Part shown: positions 1 through 64,000 of the stretch, one piece after another | How the letters are laid out: each line of letters begins with the position of its first letter | How positions within the stretch are numbered: the stretch's first letter is position 1 | Source: Candidatus Saccharicenans sp. | GTDB lineage: Bacteria > Acidobacteriota > Aminicenantia > Aminicenantales > Saccharicenantaceae | Length of the DNA stretch: 64,000 nt | Assembly (NCBI GenBank): GCA_030017715.1 | Contig: JASEIU010000005.1 | Span: 1-64,000, forward strand | Direction: 5' to 3' | Made by a program: the position numbers and the translations under genes | The notes under the pieces: generated by a model | The model's database searches: none | Told to the model about the DNA's origin: nothing | The model's input: only the letters and a program-made list of their open reading frames with translations

Positions 1-63
1 ACGCCTTGTCCATATACTACCCTTACCCTGGATACCATGTCTGTGCCTGAAAGAACAAATTTC

Positions 64-93
64 TTGACAGTTTCCGAGGTTAAATTGTATGCT
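64..93 (+). promoter_or_regulatory. Sigma70-type promoter of the iorAB operon
   Basis: TTGACA at 64-69 and TATGCT at 88-93 are separated by 18 bases, placing a start near base 100, about 43 bases before the iorA start codon. The -35 box is perfect; the -10 matches four of six positions. No gene is visible in bases 1-142, so this is the likely operon promoter. Confidence 0.5.
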
Positions 94-142
94 AAATGCT
101 AATCCTGTCAGTCGTCGCAAAATATAATTAAAGGATTTTGCC

Positions 143-1741
143 ATGGAAAAAGTTGTCCTTCTCGGAGATGAGGCGGTGGCCCTGGCTGCTGTCCAGGCCG
201 GTTTGACCGCTGCTTATTCCTACCCCGGCACTCCAGCCTCGGAAATAATGGAGTTCCTGATCAGAAACTCCGACGGCGGCCGGAAGTACACGGCCAAGTG
301 GTGTGTCAACGAAAAGGTGGCCTGCGAGGAAGCCCTGGGGGTGTCCTTTGCCGGTCAGCGGGCCCTGGTTTCTTTCAAGCATGTCGGCCTCAACGTGGCT
401 GCCGACCCCTTTATCAATTCGGCCATCACCGGGGCCAACGGAGGCCTGGTGGTGGTGGTGGCCGACGACCCGGGCATGCATTCTTCCCAGGACGAGCAGG
501 ATAGCCGTTTTTACGCCGATTTCGCCAAGATTATGTGCCTGGAACCGGCCAGCCACCAGGAAGCTTACAACCTGACCAGAGAGGCCTTTGACCTGTCGGA
601 AAGATTCAGGCTGCCGGTCATGATCAGGCTGGTTACCCGCCTGGCCCACAGCCGGTCTTCGGTCGAAACGGCCGCGGCCAGGGAACAGAATAAAGACCTT
701 CCCTATGGCGCCTGGCAGGACTGGACGCTGCTGCCGGGGAATGCCCGGCGTCGCTTCCGGATCCTCCTGGACCGTCAGAAGGAATTGTTGGAATTTTCAG
801 AAAACACGGCCTACAATCAGCTGGTGCTCAACCCCTCAGGGGGGAAACTGGGGGTGGTGGTGTCGGGGATTGCCTTTAATTATTTCAAGGAAGTGGTCGC
901 GTCCCTCCCGGCCGAGCCCTCTTACCTGAAAATATCGACCTATCCTGTTCCGATGGCGAAACTGCGCCGGTTGATTGAGGCGGTGGATGAGATTCTGGTT
1001 ATAGAAGAAGGCTACCCGTTTATAGAAAGATTTCTGAGAGGAGTGGCCGGAATTCCTGGAAAGACAATCCGGGGCAAAATGGACGGCAGCCTGCCGGCGG
1101 CCGGCGAACTGACGCCGGACCTGGTGGCCTCGGCCCTGGGATTGCCTGAAGGAACCGGCCTGAAGACCGGGGACTTCAAGCTGGCAGCCAGGCCGCCCCA
1201 GCTGTGTGTCGGCTGCCCTCACGCCGACGCCTATAAAGCTCTGAATGAGGCCATCAAGGATTTTCCCCGGCCGGTTGTTTTCTCCGATATCGGTTGCTAC
1301 ACCCTCGGAGCCCTTCCTCCCTATAACGCCATCCAGACCTGTGTCTGTATGGGCGCCAGCGTTTCCATGGCCAAGGGCGGGTCCGAGGCCGGCATCCACC
1401 CCTCGGTGGCAGTCATCGGAGATTCCACCTTTGCCCACTCGGGAATAACTCCGTTGCTGGATGCCGTCCATTCCAACACCGATATGACGGTCATCATCCT
1501 GGATAACGGGACGGTGGCCATGACCGGAACCCAGCCCAGTTTCGGAACCGGCGAACGGCTGGACCGCCTGCTGGCCGGGCTGGGCGTTGACCCTGATCAT
1601 TTGCGGGTCATCGTGCCGCTGCCCAGGAATCATGAGGAAAACGTTAAGGTGATCAAAGAGGAATTATCCCATCACGGTCTGTCGGTAATCATCGCCCGGA
1701 GAGAATGTATCCAGATCGTGGGCGAGAAAAAGAGGAGTTGA
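143..1741 (+). CDS. iorA: Indolepyruvate:ferredoxin oxidoreductase alpha subunit lacking the ferredoxin domain
   Basis: Catalytic subunit of the cytoplasmic thiamine-diphosphate enzyme that decarboxylates indolepyruvate and other aryl pyruvates to the aryl-acetyl-CoA, passing electrons to ferredoxin. The 532-residue protein opens with the TPP-enzyme pyrimidine-binding module (SYPGTPASEI near residue 26) and carries the LCVGCPH motif near residue 352. The diphosphate-binding module follows (GDSTF and, about 28 residues on, LDNGTVAMTG). Family members usually run to about 580-640 residues because two 4Fe-4S clusters follow the ARRxC segment. Here translation stops 13 residues after ARREC, so the ferredoxin domain is absent. 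The start is chosen for AAAGGA eight bases upstream. iorB begins two bases after the stop. Confidence 0.93.
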   Translation: MEKVVLLGDEAVALAAVQAGLTAAYSYPGTPASEIMEFLIRNSDGGRKYTAKWCVNEKVACEEALGVSFAGQRALVSFKHVGLNVAADPFINSAITGANGGLVVVVADDPGMHSSQDEQDSRFYADFAKIMCLEPASHQEAYNLTREAFDLSERFRLPVMIRLVTRLAHSRSSVETAAAREQNKDLPYGAWQDWTLLPGNARRRFRILLDRQKELLEFSENTAYNQLVLNPSGGKLGVVVSGIAFNYFKEVVASLPAEPSYLKISTYPVPMAKLRRLIEAVDEILVIEEGYPFIERFLRGVAGIPGKTIRGKMDGSLPAAGELTPDLVASALGLPEGTGLKTGDFKLAARPPQLCVGCPHADAYKALNEAIKDFPRPVVFSDIGCYTLGALPPYNAIQTCVCMGASVSMAKGGSEAGIHPSVAVIGDSTFAHSGITPLLDAVHSNTDMTVIILDNGTVAMTGTQPSFGTGERLDRLLAGLGVDPDHLRVIVPLPRNHEENVKVIKEELSHHGLSVIIARRECIQIVGEKKRS

Positions 1742-1743
1742 CG

Positions 1744-2319
1744 ATGAAGTACGATATCATCCTGGCGGGAGTCGGCGGACAGGGCATCCTGTCCATAGCC
1801 TTCGTTATCGACAACGCTGCCCTGGAAGAAGGACTGTTCTTCAAACAGGCCGAGGTTCACGGCATGTCGCAGAGGGGAGGAGCAGTGCAGTCGCACCTGC
1901 GCCTGGCCGACGGTCAGATTTACAGCGACCTGATACCTCTCGGTCAGGCTGATATGATCCTGAGTGTGGAGCCGCTGGAAACCCTCCGCTACTTTGAATA
2001 CCTGAAACCGGCCGGAGCCGTGGTCTCCAGCCGCACTCCCTATACCAACATCTCCGATTATCCGGTGCTGGAAGAAATCTTCCGGGAAATCAGGAAAGCT
2101 CCGGTGCACGTGCTGATAGACTCGGAAAAGCTGGCCAGGGAGGCCGGAAGCGTCCGGGCTCAGAATATGGTCATGCTGGGTGCGGCCTCAATCTTTCTGC
2201 CGTTGAAGGAAGAAAGCCTGAAAAAATACATCCAGGTTCTTTTCGAAAAGAGAGGTGCCCAGATCGTCCAGACCAATCTCAAGGCCTTTGACCTCGGTCG
2301 CCAGGCGGCTGGAGCCTGA
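1744..2319 (+). CDS. iorB: Indolepyruvate:ferredoxin oxidoreductase beta subunit
   Basis: Partner of the upstream alpha subunit; this is the gamma-type domain of the 2-oxoacid oxidoreductase superfamily, which completes the CoA-acylating enzyme. The 191-residue protein starts with the typical GVGGQGILS segment (residues 8-16) and has the conserved HGMSQRGGAVQSH stretch near residue 40. An upstream in-frame ATG at 1705 lies inside iorA. The ATG at 1744 is preferred because AGGAG sits just before it and the length then matches the family. The two-base spacing to iorA implies translational coupling and equal expression. Confidence 0.94.
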   Translation: MKYDIILAGVGGQGILSIAFVIDNAALEEGLFFKQAEVHGMSQRGGAVQSHLRLADGQIYSDLIPLGQADMILSVEPLETLRYFEYLKPAGAVVSSRTPYTNISDYPVLEEIFREIRKAPVHVLIDSEKLAREAGSVRAQNMVMLGAASIFLPLKEESLKKYIQVLFEKRGAQIVQTNLKAFDLGRQAAGA

Positions 2320-2373
2320 AGGCCGACTGTTCAGCCGGTTTTACGCCCGGTATTTTCAATGAGGGGAAAAAAC

Positions 2374-4695
2374 ATGAAAGATAGCGGGAAGATTGTCAGC
2401 TCGATTCTGAGAAAGGCGGAGAAAGAAGGACGAAATTTTTTGCTGGAGCCGGAAGTCTATCGCCTGTTAAAAGCCAGGGGGTTGCCGGTTCCGAAACACT
2501 TCTTCCTGCCGAAGGGCCAGTTGCCAGCCGCTTCCAGCCTCAAGAGGCTGGGAACCGAGCGGGTGGTGGTCAAGGTCGTCTCGCCACTTATCCAGCATAA
2601 ATCTGACGTCGGGGGAGTGGCCGTGGTTCGGGCCGGCCTGAAAGAAGTCAGGGCCGCGGTCGAGAAGATGTACGCGGAAATTCCGTCCAGGTACAGCCGG
2701 CTTTTCGGCCAGAAGCAGGTTTCTCCCCAAGAAGTCTCGGCTTCCATCCGGGGAGTATTGGTGGCCGAGCTGGTGGACTATGAACAGGTGGGACTGGGGT
2801 CGGAGCTGCTGCTGGGCCTCAGGGTTTCAAGAGACTTCGGGCCGACGATTACCTTTGGCGGCGGCGGACTGGACGTAGAATATCTTAATGCTCATTTGAA
2901 AGAAGGCCACAGTCTGGCCATACTGCCGGCCGAAGGCCTGGACTTAAGGACCAGGCTCTCGGTCCTTGAACCGCTGGCAGTATTTGGAAAAATTGCCAGA
3001 GATTTTAGGGGACGCCGGGCTGTGGTCAGACCGGAGACGCTGCTCAAGGCCATAGAAGTGTTTCAGAAGCTGGGCGCTGATTACTCTCCCTTTAATCGTC
3101 GGACAGAATTTACCCTGGAGGAACTCGAGGTCAATCCGCTGGTCATAAAGAAGGGGAAGGTCCTTCCTCTGGACGGGCTGTGTCGGTTTTCCCGTCAGAA
3201 GCTGGAACCGGCAGACAGGCCGGTTGAGCAGATTGAAAAGCTCCTGATACCGGAGACCATAGGCATCATCGGAGTCTCCGAAAAAATGAACGTCGGCCAT
3301 ATCATCCTCAATAATCTCATTCAAAACGGCTTCCCCCGCGAGAAGATTTTTGTGATCAAACCTGGACTGGAGAGCATAGAAGGCTGCCGCTGCTTCCCGG
3401 AGGTGGCCGCGCTGCCCGGGACGGTCGACCTTTTCATCCTGACCCTGGGGGCGGACATGGTCTACCCGGTGATTAAGGACCTGGTGGAGCTGGAAAAAGC
3501 CCGGTCGGTGATCGTTATCGCCGGCGGCCTGGGCGAGAAATCCGGCACCCAGAGCATCGAAGACGATATAAGATATCTACTCCGGGAAAAACGCCGTCAG
3601 GGGAAGATGGCTCCGGTCATCAACGGAGGCAACTGTCTGGGTATCATTTCTGTTCCCGGAAGATACGACAGCACCTTCATCCCTGAATATAAATTCAAGA
3701 GACCGGCGGGAATCCAGTCCGGTCTGGCCATCGTCAGCCAGAGCGGGGCTTTCATGCTTTCCCGGATGAGCAACCAGCCCCGGTTCGAACCCCTGTACGC
3801 CATATCCGTGGGCAATCAGCTCGACCTGACCCTGGGCGATTACCTGATTTATCTCCAGGACCGGCCGGAAGTAAAGATAATCGCTGTTTATGCCGAGGGC
3901 CTGAAGCCGGGCGACGGCTGGAGATTCCTGGAGGGGGCCAGAAAGGCGGTCAAAGCTGGCAAGAAAGTCCTGGTCTATAAATCGGGACGAAGCCCTGAAG
4001 GAAGGAAAGCTACCGCCAGCCATACCGCCTCGGTGGCCGGCGATTATGCGGTGGGTAGGAGTTTAATGAACCAGGCCGGAGTCCTGGTGGCCGAAACCAT
4101 CGACGACTTTGAAAACTTTATCAGCGGTCTGATCCTGCTGCAGGGCAAACGCCTCAGCGGCAACCGGGTGGGCCTGATCTCCAACGCCGGTTTCGAGTCG
4201 GTCATAATGGCCGATAATCTAAAAGGAGAAGATGGCGAGCTGGTGCTGAAAGAATTTGCCGCCGACAGCGTAACCAGGATACTGAAGGTTCTGCAGCCTC
4301 TGGGAATTGACCGGCTGCAGGATGTTCATAATCCGCTGGACGTTACTCCGATGGCAGACGATACTGCCTTCTGCGGCTGTGTCCAGGCCATCCTGGAAGA
4401 CCCGAATGTTGATTGCGCCGTGGTGTCCTGCGTGCCGATGACCGCGGCTCTGCAGACCCTCCCGTCCGGAGAAGGTCACCGGGAAAACATTTTCTCCGCA
4501 AACAGCCTGGCCGAGAGGATGATAAAGTTATTTCGCGAAACAGAAAAGCCAATGGTGGTCAATGTTGATGCCGGAGCGCTTTATGATCCGTTCTGCCGGC
4601 ATCTCCAGGATAACGGGCTGCCTGTTTTTCGCCGTTGTGACCGGGCGGTTAGATTTTTGAGGAAACTGGTCAATTCCGGAATGAAGCAACTGTAG
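2374..4695 (+). CDS. ADP-forming acyl-CoA synthetase, fused beta-alpha form
   Basis: Converts an acyl- or aryl-acetyl-CoA plus ADP and phosphate to the free acid, CoA and ATP. Residues 1 to about 230 are the ATP-grasp (beta) part, with the HKSDVGGV segment that holds the beta-subunit histidine. From about residue 285 the CoA-binding Rossmann and ligase (alpha) parts follow, with ASHTASVAG carrying the phospho-histidine. Domain order is beta then alpha in one 773-residue chain. The start at 2374 follows GAGGGG; an ATG at 2359 lacks a site. Location 55 bases after iorB suggests it recovers ATP from the aryl-CoA made by IorAB, as in the aromatic amino acid fermentation of Thermococcales. Substrate range is inferred. 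Confidence 0.9.
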   Translation: MKDSGKIVSSILRKAEKEGRNFLLEPEVYRLLKARGLPVPKHFFLPKGQLPAASSLKRLGTERVVVKVVSPLIQHKSDVGGVAVVRAGLKEVRAAVEKMYAEIPSRYSRLFGQKQVSPQEVSASIRGVLVAELVDYEQVGLGSELLLGLRVSRDFGPTITFGGGGLDVEYLNAHLKEGHSLAILPAEGLDLRTRLSVLEPLAVFGKIARDFRGRRAVVRPETLLKAIEVFQKLGADYSPFNRRTEFTLEELEVNPLVIKKGKVLPLDGLCRFSRQKLEPADRPVEQIEKLLIPETIGIIGVSEKMNVGHIILNNLIQNGFPREKIFVIKPGLESIEGCRCFPEVAALPGTVDLFILTLGADMVYPVIKDLVELEKARSVIVIAGGLGEKSGTQSIEDDIRYLLREKRRQGKMAPVINGGNCLGIISVPGRYDSTFIPEYKFKRPAGIQSGLAIVSQSGAFMLSRMSNQPRFEPLYAISVGNQLDLTLGDYLIYLQDRPEVKIIAVYAEGLKPGDGWRFLEGARKAVKAGKKVLVYKSGRSPEGRKATASHTASVAGDYAVGRSLMNQAGVLVAETIDDFENFISGLILLQGKRLSGNRVGLISNAGFESVIMADNLKGEDGELVLKEFAADSVTRILKVLQPLGIDRLQDVHNPLDVTPMADDTAFCGCVQAILEDPNVDCAVVSCVPMTAALQTLPSGEGHRENIFSANSLAERMIKLFRETEKPMVVNVDAGALYDPFCRHLQDNGLPVFRRCDRAVRFLRKLVNSGMKQL

Positions 4696-4856
4696 GTCAA
4701 AAACCGGTCTTAGTATCATCTTCCTGGCGGGTTATCCCTTCGGCCTTCCATTTTCCTTTGTCTTTCTCTTTCTTGTTTTTTTGGACAAAAAAGAATCGTG
4801 CAATTCAGGTTTTTTCTTGAGGTCAGGTCGGAGCCTGGTCGGGGAGAGACAGTCAG

Positions 4857-7800
4857 TCAGCGGGGCAGGATCAGGCGAAAAGAGGTGCCCTGGCCCGGCC
4901 TGGAATCTATTTCCAGCCTGGCGTCGAGCTGGTCAGCCAGGACTTTTATTATTTCCTGTCCGAGACCGGCCGGAGGAGAGACAAAAAAATCTCCGGACAG
5001 GCCCTGGCCGTTATCGGCGATTTCCAGGGCCAGATGGTCGTCGAGCTGGCTGAGTTTCAGTTTGATCTCTCCTGTCTTTCTTCTGCCGAAGGCGTATTTT
5101 AAGGCGTTGGTCAGGATCTCGGTTGCTATCAGGCCAAGGGGAATAGCTTTCTTGACTTCTATGTTTACGGGCTGAAGGTCAAGGCTGAGGTCGACCCTGG
5201 TGGTGGCAGCATAGCCTTTAAGTATCGATTGGCTGACCTCGCGCAGAAAACGGTCCAGGCTGATTTCCTTGTATTTCTCCCCGGGTGTCAGCAAATCATA
5301 AACCCGGGCGATGGACAGAACCCTGGCCCTCAGGCTTTCCAGTGGAGCCCGGATTTCCATTTTGCCGGTCCGGTTAATTTCCAGGCCGATGATGGAACCG
5401 ATGAGGGCGAAGGTGTTCTTGACCCGGTGCTGAAGTTCGCGGAGGATAGCCTCCTTTTCTTCAGCCGCTTTCTTTAGTTGCTGCTCCATTTTCAGGCGCT
5501 CGGTGATGTCGATAATTATGGACAGCAGATATTTCCGGTCTCCAAACTGAATTGGATGAGAATAAACTTCGACATCGCGAAATTCACCAGAAGCCAGCCG
5601 GTGCTGAAAAACAAAATAGTTTTTCTTCCTGTCTTTAGCCTGAGCCATCAGCTCCTCCACCCGGTCCTGGGGAAGAGTGTTAATGCTTTTTATGTTCATA
5701 TTTTTAAGCTGGTCGCGGCTGTATCCGTAAAATGACTCAGCCCGGTAATTGGCGTCGATGATATTTCCGGATTCCGGGTCCAGAACCAGCATCATCGTGC
5801 CCGAGTGTTCAAAGATGGTCCGGAAACGTTCTTCGCTCTGGCGCAGGGATTCTTCTACTTCTTTTCTTTCGGTTGTGTCTTCAGCCGAGAAAAATATCCC
5901 GGCCAGCTTCCTGGAACTGTCATATACAGGCGCCAGGTGGAATTCATACCAGTAGGTTTCGCCGGAAATGGCTGGAATTTCCTTTTCGATGTTGACCTTT
6001 TCTCCGGCTCTGACCTTTTGCAGATTGGAACCAAAGCTGGCTTTGAATTTATCGGGCAGAAGGTCAATCAGTTTCTGGCCGGGTTTCAATTCAATGCCCA
6101 GTACATCCCTCATCCTTTGATTGGCAATCCAGTTAAATTTCAGTATTGAGCCTTCCGGGTCCAGAAAAAGGAGAGAATAGGAGGGGCTGTCAATGAAAGC
6201 TTCCAGAAGAGCTTCTGATTGTCTGAGATTGCTTTCCATACGATATTTTTCTGTGAAGTCTTCAAAAGTTCCAATCCCGCTGATGAAGTTCCCTTCCCCG
6301 TCAAAGATACCGGCAAAAAATCCCCGGGCAGGGGTGGCTTTGTCGGCCGTAACCGAATGGTAAATTCCTTCGTAATAACCTATCCGGCCGGCCAGGGCTT
6401 CCCGCACGGCTTCTTTTACCCTTTCATCTTTTACCCTTTCCAGAATGTTGAAGCCAATCAGGGCTTCCCGGCTGGAGCCGATTATTCTGACAAAGGCCTC
6501 GTTGCATTCGGTTATTACCCCATTCCGGTCGAACTGAAGGATTCCCAGAGGAGTGTTCTGGAAAATCAAACGGTATCTTTCTTCTCTTTCGCGCAGGTCG
6601 AGCTCGGCTTTTTTCCTTTCGGTAATATCTTCAAAGACGGTGGAGAACAGATCCTCGCCCATGGGAAAGGCGGTAATCCTGAAATGCCGGTTGAGGGGTT
6701 CAAAGTAAGCTTCGAAGAAGACCGGCCGGCCACTCTCAACAGACTCTAAATATTCTTTGAAATAAGGAGGTTCTCCGGTACCATAAAGCTCCGAAGCTTT
6801 CTGACCGACCGCTTCCTCCCTGGGAATGCCAGTGTGCCTGGTATAAGCTTCATTGACCTCCAGCACTTCATAGTCAACAAATTGCCCCCGTTCGTTCATC
6901 AGCAGGCGGTGGATGGCCACGCCTTCCTGCATGGTTTGAAACAAGCGGTAGAAGCGAATTTCTGTTTTCTGCTGCTCTAACTGAGCTTCGATCCTGTCGG
7001 TGATGTCTCTCACCAGGGCCACAAACCTGTTCTGTCCCGGGCGATTTTCTCCCTTCCGGCTGATGGTGGCTTCAAAAAAACGGGTGCCGGCAGGGAGTTC
7101 CAGGCTGTAATCTATTTCGGCCTGTCCGCTTTCGGCAGCTTCTTTCAGGGCAAACTGTAAAGAATTGTAAATGTCTGCAGGAAGAATATTTTTTATGCTC
7201 CGGCCGAGAATTTCTTCCTTTGGTCGGAAAAGGAGCTCGGGCCGGGGAGCCCGGGCATCCAGTATGATCATCTGTTCATCTAATTCAAACAACAGGTCGG
7301 GCAGGGAATTAAGGGTGGCTTCCAGACGCTCGGTGGTTTCCCGCAATTTTTGCTGGTGGGCTAAAAGTTCTTTCTGGGTCTCCAGCAGCTTGTTTACCGT
7401 CTGGCTGAGATTTTCCGCCAGGGCTTCCAGCTCGGCTTTCTTTTTGGTGAGCTCCCGGTGAGCCGCATGCAGCCGGAAGGCCATGTTGAGAGAGGCAAAA
7501 AAGGCGGTCTCGTTATAGCCCTTAACTATATAGCCGTATGATGTTATGGCTTCGGTTTTGGCCAGGATTTCGGGCTCGGTGTGGCTGGAGATGAAAACTA
7601 CCGGGATATCTTTTTGAGCCAGCATCCGGCGGGCGGTCTCTCCGCCGTCAATTCCCGGCCCCAGGTCGATGTCCATCAACACCAGATCGATTGCCGGGTC
7701 GGATTGAAATATTTCTAAAGCCTGTTCTCCGGAAAGAGCGGTAATGACCTCATAGCCGCCGCTCTGCAGCAACTCTGATTCCATGAGGGCAATCAGGGCA

Positions 7801-7862
7801 TCGTCTTCGACCAGCAGAATTCTCCTGCCCCGGGCGGATTTACCTGATATGTTATTTTCCAT
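4857..7862 (-). CDS. Hybrid sensor histidine kinase: receiver, five PAS, HisKA_2, HATPase
   Basis: A soluble-looking 1001-residue signalling protein without transmembrane segments. An N-terminal receiver domain (residues 14-130) has the acidic pair in VEDD and phospho-acceptor Asp64 in LMDID. About five PAS/PAC modules follow between residues 180 and 790. The phospho-acceptor domain is of the HisKA_2 type (LQHRVKNTFAL, near 800), and the ATPase ends the protein (N-box NALKYAF, G-boxes DNGQGLSGD and GLGQEII). An N-terminal receiver is unusual for a kinase; it suggests input from another kinase, with the PAS domains sensing redox or small ligands. No output regulator is adjacent. The gene stands alone, convergent with the acyl-CoA synthetase operon. 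Confidence 0.88.
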   Translation of the reverse strand: MENNISGKSARGRRILLVEDDALIALMESELLQSGGYEVITALSGEQALEIFQSDPAIDLVLMDIDLGPGIDGGETARRMLAQKDIPVVFISSHTEPEILAKTEAITSYGYIVKGYNETAFFASLNMAFRLHAAHRELTKKKAELEALAENLSQTVNKLLETQKELLAHQQKLRETTERLEATLNSLPDLLFELDEQMIILDARAPRPELLFRPKEEILGRSIKNILPADIYNSLQFALKEAAESGQAEIDYSLELPAGTRFFEATISRKGENRPGQNRFVALVRDITDRIEAQLEQQKTEIRFYRLFQTMQEGVAIHRLLMNERGQFVDYEVLEVNEAYTRHTGIPREEAVGQKASELYGTGEPPYFKEYLESVESGRPVFFEAYFEPLNRHFRITAFPMGEDLFSTVFEDITERKKAELDLREREERYRLIFQNTPLGILQFDRNGVITECNEAFVRIIGSSREALIGFNILERVKDERVKEAVREALAGRIGYYEGIYHSVTADKATPARGFFAGIFDGEGNFISGIGTFEDFTEKYRMESNLRQSEALLEAFIDSPSYSLLFLDPEGSILKFNWIANQRMRDVLGIELKPGQKLIDLLPDKFKASFGSNLQKVRAGEKVNIEKEIPAISGETYWYEFHLAPVYDSSRKLAGIFFSAEDTTERKEVEESLRQSEERFRTIFEHSGTMMLVLDPESGNIIDANYRAESFYGYSRDQLKNMNIKSINTLPQDRVEELMAQAKDRKKNYFVFQHRLASGEFRDVEVYSHPIQFGDRKYLLSIIIDITERLKMEQQLKKAAEEKEAILRELQHRVKNTFALIGSIIGLEINRTGKMEIRAPLESLRARVLSIARVYDLLTPGEKYKEISLDRFLREVSQSILKGYAATTRVDLSLDLQPVNIEVKKAIPLGLIATEILTNALKYAFGRRKTGEIKLKLSQLDDHLALEIADNGQGLSGDFFVSPPAGLGQEIIKVLADQLDARLEIDSRPGQGTSFRLILPR

Positions 7863-7969
7863 TCCCTTTGCCCATTATTACTTTATGAACTTATCGGTTT
7901 TATGTCAACGATTGGCCGGGCCTGCCGGCAGATAATAGGAACTTAAATCGCTGCCGCAGACTTCCTTTT

Positions 7970-8048
7970 TTGGTTAAAGCTGCGGCTGAGCAAAACGCAG
8001 AGAAAATATTTCAATTATTCTAAATTCGAGCCAGTGCCTATAAATCCC
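7970..8048 (-). repeat. Family-2 dispersed repeat, partial copy
   Basis: On the minus strand this matches the distal half of the 22768-22915 element at roughly 75% by eye over 78 aligned columns. Shared blocks include GCGGCTGAGCA, CAATTATTC and AATCCCG. It lies between the divergent histidine kinase and barrel-protein genes. The rest of the element is not recognisable here. Confidence 0.6.
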
Positions 8049-8084
8049 GCAGCCGATCGGCAGAAGATATCATGATCCTTAAGT

Positions 8085-8114
8085 TTGAAAACAATAATTA
8101 TCTTTTGGTATATT
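8085..8114 (+). promoter_or_regulatory. Promoter of the barrel-protein gene
   Basis: TTGAAA at 8085-8090, an 18-base spacer and TATATT at 8109-8114 predict a start near 8121. That is just upstream of the AAAAGGAGG ribosome site and the ATG at 8144. Confidence 0.45.
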
Positions 8115-8143
8115 CTCTTATAAATTAATTAAAAGGAGGAAAA

Positions 8144-8755
8144 ATGTATTCCGGAAAGTTGAAAATCGCCAGAACTCTGATTGCGATTGGACTGGTCGGC
8201 CTGATGGTGTTTTTTGTGGCCAGCCCATCATACGGCCAGCAGAAAAGGCATGAATTCTCGGCTGGTTATGGAATGGTCACCACCAGCCAGATAGTTGATA
8301 TCTTTACCAATATCCTGCTGATAAGCATAACTATCGGTCAGGCGGCCAAAGTTGACAACAAGTATCCCGGAGCTTTTGTCTTCAGCTATAAATATTCGAG
8401 CGGCTCACGCTTGGGCTTTGGTTTGACGTTCGCTGTCGACCGGGCGTCCGGGAACCTGGCGATGTCAGGTGTTCCTGTCGGGACATACACCGAGAATTAT
8501 TATACGGGTGCCCTGGAGATGGATTATCGCTACATCAACCGGGAAAATTTCTGCCTTTATTCAGGCCTGGGAGTCGGCCTGACCGTCAGAAAAGGCGAAT
8601 ACCGCTACTCGGAAACGTCCACTTCTTCCGATAGTTACCCGGTCGTTCAGGTTACGCTTCTGGGATTCAGGGTGGGAAACAAGATTGCCCTGTTCGGAGA
8701 GCTGGGCGGCGGCTATAAAGGAGTCGTTCACGGGGGCATGAGATTTACCCTGTGA
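8144..8755 (+). CDS. Secreted outer-membrane beta-barrel-like protein
   Basis: A 203-residue protein with a clear signal peptide (basic start, hydrophobic stretch to about residue 28, cleavage near SYGQQ). The mature part alternates hydrophobic and polar residues with many Gly and Tyr (FSYKYSSGSRLGFGLTFAV, YSGLGVGLTV) and ends in ...GGMRFTL with a C-terminal hydrophobic residue. That is typical of small outer-membrane barrels of the OmpW/OmpA-barrel kind. No specific family is recognised and no enzyme motif is seen. The start follows an excellent AAAAGGAGG. The gene is monocistronic, with its own promoter at 8085-8114. Confidence 0.7.
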   Translation: MYSGKLKIARTLIAIGLVGLMVFFVASPSYGQQKRHEFSAGYGMVTTSQIVDIFTNILLISITIGQAAKVDNKYPGAFVFSYKYSSGSRLGFGLTFAVDRASGNLAMSGVPVGTYTENYYTGALEMDYRYINRENFCLYSGLGVGLTVRKGEYRYSETSTSSDSYPVVQVTLLGFRVGNKIALFGELGGGYKGVVHGGMRFTL

Positions 8756-8844
8756 TGGTAATAGTTGGGTCGGAAATGGAAAAACCGTTTAAAGCTTATT
8801 GAGTTTTCGCCCGCTCTGCAGACAAGTCGCTCCCGCCTGCTTAT

Positions 8845-9159
8845 TCAATGCCAGCCCACCTGTCGGAACACTTCACCGATCACTCTGTTGCCCGGTCCGT
8901 CGCCGCGAGCCACGCTGACCGAGACCGAGGGTCCGGCCGCATCCTGAATTCTGGCCACCTCGGAATGTGAAAATCCAGGGCAGAGCAATACCGAATGCAA
9001 ACCTTCTTTTTCCGTCAGCTGGCTCACGATTCCGGCGGCCTCTTCTGTATTCCTGACCACCTGGACCCAGAGTTTCATCTTATCGGTTTCCACCACGGCC
9101 CGGTGCTTTTCGGGGTCAGCGTCAGGAGCTTTGCTCAGAAAGATGGTTTTGAATTTCAT
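8845..9159 (-). CDS. DUF6506-like small protein
   Basis: A 104-residue cytoplasmic protein without signal peptide. It starts KTIFLSKAPDADPEKHRAVV, contains LLCPGFSH and a V-x-V-x-R-x-G-D-G pattern. The order HRAVVET, then CxGFxxxxVAxI, then a Val-rich strand resembles the small DUF6506 family, whose role is unknown. The start is backed by GGGAGGAAGCG just upstream. It lies 64 bases downstream of the TonB receptor's stop side on the other end of the same strand order, but no functional link can be read from this. Confidence 0.65.
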   Translation of the reverse strand: MKFKTIFLSKAPDADPEKHRAVVETDKMKLWVQVVRNTEEAAGIVSQLTEKEGLHSVLLCPGFSHSEVARIQDAAGPSVSVSVARGDGPGNRVIGEVFRQVGWH

Positions 9160-9223
9160 CGCTTCCTCCCTTTATTATTTCCAGATTATTTCCAGGTCAT
9201 TAAAAAACATCGGTTCAGGATTT

Positions 9224-11434
9224 TCAATAGGCAAAGGCCAGCCCGAAGAGGAAATTCCTGCCGGCTTCAACCATGGCGTCCGGGTCAGGTCGGGCCAGAT
9301 ATTCTTTATTCAGCAGATTATTGACTCTGAAATTCAGTTTGCACCAGCGGTTCAGGTTGTAGCTGGCCTTAAGATTCATCAGTCCATAACCGGGTATGGC
9401 GATTTCCGACGGCCCCGGGTTGTCCTTGTCTTTCTGAAAATAACCGGTTACTTCCAGGTTGAAGCGATTAATCCAGACCCTGGCTCCGGCCATCAACCGC
9501 TGCGGCGGAATGTCGTTCAGGGGAACGGCGGAAAGCCGGCTTTTACCCTGGTACAGGAAACCGTTTCCGAAAATGGACAGGCGGGAGACGGGGAAATATT
9601 CCCATTCCAGTTCCAGTCCTTTGATACGGCCGTTATCGACATTTCCGTAAGTATAGATTTGATTGTCGGGGTCAATCAGGTATCTTTCAACCAGATGGTC
9701 AATGCTGTAAGAAAATCCGTACAAACCCACAAAGAGCCGGCGGCCGGTAAATTTTACCCCGGCGTCGAAGTTAAGACTGGATTCGTTTTTCAGGTCCGGG
9801 TTGGCGATGATCAGGCCTCGCCCGGTAATACCGGTGTAGAATTTCTCGTTAAGGTCTGGTGTCCGGTAAGCCCTGGAAAAATTGGCAAACAGAGAGACTG
9901 ACGGCAGCAACTGGTAAGAAGCGGCTAGAAATCCGGTCATGGCCTGGTTGCTGGTGGACAGTCTCTCTCCACCGGAATTGGCCCGGGACTTCAGAAAATC
10001 GAGCCTCAAGCCCCCGACCAGGTCCAGTCGGGGAAGGCCGGAATAATCGAGCGTCAGGAAAATTCCAGAATCGGTTCGCCGGCCGTTGGTGTAGGGATAT
10101 TCTTCAACGGTTTCGGTTAAGACTCCTGAGCTGTTGAAATTCAGGTAACGGTTATAGGCTTTAGCCCGGCCTCGTCCGTAAAGGTCGGCGCCTGAATTTA
10201 ACCGGAGCCGGGAGGTCAGCTTATATTCCAGCGACAGCTGCAGACCGAAGTCGGTGCTTTCCGTCCGGGCGTAGCTTTCCTGCCGCTTGACTGAATTTTG
10301 AATCCGGTCGGCCCGGGTCTCTAAGAAATAGGGGTTGAGGTAGAAATGGAAGTGAAGAAGCGTTTTCGAACCTAAGGATTTCTCCTGCCAGTCGAGCTGA
10401 AAGAGGTTCTGGTTTTCCCGCGGATACCAGGTCGGACGGCTGTCACTGTTGACGGCCGGTTTGCCGATGTCGGTTCCCCGGGCCATCAGGAAGCTGAGGC
10501 TGATATCTCTTTTCTCTGAATATCTGACCACTTTGCCAAACAGGCTTGACTGAGTAAAGTGGGACAGGGGAACCTTGCCCGAAGGGGCTTGATAATTCTC
10601 AGCCTCATCATTTCTCAGCGAAAAATAGTATCCAAAACCCTGGCTGGCCCCCGAAACTCCCAGGTTGACCTCGCGCTCATTGTTCACCGAGCCATATCTG
10701 AGATTTCCTCTGACTTTGATATGGTCTTCGGCCGGCGGTGCATAAGTCAGAAAATTTATCACGCCGCCGATGGCATCAGAGCCATAAAAGACCGAGGACG
10801 GGCTGCGCAGTATCTCCACCCTGGCCAGGTCTTCCGGATTGAGGAAGGAAGCGTTGGGACCGGTTCTGCGGTCGCTGGAGAGGCGGGCCCCATCCACCAG
10901 CAGCAGCACCCTCCTCCTGGCCAGACCACGGATGGAGGGGACTATGGAAAAACCGCCTGAGCCCAGAGAGGCCACTCCGGTATTTTCCTGGACCAGGTCG
11001 GTGACATGAGAGGGCAATTTTTCTTCGATGGTCAGAGGGCTGATGACCGAGGTGGCGGCGGGCACCGAAACCACGGGCTCAGGGAAACGGGTGGCTGTGA
11101 CCACCACTTCTTCTTTCTGGGCCACAAAAGGAGTGAGGACTAAGGTTACCGTCTGGCCGCCGGCCGGCCGACCGACCAGAAATTCCTGCTCAAAGTAATC
11201 GGGGTGCTTGACCCGTATTCTGACTTTTTGTTGCTCCGGTAATTCCAGGCTGAACTGACCCCGGTCATCGCTCAGTACAGTCCTGTCGGTGCCTGACAGG
11301 GTTACCCGGGCCTGGCTGACAGGAAGCCCGGTTGAGCTGATGACCCGGCCTTTCAGGGTATTTCCAGCCAGAAGAGAGGTAGTAAGAATTGAGCTGAGGA
11401 CGATAATTATGATTCTCATAAACTGAGATTTCAT
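9224..11434 (-). CDS. TonB-dependent receptor with N-terminal carboxypeptidase-regulatory-like domain
   Basis: Outer-membrane active transporter of 736 residues. After a signal peptide (to about residue 26, LLAG) comes a carboxypeptidase-D regulatory-like beta domain (GRVISSTGLPVSQARVTLSG) to about 105. The plug follows, with a TonB-box-like EEVVVTATR and a conserved plug segment (IRGLARRRVLLLVDGARL, then ARVEILRSPSSVFYGSDAIGG). The rest is a barrel ending in hydrophobic FGLAFAY. Start 11434 is chosen over 11485 because AAGGAG precedes it and the signal peptide then begins properly. The ligand is unknown; the extra N-terminal domain is common in receptors for oligosaccharides or peptides. Confidence 0.9.
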   Translation of the reverse strand: MKSQFMRIIIIVLSSILTTSLLAGNTLKGRVISSTGLPVSQARVTLSGTDRTVLSDDRGQFSLELPEQQKVRIRVKHPDYFEQEFLVGRPAGGQTVTLVLTPFVAQKEEVVVTATRFPEPVVSVPAATSVISPLTIEEKLPSHVTDLVQENTGVASLGSGGFSIVPSIRGLARRRVLLLVDGARLSSDRRTGPNASFLNPEDLARVEILRSPSSVFYGSDAIGGVINFLTYAPPAEDHIKVRGNLRYGSVNNEREVNLGVSGASQGFGYYFSLRNDEAENYQAPSGKVPLSHFTQSSLFGKVVRYSEKRDISLSFLMARGTDIGKPAVNSDSRPTWYPRENQNLFQLDWQEKSLGSKTLLHFHFYLNPYFLETRADRIQNSVKRQESYARTESTDFGLQLSLEYKLTSRLRLNSGADLYGRGRAKAYNRYLNFNSSGVLTETVEEYPYTNGRRTDSGIFLTLDYSGLPRLDLVGGLRLDFLKSRANSGGERLSTSNQAMTGFLAASYQLLPSVSLFANFSRAYRTPDLNEKFYTGITGRGLIIANPDLKNESSLNFDAGVKFTGRRLFVGLYGFSYSIDHLVERYLIDPDNQIYTYGNVDNGRIKGLELEWEYFPVSRLSIFGNGFLYQGKSRLSAVPLNDIPPQRLMAGARVWINRFNLEVTGYFQKDKDNPGPSEIAIPGYGLMNLKASYNLNRWCKLNFRVNNLLNKEYLARPDPDAMVEAGRNFLFGLAFAY

Positions 11435-11590
11435 CGCGCTGCTCCTTAATAAGTTATCAGGCTGTTTTTTTCTGCATTCTATCAAAACGAAATTCTAACA
11501 TATTGACGAAACTTCCTGGAAAAAATTCCAATTTGGCTGCTTCTTTTTTCTCATGATAGCTCAAATTGGAGAGAGGCGGCCCGGGTCGAG

Positions 11591-11696
11591 AGGAGGGTCC
11601 TGTCACGGCGTGCCTCCTTCCGTCCTCGCTCCACCCATCCCCCCGTGGGGAACCCCTTCCGCTGCGGGCGGTTCGGAGACACGCCGTGCCACCCTC
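11591..11696 (+). repeat. Family-1 hairpin repeat, copy 1a
   Basis: GC-rich element of about 106 bp. It opens CCTGTCACGGCGTGCC, has a central inverted CCCC/GGGG, then CCCTTCCGCTG and GCGGTTCGGAGACACG, and closes with CGTGCCACCCTC. Its outer arms are complementary (CACGGCGTG against CACGCCGTG). It is in tandem with copy 1b, separated by a 7-bp-stem hairpin at 11711-11729. Confidence 0.8.
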
Positions 11697-11736
11697 TAAA
11701 AACCCTCCATCGCCGATTCCTGATCGGCGTGGATAA

Positions 11737-11846
11737 GGAGGAGGATCCTGTCACGGCGCGCCTCCTTCCGTCCTCGCTCCACCCATCCCCCAGCGGGGAA
11801 CCCCTTCTGCTGCGGGCGGTTCGGAGACACGCCGTGCCACCCTCCT
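11737..11846 (+). repeat. Family-1 hairpin repeat, copy 1b
   Basis: Same order and orientation as copy 1a, differing at only a few positions. The pair fills most of the 525-base space between the divergent TonB receptor and methyltransferase genes. Open frames across it (for example 11551-11937 minus) simply translate the repeat twice and are not genes. Confidence 0.8.
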
Positions 11847-11959
11847 TCAACCAGTGTCGCAAATCGCTGAAAAATAGGTGTTTCTCGTGACGGTATAAAA
11901 TTGACAGGGAGAGTTGGAGGGGGTATTTTAGGAACAAATCAGATTAGATTGAGGTAGCG

Positions 11960-12631
11960 ATGAACAAGGATGAAATGAATAACTATCGGCAAAAGGAAAA
12001 TTCTTCACCTGATGATAAAACTGAAGCGGGAAGCCTTAAGAGCCCGGCCTTAAGCCAGATGGAAAAACGAAGGGAGGTTTATGCTTCCTTTGGCTATGAT
12101 ATCGAGAAAGAAAGGCTGGCCATCATCCGGGCGGCCGGCCCGCTTTCCGGCCGCATCCTGGAAGCCGGGACGGGGAAAGGCCATTTTGCCGCCGTTCTGG
12201 CCGGTCTTGGCTGCCGGCTGATTAGCTTTGACATCTCGGATGAACAGCTTGAAATTGCCCGTGAAAATCTCGCCGCCCGGGGACTTGACCGCCTGGTTGA
12301 GCTTAAAAAAGAAGATGGCGAAAAGCTGAGTTTTCCGGACGGCTATTTTGATGCGATTTTCTCGGTTAACATGGTGCACCATCTTGAAAATCCCTGGAAA
12401 GTAATCTCAGAATTGATTCGCGTTCTAAGCCCGGGGGGAAAGCTGGTAATCAGCGATTTCAGCCCGGAAGGAATGGAGATGATGGATAGCGTCCACCGGC
12501 TGGAGGGCGGGAAACATGAGGTGGCTCCGGCAGGGCTCGGGGAAGTAGAAGATTTTTTAAGCAGCTCGGGCTTCAGGGTCGAAAAGTTCCAGACCCGTTT
12601 TCAGGTTACACTGGTGGCTTTCAGAAAATAA
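11960..12631 (+). CDS. Class I SAM-dependent methyltransferase
   Basis: A 223-residue cytoplasmic methyltransferase with the UbiE/type-11 fold. Motif I is LEAGTGKGHFAAVLA (near residue 68), the acidic end of strand 2 is FDISDEQ, and motif II/III includes FDAIFSVNMVHHLENP followed by LSPGGKLVISDFSP. The first 45 residues are polar and variable. The substrate cannot be read from the sequence; the nearest relatives act on small molecules or quinones. Weak GAGG ribosome site before the ATG. It precedes the GH2 gene by 69 bases in the same direction, but the two roles do not obviously connect. Confidence 0.85.
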   Translation: MNKDEMNNYRQKENSSPDDKTEAGSLKSPALSQMEKRREVYASFGYDIEKERLAIIRAAGPLSGRILEAGTGKGHFAAVLAGLGCRLISFDISDEQLEIARENLAARGLDRLVELKKEDGEKLSFPDGYFDAIFSVNMVHHLENPWKVISELIRVLSPGGKLVISDFSPEGMEMMDSVHRLEGGKHEVAPAGLGEVEDFLSSSGFRVEKFQTRFQVTLVAFRK

Positions 12632-12700
12632 ACCGGGTGCTTTTAGCCGTTTCTTTTTGTAAAATCGTCCTGAAAGTAAATTTATCTGGAGGCAATCATC

Positions 12701-14638
12701 ATGAAGACCGGAAGCTGCAAAGCAGTAACTGAGCCTTTGAGTCCTGGAAAATCCATTCGTTTTTTTTGTTTCCTGTTCTTCCTGATTTTTCTGACCTCCG
12801 CCCAATTCGGGGTCTCTCTGGCCGGAGACGAAGTTTCTGAGCCGGTTGCGGCCGGGCCATTAATTTTCTCGGAGGTCGCCACTTCTGGAAACCAGACGGA
12901 GACTTCCATTCCCAGGCCGGAATATCCCCGTCCGGAACTGGTCCGCGACCGCTGGCTGAATCTCAACGGAGAATGGGATTTTGCCCTGGATCTCTCGGAT
13001 TCGGGCGAGGAGAGAGGGCTGCCTCAGGGACAGGGTTTTGACCGAAAGATTCTGGTTCCTTTTGCTCCGGAGAGTCCTCTTTCGGGTGTCGGTTTCGCCG
13101 ACTTCATGGCGGCTGTCTGGTATAAGAAAAAATTGAGCCTTCCGGCCGACTGGAACGGCCAGCGAATTTTTATTCATTTTGAGGCAGCCGATTATCAGAC
13201 CACCGTCTGGATAAACGGACAGAAAGCCGGCGAACACTTCGGCGGCTACACTCCTTTTAGCATCGATATTACCGATTTTTGCAGCCAGCCGGAGACCGTC
13301 CTGGTCGTCCGCTGCCGAGACTACCTGCGGAGCAACCTCCAGCCGGCAGGGAAGCAGAGCAAACGGTATCATTCATACAGTTGCCTATACCGCCGGACAA
13401 CCGGCCTCTGGCAGACCGTCTGGCTGGAACCGGTCCCGGCAATTTTTATTCAGAAATACCGGGTTTTTCCCGATGTCGATAATGGTGAAGCCCTGATTCA
13501 AGTTTTTCTTAACGGCCTTCCGAGCGGAGGAGAATTGATGCTTTCGGTGGCCGATGGCGGCCGGGTAATTCGCCGGGAGGTTAAGAAAGCGGCCCCCATG
13601 GCGGCTTTTGCGGTGAAACTTAAAAATCCGAAGCTCTGGGAAATAAGAAAACCCAGCCTTTATGATTTTACCGTTGAATACCGTCCGGTTTCCGGCGGCC
13701 AGCCTTCGGACCGAATCCAGGGCTATTTTGGGCTGCGGAAAATTGAAGCCCGGGGCGAAAAGATTTATTTTAACAACCGTCCCTGGTTTATGCGGCTGGT
13801 TCTGGACCAGGGTTTTTACCCAGAAGGCATCTACACGGCCCCTTCCGATGAGGCTCTGCGCCGCGACATAGAAATCAGCTTAGCGGCCGGTTTTGACGGA
13901 GCCCGGTTGCATCAGCGAGTTTTTGAAAGGCGCTTTCTCTACTGGGCCGACCGGCTGGGTTATGCTGTCTGGGGAGAGTTCGCCGACTGGGGACTCGACC
14001 TAAGCCGGCCCGAAGCTCTGATCATTTTCCAGCGGGAATGGAAGGAAGCTGTCGAGCGTGATTTCAACCATCCCTCGCTCGTCGGCTGGTGCCCGTTCAA
14101 TGAGCAATGGGGAGTGAATTTTCCCGGAGTTATAGAAAACATCTTTCACCTGACGAAAGCCCTGGACCCGACCCGGCTGGTAATTGATTCTTCCGGCGGC
14201 TATCATCCGGTAATTCCCGATGTCTTTGATTCCCATAACTATGAACAGAGAGTTGAAAAGTTCCGGGAAGATTACGCCGGGCTTCTGGCCAGCCCGCCCA
14301 GGGTTTTTATCAACGGCGACCCGGCCAGGAACCTGCCTTACCGGGGTCAGCCCTACTTTGTCAGCGAATACGGGGGCATCTGGTGGAACCCGGGCCAGGC
14401 GGACGAAAAAGCCTGGGGTTACGGGGAAAGACCGCGCTCGGCCGAGGAGTTCCGGCAGCGTTATAAGGACCTGACCGAGGCTCTTCTTTTCCATCCGAAA
14501 ATAGCTGGCTTCTGCTACACCCAGCTCTATGATATCGAGCAGGAGGTCAACGGACTTTATACCTTCAATCGCCAGCCGAAATTTGACCCCGGCTTTTTCT
14601 TCAAGGTGAATCAGCAGCCTGCGGCCATAGAAAAATAA
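12701..14638 (+). CDS. Secreted glycoside hydrolase family 2 enzyme
   Basis: A 645-residue beta-glycosidase (galactosidase/glucuronidase/mannosidase clan). An N-terminal signal-type hydrophobic stretch spans residues 21-41. The sugar-binding jelly roll (near 80-240, including NGEWDFALDL) leads to an immunoglobulin-like domain and the TIM barrel from about 350. The acid/base is Glu468 in FNEQW and the nucleophile Glu556 in SEYGG, the pattern of GH2. It lacks the long C-terminal domains of LacZ. Export points to polysaccharide or glycoside scavenging outside the cytoplasm, in line with the nearby TonB receptor. Exact substrate unknown. Start supported by CTGGAGG ten bases upstream. Confidence 0.9.
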   Translation: MKTGSCKAVTEPLSPGKSIRFFCFLFFLIFLTSAQFGVSLAGDEVSEPVAAGPLIFSEVATSGNQTETSIPRPEYPRPELVRDRWLNLNGEWDFALDLSDSGEERGLPQGQGFDRKILVPFAPESPLSGVGFADFMAAVWYKKKLSLPADWNGQRIFIHFEAADYQTTVWINGQKAGEHFGGYTPFSIDITDFCSQPETVLVVRCRDYLRSNLQPAGKQSKRYHSYSCLYRRTTGLWQTVWLEPVPAIFIQKYRVFPDVDNGEALIQVFLNGLPSGGELMLSVADGGRVIRREVKKAAPMAAFAVKLKNPKLWEIRKPSLYDFTVEYRPVSGGQPSDRIQGYFGLRKIEARGEKIYFNNRPWFMRLVLDQGFYPEGIYTAPSDEALRRDIEISLAAGFDGARLHQRVFERRFLYWADRLGYAVWGEFADWGLDLSRPEALIIFQREWKEAVERDFNHPSLVGWCPFNEQWGVNFPGVIENIFHLTKALDPTRLVIDSSGGYHPVIPDVFDSHNYEQRVEKFREDYAGLLASPPRVFINGDPARNLPYRGQPYFVSEYGGIWWNPGQADEKAWGYGERPRSAEEFRQRYKDLTEALLFHPKIAGFCYTQLYDIEQEVNGLYTFNRQPKFDPGFFFKVNQQPAAIEK

Positions 14639-14642
14639 AACT

Positions 14643-16840
14643 TCACTGGTCGCGCCACTTCAGGGCCTTGAACCTGGGATCATCTCTGAGCGAGTCCAGG
14701 TCGGGATCCTTCTCCACCCAGTCCCGGTGAGCAAAACCGGCCTGGACGGCAGCTTCCAGGCTCTGAATGGCTCTGGTTTTTTCGCCCTCGAGGGCAAACA
14801 GGCAGGCCACGTTGTACTGGATGCCGGCATCGTTGGGGTCGATGGCTATGGCCCGCTCGGCCCATTCCTGCCCGCTGCGGCGGTCTCCCAGGCGGCATAG
14901 GCTGACCGCTCCCATGGTATAGGCCCGGGCATCATCTGGATGGAGCTGGACTCTTTTTTCCACAGCCCTGAGGGCCAGGCGGTAAGCGGCCAGGGCTTCC
15001 TGGTCGTGCCCCAGAGCGGTCTGGGTCTGAGCGGCAAAATAGCAGGCCTCGTGGTTCTCGCGGCTGCGGCAGGACCGTTCGAACAACTCGGCTGCCAGTT
15101 TAAGTTCGCCTCTCTGAAAGCAAGCTCGGCCGTAGAGGTAGGGGGTTTCGTCCTGCTGAGGGTCCATTTTCATGGCCGTTTCGAACTCTCCCCGAGCTTC
15201 TTCGAACCGGTCCATCAGCCACAGGGTCAGGCCGCGGGCGGCATGGGCCTGAGGCAGGGCAGGGTCGAGTTCCAGAGCCCTGAGGCTGGCCCGTTCGGCC
15301 TCCTCCAGGCGGATATCCCTGGACTCCCCATAAAAGTGAAACAGCATGGCTGAGCACTGGGCGATGCCGGCGTAGGCCAGGGCATAGTTGGAGTCGATTT
15401 CAGCGGCCGGGGAAAACATCTGACGGGCAAACTGATAGCTCTGGCGGCGGCCCTGGTGATAAAACTGGCGGCCGCGGAGATAATAATCATAGGCGTCGGT
15501 GTCGGTGGTTGAGGTCCTGGTAAGGGCTTGCAGTTCGCTGTCGCTCAATATCAACTGCAACGACCTGACCACATTCTGCGAGATTTCATCCTGGATGGCA
15601 AAGATATCCTGGAAATCCCGGTCGTAACGGTCGGACCAGAGATGATAGCCCGAGGCCACGTCTATCAACTGGATAAAAACCCTCAACCTGTCTCCGGCCC
15701 TTTTGACACTACCTTCGAGCAGGGTGTCGACATGCAGCTTGCGCCCTATTTCGCGGGTGTCCTCGCTGCTGTTCTTAAAAACCAGGGTGGAGGTGCGAGC
15801 CGCCACTCTGAGTCCTTTGACTCTGGCCAGGGCGTTTATGATCTCCTCGGACATGCCGTCGCAAAAATATTCCTGCTCGCTTTTGCCGCTGAGGTTGGCC
15901 AGGGGCAGGACGGCTATTGACCACAGATAATCTTTTTTGCGTCCGCGATACTGAACCCGGCCCGACATGATGGCCTCCAGGGTGTAACGCAGGTCTAACC
16001 TCAGCTCTTCCGCCCTCTGGTAACGAAGATTTCTGTTCTTGTTGAGCAGGCGGGCCACGATTCGCTCCAGCTCCACCGGAATGTTGGCTGAATATTCCGA
16101 CATGGGCACGGGTTCCTTATCCAGAATGGCCCTGAAAACTTCTCTAATTCCATCCCCGGAAAACGGCATTTTGCCGGTGAACATTCTGTACAGTACTGTT
16201 CCCAGGGAAAAGAGGTCGGAACGATTATCGGTGGGCAGGCCCTGCACCTGTTCGGGGGACATATAGGGCGCGGTTCCGATGATCAAGCCTTCCTGAAAAG
16301 CATTTTCCCTGGTGAGCAGGGCGGCCAGCCCGAAATCGACTATTTTAGCTCGGCCGCGGTTTGTCACCATGATGTTTGAGGGTTTGAGGTCACGGTGGAT
16401 TATTCCCCGGCCATGAGCTTCGGCCAGCCCGTCGCTTATTTGAATGGCCAGCTCCAGCGCCTCTTCAACCGGCAGCCGTTGACCTTTAATGTAGGCTTCG
16501 AGAGTTCCCCCTTCCACGAATTCCATGATGATGTAGGGCTGGTTCTGGTGCTCGGCCACGCCGTAGATGGTCACGATATGGGGATGGTTGAGTTGGGCCA
16601 CTGTCTGTGGGCTTCTTCCCGGAACCTTTTCCGCCAGTCGGGATTCTGGCACAGGTCCCCGGCCAGAAATTTGAGGGCCACCTGGCGGTCCAGGTCCTTA
16701 TCGTAAGCCAGGTAAACAGTAGAGAAAGCTCCAAGGCCGAGAACTTCCTGGATGAGGTAGCGTTTAATTTCAGTCCCCGCCGGCCATATTTCCGCCGTGA
16801 GAGTCCGCTCTTTATCATCCCCCCTGGTGTTTTGTGTCAT
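14643..16840 (-). CDS. Ser/Thr protein kinase with TolB-like and TPR regions, disrupted by a frameshift
   Basis: The first part (16840 to about 16605) has the glycine loop GLGAFSTVYLAYD and the ATP lysine in VALKFL, then runs out of frame after REEA. The kinase resumes in another frame with QTVAQLNHPHIV and continues through HRDLKPSN, DFGLA and APYMSPEQ. Next comes a TolB/FlgO-like domain (IAVLPLANLSG...YFCDGMSEEI), then at least five TPR repeats. Removing a duplicated TG at 16606-16609 (plus strand) restores a standard REEAQTVAQLNHP and one 731-residue protein. The architecture matches cytosolic acidobacterial-type kinases. The break is either a real inactivating mutation or an assembly error; the downstream frame is otherwise clean. 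Confidence 0.85.
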
Positions 16841-16924
16841 TAACCAAGCTTATCTTTAATTGCTGCCGGGGTCAATAAAAATATTCTTTTGACCGCCTCT
16901 CCTTTTTAGATGGGTGAAGACTGT

Positions 16925-17033
16925 AGAGGGGACCCTGTCTCGGCAGGCCCCCTCCCATCCTCCCTTCACCGATCCCCCGGTGGGGAACTGCCTGCGGCTC
17001 CCGGCGACAGGAGACAGGCCGTGCCACCCTCCT
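16925..17033 (+). repeat. Family-1 hairpin repeat, copy 2
   Basis: Variant element: CCCTGTCTCGGCAGGCCCCCTCCCATCCTC at the left, GATCCCCCGGTGGGGAAC in the middle, GGAGACAGGCCGTGCCACCCTCC at the right. The arms have changed together (CGGCAGGCC on the left against the right-hand GGCCGTGCC region), so the hairpin is largely kept. Lies between the divergent kinase and FmdB-type genes. Confidence 0.7.
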
Positions 17034-17146
17034 GAAAGCTCTTCTCAACCGGTTCTTTTTTGGCTCTGAATGAAAAGACGGTCATGTTGAGGCGCATCAG
17101 GCTTGAGTCGTAATGTCCCCTCTATTTATTCAGGGCGCTTGTTTAA

Positions 17147-17250
17147 GAGAAGATTCTGTCGCGGCTCGCCCCCTGCCATCCTCACTTCACCGCTCCCCCT
17201 GCGGGAAACCCCTTCCGCTGCCGGCGGTTCGGAGGCAGGGCAGGACGCCC
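17147..17250 (+). repeat. Family-1 hairpin repeat, copy 3
   Basis: Third variant, 114 bases after copy 2 and in the same orientation. The left end TCTGTCGCGGCTCGCCCCCTGCCATCCTC and the centre TCCCCCTGCGGGAAACCCCTTCCGCTG are clear. The right end (GGAGGCAGGGCAGGACGCC) is more diverged. Confidence 0.7.
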
Positions 17251-17374
17251 TTTGGGCCTTCACTTCATCGGGTGATAGCAACAAAGATGCTTCCGTCCTC
17301 TGGCCGGGGGTTGCCCCGGGAACGCTTTTTCTATAAATTATTCAGGAAGACTGAAGAAAGGGAGGAGAGAGGCC

Positions 17375-17752
17375 ATGCCGGTCTATGAGTTTCGCTGTCG
17401 GGACTGCCGGCGGAAATCTTCCTTTCTTATCCTTTCGGTAAAAACACCTTTTGAAGCCCGCTGCCAGCACTGCGGCAGCTTGAATCTTACAAGACTTATC
17501 TCCAGGGTTGGAATTTTGAAATCCGAAGAAAGCCGTCTGGAAAGTCTGGCTGACCCCTCAAAACTGGGGGAGCTGGACGAGAAAGATCCCAAAAGCCTGG
17601 CCCGCTGGATGAAAAAATTCGGTCGGGAAATGGGCGAGGAGCTGGGGCCGGATTTTGATGAAGAAATCGACCGGGCGGTTGAAGAATCTGAAAAGAAGAG
17701 CGAGGGAGAAGGGGAGGAGGAAACGCCGACCTGTGACGATTCCGAACCTTGA
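17375..17752 (+). CDS. FmdB-family zinc ribbon protein with acidic tail
   Basis: A 125-residue protein opening with the FmdB-type motif PVYEFRCRDC; four cysteines (CRDC and CQHC) form a zinc ribbon in the first 40 residues. The family normally ends soon after. Here a helical, charged extension follows and finishes in an Asp/Glu-rich tail with ETPTCDDSEP. FmdB proteins are thought to be regulators or small binding partners, but no exact role is established. A good GGGAGGAG lies upstream. rmuC starts 80 bases downstream, so the two may be co-transcribed. Confidence 0.8.
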   Translation: MPVYEFRCRDCRRKSSFLILSVKTPFEARCQHCGSLNLTRLISRVGILKSEESRLESLADPSKLGELDEKDPKSLARWMKKFGREMGEELGPDFDEEIDRAVEESEKKSEGEGEEETPTCDDSEP

Positions 17753-17832
17753 GGGCAACCGGCAGTCACTTGTCTGAGGCAGGTGGAGGCGGTCGTAAGG
17801 TAAAAACATAAAGAAACATAAGGAGAAACTTG

Positions 17833-19098
17833 ATGGAATACCTACTGGCCTTTATTCTGGGAGCTGTTTTCGGGGCGATGGCAGTGGTTCTGGTTAATTA
17901 TTTTCAGAGACACCGGGCCCGGGAGCTGGCCCAGGAACTCCTCAACCAGACCCAGCAGCAAAAGATGCAGGAGCTGGAAATTTTGCTCAACAGAGTTAAG
18001 GACGCCTTCGGCTCGCTATCGATGGAGGCCCTGAAAAAAAGCACCGAAGAATTTCTCAAGGTGGCCAACGAAGTTCTCGGCAGGCAAACCAGGAGCGGGG
18101 AAATGGAGCTCGAGGGAAAGAAGAAATTGATCGACCAGACTCTGGAGAGCATGAAGTCTGACCTGCTCCGAGTTCAGAATCTGATCACCGAGTTTGAGAA
18201 GGACCGGGCGGCTAAATTCGGACAGCTCGAAAAACAGCTCAACCTGGCCCTGGAGCAGACCAACCGGCTCCAGGAGACCACCAACCAGTTGCGACAGGCG
18301 CTGGCCAGCACCAGGGCCCGCGGCCAGTGGGGGGAAAGAATGGCCGAGGATATCCTGCGGCTGATGGGTTTTGCCGAGGGAATAAATTATGTCAAGCAGC
18401 AGGCGATAGAGTGCGGGCGGGAGCGACCCGATTACACCTTCTTCCTGCCCCAGGACCGGAAAATAAACATGGATGTGAAATTCCCGCTCGACAATTACCT
18501 CCACTACCTTGAAGCTCAGGGAGAAGCCGAAAAAGAAAATTTCAAACAGTTGTTTCTTAAGGATGTCCGGAACCGGATCAAGGAAGTTACCAGCCGGGAT
18601 TACATAAATCCCGAGGAAAAAACCCTGGATTATGTTCTGGTTTTTATCCCCAACGAACAGGTCTACGCCTTTATCAATGAACATGACCGGGGACTTCTGG
18701 ATGAAGCTCTTAAGAAAAAGGTCATCCTTTGTTCGCCCATCACCCTTTATGCGGTGCTGGCCATCATCCGCCAGGCGATGGAAAATTTTAACCTGCAGAA
18801 TACGGCCGGTCAGATACTGAGACTGCTGGAATCTTTCTACAAGCAGTGGCAGCTTTTCGTCCGGTCGCTGGAAAAAATGGGCAAAAAGATATATGAAGCC
18901 CAGCAGGAGTATGAGAACCTGAATTCCACCCGCAAGAACCAGCTGGAAAAACCCCTGCGGCAGATTGAAAGTATAAAAAGGCAGGTCGGCCCGGAAATGC
19001 TGGAAGGTGAAGCCATCCCGGTCGAAGCCGAACCGGTCGAAGGGGAAGAGGCGGGGGAAAATGACCGGGGGAGCGGAGAGCCCTCATCAGATAAATAG
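17833..19098 (+). CDS. rmuC: DNA recombination protein RmuC
   Basis: A 421-residue RmuC: one N-terminal membrane helix (residues 4-22), a long coiled coil to about 165, then the nuclease-like RmuC domain. That domain has RGQWGERMAEDILR, the DYTFFLP and DVKFPLDNY segments and LVFIPNEQVYAFI. RmuC limits recombination between short inverted repeats in E. coli, which is worth noting in a genome rich in hairpin repeats. The C-terminal 40 residues are Glu/Pro-rich and variable. The ATG at 17833 is preferred over the TTG at 17830, with AAGGAG at the right distance. Confidence 0.93.
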   Translation: MEYLLAFILGAVFGAMAVVLVNYFQRHRARELAQELLNQTQQQKMQELEILLNRVKDAFGSLSMEALKKSTEEFLKVANEVLGRQTRSGEMELEGKKKLIDQTLESMKSDLLRVQNLITEFEKDRAAKFGQLEKQLNLALEQTNRLQETTNQLRQALASTRARGQWGERMAEDILRLMGFAEGINYVKQQAIECGRERPDYTFFLPQDRKINMDVKFPLDNYLHYLEAQGEAEKENFKQLFLKDVRNRIKEVTSRDYINPEEKTLDYVLVFIPNEQVYAFINEHDRGLLDEALKKKVILCSPITLYAVLAIIRQAMENFNLQNTAGQILRLLESFYKQWQLFVRSLEKMGKKIYEAQQEYENLNSTRKNQLEKPLRQIESIKRQVGPEMLEGEAIPVEAEPVEGEEAGENDRGSGEPSSDK

Positions 19099-19370
19099 AA
19101 TTTTAAGAAGCCTTCGGTCAGGAACCTGTTATCCAAGGTTAATGATTTTATAAGAGTTTTGTCGTCAACCGCCGGCTTATAATCTATTTCCGGCCCGGGC
19201 AAGTAATATAGCTCTGACCACCATAGGCTTCAAAAGAAGGCCAGTCGACTGACGGAGTTGTTTATAGAATTGACTTTTCCCTTTCTGATTTCTACTGTCT
19301 CTAAAAGATAATGACATCCCGCCGACCAGCCCGGCAGGGTTCCAGCGGAAGCCGGTCGCCTGATAATACC

Positions 19371-20747
19371 TTAATTGTCTTTCTTTACTTCGGGCTTCTT
19401 CAGGAGCAGAAGAGCGACGGTGGCCGCTAAGCAAAGCACTCCCGAGACCACAAAAGCCAGGCGGTAATCGCCGACCACCAGCGACCTGACTGATTCTTCC
19501 CCGGCCTGGCGGATTTCTCTGATCATGACGATGGCTGAAGTTTTCATCAGAGCGGCTGCCAGGTAAGGACCGAGCAGCCCGCCGACACCATAGGCGCTGA
19601 ACATCCAGCCGTAGTTGGCTCCATAGTGGCGGGTGCCAAAATAATCGGCGGTCACGGCCGGAAAAACTGCCAGAAAACCGCCGAAACACAGCCCGACCAG
19701 CGAAATGCCCATCAGGAATAAAGAATAGGGCTTCAGAAGATTAAAGGTCAGCATGGTCAGGCTGCAGACGAGAAACATAGCTATCAGGGTGTTTTTCCGC
19801 CCGGCCACATCCGAAACTTTTCCCCAGACAATTCGTCCCAGGGAGTTAAAGATGGCCAGAATGGAAACAGCCAGAGCTCCGGCCGAGGCGATTTGGTTGA
19901 AGGGGGGCGAATCGACTCCGGCTGTTAAAGTCGAAAGGGCAAACGATTGCCAGATGGGCGAAGCTTTCATGATGATCATCAGGCCGGCGGCGCATCCGGT
20001 AAGATAGATTCCCCAGAGCAGCCAGAACTGCCAGGTTCGCCACATTTCAGACGGCGAAAAATCCAACTTGAGGACAGTCGAACCTTCCGTCCGGGCCGGC
20101 GGGTTCCAGCCGGCCGGGCAGTATCCCGGCTCGGGATTTTTAAGCAATAAGGCGCCAAGGGTGATGGTGACCAGAAAAATGAGGCCGAGGATCAGGAAAG
20201 TATTGAATAAACCGGCCTGCGGCAGCGTAAAAAGGCTCTGTCCGAAAAGCTGGTATGGTCCTCCGGTTATCAGGGCTTTGGCCAGAGGTGCAAAGAAGAA
20301 AGCTCCGGCTCCGAAGCCGGCCACAGCCAGACCGGTTATCAGCCCTCTTTTATCCGGAAACCACTTGACGCAGGTGGCAATGGGGCAGACGTAGGCCGCT
20401 CCGATGCCCAGACCACCAATCACCGAGTATGTGACAATCAACCAGACCAGGGCCGTCCCCGGGGCGAAGGAAGCTGTAAACCTGGCCAGAATCAGACCGG
20501 TTCCCAGCATCAGGCCGCCGGCAATGGCCACCGGCCTTGGCCCTGTCCGGTCCTGAATCCGGCCGGCGATTATAACCGCCAGAGCGAAGCAGGCTAAGAT
20601 TATCTGGGCCGGCAGGGTAACCTGGGTTTCCTTCCAGGAGGGGAAATGCGTCAGCAGGGGAGTCTGGAAAACGCTCCAGATATAGACAGCTCCCAGACTG
20701 ACCTGGATGATAAGAGCTCCAAGGACTACAAACCACCTGTTTTTCAT
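19371..20747 (-). CDS. OFA-family MFS transporter (oxalate/formate antiporter type)
   Basis: A 458-residue inner-membrane carrier with twelve predicted helices. The N-terminus NRWFVVLGALIIQVSLGAVY-type start and the VYIWSVFQTPL segment are hallmarks of the OFA family (TC 2.A.1.11). Members exchange oxalate, formate or other monocarboxylates, and many are of unknown substrate. Family-typical IQDRTGPRP and GLGIGAAYVCPIATCVKWFPDKRG are present. The ATG at 20747 is chosen over GTG at 20753 because AAGGAAGG then has five-base spacing. It ends 24 bases upstream, in reading order, of nothing coding; yggS lies 24 bases behind its start on the same strand. Confidence 0.88.
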   Translation of the reverse strand: MKNRWFVVLGALIIQVSLGAVYIWSVFQTPLLTHFPSWKETQVTLPAQIILACFALAVIIAGRIQDRTGPRPVAIAGGLMLGTGLILARFTASFAPGTALVWLIVTYSVIGGLGIGAAYVCPIATCVKWFPDKRGLITGLAVAGFGAGAFFFAPLAKALITGGPYQLFGQSLFTLPQAGLFNTFLILGLIFLVTITLGALLLKNPEPGYCPAGWNPPARTEGSTVLKLDFSPSEMWRTWQFWLLWGIYLTGCAAGLMIIMKASPIWQSFALSTLTAGVDSPPFNQIASAGALAVSILAIFNSLGRIVWGKVSDVAGRKNTLIAMFLVCSLTMLTFNLLKPYSLFLMGISLVGLCFGGFLAVFPAVTADYFGTRHYGANYGWMFSAYGVGGLLGPYLAAALMKTSAIVMIREIRQAGEESVRSLVVGDYRLAFVVSGVLCLAATVALLLLKKPEVKKDN

Positions 20748-20771
20748 CTGCACCTTCCTTTAATGCTATTT

Positions 20772-21446
20772 TTAGAGACGGGGGCCGAAAATCCTGGTCC
20801 CGATACGAACCCTGGTGGCCCCTTCTTCTATGGCTACCCGGTAGGAGTTGCTCATTCCCATCGATAGAATGTTGAGCTCAGCACCGGGAAGATTCAGTTT
20901 CTTCAGCTCCTCGAAGAGCTGACGGGTCAACCGGAAGTAGGGCCTGGCTTCTTCCGGGTTGCCTTCGAGGGGGCCCATGGTCATCAGACCGCTGAGTTTA
21001 AGCTGCGGGAGGTTTATGATGACCCGGGCTAACTCTTCTACTTTCTCCGGCAGGACTCCGAATTTTTGCGGCTCCCGCCCGGAGTTGACTTCAATCAGAA
21101 CCGGCATGGTTTTGGAAACAGCGGCGCATCGCTTGTTAATCTCTTCTGCCAGCTCCAGCGAGTCGACCGTTTCGATGAGGTCAAAAATCTCAACAGCTTT
21201 TTTGACCTTGTTTTTCTGGAGATGTCCGATAAAGGACCACTGAACCCTTCGGCCTATCACCTGAAAGGCTGTGGCCGCTTCCTGAACATAATTTTCCCCG
21301 ACTATTTTGATCCCGCCTTCTATGGCCGCCAAGATTTTTTCGGGCGTTTGCTGCTTGGCGGCCGCCACCAGATCCACTCCTGAAGGCAGTTCCCGCAGGA
21401 GTTGTCTGACGGTTTTTCTGATCTGTTCCAGTGTAACCTCGCTCAT
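20772..21446 (-). CDS. yggS: YggS-family pyridoxal phosphate homeostasis protein
   Basis: A 224-residue single-domain TIM-barrel protein that binds PLP without known catalysis and buffers free pyridoxal phosphate. PLP lysine is in LVAAAKQQ (residue 31), followed by IVGENYVQEA, WSFIGHLQKNK, GLMTMGP and LSMGMSNSY...GATRVRIGTRIFG at the end, all expected for the family. The length matches E. coli YggS (234). It is transcribed ahead of the OFA carrier on the same strand, with a 24-base gap, so the pair may share a message. Confidence 0.93.
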   Translation of the reverse strand: MSEVTLEQIRKTVRQLLRELPSGVDLVAAAKQQTPEKILAAIEGGIKIVGENYVQEAATAFQVIGRRVQWSFIGHLQKNKVKKAVEIFDLIETVDSLELAEEINKRCAAVSKTMPVLIEVNSGREPQKFGVLPEKVEELARVIINLPQLKLSGLMTMGPLEGNPEEARPYFRLTRQLFEELKKLNLPGAELNILSMGMSNSYRVAIEEGATRVRIGTRIFGPRL

Positions 21447-21589
21447 CCGGGTTTTCCGTTTAAATCAGGATGAATTATACTTAAACCGGCTCCACCTCTC
21501 AAGGGAACCCGTATCTCAATAAAAATTTAACTGTGGGCGGAAAAGTTGATAGACTTAAATTAAGAGGCGGCATAAAATAATTTATGTTA

Positions 21590-21611
21590 AGGAGACGGGA
21601 AGGAGACGGGA
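21590..21611 (+). promoter_or_regulatory. Duplicated Shine-Dalgarno site
   Basis: AGGAGACGGGA occurs twice in perfect tandem (21590-21600 and 21601-21611) directly before the ATG at 21612. The second GGAG is six bases from the start codon, ideal for initiation; the first lies 17 bases away. The duplication looks recent. Confidence 0.75.
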
Positions 21612-22637
21612 ATGACCATCAGGGAGCAGATAGAAGAAATTGAAAAGAAAATCCTTTCACCCCGGGCCTGTCTGAGTGCTAAAAGTAAGGGGCGGCTGCG
21701 GGCCGAGCAGCCTCATCCTATACGAACCGCCTTCCAACGAGACCGCGACCGTATCATCCACTGCAAATCCTTCCGCCGGTTGAAGCACAAAACTCAGGTT
21801 TTCCTCTCGCCGTTTGGTGACCATTATCGCACCCGTCTGACCCACACTCTCGAAGTGTCGCAGATTGCCAGGACCATTGCCCGGGCGCTCCGCCTTAATG
21901 AGGACCTGACCGAAGCCATAGCCCTTGGACATGACCTTGGACACACGCCGTTCGGTCATGCCGGAGAAGAAACACTGAATGAGCTCTTGCCCGGTGGATT
22001 CTGTCATTATGAGCAGAGCCTGAGAGTGGTCGACAAGCTGGAATATGACGGCAAGGGGCTTAATCTAACTTACGAAGTTCGCGACGGCATCAGCCGGCAT
22101 TCCAAAGGCCGCGGGGAGATTCTTGGTGACGACCCGGAAAGCATGCCGGCCACACTTGAAGGCCAGGTGGTCAGGATTTCCGATGTTATCGCCTACGTCA
22201 ACCACGACCTGGATGATGCTTTAAGGGCCGGGCTGGTTGAAGAGGACAGCCTGCCTTCGAAAGTGATTGACATTCTGGGTAAATTGCACGCTACCAGGAT
22301 CGACCGGTTGGTAATGGATGTGGTCGACAGCAGCCTGAAAAACAGGCTGGATAGAATTGCCATGAGTCCGAAAATTTACCAGGCCCTGATCGACCTCCGG
22401 GATTTTCTCTATGAACGCGTCTACTTAAATCAGGAAGCCCGAGCGGACCTGATAAAGACCGGCAAAATAATCAGGGAACTTTACGATTATTTCCTGAAAA
22501 ATCCGGACGACTGGATCAAGGATTATCCGAAAGGAGATCCGCTCGAGAGAAGGGTAGCCGATTTTATCGCCGGGATGACCGACCGCTATGCCCTCAGCAT
22601 CTATGAGCAAATTTTCCTTCCCGGCACCCGGTTTTAA
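21612..22637 (+). CDS. dGTPase-like HD-domain dNTP triphosphohydrolase
   Basis: A 341-residue cytoplasmic phosphohydrolase that splits dNTPs to the nucleoside and tripolyphosphate. It belongs to the shorter type-2 dGTPase-like group. The HD signature is His78 in [15 protein letters not shown], His107-Asp108 in [15 protein letters not shown], and a later Asp in [17 protein letters not shown]. The [11 protein letters not shown] segment near residue 54 is also diagnostic. Its activity usually controls dNTP pools and limits phage replication. Transcribed alone, divergent from yggS. Confidence 0.92.
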
Positions 22638-22670
22638 CCGGGGGCAACAATAAATTTTTCGTCCAATTAC

Positions 22671-22760
22671 AGGTAGGGCCGCCTTCGCGGCCCCGGCAGA
22701 CTTCATAGATTTTCGCGATAGCCCCGGCTTTCGCGTTGTGCTGTAAAGACGGCCCTGCCT
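22671..22760. repeat. Hairpin element with inverted ends
   Basis: AGGTAGGGCCG at 22671-22681 pairs with CGGCCCTGCCT at 22750-22760 (11 bp, one G-U if transcribed). Inner GC-rich inverted segments such as GCCGCCTTCGCGGC strengthen it. It lies just after the dNTPase stop and eight bases before a family-2 repeat. It may act as a terminator, but no T run follows. Confidence 0.45.
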
Positions 22761-22767
22761 TCTATTA

Positions 22768-22915
22768 AGGTTCATCTCCTGATTAGTTGATAAAAAAATA
22801 TCCAGCCGAATAACTATCAGGTTTCACTGGACTGAGAACGGGATTAAGAGGCACAGCCTCAAAGTGAGAATAATTGGAACGTCTTCACAGCGTTCTGCTC
22901 AGCCGCAATTTTAAT
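22768..22915 (+). repeat. Family-2 dispersed repeat, full copy A
   Basis: About 148 bp beginning GGTTCATCTCCTGATTAGTTG and running through CGAATAACTA, GCCTCAAAGTGAGA and GTCTTCACAGC to GCTCAGCCGC. It aligns along most of its length with 30118-30265, and in part with 7970-8048 and 24763-24823 on the other strand. The 545-base gap that holds it contains no credible gene. Confidence 0.7.
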
Positions 22916-23126
22916 CAGAAGAGTAAGCCCTTCTATTCCCATGATTTGCGGCCATGATGATAGGAAGTTGGAGTGGGGGCCTCTTTTCGCTGGAGAGACA
23001 GAGTTTCTCGGGAGGAACACCGGTAGAGCGAGGATGGAAGGTCAAACGCTTGGAGAGGGCTTACTTAATAATCAGAACCATCGGGCAAGAAATGAGGTCG
23101 GGGAAATGGACAAATTTCGGTCGGTT

Positions 23127-23135
23127 TGCTATATT
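23127..23135 (+). promoter_or_regulatory. Extended -10 promoter element of the ABC exporter operon
   Basis: TGCTATATT at 23127-23135 is an extended -10 box about 46 bases before the ABC ATPase start. A convincing -35 is not seen, as expected for extended -10 promoters. The same TGC extension occurs before the SRP RNA. Confidence 0.4.
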
Positions 23136-23181
23136 TTATGCCAGTTAACTTTCGCACTGACAGATTTCCTGGAGGCAGCTA

Positions 23182-23931
23182 ATGAAGGGAAAGGATAATG
23201 TTTTGCTCCAGGTAAGAAATCTATCAAAAACATTCAATTCTTTTCAGGCTGTTAAGAGCGTTTCCTTTGAGCTCTATCCCGGAGAAATTCTGGGGCTTCT
23301 CGGCCCTAACGGTGCCGGGAAAACTACCATTATTCATATGCTACTGGGCCTGACTTCGCCGACTTCAGGAGAAATCCGCATTTTCGGAATGAATCCCTTA
23401 AAATCAAGAGAAAGAGAGAAAATTCTAAACCGCATGAATTTTTCCTCGACTTATGTGGCCATGCCTTATTCGCTGACCTTGAGGGAATCTCTGACGGTTT
23501 TTGCCGGGCTTTACGGAGTGAAAGAGGCCAGGGCCAGAATCAGTTACCTGATCGAGCAGTTTGACCTGAAAGATGTGGCTGACCGCCCGGTAAGGACTCT
23601 GTCCTCAGGTCAGATGACCAGGCTAAACCTGGCCAAAGCCTTCATCAACCAGCCCGAAGTCATGCTGCTGGATGAGCCCACAGCCAGTCTGGACCCGGAC
23701 ATTGCTGACCGCACCCGCAGCTATCTGCTGGAGATGAAACAGACCAAAAAGATGGCCATTCTTTATACCTCGCACAATATGCAGGAAATGGAGGAGATTT
23801 CAGACCGATTGCTGTTTTTACATCACGGAGAAATAATTGCCCGCGGCACTCCAGAAGAACTTGTTTCCAGGTTCAAGGGCCAGGACCTGGAAGATGTATT
23901 TCTTAAGGTGGCCAGGGAGGTGAGGCCATGA
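23182..23931 (+). CDS. ABC exporter ATP-binding subunit
   Basis: A 249-residue ATPase of the DrrA/NodI-type ABC-2 exporters. Walker A is GPNGAGKTT (residues 41-49), the signature is LSSGQMTRLN in place of the usual LSGGQ, Walker B is VMLLDEPTASLDPD and the switch histidine is in YTSHNMQE. It energises the permease encoded immediately downstream; the stop overlaps the permease start by four bases (ATGA), a strong sign of coupling. Exported substrate unknown. A good CTGGAGG precedes the ATG. Confidence 0.92.
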   Translation: MKGKDNVLLQVRNLSKTFNSFQAVKSVSFELYPGEILGLLGPNGAGKTTIIHMLLGLTSPTSGEIRIFGMNPLKSREREKILNRMNFSSTYVAMPYSLTLRESLTVFAGLYGVKEARARISYLIEQFDLKDVADRPVRTLSSGQMTRLNLAKAFINQPEVMLLDEPTASLDPDIADRTRSYLLEMKQTKKMAILYTSHNMQEMEEISDRLLFLHHGEIIARGTPEELVSRFKGQDLEDVFLKVAREVRP

Positions 23932-24728
23932 AGTGGCATCGCATCTCGGCTATGTTCCTGCGCCACATTTACCTCTATCGCCACAGCCTGACCAGGCTGG
24001 TTGAGATATTCTACTGGCCGCTGCTTGATCTCCTGGTCTGGGGCTTTGTCAGTCTGTATATAACCAGGCTCTCAGGGAACGGGGAGGCTACCCCTAATTT
24101 TCTGGGCATCTTTCTGGGCGCTCTGATCCTGTGGGATATTCTGTTCCGGTCGCAGCAGGGAATTTCAGTTTCTTTTCTGGAGGAAGTCTGGGCCCGCAAT
24201 TTCCTGAACCTGTTTGTCAGCCCTTTGACCATCGGCGAGTATCTGGTTTCGCTGATGCTGGTGGCCGTTTTCAAAGTGGTAGTGGTTTTCCTGATCAGCG
24301 CCCTGCTGGCCTGGGTGCTCTATTCTTTTAACCTGTTCATGATCGGAATTTATCTTATTCCCTTCATTCTCAGCCTGGTGATTCTGGGCTGGGCCATCGG
24401 TATCTTGACAACCGGGCTCATACTGCGGTTTGGACAGCAGGCCGAGGTTCTGGCCTGGGGAGTGGCGTTTCTTTTCCAGCCGATTTCAGCCGTCTTCTAT
24501 CCGGTTTCCGTGCTGCCGAAATTCCTGCAAAAGCTGGCTCTGGTGATTCCGGCCTCCTATGTGTTTGAGGGGATGAGAGCCATAGTATTTGGAAGAACCT
24601 TCCCGGCCGATAAATTGCTTAAAGCCTTTGGCCTGAATGTGATTTATCTGGGGCTGGCGCTGGTCTTCTTTTTCCGGATGTTCAAGCAGGTAAGGGCCCG
24701 GGGCCTGCTGGCCAAGATGGGCGAATAA
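23928..24728 (+). CDS. ABC-2 type exporter permease
   Basis: A 266-residue inner-membrane protein with about six helices and the ABC-2 fold. The C-terminal half has the family's FLFQPISAVFYPVSVLPKF and VIPASYVFEGMR segments that follow the helical hairpin. With the ATPase just upstream it makes a dimeric exporter for lipids, polysaccharides or drugs; the sequence does not decide which. It overlaps the ATPase by four bases. The transcript probably ends in the spacer after 24728, though no clear terminator is seen. Confidence 0.9.
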   Translation: MKWHRISAMFLRHIYLYRHSLTRLVEIFYWPLLDLLVWGFVSLYITRLSGNGEATPNFLGIFLGALILWDILFRSQQGISVSFLEEVWARNFLNLFVSPLTIGEYLVSLMLVAVFKVVVVFLISALLAWVLYSFNLFMIGIYLIPFILSLVILGWAIGILTTGLILRFGQQAEVLAWGVAFLFQPISAVFYPVSVLPKFLQKLALVIPASYVFEGMRAIVFGRTFPADKLLKAFGLNVIYLGLALVFFFRMFKQVRARGLLAKMGE

Positions 24729-24762
24729 AAAAAGTCAGTGCGCCCCGGCCTCCAGAGGAAAT

Positions 24763-24823
24763 CTTAAATTTATTCGCCTGTCCATTTTTCTTTTGACCAA
24801 CTGATCGGCCATGAACAGAATTT
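24763..24823 (-). repeat. Family-2 dispersed repeat, fragment
   Basis: On the minus strand it matches the proximal end of the element: TTGACCAACTGATCGG...ATGAAC here against TTGACCAACTAATCGGGAGATGAAC as the complement of the 30118 copy. The adjacent ATTCG and poly-T also line up. Only about 60 bases are recognisable. Confidence 0.5.
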
Positions 24824-24838
24824 TTTGAGGAAATTTCC

Positions 24839-24867
24839 TTGAGAACGGCGGTTTTAAAAATTATAAT
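24839..24867 (+). promoter_or_regulatory. Promoter of the transketolase gene
   Basis: TTGAGA at 24839-24844, exactly 17 bases, then a perfect TATAAT at 24862-24867. The predicted start near 24874 leaves a short leader before AAGGGAG and the ATG at 24897. Confidence 0.65.
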
Positions 24868-24896
24868 AAAGGCTAATTTTTCAAGGGAGTTAAGTG

Positions 24897-26723
24897 ATGG
24901 CTTCAGTATCGGTTCTGGAGAAAATCGCCCGCCGCTTGAGAATCCATTCTTTGAAAATGACCACGGCTGCCGGTTCTGGTCATCCGACTACCTGTCTGTC
25001 ATCAGCCGACATCATCGCCAGTCTATTTTTTCATGAAATGCGTTATGACCCCAAAGACCCATTCGCCTGGGGAAATGACGAATTTGTGTTATCCAAAGGA
25101 CATGCTGCCCCCATCCTCTGGGCCGCTTATGCTGAGGCTGGAATTATTCCTGTTGATTCTCTGCTTGATCTAAGAAAAATCAACAGCGACCTCGAAGGAC
25201 ATCCGACACCGCGAATGCCCTGGGTCAAAGCAGCCACCGGCTCCCTTGGACAGGGGCTGTCGGTGGGTGTCGGGCTGGCCCTGGCCCAGAAACTGGCCGG
25301 AGTTAAGGCCAGGACCTTTGTCCTGATGGGCGACGGAGAGTGCGCCGAAGGCGCCGTCTGGGAAGCGGCCAACGCCGGAAGAGAACTCAAACTCGGTAAC
25401 CTGGTGGCTATAGTGGACGTTAACCGGCTCGGGCAGTCGGACCCGACGATGCACCAGCACGACCTTAAGGCTTATGCTCGCAAGTTCAGGGCCTTTGGCT
25501 GGGATGTTTATGAAGTCGACGGCCATAAAATTGAAAAGATTCTGGAGGCTCTGGCCGCGGCCAGGAAAGGCTCTTCCAGCCCGAAAGTTATTCTGGCCAG
25601 GACCATAAAAGGGAAAGGAGTATCCTTCGTTGAGGATAAAAACGGCTGGCACGGCAAGCCGCTGAAGCCGGAGGAGCTGGAAAAAGCGCTGGCTGAGCTC
25701 GGCCCGACGCCGGAAGTCGACTCAAAAAAATATGTTAGAAGCCGCGAGCGAATAAAGGGCCCGAAATGGAATGATTCAGTTGAGTTCGGTCTTCCAGATT
25801 ACCGGGAAAAAACCGCCACCCGTCTGGCTTATGGACTTGCCCTGGAGAAACTCGGCCGGGTAAATAACCGGGTGGTGGTGATTGACGGGGATGTTAAGAA
25901 CTCAACCTATGCCGACCGGTTCTTTGCCGCCTATCCGGACAGGTCATTTCAATCCTTCATAGCGGAACAGAATATGGTCGGACTGGCCATGGGTCTGGCG
26001 GCCAAGGGGTTCTGGCCGTTTGTGGCCACCTTTGCCGCTTTTCTCACCAGAGCCCACGACCAGGTCAGGATGGCTGCCTATTCTTTTTCTAACATAAAAT
26101 TCTGCGGTTCTCATGTGGGAGTCAGCATCGGCGAGGATGGGCCCTCGCAGATGGGCCTGGAAGACCTGGCGATGTTCCTGCCCATCCCCGACTGCCTGGT
26201 GTTTTATCCATCCGACGCCGTGAGCGCGGAAAAATGCGTCAGGGAAGCGGCCAGATACAGGGGGCTGGTTTATATCAGAACCACCAGACCGGCCACGCCC
26301 ATTCTTTATCCGCCGGATGAGGAATTTCCGGCCGGCGGGGCCAAGGTGCTGAGGAAAAGCGAAACTGATGCGGTGACGGTGATTGCGGCCGGTGTTACCG
26401 TTCACGAAGCCCTTAAAGCTTATGAACAGCTTAAGAAAGAGGGTTTGAATATCAGGATCATAGATGCTTATTCGGTGAAGCCGATTGATGAAGAGACGAT
26501 CGTGCAGTCAGTGTCTGATACCGGAGGCCGGGTAGTGGTAGCTGAAGACCACTTTGAGCAGGGCGGGCTGGGAACCGCCGTGGCTCTGGCCATTCCGGAG
26601 AAAAAATTCTGGAAGCATCTCTGCGTCCGGGAGCTGCCGCGCTCGGGCAGGCCGGAAGAACTTCTGGCCAGATACGGGATCGATGCCGCGGCCATAGCGG
26701 CAGCGGTAAAATCTCTCCTTTAA
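24897..26723 (+). CDS. tkt: Transketolase
   Basis: A 608-residue thiamine-diphosphate enzyme moving two-carbon units in the non-oxidative pentose phosphate pathway. The N-terminal half binds the diphosphate (GHPTTCLS, SKGHAAPILWAA, MGDGECAEGAVWEA). The middle domain has the catalytic Glu in FIAEQNMVGLA, then the C-terminal regulatory domain with VVAEDHFEQGGLG. At just over 600 residues it resembles the shorter archaeal/animal-like class and not the 660-residue E. coli type. ATG at 24897 preferred over GTG 24894 given AAGGGAG spacing. Own promoter. Confidence 0.94.
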   Translation: MASVSVLEKIARRLRIHSLKMTTAAGSGHPTTCLSSADIIASLFFHEMRYDPKDPFAWGNDEFVLSKGHAAPILWAAYAEAGIIPVDSLLDLRKINSDLEGHPTPRMPWVKAATGSLGQGLSVGVGLALAQKLAGVKARTFVLMGDGECAEGAVWEAANAGRELKLGNLVAIVDVNRLGQSDPTMHQHDLKAYARKFRAFGWDVYEVDGHKIEKILEALAAARKGSSSPKVILARTIKGKGVSFVEDKNGWHGKPLKPEELEKALAELGPTPEVDSKKYVRSRERIKGPKWNDSVEFGLPDYREKTATRLAYGLALEKLGRVNNRVVVIDGDVKNSTYADRFFAAYPDRSFQSFIAEQNMVGLAMGLAAKGFWPFVATFAAFLTRAHDQVRMAAYSFSNIKFCGSHVGVSIGEDGPSQMGLEDLAMFLPIPDCLVFYPSDAVSAEKCVREAARYRGLVYIRTTRPATPILYPPDEEFPAGGAKVLRKSETDAVTVIAAGVTVHEALKAYEQLKKEGLNIRIIDAYSVKPIDEETIVQSVSDTGGRVVVAEDHFEQGGLGTAVALAIPEKKFWKHLCVRELPRSGRPEELLARYGIDAAAIAAAVKSLL

Positions 26724-26970
26724 TTACAGAAAGTAATTGCCCGTTCAGACTGATTTATGGAGTCGGGCGCGGTCAACAGGCGAGATGGTAAAAAACGGGC
26801 ATGAATAATCAGGAGCGATTCTCATTTAGGTCTTATGTCTGAAGAGCCGGGAAGCTGATGGACCGGAAGCAAGAAACTGCCGGTGGTCAGGAAAATAAAA
26901 TGTGTTCTGTGTATAATACTTATCCTGTTGATTTTCTTTTATAATTTTTTGTGGCCATGGAAGGTGATTT

Positions 26971-28386
26971 ATGTACCGCCGGATCGATGAATCTCTCCTG
27001 ACTGAACTGGTGGCCCTCTGCGGCCAGAATAATGTTCTGAGCTGCCGTGATGAGGTCTGTGGCTATACCTATGATGAATACGTCTGTCAGCCGGACGGCT
27101 GCGCCCCGGAAGTAGTGGTGCGGCCCGGTAGCGTCGAAGAAGTTTCGGCCGTCCTGAAGCTGGCCTCGGAGCGAAGGATAGCGGTGACTCCGCGGGGCGG
27201 GGGGACGGGGCTGGCCGGAGGCTGTGTCCCCGTATACGGGGGAATTGTGCTATCGATGCAGCGGATGAACAGGTTCCTGGAACTCGACCGCAAAAATCAA
27301 CTGGCGGTGGTCGAGGCCGGAATCACCCTGGGTGAGTTCATCCAGGCGGTCGAAAGGGAAGGGTTTTATTTCCCGCCTCATCCCGGAGATGAAGGAGCCA
27401 TGTTCGGGGGCATGATCGCCACCAACGCCGGAGGCAGCCGGGCGGTTAAGTACGGCAGTATCCGGAATTATATCCGCGGACTGGAAGTGGTGCTGGCCGA
27501 CGGCCAGATCATCCACCCCGGCGGCAAGTTAATTAAGAATTCAACCGGATATAATCTGGTTAACCTGTTCATCGGTTCGGAAGGGACGCTGGGAGTCATT
27601 ACCCGGGCAATCGTCCAGGTGATGAGCCGGCCGACATTTTTGAGAACTATGGTTATACCGTTTGGCGGCATTGAGCAGGCGATTGACAACGTGCCGCTGA
27701 TTTTTGAAAAGGGCATCGTGCCTATGGCCGTGGAGTTTGTCGGGCTGGATGTCATCAGCCTGAGCGAAAAACATCTTAGCCTTAACTGGCCAACCCATCA
27801 GGGAGAGGTCCATCTGATGGTCATTGTGGATTCGCCCTCTGAAGACGACCTCAGCCGTCTGACCGAGCAGATTGCCGACGTGGTTCTGGAAAACGGAGCC
27901 CTGGATGTTTTTGTGGCTGATACGCCGGCCAGGCAGAATGAAGTTCTGAAGATTCGTTCGGAAATTTATGAAGCCATCAAGAAAGAGACAGTGGACATTC
28001 TTGATATCTGCGTGCCGCGTTCCGAAATTCCCGGGCACGTGAGGAAAATCCAGGAAGTGGCCAGAAAATATGACCTGTGGATTCCAGTCTTCGGGCATGC
28101 CGGAGACGGCAACGTCCATTCCCATCTGATGAAGGCCAGATATGAGAACGGACAGGTGTTGCCGCTCGACCTGGAGGAGCTCAGGCCGAAACTGGAAGCA
28201 GCCAGAGAAGAGCTTTTCCGGGATGCCGGCAGCCGGGGCGGGGTCATTTCCGGGGAACACGGCATCGGGCTTTACAAAAAGAAATACCTGTCGCTGTCAC
28301 TGGAAGCTGCCCAGATTGAGGTCATGAAAAAAATAAAAGAAGCCCTGGACCCGAAAGGGATTCTGAATCCCGGGAAAATCTTTTAA
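26971..28386 (+). CDS. FAD-linked 2-hydroxyacid oxidase/dehydrogenase, GlcD-like
   Basis: A 471-residue flavoprotein of the VAO fold that oxidises glycolate, D-lactate or related 2-hydroxy acids. The FAD-binding PCMH domain occupies residues 40-220 (TPRGGGTGLAGGCVP, HPGDEGAMFGGMIATNAGG). The substrate domain ends with VFGHAGDGNVHSHL and the C-terminal GGVISGEHGIG and LDPKGILNPGKIF signatures. No GlcE or GlcF partner is adjacent, so it is probably a stand-alone dehydrogenase, and substrate is open. Preceded by GGAAGGTG; a TATAAT box at 26912-26917 lacks a clear -35. Confidence 0.9.
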   Translation: MYRRIDESLLTELVALCGQNNVLSCRDEVCGYTYDEYVCQPDGCAPEVVVRPGSVEEVSAVLKLASERRIAVTPRGGGTGLAGGCVPVYGGIVLSMQRMNRFLELDRKNQLAVVEAGITLGEFIQAVEREGFYFPPHPGDEGAMFGGMIATNAGGSRAVKYGSIRNYIRGLEVVLADGQIIHPGGKLIKNSTGYNLVNLFIGSEGTLGVITRAIVQVMSRPTFLRTMVIPFGGIEQAIDNVPLIFEKGIVPMAVEFVGLDVISLSEKHLSLNWPTHQGEVHLMVIVDSPSEDDLSRLTEQIADVVLENGALDVFVADTPARQNEVLKIRSEIYEAIKKETVDILDICVPRSEIPGHVRKIQEVARKYDLWIPVFGHAGDGNVHSHLMKARYENGQVLPLDLEELRPKLEAAREELFRDAGSRGGVISGEHGIGLYKKKYLSLSLEAAQIEVMKKIKEALDPKGILNPGKIF

Positions 28387-28816
28387 GACTTGAAAACTCG
28401 AGAAACCGTCTCAGCCTCCGGATTTTAGTGGCTGGATAAAATCTGGTCCCTCTCAACTTCAGAGATTCGTTACCTGATTATTTCCAAAATTCATGACCGC
28501 CGGCCTGGGCCAGCCGAACAGCAGGGGCCGCCATTAATTTATCGGCCGACCAGTTCCACCCGTTCCGTATAAATCGAAGCAAAAGCCGAACAGCGCAGGC
28601 GAGAGGCCGGGCTATCTGTTTTTAGTTTTTTGCTTCGTCAAGTTTGTTTTATGGCTTTAGTGTCCTCCGAAAAAAGACTTATAGTGTTGACAGACCTGAC
28701 TTTAGCCGGGTCTGATTCCTGTCCGGCCCGGCTTAAGAAAATGGTTGCAAAAATCTGGCCTTTGAGTTATTTAAAAATCAGGATATCCAGAGGGGAATAA
28801 ATGGCTCATGGAGGTT
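28387..28816. other. Non-coding spacer
   Basis: About 430 bases without a credible gene. TTGACA at 28687-28692 has no good -10 at the usual distance; CAGACC...GGTCTG at 28691-28714 could form a small stem. No riboswitch or tRNA is recognised. Confidence 0.5.
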
Positions 28817-28819
28817 ATG

Positions 28820-29221
28820 ATGGAGTTTGAAAGAATAACCGAAATTTTCGTGCTTCTGGAAAACAAACCTTCCGTTCTGGGAGAGCTTCTCTGCCAGCTG
28901 GCTGAAAACGAGATAAACGTTGAAGCCATCGGTGTTTTCCAGGATTCGGCCAAGATATACACCAAAAACCTGAATAAGGCGATAAAAATTCTCAACAAGC
29001 TCAATTACACCACCGACATGCGGGATGTGCTGCTTATTCACCTGGATGACAGGCCGGGAGCCCTGGGAGAGGTGGCCACCAGAATCGGCGATGAAGGCAT
29101 CAACATCGAATACTGCTACGGCACACTGAGCCAGACCGGGAGCAAAGTCGCCGTGGTCATGGATGTCTCCAATCTCGACCGGGCGATGAAAATCCTGGAA
29201 AGCGCCGCCGGGAAGCCCTGA
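28820..29221 (+). CDS. Tandem ACT-domain protein
   Basis: A 133-residue protein made of two ACT modules and nothing else: the first opens EIFVLLENKPSVLGELLCQLAEN, the second VLLIHLDDRPGALGEVATRIGDEGINI. Each has the strand-helix pattern and the Gly that contacts amino acids. Such stand-alone proteins are thought to sense amino acids or regulate a metabolic enzyme; no partner is adjacent. Of three clustered ATGs, the one at 28820 has the best spacing (five bases) from GGAGG. Followed 66 bases on by a zinc peptidase gene with its own ribosome site. Confidence 0.85.
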   Translation: MEFERITEIFVLLENKPSVLGELLCQLAENEINVEAIGVFQDSAKIYTKNLNKAIKILNKLNYTTDMRDVLLIHLDDRPGALGEVATRIGDEGINIEYCYGTLSQTGSKVAVVMDVSNLDRAMKILESAAGKP

Positions 29222-29287
29222 GCGGCAGGCCGACCCGTTTACAAATTCCGGTTTTCGGCTAAAATGAATTAATCAGGAGGAACTGAA

Positions 29288-29977
29288 ATGTTTTATTTTG
29301 ATTATACTTTCTGGCTGTTAATTCCGGCCCTGCTGTTCGCCTTATATGCCCAGAGCAAGGTTAAATCGACCTTTACCCGCTTCAGCCAGGTTTCTTCTGC
29401 CTCCAGACTGACCGCGGCCGAAGCCGTGTCCGAGATTCTGCGCTACAGCCCGGCCAGCGATGTTCAGATTGAACGGGTGCCGGGTCACCTGACTGACCAT
29501 TATGATCCCCGGAAAAAAGTCCTCCGGCTTTCGGACGGCGTTTTTCACAGCACCTCCATTGCCGCCCTGGGGGTGGCTGCTCACGAGGCCGGTCATGCCA
29601 TACAGCATGCGCAGAGATATTCTTTTCTTATGATGCGCAACGCTTTTTACCCGATTGCCAGTCTTGGTTCCAACCTGGCCTTCCCTCTATTTTTTATCGG
29701 TCTGGTCTTCAGCGGTGGCGGAACCAAAATTTTAATGGATGTGGGGATATTGCTGTTCAGCGCGGCTGTTCTCTTTACGGTTATCACCCTGCCGGTGGAG
29801 TTCGACGCTTCCAGGAGGGCCCTGGCTATTTTGAGGGAACGCGGTTTTCTGAATGCGGCCGAAATCAACGGAGCCCGGGCCGTTCTGAAGGCGGCAGCTA
29901 TGACCTACGTGGCTTCAACTGCCATGGCGGCCGTCCAGCTTCTGCGGATGATCCTGATTCGCGGTTCCCGCGACTGA
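29288..29977 (+). CDS. Membrane zinc metallopeptidase, YugP-like
   Basis: A 229-residue membrane protein of the neutral zinc metallopeptidase_2 family. One helix at the N-terminus (residues 6-20) precedes the domain carrying the zinc motif His99-Glu-Ala-Gly-His103 in VAAHEAGHAIQHAQ. Two or three further helices follow, and LPVEFDASRRA supplies the family's downstream Glu-Asp segment. Physiological substrates are unknown; related YugP proteins are widespread. Ribosome site CAGGAGG is at the right distance. Confidence 0.88.
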   Translation: MFYFDYTFWLLIPALLFALYAQSKVKSTFTRFSQVSSASRLTAAEAVSEILRYSPASDVQIERVPGHLTDHYDPRKKVLRLSDGVFHSTSIAALGVAAHEAGHAIQHAQRYSFLMMRNAFYPIASLGSNLAFPLFFIGLVFSGGGTKILMDVGILLFSAAVLFTVITLPVEFDASRRALAILRERGFLNAAEINGARAVLKAAAMTYVASTAMAAVQLLRMILIRGSRD

Positions 29978-30117
29978 CAGAATTTATCAGGTAGCGGGGA
30001 AGTAAACGAGCGGAAAGAAGATAGGCCAGTTTCTCTGTCGATTGACCCTGCCCGCAGGCGGTAAAAAGGGCTCAAGTGTAGCTGGCTAAGGCTGATATTT
30101 TAATCTTAATTTATTTT

Positions 30118-30265
30118 GGTTCATCTCCCGATTAGTTGGTCAAGAGAAAAAATATCTGGTCGAATGACTACAAGCTTTCCTTGGACCGGGAGCGGCCTTT
30201 AGAAGCATCGCCTCAAAGAGAGATTCAAAGAAGTGTCTTCGCAGCCTTTTGATAAGCCCCGGCTC
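30118..30265 (+). repeat. Family-2 dispersed repeat, full copy B
   Basis: Starts GGTTCATCTCCCGATTAGTTGG and follows copy A (22768) in order: CGAATGACTA, TTGGACCGGGAGCGG, CGCCTCAAAGAGAGA, GTCTTCGCAGC. Roughly 70-75% of bases agree by eye. It lies 50 bases from a family-1 copy in the same 630-base spacer. Confidence 0.7.
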
Positions 30266-30315
30266 AAACCAAACGAGGAAGCTTTTCTGTTTCCCTGACC
30301 GGCGGCAATAAAGGC

Positions 30316-30420
30316 AGGAGGGTGGCACGGTCTGTCTCCGAACCGGCCGCAGCGGAAGGGGTTTCCCGCGGGGGATGGGTGGAGCGAGGACGGGAGGGGG
30401 CGGGCCGTGACAGGACCTTC
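30316..30420 (-). repeat. Family-1 hairpin repeat, copy 4 (inverted)
   Basis: Opposite orientation to the other five: on the plus strand it reads GGAGGGTGGCACGG, GTCTCCGAACCGGCCGCAGCGGAAGGGG, then GGATGGGTGGAGCGAGGACGGGAGG, ending GGGCCGTGACAGGACC. The best-preserved match to copies 1a/1b. Confidence 0.75.
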
Positions 30421-30606
30421 TACCTGTTCCGCGCCAGTCAGGCCTCTCCTTAAAATATCAGCCAAAAAAGAAACGGAGAGGCTATCACAAAAAGAGGAAT
30501 TTATTAAATTTCTCTCATTTAATTGATATAGTATTTTGTCAACCAATTTGGAGAAGATCCTTAATTTTTTATAGGCCAGTAAATAAATCAGGAGGAGAAG
30601 GCAGGA

Positions 30607-32391
30607 ATGGGCGCATGGATCTGGCTGATATTAAGTCTTGCGTTTCAGACTCTTCTGCAGGAAAACGGCCAGGATAATCCGGTTAGAGTCAGAGAGGAAA
30701 AAGTTGTCGTGGTGGCCTCAAGACTGCCTCAGAAAATTTTCGGTATTGACAGAGAGGTGAAAATCGTCGAACAATCAGAAATGCGGAAACTGCCTGCACC
30801 GTCAGTCTCTGATGTTCTCAGATATTTTCTTGATTCTCAGGAAAGAGGCTATTTTGGCCAGCAAACGGACCTGTCGCTCAGAGGTTCTTCATTCCAGCAG
30901 GTGCTGGTGCTGGTAGACGGGATCAGGGTCAACGACCTTCAGACCGCTCACCACAACTTAAACCTGCCCTTGCCAGTGGGAGCGCTTGAGAGAATAGAAA
31001 TTCTGCATGGACAGGGCTCAGCCCTTCTTGGCGCCGATGCCTTTGGAGGAGCTGTGAATTTTGTGACCGGAACTCCGGAAAAGCCGGGGGGCAGCCTGCG
31101 AACAGCTCTCTATGATTTCGGGACCTCCGTCGTTTGCGGGCAGTTGGAATTCGGACGGAAAGAATTTTCCAGTTTGCTGGCGGTAGAAAAAAATAAATCA
31201 AACGGTTTTATGGAAGATCGAGATTTTGACCTCTTTTCTGCCTTTCACAAAATTTCCTGGCAGAAAGAGCAAAAGAAGCTGAATCTGATGCTGGCCGGGG
31301 GAAGAAAGGAGTTTGGCGCCTATGATTTTTACACTCCTGGAATGGGCTTACCTTCGAGGGAGAAAACGGAAACGTCTTTTCTGGCGGCCAGCTATGAAAC
31401 CACCATTCATTCAGCCCGATTCAGGCAGGTTTTTTATTTTCGCCATCATTTTGACCGTTTCATCCTTGACCGGAAGCGGCCTGAGTATTACACGAATGAA
31501 ACGACCAATAGAACCTATGGAACAGAGTTTAGTATGAGCTTCAATAATCTGGTGGTGGGAGGCGAATTTACTGGCGAGTATTTTGATAGCCTTAGAGCCG
31601 GTCACCACACCGCTTTCAGGAGTTCGCTTTTTGCCGAAAAAAGATTCTCTTTCGGTCAGAGGTGGCAGGTGAGTGCTGGAACCAGGTGGGATTATCACCG
31701 GCTTTACGGTTCAAGTTTTTCCCCGCAGCTCTCTTTTGCTTATCTACTCTGGCCGCAGCTCAAACTGAGAGCCAGCGCTGGATATTCGTTCCGGGCGCCT
31801 TCTTATACTGAACTCTATTATCAAGATCCTGTTAATCAGGGTAATCCAGCGCTTAAGCCCGAAAGAGGTCTTGCCTCTGAAATCGGATCTGACTTTGTAA
31901 TCGGGGAGGTGGCTTCTTTTCATTTCTCGGCGTTTGTTCGAGCGGAGCGGAACATAATTGACTGGATAAAAAGCCCGCCAGGAAAATGGGTGGCGGAAAA
32001 TTTGCTGAGAAGAAGAATTCAGGGTGTTGAGTTAAGATACCTTATACGGAAAAAAAGATACAATCTGATGTTCTCGAGCGCTTTTTACCACAGAGTTGCG
32101 GATGACCATGATTTGATTCTTAAGTACGGACATAAAACACCTCAAAATCTGACCAGCCTGATGCTTAACGTTATTCCCCTCAAACAGACTTCGCTTCTTT
32201 TTTCCTGCCTTTATAAGAAAAGACCGGAAGAAAAAGGCTTCTTCCTCCTGGATGCCAGGATTAGCAGAAAAATTGGGTTGTTCGAGATTTATTTTGAGAT
32301 GAAAAACATTCTGGACACAGAGTACGAAGAGGTCCGGGGAGTGACCATGCCTGGCCGCTGGGCTGGCGCCGGTTTGGAGTTAAGAATTTAG
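30607..32391 (+). CDS. TonB-dependent receptor, BtuB-sized
   Basis: A 594-residue outer-membrane receptor. A short signal peptide (to about residue 18) is followed by a TonB-box-like EEKVVVVASRLPQ and the plug domain (DLSLRGSSFQQVLVLVDGIRVND, RIEILHGQGSALLGADAFGGAVNF). A barrel of about 22 strands ends at LELRI. The size and compact loops are like BtuB-type or siderophore receptors, and a cobalamin-related gene (cobO) is 11 kb away. The ligand nonetheless stays open: no B12 riboswitch precedes it. GGAGGAG sits upstream. Its codon choice is somewhat more AT-rich than that of its neighbours. Confidence 0.88.
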   Translation: MGAWIWLILSLAFQTLLQENGQDNPVRVREEKVVVVASRLPQKIFGIDREVKIVEQSEMRKLPAPSVSDVLRYFLDSQERGYFGQQTDLSLRGSSFQQVLVLVDGIRVNDLQTAHHNLNLPLPVGALERIEILHGQGSALLGADAFGGAVNFVTGTPEKPGGSLRTALYDFGTSVVCGQLEFGRKEFSSLLAVEKNKSNGFMEDRDFDLFSAFHKISWQKEQKKLNLMLAGGRKEFGAYDFYTPGMGLPSREKTETSFLAASYETTIHSARFRQVFYFRHHFDRFILDRKRPEYYTNETTNRTYGTEFSMSFNNLVVGGEFTGEYFDSLRAGHHTAFRSSLFAEKRFSFGQRWQVSAGTRWDYHRLYGSSFSPQLSFAYLLWPQLKLRASAGYSFRAPSYTELYYQDPVNQGNPALKPERGLASEIGSDFVIGEVASFHFSAFVRAERNIIDWIKSPPGKWVAENLLRRRIQGVELRYLIRKKRYNLMFSSAFYHRVADDHDLILKYGHKTPQNLTSLMLNVIPLKQTSLLFSCLYKKRPEEKGFFLLDARISRKIGLFEIYFEMKNILDTEYEEVRGVTMPGRWAGAGLELRI

Positions 32392-32580
32392 AAATTGCTC
32401 CCGGGCAAAATTACCATTTTTTGCCTCAGATCAAAGCCGTCAGATTTGAGTCAAAAAGAATTTTAAGTTTCTGTTTTGTTGTAAACATAATTCGTTATCT
32501 GTCAGAAGAGCGTTTATGCTTTTTCCCGATGTGTTATGCCAGGAGAAAGCTTTTTGCTAATGTCCACTCAGAAAAAATTA

Positions 32581-32609
32581 TTGACTGAAATGTTTCATGG
32601 TGATAAAAA
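32581..32609 (+). promoter_or_regulatory. Promoter of the M14 peptidase gene
   Basis: TTGACT at 32581-32586, a 17-base spacer and TAAAAA at 32604-32609 (GATAAA overlaps at 32602). Start near 32616, before the GAAGGAGG ribosome site. Confidence 0.4.
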
Positions 32610-32643
32610 ATAAAAACATTAGAAGAAGAGAAGGAGGTGCCGG

Positions 32644-35241
32644 ATGAAAAAATCGGCCAGATTGATAAGCGCTATATTCATTCTTTTTCTCCTGTCTCTT
32701 GCGGTTCTGGCACAAACCCCGCCGGAGAAATTTCTCGGACACCGGGTGGGAGAAGACCGCAAGCTGGCGGATTACAACCAGATTAAAGCCTATTTTGAAC
32801 TTCTGGCAAAAGAGTCTTCGAAGATCAGGGTGGTCAGCATAGGAAAAACCACTCTGGGAAAAGACATGATAATGGCCATCATCACCGACGAAGAGAACAT
32901 GAAAAATCTTGACCGTTACCGGGAAATTGCCCGCCGGCTCAAGGAAGCCCGCGGCCTGAGCGAGGAACAGGCGAGACAGTTAGCGCGGGAAGGCAAAACC
33001 ATCCTGCTTATTACCTGCAGTTTGCACTCCACTGAGATTGCTGCTTCCCAGATGTCGATCGAGCTGGCCTATGACCTGATTAGCGGTAAAGGATTTTTTG
33101 ATGTCAACCAGGCCCTCAAGGATGTCATTCTGCTGCTCGTCCCGACCATTAACCCCGACGGCCACCAGATGGTGGTTGACTGGTATCGTAAGTACGTAGG
33201 GACCAAATACGAAGGCGGCAACATACCCTGGCTGTATCATCCCTATGCCGGTCATGACAACAACCGCGACTTTTTCATGTTCAACCTGGCCGAAACCCGG
33301 GCCGTGAATAAAGTCCTTTATCATGACTGGCTGCCTCAGATTCACATTGACGAACACCAGATGGGTTCCAACGGGGCTCGCCTCTTCGTTCCCCCCTTCA
33401 TGGACCCGCCGCTGCCCAACGTTCATCCGCTGCTCTGGCGCAGTGTTAATCTTTGCGGCATCAACATGGCCTATGACCTGCAAAAACACGGTTATAAGGG
33501 CGTGGTCCACGGCCGCAGCTATACCGGCTGGTGGATCGGAGCCTGCGACGACACTTCCTGGCTGCACAACGTGGTTGGCTTGTTGAGCGAAGCGGCCTCG
33601 GTGCGGGTAGCCAGTCCAATCTACCTAGAGCCGACGGAAGTTCCGAAAGAATATTATGAAAAACGGATGGACTTCATAGACCCCTGGCCCGGCGGCTGGT
33701 GGCGGCTGCGAGACATCGTCGATTACGAGCTGACCCTTTCCAAGAGCCTGCTTAAAACCGCCTGGCTGCACCGGGAAGATTTTCTGTTTAATTCTTATCT
33801 TATGTCCAAACAGAGCATAGAAATCCGGGAGAAGAATCAGCCCTTCGCCTTCGTCATCTCTGGAGAGCAGGCCGATTATCTGACCACTCTGAAAATGATC
33901 GAAATCCTCCAGCTGGGCGGAGTTGAAGTTCATCAGGCCGGTAAAGATTTCATTGCCGACGGAAAATATTACCCCGCCGGGTCGTTTGTGGTTCTGACCG
34001 CTCAACCTTACCGGGCTTACGCCTGGGCCCTGCTGGAAAAACAGAAATATCCCGACCTCAGACAGTATCCCGGCGGACCGCCGATTCCTCCCTATGACAA
34101 TGCTGCCTGGACCCTGCCGCTGCAGATGGGCGTTCGCTGCGACCAGATTGATAAAGAATTCGAGGCGCCGCTGGTCAGGCTGGAAAAAGTCGTCTACCCG
34201 AAGGCTTCGGTTCCAGACTCGGCCTATCTGGCCCTCGACCCCCGGGTGAACGCTTCTTATGCCGTAGCCTTCAGTCTGCTCAAAAACAAGGCCGAGGTCT
34301 GGAGGGCAAAGGACGGGCTTAAAACTGTGGAAGGAATGCTTCCGCCCGGAACTTTTCTGGTGAAGAATTCGCCGGAAGCGAGAAAGGCCCTTGACAGTTT
34401 GCTGGCCAGGTGGCCTATACCGATAAAGGGTCTGGCGGATATATCCGGAGTGGACAAAGCCGCGGTTAAATTCCCGCGGATAGCCATTTACCAGTCGTGG
34501 CGCGGCAACATGGATGAAGGCTGGACCAGATACATGCTGGATGACCTGGGCATTGAATACACCGTGCTCCACAACAAAGACTTCAAGGGTACAAAGGACA
34601 GGAAGGTCAACCTCAAAGCCGGCTTTGACGTTTTGATTTTTGCCAGCGAAAACGTTGACCTCATCAAGACCGGGCGTCCCGGGCAGCAGTCTGAATTCGC
34701 CCGTTTCTTTAGAGCCGGAACGACTCCGCCCGAGTACGAAGGCGGCATAGAAAAAGAGGGGATAGATGCGGTCAGGTCCTTTGTGGAGGATGGCGGAGTG
34801 CTGATCACTCTGAACCAGGCCGTCGAACTGGCCACCCGGGAGCTGGGCGCTCCAGCTCGCAATGCGCTGAGCGGAGTGGACCGGACCAAATTTTTCTGCC
34901 CGACATCCATTCTCAAACTCAAGGTAGATAACTCTTCCCCTCTCGGGTACGGTCTGGACGAAGAGGTCGGAGCCATCTTTTCCCAGAGCCTGGCCCTGGA
35001 AACCTGGACGCCGCCCGCGGACTGGGACAGAAAAGTTGTAGCTTATTATCCTGAAGACGGCATTCTGATGAGCGGCTGGCTGCTGGGGGAGAATTATCTG
35101 GCCAGGAAAGCGGCCGTGGTGGATGCCAGATTGAAAAAAGGGCGCATGGCCCTGATCGGCATCCGGGCGCAGCACCGGGCCCAGAGCCATGGGACTTATA
35201 AATTTTTGTTGAATGCCCTGTTTTATCCCGAAGGAATTTAG
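32644..35241 (+). CDS. Secreted M14-family zinc carboxypeptidase
   Basis: An 865-residue exported metallopeptidase. Signal peptide to about residue 23 (LAVLAQ). The M14 catalytic domain has zinc ligands His128 and Glu131 in SLHSTEIAAS and the third in HIDEHQMG (His234 or His238). Substrate-binding Asn-Arg is in DNNRDFF (207-208). The remaining 500 residues include a Rossmann/flavodoxin-like C-terminal part (IAIYQSWRGNMDEGWTRYMLDDLGIEY region, FVEDGGVLITLNQA) resembling class I amidotransferase-like domains seen in large bacterial M14 proteins. Likely periplasmic peptide degradation, feeding the amino acid fermentation suggested by iorAB. GGAGG start site. Confidence 0.9.
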   Translation: MKKSARLISAIFILFLLSLAVLAQTPPEKFLGHRVGEDRKLADYNQIKAYFELLAKESSKIRVVSIGKTTLGKDMIMAIITDEENMKNLDRYREIARRLKEARGLSEEQARQLAREGKTILLITCSLHSTEIAASQMSIELAYDLISGKGFFDVNQALKDVILLLVPTINPDGHQMVVDWYRKYVGTKYEGGNIPWLYHPYAGHDNNRDFFMFNLAETRAVNKVLYHDWLPQIHIDEHQMGSNGARLFVPPFMDPPLPNVHPLLWRSVNLCGINMAYDLQKHGYKGVVHGRSYTGWWIGACDDTSWLHNVVGLLSEAASVRVASPIYLEPTEVPKEYYEKRMDFIDPWPGGWWRLRDIVDYELTLSKSLLKTAWLHREDFLFNSYLMSKQSIEIREKNQPFAFVISGEQADYLTTLKMIEILQLGGVEVHQAGKDFIADGKYYPAGSFVVLTAQPYRAYAWALLEKQKYPDLRQYPGGPPIPPYDNAAWTLPLQMGVRCDQIDKEFEAPLVRLEKVVYPKASVPDSAYLALDPRVNASYAVAFSLLKNKAEVWRAKDGLKTVEGMLPPGTFLVKNSPEARKALDSLLARWPIPIKGLADISGVDKAAVKFPRIAIYQSWRGNMDEGWTRYMLDDLGIEYTVLHNKDFKGTKDRKVNLKAGFDVLIFASENVDLIKTGRPGQQSEFARFFRAGTTPPEYEGGIEKEGIDAVRSFVEDGGVLITLNQAVELATRELGAPARNALSGVDRTKFFCPTSILKLKVDNSSPLGYGLDEEVGAIFSQSLALETWTPPADWDRKVVAYYPEDGILMSGWLLGENYLARKAAVVDARLKKGRMALIGIRAQHRAQSHGTYKFLLNALFYPEGI

Positions 35242-35282
35242 GGAACAGAAATAGAAGCTAACAGGCAAGATGATCTGAGAGA

Positions 35283-35317
35283 ACGGAGCCGGCCATTCGT
35301 TTCCCGGTCGGCTCCGT
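35283..35317 (+). terminator. Stem-loop after the M14 peptidase gene
   Basis: ACGGAGCCGGCC (35283-35294) pairs with GGTCGGCTCCGT (35306-35317): 12 bp with one G-U and an 11-base loop, 41 bases after the stop. There is no T run behind it, so it may stabilise the 3' end and not terminate by itself. Confidence 0.5.
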
Positions 35318-35723
35318 CACACCTGGCGGTGCCTTTCGGGTAATTCATGGCTGAAATGGCGATGATAGTTCGGGTAAGACTTGCGACAAAAGTTGTCGAG
35401 TATAGATAAGCCTCAGGCCTCTCAGGGAAAGAGTCCGTGAAGAAAGAAACTTAAAGTCTGGCTGCGGTCTTTTGTCAGATGGCCCCGGACTGCTGCCATC
35501 TTCCGCAATATAGCCGGAAGAACCCGAAAAATGAGCTTGCGGCGCCTGTCGGCAGTCGGGCTTTATTATTCGGGTTGGATATTTTTTTCATCGACGGTAA
35601 AGACCTTGCGCTTCTCAGGCCGGAAACTGTTCGGGGAGCTGCCGTAATTAGCTTATAAGGCCCTGGAAGTGATACAATAAGAACCAATCATTGTGGCGAC
35701 GAATGCTAACGGAGGCGAAGATA

Positions 35724-36308
35724 ATGACCGAAGGAAAAGAGCTTAAATCGGTAATTAAATCGGGCCTGATAGCTGCGGGTCTGATTTTAATGCTGACCGG
35801 TTCCGGTCTGGCCGGAGAAGTTTTCCGCGGGCGTCTGTTGACTGAAAGAGCCCCCATAGAGCCTCCGGCGGTTGATATTCTGATTGAGATTGAATCCTGG
35901 ACGACTCCGGATGAAGTGTTGCAGTTCAGCGAGGTGATGGCCAGGTCGGGAATCGACAGCTTTTTGAACCTCTTTAACTCCACCAAAAAAGGCACGGTTC
36001 GCTTTCTGTATGCCCGCGGATACAATCTTACCATCCATATGGCTCAGGTTAAAGAAGAGGCGGAGGGAAAGAAAAAAATTCTTTTAGTTTTCCGCCGCGA
36101 GCCCTGGTCGCAGGGGACCCAGTTGGGCACGGCCAGATACTATTTTATGGTAATGGAACTCAAGCTGAATGAGCAGGGCAAAGGGGAGGGCCGATTCTAT
36201 GAAGACGCCCAGATCCAGTTTGACATAACCAACGGTCTGGTTTTTATGGACAGCTATGGAACCTCACCCAAAATGATACCGACGATTCGGGCTGTAAAGA
36301 AAAAATAA
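35724..36308 (+). CDS. Exported protein of unknown function
   Basis: A 194-residue protein that I cannot assign to a family. An N-terminal signal peptide runs to about residue 32 (LTGSGLAGEV). The mature part is mixed alpha/beta: a likely strand PAVDILIEIESWTTPDEVL, a helix VLQFSEVMARSGIDSFL, then strands IRFLYARGYN-like and KKILLVFRREPW, and YYFMVMELKLNEQGKGEG near the end. No cysteine or metal motif appears. The ATG at 35724 is chosen for GGAGG eight bases upstream; earlier in-frame starts (35691 TTG, 35703 ATG) would put charged residues before the signal peptide. It may be periplasmic. Confidence 0.65.
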   Translation: MTEGKELKSVIKSGLIAAGLILMLTGSGLAGEVFRGRLLTERAPIEPPAVDILIEIESWTTPDEVLQFSEVMARSGIDSFLNLFNSTKKGTVRFLYARGYNLTIHMAQVKEEAEGKKKILLVFRREPWSQGTQLGTARYYFMVMELKLNEQGKGEGRFYEDAQIQFDITNGLVFMDSYGTSPKMIPTIRAVKKK

Positions 36309-36356
36309 GGTTTAAGGCCAATCGGTTGTCTGGACCCGGCAATCTTCTCCCCGGTA

Positions 36357-36365
36357 TGCTATAAT
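36357..36365 (+). promoter_or_regulatory. Extended -10 promoter of the SRP RNA gene
   Basis: TGCTATAAT at 36357-36365 is a perfect extended -10 box, seven bases before the predicted 5' end of the RNA. No standard -35 lies 17 bases upstream. Confidence 0.65.
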
Positions 36366-36372
36366 CAAACCG

Positions 36373-36647
<275 letters not shown>

Positions 36648-36649
36648 TG

Positions 36650-37825
36650 TTATTTAAGACTGTAAAGAAAATTAAGAACTTTCATCACAAACCGGAAGGG
36701 GATAGCGGCTGCCTTAAGCTGATTTACAGTTCCGGCCATATAAAGATCAAGTCCGGGGCAGTAGAACAACCATGAACCTACAGCTCCGGTGTGACCGATA
36801 ACTGCAGGAAGTCTTCTGAAAGGTCCAAGAAAAGCGGGCGGCTTGAAACGCATGATTCCAAGCCCGTATTCAATCGGCCAGCCTGGAGAGAATGAGCTGA
36901 ACCTGAAGCCAAATCTCTTCCAGCCAGAAGTCATCAGCCTGGCCGTCTCAGGATTATTAAACAGTTGGCCGTTTATGAGAGAGCGCATGAAGATATTAAG
37001 CTCAGAGATCGTGCTGTATAAATCTCCGAATGATCTGAGAGCCATGGGCCGATTGAGAATTTTATCTCCGGCTCTGACCGGAAAAGCTTCAAACAGATCC
37101 CGACGACTGGTCGCCGGACCCGGAAGAAAGGTTGATTTGATACCGAGCGGAGTGTAGATAAGGTCGGTAAATACCTGCTTGATAGTCCGGTTGCAGACGT
37201 TTTCAAGAACTGCGAACAGAATCTGAAAATTTGTGTCAGCGTAGTAAGCTCTGAATGAGATGGGGGAGACGCGCTGGACCGGACGAATCGGTTTGCCGCA
37301 TTTTCGCACTATTTCCAGAAAATCTTGAATCGTAAAGGATTGATCTTCTTCCTTAATAATTCTGTCAACCAGACTTTTGCCCCTGTCGTCTTTCATTTCC
37401 AGATAATCAGGGAGACCAGATGTGTGGCTCAGGAGTTGAGCAATTGTTATTTCTGAGGTCAGATCCCGCCCATCCCGGGTTCTGAGAAGTCCAGTCAGAA
37501 AACCTTCCGGAAGATAAAGGGAGGCTGGCTGGTCGAGGCCGAGAAGTTTCATTTCCTGAAGTCTAAGGATTGAAGCGGTGATAAACAATTTTGTAACGCT
37601 GGCAATAAAAAACGGGATGTTTGTTATCTGCTGCTTATCCGTAGCAGGTGGTGAACCAGCGGCTCCCAGCCAGCGGAAAAGACCATCGCCAGTTTCAATG
37701 GAAGCGATCGCCTCTTTGATGCCAGCCGACCCAATCAGGCTGGCAAGAAGTTGGTCAAGTTTTCTCTGGATGACGGATTGATGTTTTTGCGATAAAGATG
37801 AAAAATCTTTCATATTTTTAATCAT
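36650..37825 (-). CDS. Serine hydrolase of the beta-lactamase/penicillin-binding fold
   Basis: A 391-residue serine hydrolase of the class C beta-lactamase-related (beta-lactamase Pfam) family, covering esterases, D-aminopeptidases and carboxypeptidases. The nucleophile is Ser76 in SVTK, the Tyr motif is YADTN and the third motif is HTG in GHTGAVGSW. It has no signal peptide, so a cytoplasmic enzyme is suggested. The reading frame ends three bases after the 3' end of the SRP RNA gene, facing it; the two are convergent. Nothing in the sequence fixes the substrate. An operator-like palindrome lies 46 bases upstream of the start. Confidence 0.88.
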   Translation of the reverse strand: MIKNMKDFSSLSQKHQSVIQRKLDQLLASLIGSAGIKEAIASIETGDGLFRWLGAAGSPPATDKQQITNIPFFIASVTKLFITASILRLQEMKLLGLDQPASLYLPEGFLTGLLRTRDGRDLTSEITIAQLLSHTSGLPDYLEMKDDRGKSLVDRIIKEEDQSFTIQDFLEIVRKCGKPIRPVQRVSPISFRAYYADTNFQILFAVLENVCNRTIKQVFTDLIYTPLGIKSTFLPGPATSRRDLFEAFPVRAGDKILNRPMALRSFGDLYSTISELNIFMRSLINGQLFNNPETARLMTSGWKRFGFRFSSFSPGWPIEYGLGIMRFKPPAFLGPFRRLPAVIGHTGAVGSWLFYCPGLDLYMAGTVNQLKAAAIPFRFVMKVLNFLYSLK

Positions 37826-37870
37826 ATTCCACTATCTCCAGTGCAGATAAGTTGCTAAGGATGAATAATA

Positions 37871-37889
37871 AAACTGACGACGTCAGTTT
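37871..37889. promoter_or_regulatory. Candidate operator of the serine hydrolase gene
   Basis: AAACTGAC, a three-base centre (GAC), then GTCAGTTT: a perfect 19-base inverted repeat, 46-64 bases upstream of the minus-strand start at 37825. On the minus strand it falls between a weak TTGTGG and TTATTA, where a repressor dimer would block polymerase. Confidence 0.5.
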
Positions 37890-37999
37890 ACCACAATCGC
37901 CGGTTATTATCTTATTGCCTGGCGAGACCTGACTAATTACACTAGATAGAGCTTCGCCTGGTTTTCATGCCTGCCGGCGGGTGATCTATGGCCTTGCTC

Positions 38000-38028
38000 T
38001 TGACAGATCTTTTTTTGGGGATTATATA
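38000..38028 (+). promoter_or_regulatory. Promoter of the asparagine synthetase gene
   Basis: Perfect TTGACA at 38000-38005, a 17-base spacer, then TATATA at 38023-38028 (TATATT also overlaps at 38025). The predicted start near 38035 gives an untranslated leader of about 218 bases before the gene at 38253. Confidence 0.65.
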
Positions 38029-38037
38029 TTAAGGGAA

Positions 38038-38163
38038 ATGAAAACTGAGAAAAGGCAGAAAGAATTCTTCGAGAGAAAGTCTGCCATTATCTCATTAAGT
38101 CTGGCTGTTTTTACAAGACATCAAACCCTCAATAATAATTCCCTCAATAACGTCCCCTTCTAA
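38038..38163 (+). CDS. Candidate Asn-rich leader peptide of the asparagine synthetase gene
   Basis: A 41-residue reading frame starting three bases after the predicted transcript start and ending in TLNNNSLNNVPF. Five of its last eleven residues are Asn (AAT at 38131, 38134, 38137, 38146; AAC at 38149). The final Asn codon touches a perfect hairpin (38151-38170), and the stop TAA sits in its loop. This is what a ribosome-mediated attenuator sensing charged tRNA-Asn should look like, and the gene downstream makes asparagine. Weak points: the ATG is almost leaderless (AAGGGA is only one base away), and AAT is easy to get by chance in AT-rich DNA. The rest of the peptide is unremarkable. Confidence 0.5.
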   Translation: MKTEKRQKEFFERKSAIISLSLAVFTRHQTLNNNSLNNVPF

Positions 38164-38170
38164 GGGGACG
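38151..38170 (+). terminator. Candidate attenuator hairpin
   Basis: CGTCCCCTTCTAAGGGGACG is a perfect 9-bp stem with a two-base closing loop (in RNA a slightly wider loop would open). A modest T stretch follows at 38176-38180. It overlaps the last five codons of the leader peptide. Alternative pairing of its AGGGG arm with either of two CCCTCAATAA repeats upstream is possible. Confidence 0.5.
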
Positions 38171-38252
38171 ACTCTGATTTTAAGCCACCATTTTACTTTC
38201 AGACTATAGTTCTGTAACTTTTCTAAATTTCAAAATCTTCTGGAGGTTAAAA

Positions 38253-39179
38253 ATGATTGATATAAGTCAGGTGCTTCAGGATATCAGTTCTTCGGAACTT
38301 CATCAGGCGATTCAGGTTCAGACTAAGCTGGTCAGCTTGATCAGAGAAATTTTAGTGAGAGAAAAATTCGTCGAGCTGCTGCCTGTTATTATCTCGCCCC
38401 TTACTGACCCATTAACCGATTTCCGGGTGAGGGGAGAGGTTGAATGTTATGGCTTCAAATACCAGATCACCAAAAGCATGATTTTTCACAAACAGATGGC
38501 GGTCAAAGCCTTCCCCCGAATTTTCTGTTTTTCTCCCAATGTGAGAATTGAACCGGCGGAAAGGCGAGACAGCGGACGGCATCTGATTGAGTTTGTTCAG
38601 CTCGACCTGGAAGTCAGAGGAGCAACCAGGGAGGAAGTTATTGAACTGGGAGAAAAGCTCTTTTCTAACGTTATTGAAGGAATAAAAGGTTTGGCCGGGC
38701 CAGAACTGACCGAGCTTGGCCGGAAACTACCGAACTTCACTCCACCTTTTGAAAGAATTACTTATGAGGAAGCAGTTAAGACCTATGGGGAAGATTTTGA
38801 ACTAAAACTTTCGAGTTCGGTCAAAAAGCCTGTCTGGCTGGTAGATTTTCCCATCGAGATCAGAGAATTTTATGACCGGGAATATGGAGACCGACCGGGC
38901 ATCCTGGTTGACATGGACCTGATTTATCCTGAAGGCTACGGTGAAGCCCTTTCCGGTGGAGAACGAGAGTACCAGGTTGAGAGAATTCAGGAACGAATAA
39001 GGAAAAAAGGGATAGACCCTGAAGCCTATACAATTTATCTGAAGCTGGCAGAAAGCGGTCTATATCCTTCGGCCGGGTTTGGTTTTGGAATTGAGAGGCT
39101 GACCAGGTTTGTTTGCGGTCTTGGGGATATCGGCCGGACCAGGCTTTTTGCCAAAAAACCCGGTCAGTTCACGCTGTAA
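38253..39179 (+). CDS. Asparagine synthetase, AsnRS-paralogue (archaeal) type
   Basis: A 308-residue class II synthetase core without the N-terminal anticodon-binding domain. It closely resembles the archaeal AsnRS-derived asparagine synthetase known from Pyrococcus abyssi, which joins aspartate and ammonia using ATP. Shared features: LLPVIISPLTDPL near residue 44, KSMIFHKQMA near 81, motif 2 NVRIEP...GRHLIEFVQLDLEV, PREFYDRE-like IREFYDREYGDRPG, YPEGYGEALSGGEREYQ and motif 3 FGFGIERLTRFVCGL. Bacteria normally use AsnA or AsnB instead, so lateral transfer from archaea is likely. GGAGG at ideal distance. It is behind a possible Asn attenuator. A diverged aspartyl/asparaginyl-tRNA synthetase is the main alternative, but the missing domain argues against it. 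Confidence 0.85.
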   Translation: MIDISQVLQDISSSELHQAIQVQTKLVSLIREILVREKFVELLPVIISPLTDPLTDFRVRGEVECYGFKYQITKSMIFHKQMAVKAFPRIFCFSPNVRIEPAERRDSGRHLIEFVQLDLEVRGATREEVIELGEKLFSNVIEGIKGLAGPELTELGRKLPNFTPPFERITYEEAVKTYGEDFELKLSSSVKKPVWLVDFPIEIREFYDREYGDRPGILVDMDLIYPEGYGEALSGGEREYQVERIQERIRKKGIDPEAYTIYLKLAESGLYPSAGFGFGIERLTRFVCGLGDIGRTRLFAKKPGQFTL

Positions 39180-39243
39180 AAATTCGAATCGTCTCAAAAT
39201 TTTTATAAGTTAAAAAAGGGTAGCGCTGGTTTTAGTTCGTTAA

Positions 39244-39835
39244 ATGGCCATTTATCGTGAGCGAGATAAAACGGCTTACCCGGAGGTATGGATTCTTTTA
39301 AGGAGGTTATCAGCGTCAGCTTTTCGGTCAGGGCCGGGGAATCGGCCGACTACCCGGGGCCTGACGGCGTGGGTAAAAGCACCGCCATCATATGCTGGTC
39401 TGCTCAGGCCCACCTCAGGTGAAATTTTCTGCATGCCATGGCGGCAATGTCTGAAAGTACTTAATCTGATTCAGGGAGTTGCTCGGTTATGTACCGGAGG
39501 AGCCGGCCATCTTTTACCATTTTAGTGCCTGTGATTATCTGCTTTTGGTCGGAAGTATCCGTCTCCATGATTATTAAGGGCTAAAGCACAGGAAAAAATC
39601 GTTATGTATGTGTTTGACCTGGCCGGCGATAGGTATTCGGGGACAGCCTCCTTTTCTAAGGGTATTGTCTCGAAGGTGCTGATGTCAGCAGCTCTGCTTC
39701 TTAGCCCGGAGGTTCTCCTGCTGGATAAGCCACTGTTCGCTCATGATTTTGCTACCGCTTTAGTGGTTGGAAAGTAGATATGAGAGCTATCAGCCGATGG
39801 ACGGATAATCATCGTTTCCTCCTTTCTAAAAAAAT
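39244..39835 (+). pseudogene. Decayed ABC transporter ATPase
   Basis: Pieces of one ABC ATPase occur in order but in different frames. VSFSVRAGE then Walker A GPDGVGKSTA is near 39357; GLLRPTSGEI near 39398 is in another frame; GYVPEEPAIFYHFSA from 39485 is in the third frame. FDLAGDRY, the signature region SFSKGIVSKVLMSAALL and the Walker B remnant VLLLDKPL (normally DEP) reach 39735. After stops, ELSADGRIIIVSSF near 39782-39825 is the expected end region. At least three frameshifts and several stops make it non-functional. No permease remnant is clear downstream. Confidence 0.85.
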
Positions 39836-39999
39836 CATCATGGGGACGTTCTCTCTCCTGGCGAGAGCAGAATGCACGTTCTATTACTACTTTATCTGGT
39901 CTCTTTTGCTGCTTAATTAACATTTTTGATTGATGGCCGGCCACGAAGGATACAGGATTCTGTTAAGCCTTCCAGCTCGTGAAATTATGCCTGATGAGC

Positions 40000-40881
40000 T
40001 CAGGCCAGTTCTTGCAGAAATTTTCTGATTGTTTCCCGGACTTTTTCGTCCGGAGGGAGAAGGGGCGTGCGGCAGGGACCTCCATAATAACCCCGCAGGT
40101 CGAGGGCGTATTTTATGGCCGGAATGCCATACGTTTCGGTGAGTGCACGGTTGAGAGGTATCACCCTGTACTGGAGCTTCCGGGCTTCTTCCCGATTTCC
40201 GGCCTGGTAAAGCTCGTACAGTCTGACACACAGCTCCGGTACCACGTTGGCCAGCGCCAGAATGGCGCCGCGGGCACCCATTTCCAGCGCCGGAAACAGA
40301 ATGCTGCCAGAGCCGGTAAGATACATAAATTCCGGCGAAACCCGGCTGACAACTTCTCCGAGATAGGCCAAGCTGCCGCCGCTTTCCTTCAGGCCGATAA
40401 TGTTCGGATGGCTGGAAAGTTCAACCACCAGATCGATCGGCAGCCAGATCTGAGTGTTCTGGGGAATGTTGTAAAGTATAACCGGAATTTTAACCCTGTC
40501 GGCTACTTCAGTGTAATAAGCTTTGAGGGCTTCATAATTCATCCGGCTCTTATAATAGTAAGGCGGCTTGATGAGCGCCGCCTCGGCTCCGGCTTCAGCC
40601 AGTCTGTTAGTGAGCTTTACAGTCCATTCAGCCGAATCACGCCCGGTTCCGGCGATGATGATTTTGTCATCCGAAGCTGCCCTTCTGGCTTCCTTAACCA
40701 GCAGTTCCGACTCGTGGTCGTCGACGAACGGAGCTTCGCCGGTTGAGCCCATAACCACATATCCGGCCAGCCCGGTCCGGTTGAACTTCTGGATGTTTTC
40801 CCCGAATTTTTCCAGGACGATTTTTTCGTCTTCAAACGGAGTGGTCAGAGCAGCCAAAATTCCTTTGATGGCCGTTTTCAT
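40000..40881 (-). CDS. DHDPS-superfamily aldolase, HOGA-like
   Basis: A 293-residue class I aldolase/lyase of the DapA superfamily. The Schiff-base Lys165 is in IGLKESGG, the catalytic Tyr137 in ILYNIP and the substrate loop is GSTGEAPF (DapA proper has GTTGE). The closest resemblance I can recall is mitochondrial 4-hydroxy-2-oxoglutarate aldolase: SHPNIIGLKESGG, LANVVPELC and especially GYYGGPCRTPL correspond to segments of that enzyme. HOGA splits 4-hydroxy-2-oxoglutarate to pyruvate and glyoxylate in hydroxyproline breakdown. DapA function is less likely but not excluded. AAGGGAG start site; the zincin gene is 22 bases upstream on the same strand. Confidence 0.85.
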   Translation of the reverse strand: MKTAIKGILAALTTPFEDEKIVLEKFGENIQKFNRTGLAGYVVMGSTGEAPFVDDHESELLVKEARRAASDDKIIIAGTGRDSAEWTVKLTNRLAEAGAEAALIKPPYYYKSRMNYEALKAYYTEVADRVKIPVILYNIPQNTQIWLPIDLVVELSSHPNIIGLKESGGSLAYLGEVVSRVSPEFMYLTGSGSILFPALEMGARGAILALANVVPELCVRLYELYQAGNREEARKLQYRVIPLNRALTETYGIPAIKYALDLRGYYGGPCRTPLLPPDEKVRETIRKFLQELA

Positions 40882-40903
40882 CCGAATTCTCCCTTAAAAA
40901 CAT

Positions 40904-41287
40904 TCATGATTTCTGGCGAGATTTGCCCTTTTTCTTCATGACTTCGATTTCTATTTCCTGCAGGGTTCTCTCATCCATACCGAAATAATGTCCGATTTCG
41001 TGCAGAAGAACCTCTTCAATTATTTCCTGGACTTGATCTTCATTCTCGCTGAGGCTCTCAATCGGCACCTTGTAAAGCACAATGACATCTGGTGGCACAT
41101 TTCCGTAATAAGAACCCCGATGCTTAAGAGGGATGCCATGGTAAAGGCCCAGCAAATTCTGCCCCGGCGGCGGATGGTCTTCGAACAGCACCGCCACGTT
41201 CTTTATCTGCCGGGCATACCTGCGGGGAATATTTTTCAGGGCTTCTTCCACCAGCTCCCGGAATTTTTCCCGGCTCAACTGAATCAT
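40904..41287 (-). CDS. Zincin-fold metallopeptidase-like protein
   Basis: A 127-residue soluble protein of the minimal zincin family (PF06262). The zinc motif HEIGHYFGMDE has His96, Glu97 and His100, with Asp105 as a probable third ligand. Segment VAVLFEDHPPPGQNLLGLYHG is typical. Family members are small, activity mostly unproven. Precedes the HOGA-like gene on the same strand with 22 bases between, so the two may form a small operon. GAGGAAAACC lies upstream of the ATG. Confidence 0.85.
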   Translation of the reverse strand: MIQLSREKFRELVEEALKNIPRRYARQIKNVAVLFEDHPPPGQNLLGLYHGIPLKHRGSYYGNVPPDVIVLYKVPIESLSENEDQVQEIIEEVLLHEIGHYFGMDERTLQEIEIEVMKKKGKSRQKS

Positions 41288-41481
41288 GCGGTTTTCCTCA
41301 AATCAATGAATATCGTAGCTAAAATTTAAGAAATATCAAAGTCGAGATTTAAGAGCTTTCCGGTTCCGACCCGCTTTAAAGATTTGATTAAACTTTATCC
41401 GAACTGTATCAGGTTGTGTTCTCAGCTCAGGGTTGGTTTCTGAAATCGGCCAAATACCGGTCGGCTTCTCTTCTAAGAAGG

Positions 41482-42057
41482 TTATTTCTCTATGCCTCTC
41501 CTCGCTCTGACTCCCTTTTGGTAATAATGCTTGCGGCAGACCATTTCGGTCACCAGGTCGGCCCGGTCGAGAATAGATTCGGGAGCGTAGCGCCCGGTCA
41601 GGATTATCTCCACACTCTCCGGTTTCCGGTCCAGAAATTCGAGCACCTGTTTTTCCGAGAGCAGCCCGAGGTTGAGAGCAACATTGACCTCATCCAGGAC
41701 GACCAAACGGTATTGGCCGGAGAGCATGGCTTGCAGGCATTTCTTAAGCCCGGCTCCGGCCAGCCGATAATCCTGCTCCTCAAAATTCTCTGTGATCTTC
41801 AAGAATTTTTTTCTGCCGAATTGTTCTATGGTGATCAGAGGCGAAAGCTTCCGGGCGGCCAGAATTTCCCCGCTGGGCTGTCCCTTGAGAAACTGCCCGA
41901 AGTAAGTCCTGAAACCGTGACCGGCAGCCCTTAGAGCCAGACCCAGAGCGGCCGTGGTCTTACCCTTGCCGTCGCCCGTATAAACCTGTATATAACCGCG
42001 GACCGGTGCCGCGGGCGCTGTTTTCTCACCGCTGGAGCCGGTGGTCTTCTTTTTCAT
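41482..42057 (-). CDS. cobO: Cob(I)yrinic acid a,c-diamide adenosyltransferase
   Basis: A 191-residue CobO/BtuR-family enzyme transferring the 5'-deoxyadenosyl group of ATP to reduced corrinoids. It is recognised by the P-loop variant YTGDGKGKTTAALGLALRA (near residue 29), FLKG followed by the Gln-Phe pair, VLDEVNVALNLGLL and LTGRYAPESILDRADLVTEM. It is used in corrinoid synthesis or salvage. No other cobalamin genes are in the window and no B12 riboswitch precedes it. AGGCGG serves as ribosome site. The first 15 residues, Lys/Gly-rich, are variable. Confidence 0.92.
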   Translation of the reverse strand: MKKKTTGSSGEKTAPAAPVRGYIQVYTGDGKGKTTAALGLALRAAGHGFRTYFGQFLKGQPSGEILAARKLSPLITIEQFGRKKFLKITENFEEQDYRLAGAGLKKCLQAMLSGQYRLVVLDEVNVALNLGLLSEKQVLEFLDRKPESVEIILTGRYAPESILDRADLVTEMVCRKHYYQKGVRARRGIEK

Positions 42058-42181
42058 GATTAACCGCCTGGATAAGAAACAGCTGATTTATATTCAGGCC
42101 AAAAATATAGTTTAATATTGGACTTGAGTCAAATTTTTATCGTATGTTATAAGAGAAGAAAAGGTAAATTCCAGGGTATTT

Positions 42182-43153
42182 ATGAAGGCCTCACTGAAAG
42201 ACCAGACCGAAGAAGCCAACGGTAGAATCAGGAACCACGCCTTCTGGACGCCGTTGTCTGAATCGCTGGAGCTTTCGGCCAGGCTCGGAGGACGACTCTA
42301 TCTCAAACTGGAAAATACCCAGCCAACCGGTTCCTTTAAAATAAGAGGCGCCAGCAATAAGATACTGGCCAACCTGGAGTCATGCCGGCAGCGGGGGGTG
42401 GTGGCTGCCTCCACCGGAAACCATGGCCTGGCTGTGTCTGAGGTCTGCCGGCAGGCCGGGCTGGCTCTGGAAGTCTTTGTTCCCGGCACCATCTCAGAAA
42501 TCAAGAAGCGGCATCTGGAAGAGTACGGAGTCCGGCTGAGGATGATAGATGGCCCCTGCCAGCAGGCTGAAAAACTGGCCCGCCGGGAGGCCGACCTTAG
42601 CGGCCGGGTTTTCGTCTCGCCTTATAATGACGAACAGGTAATTGCCGGCCAGGGAACCTGCGGCCTGGAAATTTTCCAGGACTGGCCGGAAGTGGAAGAG
42701 GTGGTGGTGCCGGTCGGCGGAGGCGGGTTGATTGCGGGTATAGCTTGCTATTTAAAAGAGAAGAAGCCTTCGGTCAGTATAACCGGGATAGAACCCGAAA
42801 ATTCGGCTTATATCAAACATTCCCTGAGGCTGGGGCGGCTGGACAATGATTTTTCAGAGAAGCCGACCCTGGCCGAAGCCGTGGCCGGGGGGCTGGAGGA
42901 AGGCTCGATGACTTTTGAGCTCATCCAGAGATATGTTGACCGGGTGCTGACGGTCACCGAAGAGGCTATTATCCAGGCCATCATAATTTCATTCCGTCTT
43001 AACTGCCAGCAGGTCGAGGGGGCCGGAGCTCTGTCCCTGGCCGGGATCAGGTCATACCCGGAATTTTTTTCTGGCAAAAAGCTGGTGGCGGTAGTGTCCG
43101 GCGGCAACATTGAGGATAAGCTCTGGGAGAAAATAGTTTTTCGGGACGGATAA
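42182..43153 (+). CDS. Threonine/serine dehydratase
   Basis: A 323-residue fold-type II PLP enzyme that deaminates threonine to 2-oxobutyrate, or serine to pyruvate. The PLP lysine is in PTGSFKIRGA (residue 51), ASTGNHG binds the substrate carboxylate and VPVGGGGLIAGIA binds the cofactor phosphate. It lacks the C-terminal ACT regulatory domain of biosynthetic IlvA and so is of the catabolic (TdcB-like) class. That fits amino acid fermentation. A serine racemase activity is possible in this family. No clear ribosome site. The lipoprotein gene starts 23 bases after its stop. Confidence 0.88.
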   Translation: MKASLKDQTEEANGRIRNHAFWTPLSESLELSARLGGRLYLKLENTQPTGSFKIRGASNKILANLESCRQRGVVAASTGNHGLAVSEVCRQAGLALEVFVPGTISEIKKRHLEEYGVRLRMIDGPCQQAEKLARREADLSGRVFVSPYNDEQVIAGQGTCGLEIFQDWPEVEEVVVPVGGGGLIAGIACYLKEKKPSVSITGIEPENSAYIKHSLRLGRLDNDFSEKPTLAEAVAGGLEEGSMTFELIQRYVDRVLTVTEEAIIQAIIISFRLNCQQVEGAGALSLAGIRSYPEFFSGKKLVAVVSGGNIEDKLWEKIVFRDG

Positions 43154-43176
43154 AAGCTTAAAAAGAGAAAAAAAAT

Positions 43177-44244
43177 ATGAAAATGAGAAAATTTCTTGAT
43201 TTCTGGCGTTTTTTATTATGGTTTATGGCCGCTATTATATTTGCGCTAACTATTATGACCGGATGTAAAGAAAGAGTGAACAAACAAGAAAAAGTTTCCG
43301 CTCCCTTCACCGTTGGCGTCATCCTGGCCTATGATTCGCCAACTTCGCTTGAAGTGTTGCGAAGTTTGCAGGCCAGGCTGGACGAATATCAGAAGGCCAG
43401 CCATGACCGACTGGAAATCGTTGTCCGGAGAGCCGGGGGGCAGGTAGCCCTTCTGCCTGAACTGGCGCAGGGTCTGGTTTCCAGGGCGGACCTTCTGGTT
43501 CCCATTTCGACCGCTGCCCTGCAGGCGGCTCTGATTACCTCTGACCACCGGCCGATTGTTTTTTCATCTGTGGCCAATCCCTATATCGTCCGGGCCGGCC
43601 GGACGGCGGTTGACCATGACCCCAGGGTAACCGGAGTCTGCTCCACTGCTCCCGTCAGGCAAGTTCTGGAATTGATACGGCGGGCGCTCCCTGAAGTGAG
43701 GAGGGTCGGCACAATCTGGACTCCCTCGGAAATAAATTCGGAGTACTACCTGGAGCTGATGAAAGAAGCGGCCACCGAGCTGGGGCTGGAAATCATCAGT
43801 CAGCCCATCGGCAGCGCCGGGGATATCATCCAGGCCGTCCAGGCTCTGGTCCGCGACCGGATAGAAGTGCTGTTTCCGGTTTCCGATAACACCATCAATG
43901 CCAATTTCTCGGCCCTGGCCAGGCTGGCCGGCGAAAATCGCCTGCCGCTCTTTGCGGCTTTTGCCACCGGAGCCGAACTGGGCGCCTGCGCTTCCATGGG
44001 CTTTGCCTTCGAGGATATCGGTTACAAAACAGCCGAACTGGTCATAAGGGTAAAGAATGGCGAGAGCCCGGCCCGGATTCCCTTTCAGTATATTGACCGG
44101 GTCAGGTTTTTTGTGAATGAAGAAGCTGCCAGGCATCAAGGTGTCAGGTTGCCGGAATCGATAACCGGCAAAGCCGACCGGATAATCAGGATTTCTGACC
44201 GAGGGGGAAATCTGCCCCCGGCGGAGACAAGGGGTGCGGAATGA
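43177..44244 (+). CDS. ABC-type substrate-binding lipoprotein (ABC_sub_bind family)
   Basis: A 355-residue periplasmic-binding protein of the family typified by tryptophan/tyrosine-binding TrpX-like proteins (PF04392). Signal sequence residues 1-28 with a lipobox-like IMTGC suggests lipid anchoring. The binding fold starts FTVGVILAYDSPTSLEVLR, with ADLLVPISTAALQAAL, PIVFSSVANPYIVRAG and LFPVSDNTINANFSALARLA as the expected segments. No permease or ATPase neighbour is present; the gene overlaps by four bases (ATGA) a penicillin acylase. The short spacer to threonine dehydratase suggests one transcript of three genes. Confidence 0.88.
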   Translation: MKMRKFLDFWRFLLWFMAAIIFALTIMTGCKERVNKQEKVSAPFTVGVILAYDSPTSLEVLRSLQARLDEYQKASHDRLEIVVRRAGGQVALLPELAQGLVSRADLLVPISTAALQAALITSDHRPIVFSSVANPYIVRAGRTAVDHDPRVTGVCSTAPVRQVLELIRRALPEVRRVGTIWTPSEINSEYYLELMKEAATELGLEIISQPIGSAGDIIQAVQALVRDRIEVLFPVSDNTINANFSALARLAGENRLPLFAAFATGAELGACASMGFAFEDIGYKTAELVIRVKNGESPARIPFQYIDRVRFFVNEEAARHQGVRLPESITGKADRIIRISDRGGNLPPAETRGAE

Positions 44245-46562
44245 AATTTTTTAGAATTTTCAGAATTGTTCTGCTGGTGGCGATTTTTATGCTTCTGGGG
44301 GCGTTCATTCTTACCTATTTTACCTTCCGGTCTTCGTTGCCGGCCAGAAAGGATTCCATCTCGATTCCCGGATTGCGCTCTGAAGTTACGGTCGCCTGGG
44401 ACAGGTGGGGCGTGCCTCATATCAAGGCCAGCAATGAGCAGGACCTGTTTCTGGCCTCCGGCTTTATTCAGGCCAGGGAAAGATTATGGCAGATGGAATT
44501 TCTTAAGCGGCTGGCTCATGGCCGCCTGGCGGAAATCCTGGGCAAGCCGGGGGAAAGATTTGACGTTCGGACCAGAGTTCTGGGAATTCCGGTGGCCCTG
44601 GAGCGCGACTATCAGAAGCTGTCTGCAGAGATGAAGGAACTGCTGTCGGCCTATACCCGGGGTGTGAACGCTTACCTCGACAGCCTTAAATGGAATTGGC
44701 CGCCCGAGTTCATCATCCTCAGGTTCCGCCCGGAGCCGTGGCGGGTGGAGGATACCCTGGCCATAAAATTTGTGCTGGCCATGGGGCTGGCGGCCGACCT
44801 GAGTTCGGAATTGCCCAGGATGAACATTATGAAACTGACCGGGCGACGGGGGCTGGAAGTGCTGGAGCCGAACATAGATTTTCCGCCCGACCCGGAGGTC
44901 AGGCTGGACCTGCTTTTTCTGGGCCAGTCGGAGCCGCCGATTCTGGCCGGCTCCAACAACTGGGTAATTTCAGGCAATCTGACCGAATCGGGTCAGCCAC
45001 TTCTGGCCAATGACCCCCATCTGGCCATTTCTCTTCCTCCAATCTGGATGGAAATAAGCCTGGAGAGCCCGGACTATAAGGTCTCAGGAGTCACGATTCC
45101 GGGTGTGCCCATGGTGATTATTGGGCACAATCAGCACCTGGCCTGGGGGGTGACCAATTCCTATGTGGATGTCCAGGATATCTATGTGGAACAGGTGAAC
45201 TGGGATGCCGAATCTTACTTCCGGAATGGAGAATGGAAGCCCTTTACCTTCCGGCGGGAGGTCATCAAGATCAGGGGGGAAAAGAATCCCAGAGTCATGA
45301 ACGTCCGCTGGACGGAAGAAGGCCCGCTGCTCAATCCTTTCCTGATGAACTGCGAGATGCCCATTACCCTGCGCTGGACCATTTACGAGGGCGACCAGAG
45401 CTTCTACGGACTGTACTTAATCAACCGAGCCCGCAACTGGGATGAGTTCTGCCGGGGGGCCAGATTGTTAGAAAATCCTTCTCAGAATTTTGTCTATGCC
45501 GATGTTGCCGGCAATATCGGCTATTATCTGACGGGAAAGATTCCCGTCAGGAAGAAAGAAACGGCTGTCTATCCTTATCCCGGCTGGCGGGAAGATAGCC
45601 TGTGGACCGGCTACCTGGCCGAGGAAGATAAGCCCAACCAGTTCAACCCGCCCTCCGGCTTCATCGTAACCGCCAACAGCGATCTTTATCCCCGGGGATA
45701 CCCGCATTACCTGGGCTATGACTGGCTTATCTCCGACCGAAAAGACAGAATCCAGGAACTGATCGCCGCCAGACCGAAACACTCGCTTGAGACCCTGATG
45801 GCCATCCAGAATGATGTTTATTCAAGAAGGGCCGAGCGGGTTAAGAAAGTTTTGAGCCAGATCAGACTCAGCCACCCGACCGCCGAGGAAGCCCGGAAGC
45901 TATTGACTCAGTGGGACGGAGAAGTCAGGGGAGGCCTGGCTCCGGCCATTTTTGAAGTTTTCTGGGAAGAACTGCAGGAATTAACATTCAGCGACGATTT
46001 CAGGGTCTATTACCAGCAGATCTCAGACTACTTCCGGTTCAAACAGGCAGGTCTGGAAAGGATACTGGACCAGCCAGATTCCAGCTGGTTTGATAATAAA
46101 GAAACCGAGAAGGTCGAAACCAGGGAAGAAATGATTGAAAAAGCCCTTCTGGAGGCGATGTCTTACCTGCGGAAAGAGTTGGGACGAAACCAGGAGAAAT
46201 GGGATTGGTCAGTTTTGCACGCACTTCATTACCGGCACATTCTGGGACAGAAATGGTTTCTGAGTTTCTTCAATGCCGGCCGTTTTCCTATGGTCGGCGA
46301 CGGGACCACGGTTCGGGCCAGTTGCGGGTCCGGAGGCTGGGAAACAACCGTGGGCGCGTCCTGCCGGCTGATCGTCGACCTGTCGGACCTGGATAAATCG
46401 CTGTCGGTGATCACTTCCGGTCAGAGCGGCCATTTTATGAGTTCTCATTACCAGGACCAGATTTCTCTTTACTTAAACAGCCTTTACCATCCCTGGAGTT
46501 TTTCCGAGACGGCGGTCAGGCGCCATCTGGAACGGACGGAAAAGTTGCGGCCGGAGAAATAA
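44241..46562 (+). CDS. Penicillin acylase family protein
   Basis: A 773-residue Ntn-hydrolase precursor that self-cleaves to expose an N-terminal serine. An N-terminal hydrophobic segment (residues 5-27) sends it to the periplasm or anchors it. The alpha chain starts WDRWGVPHIKA; the nucleophile is Ser238 in AGSNNWVISG, preceded by Gly as required for processing, and followed by PLLANDPHL. Substrates in the family include acylated homoserine lactones, lipid amides and beta-lactams; penicillin itself is unlikely to be natural. Translationally coupled to the lipoprotein. Confidence 0.92.
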   Translation: MKFFRIFRIVLLVAIFMLLGAFILTYFTFRSSLPARKDSISIPGLRSEVTVAWDRWGVPHIKASNEQDLFLASGFIQARERLWQMEFLKRLAHGRLAEILGKPGERFDVRTRVLGIPVALERDYQKLSAEMKELLSAYTRGVNAYLDSLKWNWPPEFIILRFRPEPWRVEDTLAIKFVLAMGLAADLSSELPRMNIMKLTGRRGLEVLEPNIDFPPDPEVRLDLLFLGQSEPPILAGSNNWVISGNLTESGQPLLANDPHLAISLPPIWMEISLESPDYKVSGVTIPGVPMVIIGHNQHLAWGVTNSYVDVQDIYVEQVNWDAESYFRNGEWKPFTFRREVIKIRGEKNPRVMNVRWTEEGPLLNPFLMNCEMPITLRWTIYEGDQSFYGLYLINRARNWDEFCRGARLLENPSQNFVYADVAGNIGYYLTGKIPVRKKETAVYPYPGWREDSLWTGYLAEEDKPNQFNPPSGFIVTANSDLYPRGYPHYLGYDWLISDRKDRIQELIAARPKHSLETLMAIQNDVYSRRAERVKKVLSQIRLSHPTAEEARKLLTQWDGEVRGGLAPAIFEVFWEELQELTFSDDFRVYYQQISDYFRFKQAGLERILDQPDSSWFDNKETEKVETREEMIEKALLEAMSYLRKELGRNQEKWDWSVLHALHYRHILGQKWFLSFFNAGRFPMVGDGTTVRASCGSGGWETTVGASCRLIVDLSDLDKSLSVITSGQSGHFMSSHYQDQISLYLNSLYHPWSFSETAVRRHLERTEKLRPEK

Positions 46563-46574
46563 ACCGATTTTTGG

Positions 46575-47339
46575 TTACGGTTCCAGGAGATAGCCGCCGC
46601 TGAGGCTCAGGGGAGAGTGAAGCCGGAGTCGTAAAAGGTCCGCAGCTTCCCGGCAGGCTGTGGTCAGGTTGCACCCGTCCGCCAGAAAACATAGTATGGC
46701 CGAAGACAGGAAACAACCGGTGCCGTGAACTTCGAACGGCAGTTTTCGTCTCCTGAACATAATAATCCGCCGGCCGTCGAATAAGACGTCCACCGCCCGG
46801 TCGGCCAGATGGCCTCCCTTCACCAGACAGGCGGAGGAGGTCAGCTCGCCCAGGCGCCTGGCGGCCTCGGCCATTTTTTCGGGGCGGTCGACCTTTCGGC
46901 CGAGAAGCAGCGAAGCTTCATTCAGGTTGGGTGTCAGCAGGGTAATTTTGCTGCTGATCGCTTTAAGATAATCTTTGAGACTGTTTTTTTCCAGCAGCCA
47001 GCGTCCAGAAGAAGACCGGAAAACGGGGTCGACCACCACCGGCAGTTTCTGGTTCTCAGCAAGAATGTTTTCTAAGGTCGGGAGCAGCCTTCTGCTTCCA
47101 ATCATGCCGACTTTAATTCCGGCCAGCTTGAAGTCCGACCGCAGACTTCGGTACTGCCGGCTGACGAGCTCGGGCGTCAGAGTCAGGTAGTCATAAACAC
47201 GCCGTGAATTCTGGACGGTCACCGAAGTCACAACGGCCAGGCCGTAGTAGCCCAGGCGATTAAAAACCCTGATGTCAAGAGTGGCTCCGGCCCCGGAAGA
47301 AGGGTCAAAACCGGCCAGGGTCAGCAGGGCCTTTCTCAT
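46575..47339 (-). CDS. thiD: Hydroxymethylpyrimidine (phospho)kinase
   Basis: A 254-residue ribokinase-fold enzyme phosphorylating HMP and HMP-phosphate for thiamine diphosphate synthesis. Diagnostic segments are GFDPSSGAGATLDIRVF (residue 9 onward), SVTVQNS, KVGMIGS, DPVFRSSSGRWLL (where DPV is conserved), LTPNLNEASLLLG, LVKGGHL and the anion-hole GTGCFLSSAI. Thiamine diphosphate is needed by the window's IorA and transketolase, but no other thi gene and no TPP riboswitch is near. It faces the penicillin acylase gene tail to tail, 12 bases apart. Confidence 0.92.
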   Translation of the reverse strand: MRKALLTLAGFDPSSGAGATLDIRVFNRLGYYGLAVVTSVTVQNSRRVYDYLTLTPELVSRQYRSLRSDFKLAGIKVGMIGSRRLLPTLENILAENQKLPVVVDPVFRSSSGRWLLEKNSLKDYLKAISSKITLLTPNLNEASLLLGRKVDRPEKMAEAARRLGELTSSACLVKGGHLADRAVDVLFDGRRIIMFRRRKLPFEVHGTGCFLSSAILCFLADGCNLTTACREAADLLRLRLHSPLSLSGGYLLEP

Positions 47340-47475
47340 AAAATTATTCTAACCTAAATCAGGAAATATTTTTAGCCGATCCTGCCGATCCTGGCCCGGG
47401 CGGCGACAGACAGTCCGGAATTCCATTATCTTTTCGATTTCGGCCGGCTCGAATTTTTCTGGTCGGCATTTTTAT

Positions 47476-47485
47476 CTGTCGACAG
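47476..47485. promoter_or_regulatory. Palindrome in the thiD/acylphosphatase divergent region
   Basis: CTGTCGACAG, perfectly self-complementary, flanked by TTTTTAT on the left and AAAAAAAT on the right. It sits 77 bases before the acylphosphatase ATG and 137 from the thiD start. It could be an operator or a chance site. Confidence 0.3.
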
Positions 47486-47561
47486 AAAAAAATATGCGGC
47501 CGGAAAAATATACTGATTCACAGATTTTTCTGCCCCCGGGCTTTATGTTAAAATTTTTTTT

Positions 47562-47846
47562 ATGAAGGCCAGGTTTCATGCTTTCATCTCCGGCCGGGTT
47601 CAGGGTGTGGCTTTTCGCTTTTTTGCCCAGCATGTGGCTAACCAGCTGTACTTAACCGGCTGGGTCAGCAATCTTTATGACGGCCGGGTAGAAGTGGTGG
47701 CTGAAGGCGAGAAGGAAGGGCTGGAGCTTTTTCTGGCAGAGCTTAAAAAGGGGCCCCGGATGGCCAGAGTTGAGAAAATCGAGGTGGCCTGGGAAGAGTT
47801 TAAGGGAGAATTTCTTGATTTTTCGATAAGATTTTCAGGCTACTGA
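47562..47846 (+). CDS. acyP: Acylphosphatase
   Basis: A 94-residue enzyme hydrolysing carboxyl-phosphate bonds such as those of acetyl or carbamoyl phosphate. The family signature [11 protein letters not shown] has the phosphate-binding Arg19, and [12 protein letters not shown] has the catalytic Asn37. Full length for the family. The start is poorly marked: no good ribosome site, but a TATGTT box followed by a T run directly precedes it, so the mRNA may be nearly leaderless. Confidence 0.92.
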
Positions 47847-47853
47847 TAGAGGT

Positions 47854-48120
47854 TCAGTCGAACTTTTCTCCGGAGGCCAGAAACTTCTTCCGGCAGTCTT
47901 CAGAACAAAAATAATAAACCCGCCCGTTGCGATTTTCCTTCAGGGCTTCGTCCACGGGAATATAAGTGTTGCAGACCTCATCCTTGACCATGGTTTTTTT
48001 GGGCAGGGAATCAGGTCCGGCATTTTTTCTCTGGATGCTCTGCCCGAGAGATTGAAAGAATCGAACCACCAGGAAGACCAGGTAAAAAAGAAGAAACAGA
48101 AAAATCAACCTTATGAACAT
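47854..48120 (-). CDS. Membrane-anchored TRASH/YHS-like metal-binding protein
   Basis: An 88-residue protein with one N-terminal membrane helix (residues 3-23), a polar linker and a small cysteine cluster. The cluster is VKDEVCNTYIP, then YYFCSEDCRKKFL, that is Cys...Cys-x3-Cys in the TRASH/YHS zinc-finger arrangement. Related bacterial proteins (PP0621-like) are unstudied. It is convergent with acylphosphatase, eight bases apart. The start ATG has no strong ribosome site, and the hydrophobic segment begins at once. Confidence 0.75.
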   Translation of the reverse strand: MFIRLIFLFLLFYLVFLVVRFFQSLGQSIQRKNAGPDSLPKKTMVKDEVCNTYIPVDEALKENRNGRVYYFCSEDCRKKFLASGEKFD

Positions 48121-48340
48121 GAGAATAAAATCTACTCGATATCATGTTCGCTGTCAAATGGCTGTATGCCGGCTCAGGCGGTGCGCCTTGCTTTGAAGGC
48201 GGCAAACGGTTATATTTCATCTGAAAATGATCGATTGCCTGCTGCCGGCCAGAATCTGCCGGACCAGAGAAAAATTGAAGCGACTTACGGTCTGCCTTCA
48301 GAAAAGTAGTCCTTCTGCCCGGCCGCAGTCCGGGTCCGGC

Positions 48341-49222
48341 ATGCAAGAGGAAGAATCGGCCAATTTGTGCGGAGCCCTGGATTTTCTGCCTGAATCTTTC
48401 AGGATAGGCATGAAGAAATCGGCAGAGTTGCTCTGGCTGGTGGAAGAACTGGCTGCCGGGTTTCCCGAAACCGCGCTGCGGGTGGTTGTCTGGTTGACGC
48501 TGATCTCCCCGGTCCTCAAGGAATCAGGGTTGGGCCAGGACCAGGCGGGACCGAACTTTAACGGTCGGGCGGCGACGGGGAAGCCATTTCCGGACTGCAA
48601 TCATCTTTTTATGCCCCCTCCGGCCGGCAAGGCCTTAAAGCTGCTCGAGGCCGGTCCGGCCGGAATTAGCCCGGGTAAGGTTTTTCCTGTGTTTGACCTT
48701 CCCGCGGCCCGGAGAGTCCTTTTGCCCGCAGCCCTCCCGGCTCCTGAACGGTCTGAACCGGGGGTGGCATACTATCTGCTTCATAATGAAAGTTTTGGTT
48801 CGGGTCATCACCCGGTCGGGAAAAGATATTTTCCTTTCAGACCGAGGGGTTGCCGGAACGAGGCGACAGATATCGCGGACTTGAACCCGAAGCCCATCCT
48901 GACCTTGACCGGGGAGCAGTTTAAGGCACGGCTGGGAGCTTACTTTCTGCTGCTCGGCGCGCTTTTTTCGGGCTGGGCCAGGTTCGGCTGGCGGGAACTT
49001 GTCCTCAGTCGCCAGGGCTCCGGCTGGCGGCCGGAGCTGGACGCTGAAATAGCTTTTCTGGCCACTGAAATCGGCCGGTTGCAGCTCGGTCTTTTCCACC
49101 TGAGCCGCGGCCGGTCTTTTGGCGGCGAGTTTTACTCAAGAAAAGTTGAAAAGCTTTGCCTGAAAGGTTTACACTTAGCTTCCAGAGCCTGGAAATACGC
49201 TGTCTCCCGGGTGCGGGAATAA
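48341..49222 (+). CDS. Hypothetical protein, no recognised family
   Basis: A 293-residue frame I do not recognise. It is mostly helical at both ends with a Pro/Gly-rich middle. Notable segments are LLWLVEELAAGFPETALRV, HNESFGSGHHPVGKRYFPF and a weakly hydrophobic FKARLGAYFLLLGALF. No signal peptide, catalytic motif or cysteine pattern. The frame opens upstream as far as 48227, but that overlaps the neighbouring gene's promoter side; 48341 gives the most natural protein, though without a good ribosome site. It precedes the NIF3 gene by 21 bases, so the two are probably co-transcribed and may share function. Confidence 0.55.
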   Translation: MQEEESANLCGALDFLPESFRIGMKKSAELLWLVEELAAGFPETALRVVVWLTLISPVLKESGLGQDQAGPNFNGRAATGKPFPDCNHLFMPPPAGKALKLLEAGPAGISPGKVFPVFDLPAARRVLLPAALPAPERSEPGVAYYLLHNESFGSGHHPVGKRYFPFRPRGCRNEATDIADLNPKPILTLTGEQFKARLGAYFLLLGALFSGWARFGWRELVLSRQGSGWRPELDAEIAFLATEIGRLQLGLFHLSRGRSFGGEFYSRKVEKLCLKGLHLASRAWKYAVSRVRE

Positions 49223-49243
49223 ATTTTTCCCAGGAGAAGAAAT

Positions 49244-50209
49244 ATGAAGCTTAAAGATTTTTATCGTCTGGCGGTCGAGGTGGGCATAAAAAATGACCTG
49301 AGACCGCGGGAAGAGATAGAACGTCTGCTTCAGGAAGAAAAAAAAGCCTTCGATAAACTGGAACCGGCCGAGAAAGAAAACTTTGACCCGGACCGCCTGT
49401 TCAACCCTTTCTCCGATAGCCGGATTCTGACCGGAGACCCGGAGACCGAGGTCAGGCGCATTCTGACCGGGATTGACATGGACGCGGCCGAAATGATTCT
49501 GGCCTATACCCTCAACCGGGACACGGACAAGAAGATTGACCTGGTGCTGGCCCACCATCCTTCGGGAAGAGCCCTGGCCCAGCTGTCTCAGGTGATGGCC
49601 CTGCAGGTGGACTTGCTGACCTCATTCGGAGTCACTCCCAGCGTGGCCGAACAATTAATGGAAAAAAGAATCGGAGAAATCGAAAGAAGACTGTTGCCGA
49701 TCAACCATAACCGGGCGGTAGATGCGGCCCGGCTGCTGAACCTGCCCTTGGCCTGCCTTCACACCCCGGCCGATAACTGTGTTACCAGGTACCTGACAGA
49801 GCTTTTCCGGGAAAAGGCGCCCGACAGGTTGAAGGATGTCCTGGAGATTCTTAAAAGCATTCCCGAATACCGGAATTCCAGCCGGAATTCTGTTCCCCCA
49901 AAAATTCTCTCCGGCTCGGAAAACAGCCGGGCCGGCAGGATCTATGTTGACATGACCGGAGGGACAGAAGGTTCCAGGGATATATATGAGAAGCAGGCCG
50001 CGGCCGGCATCAGCACCCTGGTCGGCATGCATTACAGCGAGGACGCCCTGGAAAAAGCCAAGAAAGCCAACCTGAATGTCATTGTGGCCGGACATATTGC
50101 CAGCGATACCCTGGGGCTGAACTTGTTGCTGGACCAGATAGAGAAAGAATCTGGCCAGGTTCTGGAAATAGTGGCGGTCTCAGGTTTCGAAAGAATCAGG
50201 CATTTCTAA
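49244..50209 (+). CDS. NIF3-like dinuclear metal protein
   Basis: A 321-residue member of the NIF3/YbgI superfamily, hexameric proteins with a two-metal site. The family motifs are LVLAHHPSG (metal His), LPINHNRAVDAARLL, LACLHTPADNCVTRYL and near the end MHYSEDALEKAKKANLNVIVAGHIASDTLGLNLL, where the GH...SD pattern binds the second metal. An N-terminal 45-residue helical extension is present. Function unclear: proposed GTP cyclohydrolase-like or metal chaperone roles are not settled. CCAGGAGAAG precedes the ATG; it follows the hypothetical gene by 21 bases. Confidence 0.88.
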   Translation: MKLKDFYRLAVEVGIKNDLRPREEIERLLQEEKKAFDKLEPAEKENFDPDRLFNPFSDSRILTGDPETEVRRILTGIDMDAAEMILAYTLNRDTDKKIDLVLAHHPSGRALAQLSQVMALQVDLLTSFGVTPSVAEQLMEKRIGEIERRLLPINHNRAVDAARLLNLPLACLHTPADNCVTRYLTELFREKAPDRLKDVLEILKSIPEYRNSSRNSVPPKILSGSENSRAGRIYVDMTGGTEGSRDIYEKQAAAGISTLVGMHYSEDALEKAKKANLNVIVAGHIASDTLGLNLLLDQIEKESGQVLEIVAVSGFERIRHF

Positions 50210-50246
50210 AGGCGGGGCGAATTTTATAGAGGCCATTCCAGGCGCT

Positions 50247-50741
50247 TTACTGCCTGGCCAGGTCGGCCACCCAGAGGGCAAAGATTCTGGCATCCTCCAG
50301 GTCATGCCGGTCGGGATGATTCCTGGCGGTCACGGCCATTTCTGTCCAGAGTTTGTGTTCGGGCGAGCGGCTGAGTATTTCCATCGCCTGTTCGGAAACC
50401 TTGCCCCGGCAGGTAAAAGTTCCGAGCACCCGGGTCTGCCCGACCAATATCAGGGCCTGTTCCAGGGCTTCCCGGGCCAGTCTGGTGCCGGGTATGGAGC
50501 CATGGGTCATGAAAAGGGCGATTCTAAGCCCGGCTGGCAGAGATTTAAGAAAGGGCTCCATTCTGGCCGGAACGCTGTGGCTGTGAACCGGAAATCCTAT
50601 AAAAACCAGGTCATATTCGGACAGATCGGTGACCTGGGCCAGCGGCTTTAGATCTTTCGGTTCGGGCAGGGCTTCGAAAATGGCTTCGGCCACCAGCCTG
50701 GTGTTGCCGGTTAAACTGTGGTAGACAACCAGAATTCTCAT
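50247..50741 (-). CDS. Flavodoxin-family protein
   Basis: A 164-residue flavodoxin-like electron carrier or FMN reductase. The FMN phosphate loop is VVYHSLTGNTRLVAEAI at the N-terminus, with the strand-4 segment DLVFIGFPVHSHSVP and the FMN-ring loop MTHGSIPG. A C-terminal 40-residue helical tail is extra. Possible role as an alternative electron acceptor for ferredoxin-type enzymes in the cell, but no partner is adjacent. GAGAGG serves as ribosome site. Convergent with the NIF3 gene, 37 bases apart. Confidence 0.85.
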   Translation of the reverse strand: MRILVVYHSLTGNTRLVAEAIFEALPEPKDLKPLAQVTDLSEYDLVFIGFPVHSHSVPARMEPFLKSLPAGLRIALFMTHGSIPGTRLAREALEQALILVGQTRVLGTFTCRGKVSEQAMEILSRSPEHKLWTEMAVTARNHPDRHDLEDARIFALWVADLARQ

Positions 50742-50794
50742 CTTTAACCTCTCAGTTCAACGGACATCGGCTATTTTGCCACAATTCTGGCCTT

Positions 50795-53700
50795 TTAGCT
50801 AACGCCGGATAGAGTGGAGTTGTTATCGCCGGCTGGCCGTCGGGGCAGGGTGATGGCGACCGTCGTTCCCTGACCGGGCCGGCTTTCCAGCCGGATGTTT
50901 CCTTCGTGCTCTTCCACAATTCTCTTACAGATGGGCAGTCCCAGGCCGGTTCCTTTTTCCTTGGTGGAAAAATAAGGTTCAAAGATGTGGGCGACCACAT
51001 CTTCCTGAATTCCGCAACCGCTGTCCTTTATTTCCAGTTCCAGCTCATCTTGCTTATCCCTTAGACTGAGCTCAATCCGGCCCTGGCCTTTGATGGCCTC
51101 GATAGCATTGATCAGGATATTGCGGATGGCTACCTTTATTTTGCCCCGGTCACCCACCAGCCCAAAATCCCGGCCTGATTCGCGAAGTGTGAATTTTATC
51201 CTGTCGGCCAGGGTTTCCCTGAATGGCTGAAGCAGGTCGAGCACCAGCTCTTTCAGGTCGAACTTTTCTCTGACCGCCCCGCTTTCCCTGGCGATGGTCA
51301 TGAACTCAGCGGCAATACTTCTCAGGTTCTCCACTTCAGAGATGATATAAGAAATGGATTCCTGAAGGACCCGGTCGAAATCCGGGTGTCGGTCGGCATG
51401 GACTTTCAGGATATGTTCGGCCGAAAGCTGAATGGGAGTCAGCGGATTCTTGATTTCATGGGCCACTTTCCTGGCCATTTCGGTCCAGGCCACCCGCTGG
51501 CTCAGTTCGGCCAGTTCCTTCTCATGGGCCTTAAGATTTTCCACCATGGCGTTGAAGCCTTCGACCAGGCTGCGCAGTTCATCCCGGGCCTGATGTTCCA
51601 CCCTTATGTCCAGGTTGCCCAGGCCGACCTGGCGGGTGGCCCGGATCAACTGATTGATCGGCACCACTACCATCTTTTTGATGGTGGCCACCAGAAAGCC
51701 AATCAACAGAATGAAAAAGATGGAAGCGAACAGGAAAAACTCGAACAACTCAGTCCGGGCCCGGGAGATTTCCTGCTGTTCGAAGGGAAAAGGCAGGTGA
51801 AGGAAATAGATGTCCTGCCGGTAGCGGTAGGGAACGGTCAGGGTCTGATAGGAGTAACGGCCGAAAGATTTCCGGCTGACAGCCAGCGGCTGATTCTGGT
51901 AGTTCAGCCGGAAATAGGTTTCGCCGTCCAGCAGCTCTGACAGAAGGCCGGTTTCAAAATATTCCCGGCGGCTTGAAGACAGCAGCCGACCGTTCTTGAA
52001 CAGGTTGACATCGTTGTTGAGGGTGCTGCTTATCCAGAAGACCAGGTCCTCGGGCATGACCGCCGGCGGCTGATCGGTCTGTTCCTGCAGGCTGATGAAG
52101 TCGTGCAGGATGCTCCGGGCGAAGTAAGCCCGGCTGGTAGCTTCCTGGACGAAGCGGTCGGCAAAGAGCCTGGCCACAACCGTCTGGCTGAAGAAGATAA
52201 AAAAGAACAACGGCACCAGTCCGGTAGCCAGGAAGGCCAAATAGACGCGGAAGGAGAAAGAGCGGCCGGATATCCGCCATTGCCCTTCCTTGCAGATTCT
52301 TGGTGCCAGGCCGGCGGCAGTCAGGAGGCCGAGCAGAAAGAACAGTTTCAGAAAATCAGTAAACTGGCGGCGGAGCGATTTTTGCAGCCGATAGAAGACA
52401 TAGAGGTTATCGTCTTCAAGAGTAAGAAAGTAGCCGCGGTACCGGCTCGACCCGGCCTTAAAATCGGCCCAGACCCCGCCGTAAGAGGCCGGGATCATTT
52501 TTTGCAGCTCTGGACTCAGGGCGAATCCCGGCTTGCTCTGGCTGAACAGCAACTGGCCCCGGGGGTCAAAAACGGCCAGGCTGACCGGAAAATGCTGCAG
52601 CGAGGGAAGGGTGTTGAGACGCAGCAGTTCAAAGTAGGGGTTGGCGGAATAGAAAAAGGGGAGCAGCTCGGGGTCGAGGCTGACCCAGATGGCCAGACGG
52701 CCGCCTCGGCCCTGTCCGTCCCTGAAATCCTGGTAGCCAACCAGGAAATGCTTTTCCTGTCCGAGAATATCCAGATACTGTTCCTGGATGACCGGACTCA
52801 ACGACCTGGGCAGGTCGTTGGTCTGTTCGGCAAAAACGGGCATATTAAGTCCGAACGAGGTGAGAAGCTTCAGGTTCTGATCCTGCAAGTAAAGGCAGGA
52901 ATTCCAGTTGAACCTGGCCAGGAGAGTCAGATTCCATAGGGCCCGGGCCAACTCGGGGTCGGAGGGATTCCGAAAGTAATTAAAAAGGTCACGCGACCTT
53001 TTCTGCAACTCGAGGAAAGATTGTCTCAGGGCCATATCGGCCCAGCTTTTCTGGGATGAAACCAGGTGCACCAGCACCTTTTCTGTCAGATTCCGGGTCT
53101 TATGCTCGGTGAATTCCCTGAGAAGAGAATGGGTAAAAACCGAAATCAATAATAAATAGATAACCCCGCAGGCCCAGTTTCTCCAGTTCAGGGCAGAAAC
53201 GGCGGCCAGCAGCAACCAGAAAAGACCCGGGATTATAACCTCAACTGCCTTCAAACCGGAAAGCAGCCAGAGTCCGGAAAAAAACGCCAGGCCTGTCAGC
53301 AAGAAAATGGCCGCGGCTCCGGGCTGTCTGCCAGGCGAAGGCAGCCCGGGCCTTAAAAATATTATCACCGGCATCAACAGGCCGGCCGTGACCAGAAATA
53401 AACTAAGATAAATTAGCAAAGAAGATAGGTCCAGGTTGAAACTCAACAGGTTCAGGTTGCAGTTGGTCACCACCTCTTTTATGAACCAGGTCAGCAAAGT
53501 TGCCGAAGCAGCCGAGGCCAGAGCCGGAAGGACCAACCCGAAGGGGGAAGTCCGCAAACCTGGAGAGCAGGACGGCTCGGTTCTAAAACGGCGAAGGTAA
53601 TCTGGGGCTAGAATTTTGAGGATAAGGTAGACCAGGACTCCGAACAGAAGGCTGCTGATAAAAAGGTCGGCCGGAGAGGCGGCCAGTCCCAGCGGCAGAC

Positions 53701-54721
53701 TCAGAGCCAGTGTCTCGGCGGAAAATATTTTCCAGTCGGAGGCCGGGTAGTTTCGGGCCAGGACGCCGAGATGGATTCTTATGACCGTCAGACCGCCCAG
53801 AGTCAGGAGCCAGGACAGCCACCTGATCCCCGGAGCTTTCAATGCCGCCCGCGAAAGCCAGCCGGTAAAAAAGATAAAGGCTACGATGGCCAGAATGATG
53901 GCCAGAATCCTGAGCAGTCCTGGAAAGGCAATTTGCTGCCTTTGCAGCTTCAGGGAATTCAGCGTGACCGTGGCCAGAATCCGGCCCTGTTCATTGCGCA
54001 GCGGGAAATATAGCGTCCGGATTTCCACCTCTTCAGTTTGCTGACTCAGATATTCATCTCCGGTCCTGGCAAAAAACCTGTCCAGGGCTTCTGTGTCCTG
54101 GTCATAGTCCCAGAAGTTGATATCAGCCCCGCTGTCAGCCACTGATTTCAGCCTGATGAATTCCCGGAGATAGGCTGACTGAAATTGCGGCTGGAAGGCC
54201 AGGAGTTCAAATAGGGCCAGGAAATGGTCGGAATCCCCGGGGAGCAGCCGGACCAGGAAAAAAGAAGCTCGGTCCTGGACGATAAAACTGCTGGCCAGAA
54301 ATCTGGCCCCGGCTTCCGGCCAGCCTCTTATAAGCTTATTCAGGTCGGCAACATTTCCGAGCCAGAGCAGGGGATTAAGGTCCCGGTCCAGCCAGGCCAG
54401 GCCTTCGGTTGCCGGTTCCAGCGAGTCCTTCCGGAAAGAGGCGAAAATTTCCTCGGGCTCCCGGCCCGGCTGGGTCTGCTTGAAATGAGCCAGCCGTTTT
54501 TCCAGACGATCAACCAGGAGCGAGAACTCATTTTTAATCCGGGCGGAGCTTTTTCTGAGGCCGGCCAGGGTTTCGGCCTCAGTCTGGGTGGTCCGGCTTT
54601 TGAGCAGAAAAGAGGAAGCGGCCAGCAGCATTAACCCCAAGAGGAAAAAAACGACGGCCAGCAGCAGCAACCTTTTGGTCCGCAGTTTGCTCGGGTCAAC
54701 CCAGGACTTAATTCTTTTCAT
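50795..54721 (-). CDS. NtrY-like transmembrane sensor histidine kinase
   Basis: A 1308-residue kinase. Residues 1-300 hold a helix near 18-40 and an extracytoplasmic domain. About ten further helices follow to residue 500 (for example GFWLLLAAVSALNW-like stretches), then a second sensor region and helices near 830 and 1000. HAMP is at about 1030 (VVVPINQLIRATRQVGLGNLD). The H-box is WTEMARKVAHEIKNPLTPIQ and the ATPase has DSGCGIQ and GTGLGLPICKRI. The H-box is the NtrY/PhoR-like type. Length is nearly double a normal NtrY. No response regulator follows. It starts one base after the stop of the DUF4783-like gene: an operon. Confidence 0.88.
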   Translation of the reverse strand: MKRIKSWVDPSKLRTKRLLLLAVVFFLLGLMLLAASSFLLKSRTTQTEAETLAGLRKSSARIKNEFSLLVDRLEKRLAHFKQTQPGREPEEIFASFRKDSLEPATEGLAWLDRDLNPLLWLGNVADLNKLIRGWPEAGARFLASSFIVQDRASFFLVRLLPGDSDHFLALFELLAFQPQFQSAYLREFIRLKSVADSGADINFWDYDQDTEALDRFFARTGDEYLSQQTEEVEIRTLYFPLRNEQGRILATVTLNSLKLQRQQIAFPGLLRILAIILAIVAFIFFTGWLSRAALKAPGIRWLSWLLTLGGLTVIRIHLGVLARNYPASDWKIFSAETLALSLPLGLAASPADLFISSLLFGVLVYLILKILAPDYLRRFRTEPSCSPGLRTSPFGLVLPALASAASATLLTWFIKEVVTNCNLNLLSFNLDLSSLLIYLSLFLVTAGLLMPVIIFLRPGLPSPGRQPGAAAIFLLTGLAFFSGLWLLSGLKAVEVIIPGLFWLLLAAVSALNWRNWACGVIYLLLISVFTHSLLREFTEHKTRNLTEKVLVHLVSSQKSWADMALRQSFLELQKRSRDLFNYFRNPSDPELARALWNLTLLARFNWNSCLYLQDQNLKLLTSFGLNMPVFAEQTNDLPRSLSPVIQEQYLDILGQEKHFLVGYQDFRDGQGRGGRLAIWVSLDPELLPFFYSANPYFELLRLNTLPSLQHFPVSLAVFDPRGQLLFSQSKPGFALSPELQKMIPASYGGVWADFKAGSSRYRGYFLTLEDDNLYVFYRLQKSLRRQFTDFLKLFFLLGLLTAAGLAPRICKEGQWRISGRSFSFRVYLAFLATGLVPLFFFIFFSQTVVARLFADRFVQEATSRAYFARSILHDFISLQEQTDQPPAVMPEDLVFWISSTLNNDVNLFKNGRLLSSSRREYFETGLLSELLDGETYFRLNYQNQPLAVSRKSFGRYSYQTLTVPYRYRQDIYFLHLPFPFEQQEISRARTELFEFFLFASIFFILLIGFLVATIKKMVVVPINQLIRATRQVGLGNLDIRVEHQARDELRSLVEGFNAMVENLKAHEKELAELSQRVAWTEMARKVAHEIKNPLTPIQLSAEHILKVHADRHPDFDRVLQESISYIISEVENLRSIAAEFMTIARESGAVREKFDLKELVLDLLQPFRETLADRIKFTLRESGRDFGLVGDRGKIKVAIRNILINAIEAIKGQGRIELSLRDKQDELELEIKDSGCGIQEDVVAHIFEPYFSTKEKGTGLGLPICKRIVEEHEGNIRLESRPGQGTTVAITLPRRPAGDNNSTLSGVS

Positions 54722-55153
54722 CTAACGCCTTTCGGCTCTGATTTCTCGTATCTTTAATCCGGTCTTGTTGGTCTGCGGCGACTTTTCAGGACTGACATAA
54801 AGATACAATCGAAAAAGATGCTTGCGACCGTCGCGCCGGTCGGAGGTCGACCAGCGAGCCTGGAGAATGGCCCCCCGGCGGTCGAGAACAGGCAGATTTT
54901 CCTGGTCGACAAAAAATTCCAGGGTTGAGGTTTGCTCGAAGAGTCTTTTCATGACCTGGAAAGCCTGCTGGCGGGAAAAGCAGTCTGACACCTGAAATGG
55001 TTCCGGCAGGGTGATCAGGATCGGGGAGTCAAGAGGCAGCAGCCGTTCCAGGCGGGCCGGGTCGTTTTGAAGGAAAGCGCTTTCAAGAGAAAAATTGAAC
55101 TGGTTGATTATGGCCAGCAAAAAAGAGAAAAATAACGCCAAACCCGCATTCAC
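54722..55153 (-). CDS. DUF4783-like exported protein
   Basis: A 143-residue protein with GTG start. N-terminal hydrophobic segment (residues 4-18, probably signal peptide), then a NTF2/lumazine-binding-like fold: FSLESAFLQNDPARLERLLP, ILITLPEPF, CFSRQQAFQVMKRLFE, FRLYLYVS and a C-terminal strand TGLKIREIRAERR. This order is typical of DUF4783, small secreted proteins of unknown role. It directly abuts the NtrY-like kinase, which suggests a periplasmic partner or ligand for its sensor region. No strong ribosome site. Confidence 0.7.
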   Translation of the reverse strand: MNAGLALFFSFLLAIINQFNFSLESAFLQNDPARLERLLPLDSPILITLPEPFQVSDCFSRQQAFQVMKRLFEQTSTLEFFVDQENLPVLDRRGAILQARWSTSDRRDGRKHLFRLYLYVSPEKSPQTNKTGLKIREIRAERR

Positions 55154-55236
55154 GCTTAAAATTCTATTAAATATTTATGGATAATTCCAGAAGCTTTAAG
55201 CGAGAAAGAGGGAAATGGGTTGTCCGGCTTCCGGTC

Positions 55237-55488
55237 TCAAGCCTTCTTTTCTTCTGCCTTTTGCTCTTCCTGAAGAGCGGCAGCTTCCGCTTCCAGCTTT
55301 TTCTGCCGGATCGAGTCCTTGATGCTGGAGATGCCGGCGATGATGGCAATCAGCCCGCCGAAGAAAAGAATTGGCGGAATGAAGCCGAACACCAGTTCAT
55401 AAAATTCTCTCCACCAGACAAAAATTACCAGGTAGAGACCCGCTATCATGGCCACGATGCCCAGGAAGATGGCTAAATACTTGCCCAT
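55237..55488 (-). CDS. Small two-helix membrane protein
   Basis: An 83-residue protein with two membrane segments (residues 3-24 and 34-52) and a charged, Ala/Glu/Lys-rich C-terminal tail of coiled-coil type. It resembles uncharacterised small inner-membrane proteins, and no family is recognised. The start is well marked by GGGAGG seven bases upstream. It is followed on its strand, 84 bases on, by the DUF4783-like gene. The frame has normal codon use and no shadow problem, so it is probably real. Confidence 0.72.
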   Translation of the reverse strand: MGKYLAIFLGIVAMIAGLYLVIFVWWREFYELVFGFIPPILFFGGLIAIIAGISSIKDSIRQKKLEAEAAALQEEQKAEEKKA

Positions 55489-55654
55489 GTATACCTCCCT
55501 TCATAATTCACATGAAGGATTATTATTTACAAAATTTCTTTTGAATAGTCAAATGAAAAGGCTGGCCGGAGCGGCCTCCCGGTTTTCGTGGCTATGCCCG
55601 TAAAAAGGGGAGAGCCATTATTTTGTCGCCCTATCTTTATCGGCTGAAATCGTA

Positions 55655-55756
55655 TGGAGGGGCCTGTCGCGACGCGCCTCCTCCCGTCCTCGATTCGCCG
55701 ATCCCCCTGCGGGGGAGCCCTGGAGCTCCTGGGGCAGGAGGCGGGAGGCCCGCCTG
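55655..55756 (+). repeat. Family-1 hairpin repeat, copy 5
   Basis: GGAGGGGCCTGTCGCGACGCGCCTCCTCCCGTCCTC, then ATTCGCCGATCCCCCTGCGGGGGAGCCC; the right half (TGGAGCTCCTGGGGCAGGAGGCGGGAGGCCCGCC) has diverged. Located between the divergent small membrane protein and HAD genes; a 110-residue minus-strand frame here is a by-product. Confidence 0.6.
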
Positions 55757-55967
55757 GTTCTATCCACTGTGCGACTAAAGAATGGAGATGTTTTCTGAAT
55801 GGAGTGCCCGAGACGGGTTTAATTAAGGGCGCAGAATGGGGAAGGGGAACGGCCACCGTTATTCTATCCTGTTCCGGACCTAAATCCCTTATAAAAATGC
55901 GAAAGATAAAATCGACCCGGCAAGAGTCTCCTCCGGGAATCGTCGCTTATCAGGAAAAGGGAGATCT

Positions 55968-56636
55968 ATGCGGGCTGACGGTCCGGTCTGGTTGAATTCT
56001 GTCCCGGCGGCAGGTAACATTATTCTGAAAATGGATACAGGGCTCAAACTGGTAATTTTCGACCTGGACGGGACGATAGTTGAAAACAGCTATGACTGGC
56101 CGGCCATAAAGAGGGAGCTGGGAATTCAGGGTGGCTCTATCCTGGCTTACCTGGACAGCCTGACAGAACCCGAAAGGTCCATAAAGTACGCGCTTCTCCA
56201 GAAGTTTGAAAAGGAACAGACCGAAAATTCTGTTCTGAAAGAAGGGGTCAGGGAATTTCTGGACTGGCTAACCGCGGCCGGGGTAAAGATCGCTCTGGTC
56301 ACCAATAACAGCCTGGAAAATACCGGACATCTGCTGGAAAAATTTAACCTGGACTTTAACCTGGTTCTGACTCGCGAAAGCGGTCTGCATAAACCGGCCG
56401 GAACTCCTTTTCTGAAGGTTATGGAATATTTCGGAGCTAAGGCCGATGAAACGGCGGTGGTGGGCGATACCAATTATGATTTCCTGGCGGCCAGAGAAGC
56501 CGGGATAAAGAGAGTTTTTATACTGCAAAGCAAAATGACCCCGGCCGACCTGGAGGGCGCAGAAATAGTGGACAGGTTTGAACAGATTAAAAATAAACTG
56601 GCCGGAAATTATCCGGCACCTCAGACGGGCGAATGA
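55968..56636 (+). CDS. HAD-superfamily phosphatase (phosphoglycolate phosphatase-like)
   Basis: A HAD hydrolase of up to 222 residues. The nucleophile Asp is in VIFDLDGTIVENS, motif II is ALVTNNS, motif III Lys is in LHKPAGTPF and motif IV is VVGDTNYDFLAA. A small alpha-helical cap lies between motifs I and II, as in Gph-type phosphatases. It probably clears phosphoglycolate or another small phosphate ester. The start is ambiguous: 55968 has GGGAG four bases upstream, while the ATG at 56031 (201 residues) lacks a site but gives a more typical N-terminus. Confidence 0.85.
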   Translation: MRADGPVWLNSVPAAGNIILKMDTGLKLVIFDLDGTIVENSYDWPAIKRELGIQGGSILAYLDSLTEPERSIKYALLQKFEKEQTENSVLKEGVREFLDWLTAAGVKIALVTNNSLENTGHLLEKFNLDFNLVLTRESGLHKPAGTPFLKVMEYFGAKADETAVVGDTNYDFLAAREAGIKRVFILQSKMTPADLEGAEIVDRFEQIKNKLAGNYPAPQTGE

Positions 56637-56870
56637 GATGGCCGGCCGAATTTACCGGCCAGACGGCCACCGGCCGGACGGATTTTCCCGCCTGTTCCGT
56701 GTCGGTAAAGCGGTGCAGAAGATATTATTATCAAAACTAAGGAATTCTGACGCCGGGCCCGCAAGAACACAACGGGAGATAATCTAGGCCGGAAAAATTT
56801 TTTACCCGCCATTTAGAGCGGTTGAAACGCTCATAAATCCTGCTCCGATTGCCTTTTTATCCGACAGAAC

Positions 56871-58565
56871 TTATTTTTCGTTTTGTTCGTAAACGACCTG
56901 GCCGCCGACTATGGTATAAGCTATCGGAGCAGTCAGAATTTCCTTCGGTTCGAGACTGAAAATGTCTCGTCCAAAAACTGTCAGGTCGGCCAGTTTGCCC
57001 GGTTCCAGGGTTCCTTTCAGGTTTTCTTCGAAGGAAGCATAGGCGGAACCCCAGGTGAAGTATCTGATGGCTTCGGCCAGGGTAAGATTCTGTTCCGGGA
57101 ACCAGCCGCCTTCCGGAAAATCAAACTCAATATTCTTTCTGGTCACGGCTGAGTACAGTCCCCGGCGCGGGTCGAGCGGTTCTACCGGCCAGTCCGACCC
57201 GAAGGCCAGGACGGCGCCGTTATCCAGCAGGGTCCTCCAGGCATAAGCATAGCGGGAACGCTCTTTTCCGACCCTGATTTCACAGAAGCGCATGTCGGTC
57301 GTGCAGTGGGTCGGCTGCATGGAAGCGATTACTCCCAGTTCCCTGAAGCGCGGGAAATCTTGCGGCTTAATAACCTGAGCATGCTCAATTCTGAAGCGAA
57401 GGTCTTTCTGGCCGTGCTTTTGCCGGGCGCGTTCCACCGCGTTCAACACCCAGTTGACCCCCTTATCTCCGATAGCATGGACTCCCACCTGAAAACCGTT
57501 GACATAGGCTTTTTCCAGCAACTCGTAAAAAGCCTCTTCCGGATATTGAGGCAGGCCCGACTTGGTCGGGTCGTCGGCAAATGGTTCGAACATCAGGGCG
57601 GTTCCGGACCCCAGGGTGCCGTCAATGAAAGCTTTAAGAAATCCCACTTTCAAATAGTCGTCTCCCTGACCCTGGCGCAGACCCATTTTCAGGTACTCCT
57701 CAATTCCCTCGATGGGCAGCCAGGCATAAACCCGGAGTGTCAGCCGTCCTTCGGCCTGGAGCTTCTTATAAATTTCCAGGTCGCGCAGCCCGGCGTCGGC
57801 GTGAACGCCGGTCAGGCCGAGCCGGCGGGCATGGTCGAGGGCCCGCAAAATATCCTCTTCGGGAGTGGATTTTACTGTGGACCTGATTTTGATCAGAGCC
57901 ATGGCCGATTCTTTCAGTATCCCGGTCGGCTCGCCCGTTTTGGGGTCGCGGACTATTTCTCCGCCGAAGGGGTCTCTGGTCTTTTTATCAATGCCGGAAA
58001 GCCTCAGGGCCAGGCTGTTGAGCCAGGCCGAGTGGCCGTCGACTCGCCTTATGACCACCGGGTTATCGGGTGCTACTTTATCCAGGTCATGCCTGGTGGG
58101 CCATCTCTGGCCCGGGAAAAGAGTATGGTCATATTCGCGACCGAAGACCGGGGTGCCGGGTGGCAACTCTTTTATTTTGTCAGCCACCATCTGCTGCACC
58201 TTTTCCACCGAATCAATGCCGCGGAAGCTGAGCTCAATCAGAGACCTTCCGCCCGATGAGAAATGGGTATGGGCGTCTATGAGTCCCGGGATGGCCACCC
58301 TGTCCTTCAGTTCGATGAGCCGGGTTTCCGGACCGATATATTTTTTAATTTCTTTTCTGGTTCCGGTGGCCAGGATTTTGCCGTCAGCTACAGCCAGGGC
58401 TTCCACCAGGGGCGGTGATTCCAGACCGGTAAAAATCTTTCCGGTTATGACCAGACTGGCCCTGGCAGCCGTCTTTGGCTGACAGCCGACCGAGGTCAAA
58501 GCGGCCAGGAAAATCGCTAAAAGCAAAACGGCAAAAGCAAATCTGGCTCTGGTTAATTTTCTCAT
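56871..58565 (-). CDS. Exported YtcJ-type amidohydrolase
   Basis: A 564-residue amidohydrolase (Amidohydro_3 family). An N-terminal lipoprotein signal (lipobox LTSVGC near residue 28) places it on the outer side of the inner membrane or on the outer membrane. The barrel has HxH in DAHTHFSSGG, a family-typical DGTLGSGTALMFEPF, VGVHAIGDKG and RIEHAQVI for the later metal or substrate ligands, and FGSDWPVEPLDPRRGLY. YtcJ-like members hydrolyse amides or amidated compounds; the exact substrate is unknown. CTGGAG start site; monocistronic. Confidence 0.9.
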   Translation of the reverse strand: MRKLTRARFAFAVLLLAIFLAALTSVGCQPKTAARASLVITGKIFTGLESPPLVEALAVADGKILATGTRKEIKKYIGPETRLIELKDRVAIPGLIDAHTHFSSGGRSLIELSFRGIDSVEKVQQMVADKIKELPPGTPVFGREYDHTLFPGQRWPTRHDLDKVAPDNPVVIRRVDGHSAWLNSLALRLSGIDKKTRDPFGGEIVRDPKTGEPTGILKESAMALIKIRSTVKSTPEEDILRALDHARRLGLTGVHADAGLRDLEIYKKLQAEGRLTLRVYAWLPIEGIEEYLKMGLRQGQGDDYLKVGFLKAFIDGTLGSGTALMFEPFADDPTKSGLPQYPEEAFYELLEKAYVNGFQVGVHAIGDKGVNWVLNAVERARQKHGQKDLRFRIEHAQVIKPQDFPRFRELGVIASMQPTHCTTDMRFCEIRVGKERSRYAYAWRTLLDNGAVLAFGSDWPVEPLDPRRGLYSAVTRKNIEFDFPEGGWFPEQNLTLAEAIRYFTWGSAYASFEENLKGTLEPGKLADLTVFGRDIFSLEPKEILTAPIAYTIVGGQVVYEQNEK

Positions 58566-58765
58566 CTTATACTCCAGTTAAAATTTTTCCTATGATAACA
58601 CATTAAATCGCCGGGAAGAAAAGTTTTCTGCCCTGAGATTGCGGCGTTTTTTCCGAGCCGGTTGTCGGGCCAGATTAAAACGATTTTAATTTCCGTTTGA
58701 AAATCTTTTTAAGCTGAAGGAAAATGATATATCATAATCAAAGTAAGTTCAGAAGGGAAAATGTG

Positions 58766-59917
58766 ATGACAGAACAAAAACTTCTTTTAATCCCCGGACC
58801 CAGCCCGGTGGTCGACCGGGTGCTTGAAGCTCTGGCTCAGCCGACAGTTTCCCATATCAGCCCGCAAATGGAGAGGGAACTCGGCGGCTCCCTGGAGAAT
58901 ATGAAAAAGATAGTGTTTACTTCCTCCGGGCAACCATTCATCATCGCCGGGGCCGGAACCCTGGCCATGGAGATTGCATTGCTTAACATCACCGCTGACT
59001 CGGACCGGGTGCTGGTTCTGTCTCAAGGGTATTTCGGCAACCGGATGGCTGAAATTTGCGAGGCCTTTGAAATCAAATTCCATCTGCAGCAGAGCCTGTG
59101 GGGCCGGGTGGTTACGGCTGAAGAGCTCAGGGCGGAATTGAAAAGACATAAGTATGAGGTTGTGGTTTGCACCCACGTGGACACGGCCACCGGGGCCTGC
59201 GCTCCCGTCCGGGAGTATGGGGAAGTCATATGCCAGGCGGCTCCGGAGGCCCTTTTTGTGGTGGACGGGGTTTGCGCCACCGGAGGCATCGAAGAACGGA
59301 TGGATGATTGGGGTATCGATGTTATCCTTACCGCCGCTCAGAAGTGTCTGGGAGCCCCGCCCGGATTGGCGATTAACGTGTTTTCCCAGCGGGCGCTGGA
59401 AAAGCGCCGCCGACTGCACCGGGTCAAGGCTTATTATGCCGATATCCTGCGCTGGCTGCCGGTTATGGAGAACCCCAATAAATATTTTTCCACCCCCGGC
59501 GTGAATGAAATCAGAGCTTTCTACGAGGCCACCCGAATCGTCCTGGAAGAAGGGCTGGAAAAAAGGTTCGAAAGGCATGACCGCTTTGCTTCCGTCATCC
59601 GCAGCGGCTTGAGCTCCCTGGGCTTTTCCATATTTACCGATGAAACCTGCCTGGCGGCTTCGCTGTCGGTGGTCCGCTACCCGGAAGGCCTGGACGATTT
59701 GAGTTTCAGGAGCCGGCTTTATGAGAACGGAGTGGTGGTGGCCGGGGGACTGGGCCCGGTGGCCGGTCAGGTCTTTCGTCTGGGCCACATGGGCAATCTG
59801 AGCAGGGAACAGATTATCTTTGCTTTTGACGCCATAGAAAAAACGCTCCTCAACCTGGGCTATGCCTTTGCCCTCGGGGATGGGGTGGAAACAGTTCGTT
59901 CCCTTCTGGTAAGATAA
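58766..59917 (+). CDS. Alanine-glyoxylate/serine-pyruvate type aminotransferase
   Basis: A 383-residue fold-type I aminotransferase of class V. N-terminal PGPSPVVDRVLEAL and SHISPQ are typical of AGXT/SPT enzymes. The cofactor Asp is in DGVCATGG and the PLP lysine in LTAAQKCLGAPPG. LGHMGNLSREQI is the C-terminal signature. Catalyses transamination between glyoxylate and alanine or serine; a 2-aminoethylphosphonate or phosphoserine type is less likely. The ATG at 58766 is chosen over 58724 because AAGGGA then has correct spacing and the length is normal. Confidence 0.9.
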   Translation: MTEQKLLLIPGPSPVVDRVLEALAQPTVSHISPQMERELGGSLENMKKIVFTSSGQPFIIAGAGTLAMEIALLNITADSDRVLVLSQGYFGNRMAEICEAFEIKFHLQQSLWGRVVTAEELRAELKRHKYEVVVCTHVDTATGACAPVREYGEVICQAAPEALFVVDGVCATGGIEERMDDWGIDVILTAAQKCLGAPPGLAINVFSQRALEKRRRLHRVKAYYADILRWLPVMENPNKYFSTPGVNEIRAFYEATRIVLEEGLEKRFERHDRFASVIRSGLSSLGFSIFTDETCLAASLSVVRYPEGLDDLSFRSRLYENGVVVAGGLGPVAGQVFRLGHMGNLSREQIIFAFDAIEKTLLNLGYAFALGDGVETVRSLLVR

Positions 59918-60009
59918 ATAAGATTACCGGATGTTATGTAGCGGAGCCCGGATTAACTGTCGGGATTTATTCAGGTCCGGCTCGCGGACAGATCAATTGA
60001 GGTTAGCTG

Positions 60010-61086
60010 ATGAAAAATGAAGTTTACTTTATAAGGGCCAGGCGTGAGGAAGCACCGGAAATAATCGCCAGAAAAGCCAGGGCTGTCTACCTGGCGCTTG
60101 GCTTGAACGAAAAGATTCAGCCAGAAGATTTCGTGGCCCTCAAAATTCATTTTGGAGAAAAAAACAACACCGGACATATTAAGCCCGGCTGGCTGGCCGG
60201 AATCATCGATGAGGTTCTGAAGAAAAGTCAGCGTGCTTTTCTGTCGGACAGCAACACCCTCTACGTGGGCAGCAGGTCCAATTCGGTGGACCACATCCGC
60301 CTGGCCTGGGAGCATGGTTTCACCCCGGAAGCGGTCAGGATCCCGATTATCATCGCCGACGGACTGGTCGGGCGGGAAAAATCAGAAGTCAGAGTCGAGG
60401 GGCAGAGAGTCAAGTCTTCTCGAATCGCCAGCGCTTTTCTGCATTCGGAGGTTATGCTCTGCCTCAGCCACGTCACCGGCCATGTCCAGAGCGGGGTGGG
60501 GGCGGCCATCAAGAATCTCGGCATGGGCTGCGCTTCCCGGGCCGGCAAGCTCGACCAGCATTCGGTTGTTCATCCCCGGGTGAATGCCAGGCAATGTCGG
60601 AACTGCGGGGTCTGTATCAGATACTGCCCGGCCGGAGCCATTATCCAGGCTGAAAGTTATGTGATGATTGACGATGAGAAATGCATCGGCTGCGGCGAAT
60701 GTCTGGTGGTCTGTAAATACGGCGCGGTCAAGATGAAGTGGGACGAGGATTCGCGCCGGCTGCAGGAAAAAATGGCCGAGTATGCCCTTTCGGTCAAGAA
60801 CCATTTCCAGGATAAAATCTGCTTCCTGAATTTCATCCTTCAGGTTACCAAAGACTGCGACTGCATGGCCAAGAACCAGCCGGCTATCGTCGAAGATGTG
60901 GGGATAGTCGGCTCTCTCGACCCGGTGGCGGTTGACCGGGCCTCGGTGGACCTGGTAATAAAGGCAGCCGGCGGCGATGCCTTCAAGAAGGGTTATAACA
61001 TCGACTGGTCGGTCCAGCTGGCTTATGGAGAAAAAATCGGCCTGGGCAGTCAGAAATACAGGCTGGTGGAGTTGAAAGAATTCTGA
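60010..61086 (+). CDS. DUF362 protein with two 4Fe-4S clusters
   Basis: A 358-residue protein. The N-terminal DUF362 domain has FVALKIHFGEKNNTG and FLSDSNTLYVGSR, and CLSHVTGHVQSGVGAAIKNLGMG in the middle. A ferredoxin insert carries two CxxCxxCxxxC motifs, RNCGVCIRYCPAGAI and IGCGECLVVCKYG. The C-terminal part resumes the domain (AIVEDVGIVGSLDPVAVDRA). Function unknown; such iron-sulfur DUF362 proteins are frequent in anaerobes. Located 92 bases after the aminotransferase, same direction. Confidence 0.9.
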   Translation: MKNEVYFIRARREEAPEIIARKARAVYLALGLNEKIQPEDFVALKIHFGEKNNTGHIKPGWLAGIIDEVLKKSQRAFLSDSNTLYVGSRSNSVDHIRLAWEHGFTPEAVRIPIIIADGLVGREKSEVRVEGQRVKSSRIASAFLHSEVMLCLSHVTGHVQSGVGAAIKNLGMGCASRAGKLDQHSVVHPRVNARQCRNCGVCIRYCPAGAIIQAESYVMIDDEKCIGCGECLVVCKYGAVKMKWDEDSRRLQEKMAEYALSVKNHFQDKICFLNFILQVTKDCDCMAKNQPAIVEDVGIVGSLDPVAVDRASVDLVIKAAGGDAFKKGYNIDWSVQLAYGEKIGLGSQKYRLVELKEF

Positions 61087-61711
61087 GCGGAAGTATTTTC
61101 CAGACACAGTGCCGGCAGTTTCGCCGGGCAGACAAAAGGTTTAAGGCACGCTAATAAAGGTTTATTGCCCGGGGTTGATGGTCATTATTCTGGACAATAA
61201 TTCGGTTTTAATTGTTCAGCCGGCAGAATCGGCTTCTGACATCAGTTCTTGAATTTAGAGCCATCATATTATGTTTTTCCACGATTGAAGAGACATGCGG
61301 CTGCAGTAAGACAGAATAATATCGAGCGGCCTTAAGAATCAGAAAATGATCCCGAGAAAATATCATATGTCTCTCTTTTTTTGGGGAGTCGGTCGATCTT
61401 TTGGGACGACGACTTCCCCGTGGTATGAGACTATAGGGCCGGGCCATGGCACCGGAACCGTTCCTTGCCTCAGGAAACAGTTTGTGTCGATTCCGCCGCA
61501 GGTCGGCTGGTTGGTGGCGCCATCTCCGTTATGAGGGCGAATCTGCCTCCCGGGTTTGATATGCGCCGAAATATTTTGTCGTCGACCGGAGGGCGAAAAT
61601 TCTCCGGACGTTGGAACAGTGCGATTAAAATAAGTGTCATTAAATAAGATACCGACTTGTTGAATTAAGCCGAAAATAGAAGGTCAAGCTTTCTCAGGGG
61701 AATAGAATCCG
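61087..61711. other. Non-coding spacer
   Basis: 625 bases with no gene I can support. Short frames at 61346-61534 and 61465-61647 show no family resemblance or ribosome sites. No copy of either repeat family, no tRNA and no clear terminator. It may hold decayed sequence beyond recognition. Confidence 0.5.
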
Positions 61712-62992
61712 CTAACGAAGCTTTCGCAGCCGGCCCTCAAACATGAAAATCGCCGCGGCGTAGATTAGAAAAATAGAGGCTGAAGCCAGGACCGGTAATT
61801 TTTCCCCCAGGTGGCTGGCCGCCGCGCCGATCCAGAGGGCGGCAAATGGCATCAGACCGAAAAAGACAGAGCTGTAAATGCTCATCACCCGGCCCCGGAT
61901 GTTTTCCGGTGTCTGAATCTGCACCAGAGCGTTGCAGAGGTTATAGATGATGATGACCCCCGTTCCCGAAATCAGCAGGAAGAGGAAGGAAAGAGGCAGG
62001 AGTTGCGTCAGGGCAAAGAGGATGATGGAAACCGGGTAGAAGAACATTCCCAGCGTCAAAAGCTTGCCCCGGGTGAGATGCTGGCTGAAGGAGGCGATAA
62101 ACAACGACCCGGTCAGAGCTCCAAGGCCGATGGCGGTTACCAGAAAGCCGTTAGTTCTGGCGTCGCCGTGGAGAATCTGCACCGCCCAGGCCGGCAACAG
62201 GGTGATGAAGGCCCGACCGAATAGGGTGGTGACGGCCACGGTCAGAACCAGGAGCCGGATGGTGCTGTGCTTGAGAACATAAACTATTCCTTCTTTCAAA
62301 TCCTCCAGGATTGAATTGTCCGCTGGCCGGGGGATAAACGGCCTGAGTTTCATCAGGGCCAGGGCCACGATGACGGCGATGAAGCTGACTCCGTTAATGG
62401 TAAAGCACCAGGCCGGACCAAGTGCCGCATAGATGATTCCGGCGGCGGCCGGGCCGAGAGCCTGAGCGATGTTGAACATGGCCGAGTTCAGGGCGATAGC
62501 ATTGGTCAGAGCCTCGGGCTCGATCATTTCCATGACGAAAGCCTGACGGGCGGGGGCGTCGAAAGCATTGACTATTCCGGCAGCAAAAGCCAGAACGATA
62601 ATCTGCCAGGGCTGAACCAGGCGGAAAAAAACCAGAGCGGCCAGCATGAAGGCCAGCAACATCATCGACGCTTGAGTCAGGATAAGGATTCGTCGGCGGG
62701 GGATGCGGTCGGCCACCACTCCTCCATACAGCATAAAGAACCAGGTGGGCAAACCGGCGGCAAACCCGGCATAGCCCAGGTAGGCGGGAGAATGGGTCAG
62801 TTCGTAAATGAGGAAGGCCTGAGCGGTCATCTGCATCCAGGAACCCAGGACGGAAATCAGTTGCCCCCCGAACCAGAGGCGATAGTTGGGATATCTAAGG
62901 GCGTAAAAAGTCTGTCGCCAGGAAAATTTTTTGCCGAGGGCCAGAATTCTTGGAAGGATCTGGGGGGGAGTGTTATTAATTTCCTGGTCCAT
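61712..62992 (-). CDS. MFS transporter, EntS/MFS_3-like exporter
   Basis: A 426-residue inner-membrane protein with twelve predicted helices and the MFS_3 pattern: AYLGYAGFAAGLPTWFFMLYGGVVADRIPRR for the loop 2-3 motif, AGIVNAFDAPARQAFVMEM in the middle and NIRGRVMSIYSS near loop 10. Members export siderophores (EntS) or drugs. No siderophore synthesis gene is near. The first 40 residues are cytoplasmic and slightly longer than usual. No clear ribosome site at the ATG. Confidence 0.88.
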   Translation of the reverse strand: MDQEINNTPPQILPRILALGKKFSWRQTFYALRYPNYRLWFGGQLISVLGSWMQMTAQAFLIYELTHSPAYLGYAGFAAGLPTWFFMLYGGVVADRIPRRRILILTQASMMLLAFMLAALVFFRLVQPWQIIVLAFAAGIVNAFDAPARQAFVMEMIEPEALTNAIALNSAMFNIAQALGPAAAGIIYAALGPAWCFTINGVSFIAVIVALALMKLRPFIPRPADNSILEDLKEGIVYVLKHSTIRLLVLTVAVTTLFGRAFITLLPAWAVQILHGDARTNGFLVTAIGLGALTGSLFIASFSQHLTRGKLLTLGMFFYPVSIILFALTQLLPLSFLFLLISGTGVIIIYNLCNALVQIQTPENIRGRVMSIYSSVFFGLMPFAALWIGAAASHLGEKLPVLASASIFLIYAAAIFMFEGRLRKLR

Positions 62993-63612
62993 AAGAGTAT
63001 TTTCTATGTCCTCAATTCACGCTGAACAAAAATCTCCGGATAAACCGTCAATCTGCCGGTCTCTTGTTCCTATGGTAATTTATTCTTAACACAGCCAGCG
63101 AATCTTTTAAGCGGTCGCGAAATCCGGACCGGCTTCTGTCGCCAACGGCGCCTGGCTGTCGGTTCCGGGCTTTCCGGAAAAGCCGAAACAGGCCAAAAAA
63201 ATTAAGCCTAATTATACGCTTTAACCTTCTATGTTTCAATGAGATACCCGGCAGGTCCTGCTTTAATGGAATGTCCTGGGGGCCAATCTTAATTTTTATA
63301 ATTGTCTGCTTTTCAATTTTTGCTGACACAAGATAACCGGCAGAGGCGGAGCCGGCAGAGTAACCAGACTATTTTTTTTAATTGAAGGAAAATTAAGTTG
63401 GCCATTTAAGGAGGAGTTCGGTCAGCAAAGTTGCAAGATGAAAAATTTTCTCAGCCTGCCAGGTTCTGCTGACAATTGAACTCTGGTCGGCGGCGGGGAG
63501 AATAACCTTTCACCGTATTAATTGCGGCCTTAATTGAGAATTTATGTTAATCCGATAACTACAGCCGGATTTTGATTCATATCAGTAGAAGGCCAACACA
63601 GACAACGGGCAT
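62993..63612. other. Non-coding spacer
   Basis: 620 bases between two minus-strand genes with no supported feature. An open frame at 63048-63329 (minus) gives a basic, Arg/Lys-rich peptide with no family resemblance. A GC-rich imperfect stem GGGCTTTCCGGAAAAGCC near 63167-63184 is visible, with no clear role. Confidence 0.5.
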
Positions 63613-64000
63613 TCAACCGGACGTCAGACGCGCCAGCTCGGCTTCATAGACCACCAGGTCAGAATCGCTGAACAGCACAAATCTGATTTTTTTCACCTTT
63701 TTCAGCTCCGGAATCATTTCCAGAACCGTGCGCATGGCCACTGCGGTCGCTTGTTCTAAGGGATAGCGGAAATAACCGGTGGAAATGGCCGGGAAGGCGA
63801 TTGATTCAACGTCATTTTCTTCGGCCAGCCGGAACGAGTTTCGGTAGCAGTCGGCCAGGAGTTTCTCTTCCGGCTTGTCCACCCCGTAGACCGGCCCCAG
63901 GGTGTGGATCACGTATCTGTTGGGCAAATTGTGCCCGCCGGTAATAACCGCCTGGCCGGGCTCTATGGGAGCATACTTACGGCACTCTTCCTCCAGCCCG
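63613..64000 (-). CDS. Macro-domain ADP-ribose hydrolase, 5' end outside the window
   Basis: The C-terminal 128 residues of a macro-domain protein continue to the window edge, entering as EECRKYAPIEPGQAVITGGHNLP. Then come YVIHTLGPVYG, FPAISTGYFRYP (the ADP-ribose loop) and the final helix. This matches the YmdB/AF1521-type, which removes ADP-ribose or deacetylates O-acetyl-ADP-ribose. An internal TTG at 63927 could be mistaken for the start, but the homologous sequence clearly runs upstream of it. Partial gene. Confidence 0.88.
   Translation of the reverse strand, partial: GLEEECRKYAPIEPGQAVITGGHNLPNRYVIHTLGPVYGVDKPEEKLLADCYRNSFRLAEENDVESIAFPAISTGYFRYPLEQATAVAMRTVLEMIPELKKVKKIRFVLFSDSDLVVYEAELARLTSG

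Follow-up and report, generated by a model that had tools for sequence, protein, structure and literature searches.

The locus described here raises the question of whether a short reading frame ending in asparagine codons, located upstream of an archaeal-type asparagine synthetase gene (asnA), serves as a sensor for the amino acid that this enzyme makes. We analysed a stretch of 64,000 nucleotides (the window) and compared it with related genomes. A cis-acting, ribosome-mediated attenuator that would sense charged tRNA-Asn upstream of asnA is very probable, because the Asn-codon leader is conserved, its hairpin covaries, the arrangement is strictly tied to asnA and parallel leaders occur in other phyla. 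The promoter, reading frame, five Asn codons, stop codon, inverted repeat, CCCTCAATAA direct repeat and asnA itself were all recovered where the original prediction had placed them (Table 1).

Table 1. Features of the asnA locus and the basis of each assignment.
Feature	Coordinates	Strand	Basis
Promoter, sigma-70-type, TTGACA-N17-TATATA (or TATATT at N19)	38000..38028	+	predicted from sequence
Leader ORF, 41 codons, MKTEKRQKEFFERKSAIISLSLAVFTRHQTLNNNSLNNVPF-stop, near-leaderless	38038..38163	+	in-frame counterpart in 17/17 Aminicenantota asnA genes
Stem 1 (5' stem within leader ORF)	38046..38094	+	predicted, z -1.6
Five Asn codons (AAT AAT AAT TCC CTC AAT AAC), proposed sensor	38131..38151	+	3-7 in last 12 codons, 17/17 genomes
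Hairpin CGUCCCCU-UCUA-AGGGGACG, leader stop in loop	38151..38170	+	folding, shuffles, comparison
Spacer, unstructured, C/U-rich, G-poor; candidate Rho-loading region	38171..38238	+	composition and folding
asnA Shine-Dalgarno GGAGG	38242..38246	+	sequence reading
asnA, asparagine synthetase A, archaeal type, AsnRS paralogue, 308 aa	38253..39179	+	NCBIfam NF005054

The asnA product scores 378 bits against NCBIfam NF005054, an asparagine synthetase A equivalog model with a cut-off of 309, and a separate relative of AsnRS size is found elsewhere in the same genome. Among named relatives, Candidatus Saccharicenans (phylum Aminicenantota) stands closest, at 83% identity. Since the upstream neighbour, a beta-lactamase-family gene, is divergent and the downstream gene convergent, asnA is probably transcribed alone. 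Between the asnA promoter and this divergent beta-lactamase-family gene lies a perfect inverted repeat of 9 bp, AAACTGACG-A-CGTCAGTTT (37871-37889); 1.41 Mb of the genome contain no second copy of it, and it looks like an operator. On the other side of asnA, reading by eye revealed frame-broken remains resembling an ABC-transporter ATPase before the convergent gene (39244-39944), with a Walker-A-like GPDGVGKSTA in one frame and LGYVPEEP and LLLSPEVLLLDKP in others. These remains probably represent a decayed gene.

The predicted asnA promoter consists of a -35 TTGACA (38000-38005), 17 bases and TATATA (38023-38028); an alternative -10 box, TATATT, lies two bases further on (19-base spacer) and scores slightly higher. 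The leader ATG at 38038 follows about 10 bases 3' of the -10 box. The frame ends in NNNSLNNVPF (TLNNNSLNNVPF) with a TAA at 38161-38163, and 89 bases separate this stop from the asnA ATG at 38253. Three of the Asn codons occupy 38131-38139 and two 38146-38151, partly within the direct repeat CCCTCAATAA (copies at 38126-38135 and 38141-38150). The leader ORF lacks a clear Shine-Dalgarno site, which counts against the attenuator reading. The near-leaderless ATG, originally listed as a weak point, turned out to be a conserved property: in nearly all of 17 Aminicenantota genomes the ATG lies 7-17 bases 3' of the -10 box, and a comparable promoter stands at an equal distance from it.

These 17 genomes, drawn from relatives and named genomes, are those having asnA together with its upstream DNA. 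The original prediction had proposed to align the upstream regions and ask whether they retain the Asn codons, the hairpin and the place of the stop against a changing remainder of the peptide. This is the pattern observed: the leader and these three elements are retained in 17/17. The leader peptides are 35-49 residues long and have little in common beyond their C-terminus, (N)n-V-P-[F/L/V/C]-stop, from which VHF, VPLL and VPFGGRLT deviate in one genome each. The last Asn codon is AAC in 11 genomes and AAT in six, and the stop, always at the same position, is TAA (11), TAG (5) or TGA (1). The first ATG past the promoter shares the frame of the Asn run in 16/17 genomes, against a chance of one third for each; in the remaining genome it is the second ATG, five bases on. 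We infer from this coding conservation that the leader is translated, since the last Asn codon switches at its wobble base, the stop codons interchange, the first ATG is in frame and the remaining peptide sequence diverges.

The arrangement is also confined to a single gene. Searching 94 genomes of the order with the pattern AAYAAYGTCCCCN{3,9}GGGGAC gave matches in 14, one in each and always upstream of asnA; the reversed pattern, used as a control, had zero matches in the same genomes. A scan of 1.41 Mb on both strands, half of the same genome, for a codon run, a hairpin over the stop and a downstream gene gave three matches, among which the asnA leader is the sole convincing one; no other convincing stop-in-hairpin leader was found in this scanned half.

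The hairpin had originally been described as a perfect 9-bp stem. Nine complementary bases are indeed present, but pairing all of them would leave a 2-base loop, and the helix is therefore effectively 8 bp with a UCUA loop. Its first base is the wobble base of the final Asn codon in the leader. In the window it lies 3.8 sd below dinucleotide-shuffled sequences, and over the 17 genomes 4.2 sd below on average. The foot pair, formed by this wobble base and the base after GGGGAC, is C-G in 10 genomes, U-A in 4, U.G in 2 and C.A in 1, and the U-A cases fall in at least three separate places of the AsnA tree. In 48 leaders from three phyla, with Hydrothermota represented by a single genome beside Aminicenantota and Bipolaricaulota, the register of the helix relative to the last Asn codon is constant, and compensatory changes, affecting both sides, were found at three of six helix pairs (0, 2 and 4). 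Within Aminicenantota the arms GUCCCC/GGGGAC are almost invariant, although a stem alone would tolerate changes. A simple stem role does not account for this near-invariance, which is a point against the attenuator reading; a sequence-specific role or a codon constraint (Val-Pro, GTC CCC) is a possible explanation. Further upstream, the predicted stem 1 has a group mean z of -0.94 ± 0.32, with position and pairs that differ between genomes, and the evidence for it is weak to moderate.

Leaders ending in Asn codons also precede the same gene outside Aminicenantota. Most Bipolaricaulota examined have an Asn-ending leader with a G+C-rich hairpin located at the stop or beside it (for example, GPANTNAPLGA-stop and VNNPFF(C)VHNPNASF-stop), and in one Hydrothermota genome the leader ends in NNNVPR-stop, again with a G+C-rich hairpin. 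Three Thermotogota (L116, L121, L125) carry long Asn runs of 5-7 codons followed by U-tract terminators, and their leaders look like textbook Asn attenuators. Competing helices were likewise seen in these three, which include the cultured Athalassotoga saccharophila NAS-01 (L116). Archaeal and Caldisericota relatives of asnA have no such leader upstream and form a natural negative control. The leader types track the AsnA tree clade by clade. Five bins, assigned to Thermotoga (L107), Neomarinimicrobiota (L079 and L083), Clostridiales (L060) and Atribacteria (L104), fall inside other clades, and are probably misassigned or reflect transfers. In L104, L105 and L109, short frames rich in Gln and Asn codons lie upstream of asnA with their stop next to or inside a hairpin (by-eye reading for L104, QQNQHLLFHQQANQNAV-stop); such frames may sense Gln and Asn jointly.

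Taken over all these leaders, asparagine sensing through a translated leader is well supported by the comparison. That asnA would respond to asparagine, and in the direction of more asnA when asparagine is low, we infer from the same comparative evidence. Several ways in which such a leader could act on the gene, and two in which it would not sense asparagine at all, have to be weighed against these data.

Translational attenuation, as in ermC-type and mycobacterial polycysteine systems, would have the leader region mask the asnA Shine-Dalgarno site until stalling of a ribosome at the Asn codons exposes it. It finds its best case in one Bipolaricaulota group, where a leader segment CCCCTTGGG just 5' of the Asn codons is complementary over ~9-13 bp to the site CCCAAGGGG of asnA, with a matched change in L075 (CCCCTAG / CTAGGGG). 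This complementarity suggests translational attenuation in that group, but the pairing statistics are modest even there (mean z -1.27). In Aminicenantota, pairing of the leader with the Shine-Dalgarno region does not exceed that of shuffles or of mismatched partners (matched pairs -10.5 kcal/mol, mismatched ones -10.3 kcal/mol, mean z -0.42), and on predicted folds a simulated stall leaves accessibility of the site unchanged, at 0.30 to 0.32. Masking in Aminicenantota is not borne out by these duplex and accessibility tests on predicted folds, and we consider translational attenuation an unlikely account of the locus. The Bipolaricaulota leaders with Shine-Dalgarno complementarity (CTCCCTTGGG / CCCAAGGGAG) are those of L102, L106, L107, L062, L075, L079, L080 and L082.

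Classical transcription attenuation, with the hairpin at 38151-38170 as an intrinsic terminator whose formation a stalled ribosome prevents, is improbable. The hairpin is strong, G+C-rich and directly 3' of the sensor codons, the Thermotogota versions have true terminators, and a loose terminator scan (5 T in 8) does list it. Its tail in the window, however, is ACUCUGAUUU, and a U-tract follows the hairpin in 0/17 genomes, even though a few terminators in this genome carry 6-7 U immediately 3' of their stem. The position of the stop in the loop argues against a classical terminator as well, since a ribosome finishing the leader would open the hairpin too. Nor is an antiterminator visible, because the 3' arm has no partner better than chance: its pairing with the leader is at shuffle level (z 0.06), and with the spacer it pairs less than chance (z +0.97). 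The CCCTCAATAA repeat had been proposed as the competing strand; it is absent in other genomes, and with 3'-arm pairing at shuffle level, neither it nor any C-run of the leader was retained as an antiterminator. Of the attenuator as originally drawn, the Asn-codon leader before an asparagine synthetase is supported and the hairpin as terminator is not.

It is very improbable that the hairpin is simply the binding site of a regulatory protein, or an RNA-stabilising element, with the short frame incidental. The near-invariant GUCCCC/GGGGAC would fit such a role, but the Asn codons, the reading frame and its start and stop are conserved as features of translation, and in other phyla a different hairpin sequence occupies the corresponding position with respect to the Asn codons. 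Chance has a negligible probability: AT-rich DNA does favour AAT and AAC, and the AT-rich region had been noted as a weak point, but the hairpin z of -3.8, an arrangement kept in 17/17 genomes with one occurrence per genome, zero control matches and a sole convincing case in 1.41 Mb contradict it.

For the Asn-sensing attenuator, Rho-dependent termination is the likeliest output, with slightly less than an even chance should the rest of the model hold. We arrive at Rho, or another U-tract-independent form of termination, because a U-tract terminator, an antiterminator and masking of the Shine-Dalgarno site are all unsupported in Aminicenantota. A rho gene is present in 13/13 genomes tested. 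The spacer of the window has a C minus G excess of 0.125 of its length, which ranks it among the highest 4.6% of 174 intergenic stretches delimited by crude ORF calls on part of the genome; spacers average 23% C versus 11% G, a C>G skew that is modest and varies from 0.03 to 0.24 of length, and show no excess structure (mean z -0.07, 17 genomes). By crude ORF calls, U-tract terminators were found at 1/27 gene ends within the window and at 5/42 convergent ends in 400 kb, versus 1.2 expected. The small number of U-tract gene ends suggests that transcription in this lineage ends mostly through Rho or by another non-intrinsic route.

A ribosome with a codon in its A site covers about 12 bases downstream, and from this geometry a sequence of events can be proposed. 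Ribosomes would begin translating the leader at the AUG, which lies within a few bases of the 5' terminus of the RNA. A shortage of charged tRNA-Asn would make them stall, and probably form a queue, at the Asn codons abutting the hairpin, and a stalled ribosome would cover the 5' arm and loop and hold the hairpin open. When tRNA-Asn is charged, ribosomes would reach the stop in the loop and leave, after which the hairpin could form; a ribosome at the stop would also cover the hairpin, so that closing would be possible only after release. The closed hairpin would then join the bare, C/U-rich leader and spacer, on which Rho could load, whereas stalled and queued ribosomes on a leader of 35-49 codons might, speculatively, shield the RNA from Rho. 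A stalled ribosome would leave much of the spacer bare, which is a point against such shielding. More tentatively, we hypothesise an attenuator that has two states but neither a terminator hairpin nor an antiterminator, in which the presence of a ribosome where the leader ends inside the hairpin would decide Rho access and outputs would have been swapped between lineages: a U-tract terminator in Thermotogota, masking of the Shine-Dalgarno site in some Bipolaricaulota and Rho in Aminicenantota. This wider scheme is possible, and we would sooner expect part of it to fail than all of it to hold.

If these leaders work as proposed, asparagine would join the amino acids sensed through leader-peptide attenuation. 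Rfam searches of the region (T-box up to E = 10) and of eight related loci returned no riboswitch, T-box or leader family, and no description of an Asn leader peptide was found in the open-licence literature, in line with the original prediction; subscription papers lay outside this scope, so that absence is no proof. Naville and Gautheret (2010; PMC2965389) considered leader-peptide systems unknown outside Proteobacteria and Actinobacteria except for their own Firmicutes his case, and stated that their own terminator-based screen misses Rho-dependent cases. The Asn leaders occur in deep-branching, almost wholly uncultured phyla, in which no leader peptides were known to that 2010 study. With one enzyme family, Asn leaders throughout and output stages that apparently differ by lineage, evolution in which a sensor is kept and its output changed becomes directly testable. 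For lineages in which U-tract terminators are rare at gene ends, the leaders also offer a way to approach regulation.

Among known systems, the LEU element of Actinobacteria (PMC1262725) resembles the asnA leader in that a codon run of the leader ORF takes part in RNA structure; its Leu codon run, however, pairs with the leuA Shine-Dalgarno site, and no such pairing was found in Aminicenantota. T-box riboswitches likewise sense uncharged tRNA upstream of amino-acid genes, but they bind the tRNA directly, whereas the asnA leader would sense it through a translated ORF. With attenuators of the trp/his/ilv/leu type the asnA leader shares a short ORF with codons for the product, an adjoining hairpin and a position upstream of a biosynthetic gene. 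It differs in having neither a U-tract terminator nor an antiterminator, in its stop inside the hairpin, its near-leaderless start and asparagine as the amino acid sensed. It would work like leader-peptide attenuation while standing, given the missing terminator and antiterminator features, outside the classical terminator/antiterminator family.

The polycysteine leader ORFs of mycobacterial cys operons (PMC1262725; Canestrari et al. 2020, as cited in PMC13236596 and PMC9031893) offer a further comparison. Like the asnA leader, they are leaderless short ORFs with a codon run near the stop and no U-tract terminator; they differ in reading Cys rather than Asn, in belonging to another phylum and in lacking a conserved hairpin (PMC1262725). 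PolyY motifs, candidate Rho sites, have been proposed between the mycobacterial cys leaders and their gene (PMC1262725). According to two citing papers (PMC13236596, PMC9031893), the polycysteine leaders act at translation in M. smegmatis; they also give a precedent for a near-leaderless AUG. The mycobacterial cys leader (PMC1262725) is the closest parallel. The asnA leader would be an Asn-specific version of leader-peptide attenuation, apparently undescribed, with an unusual anatomy.
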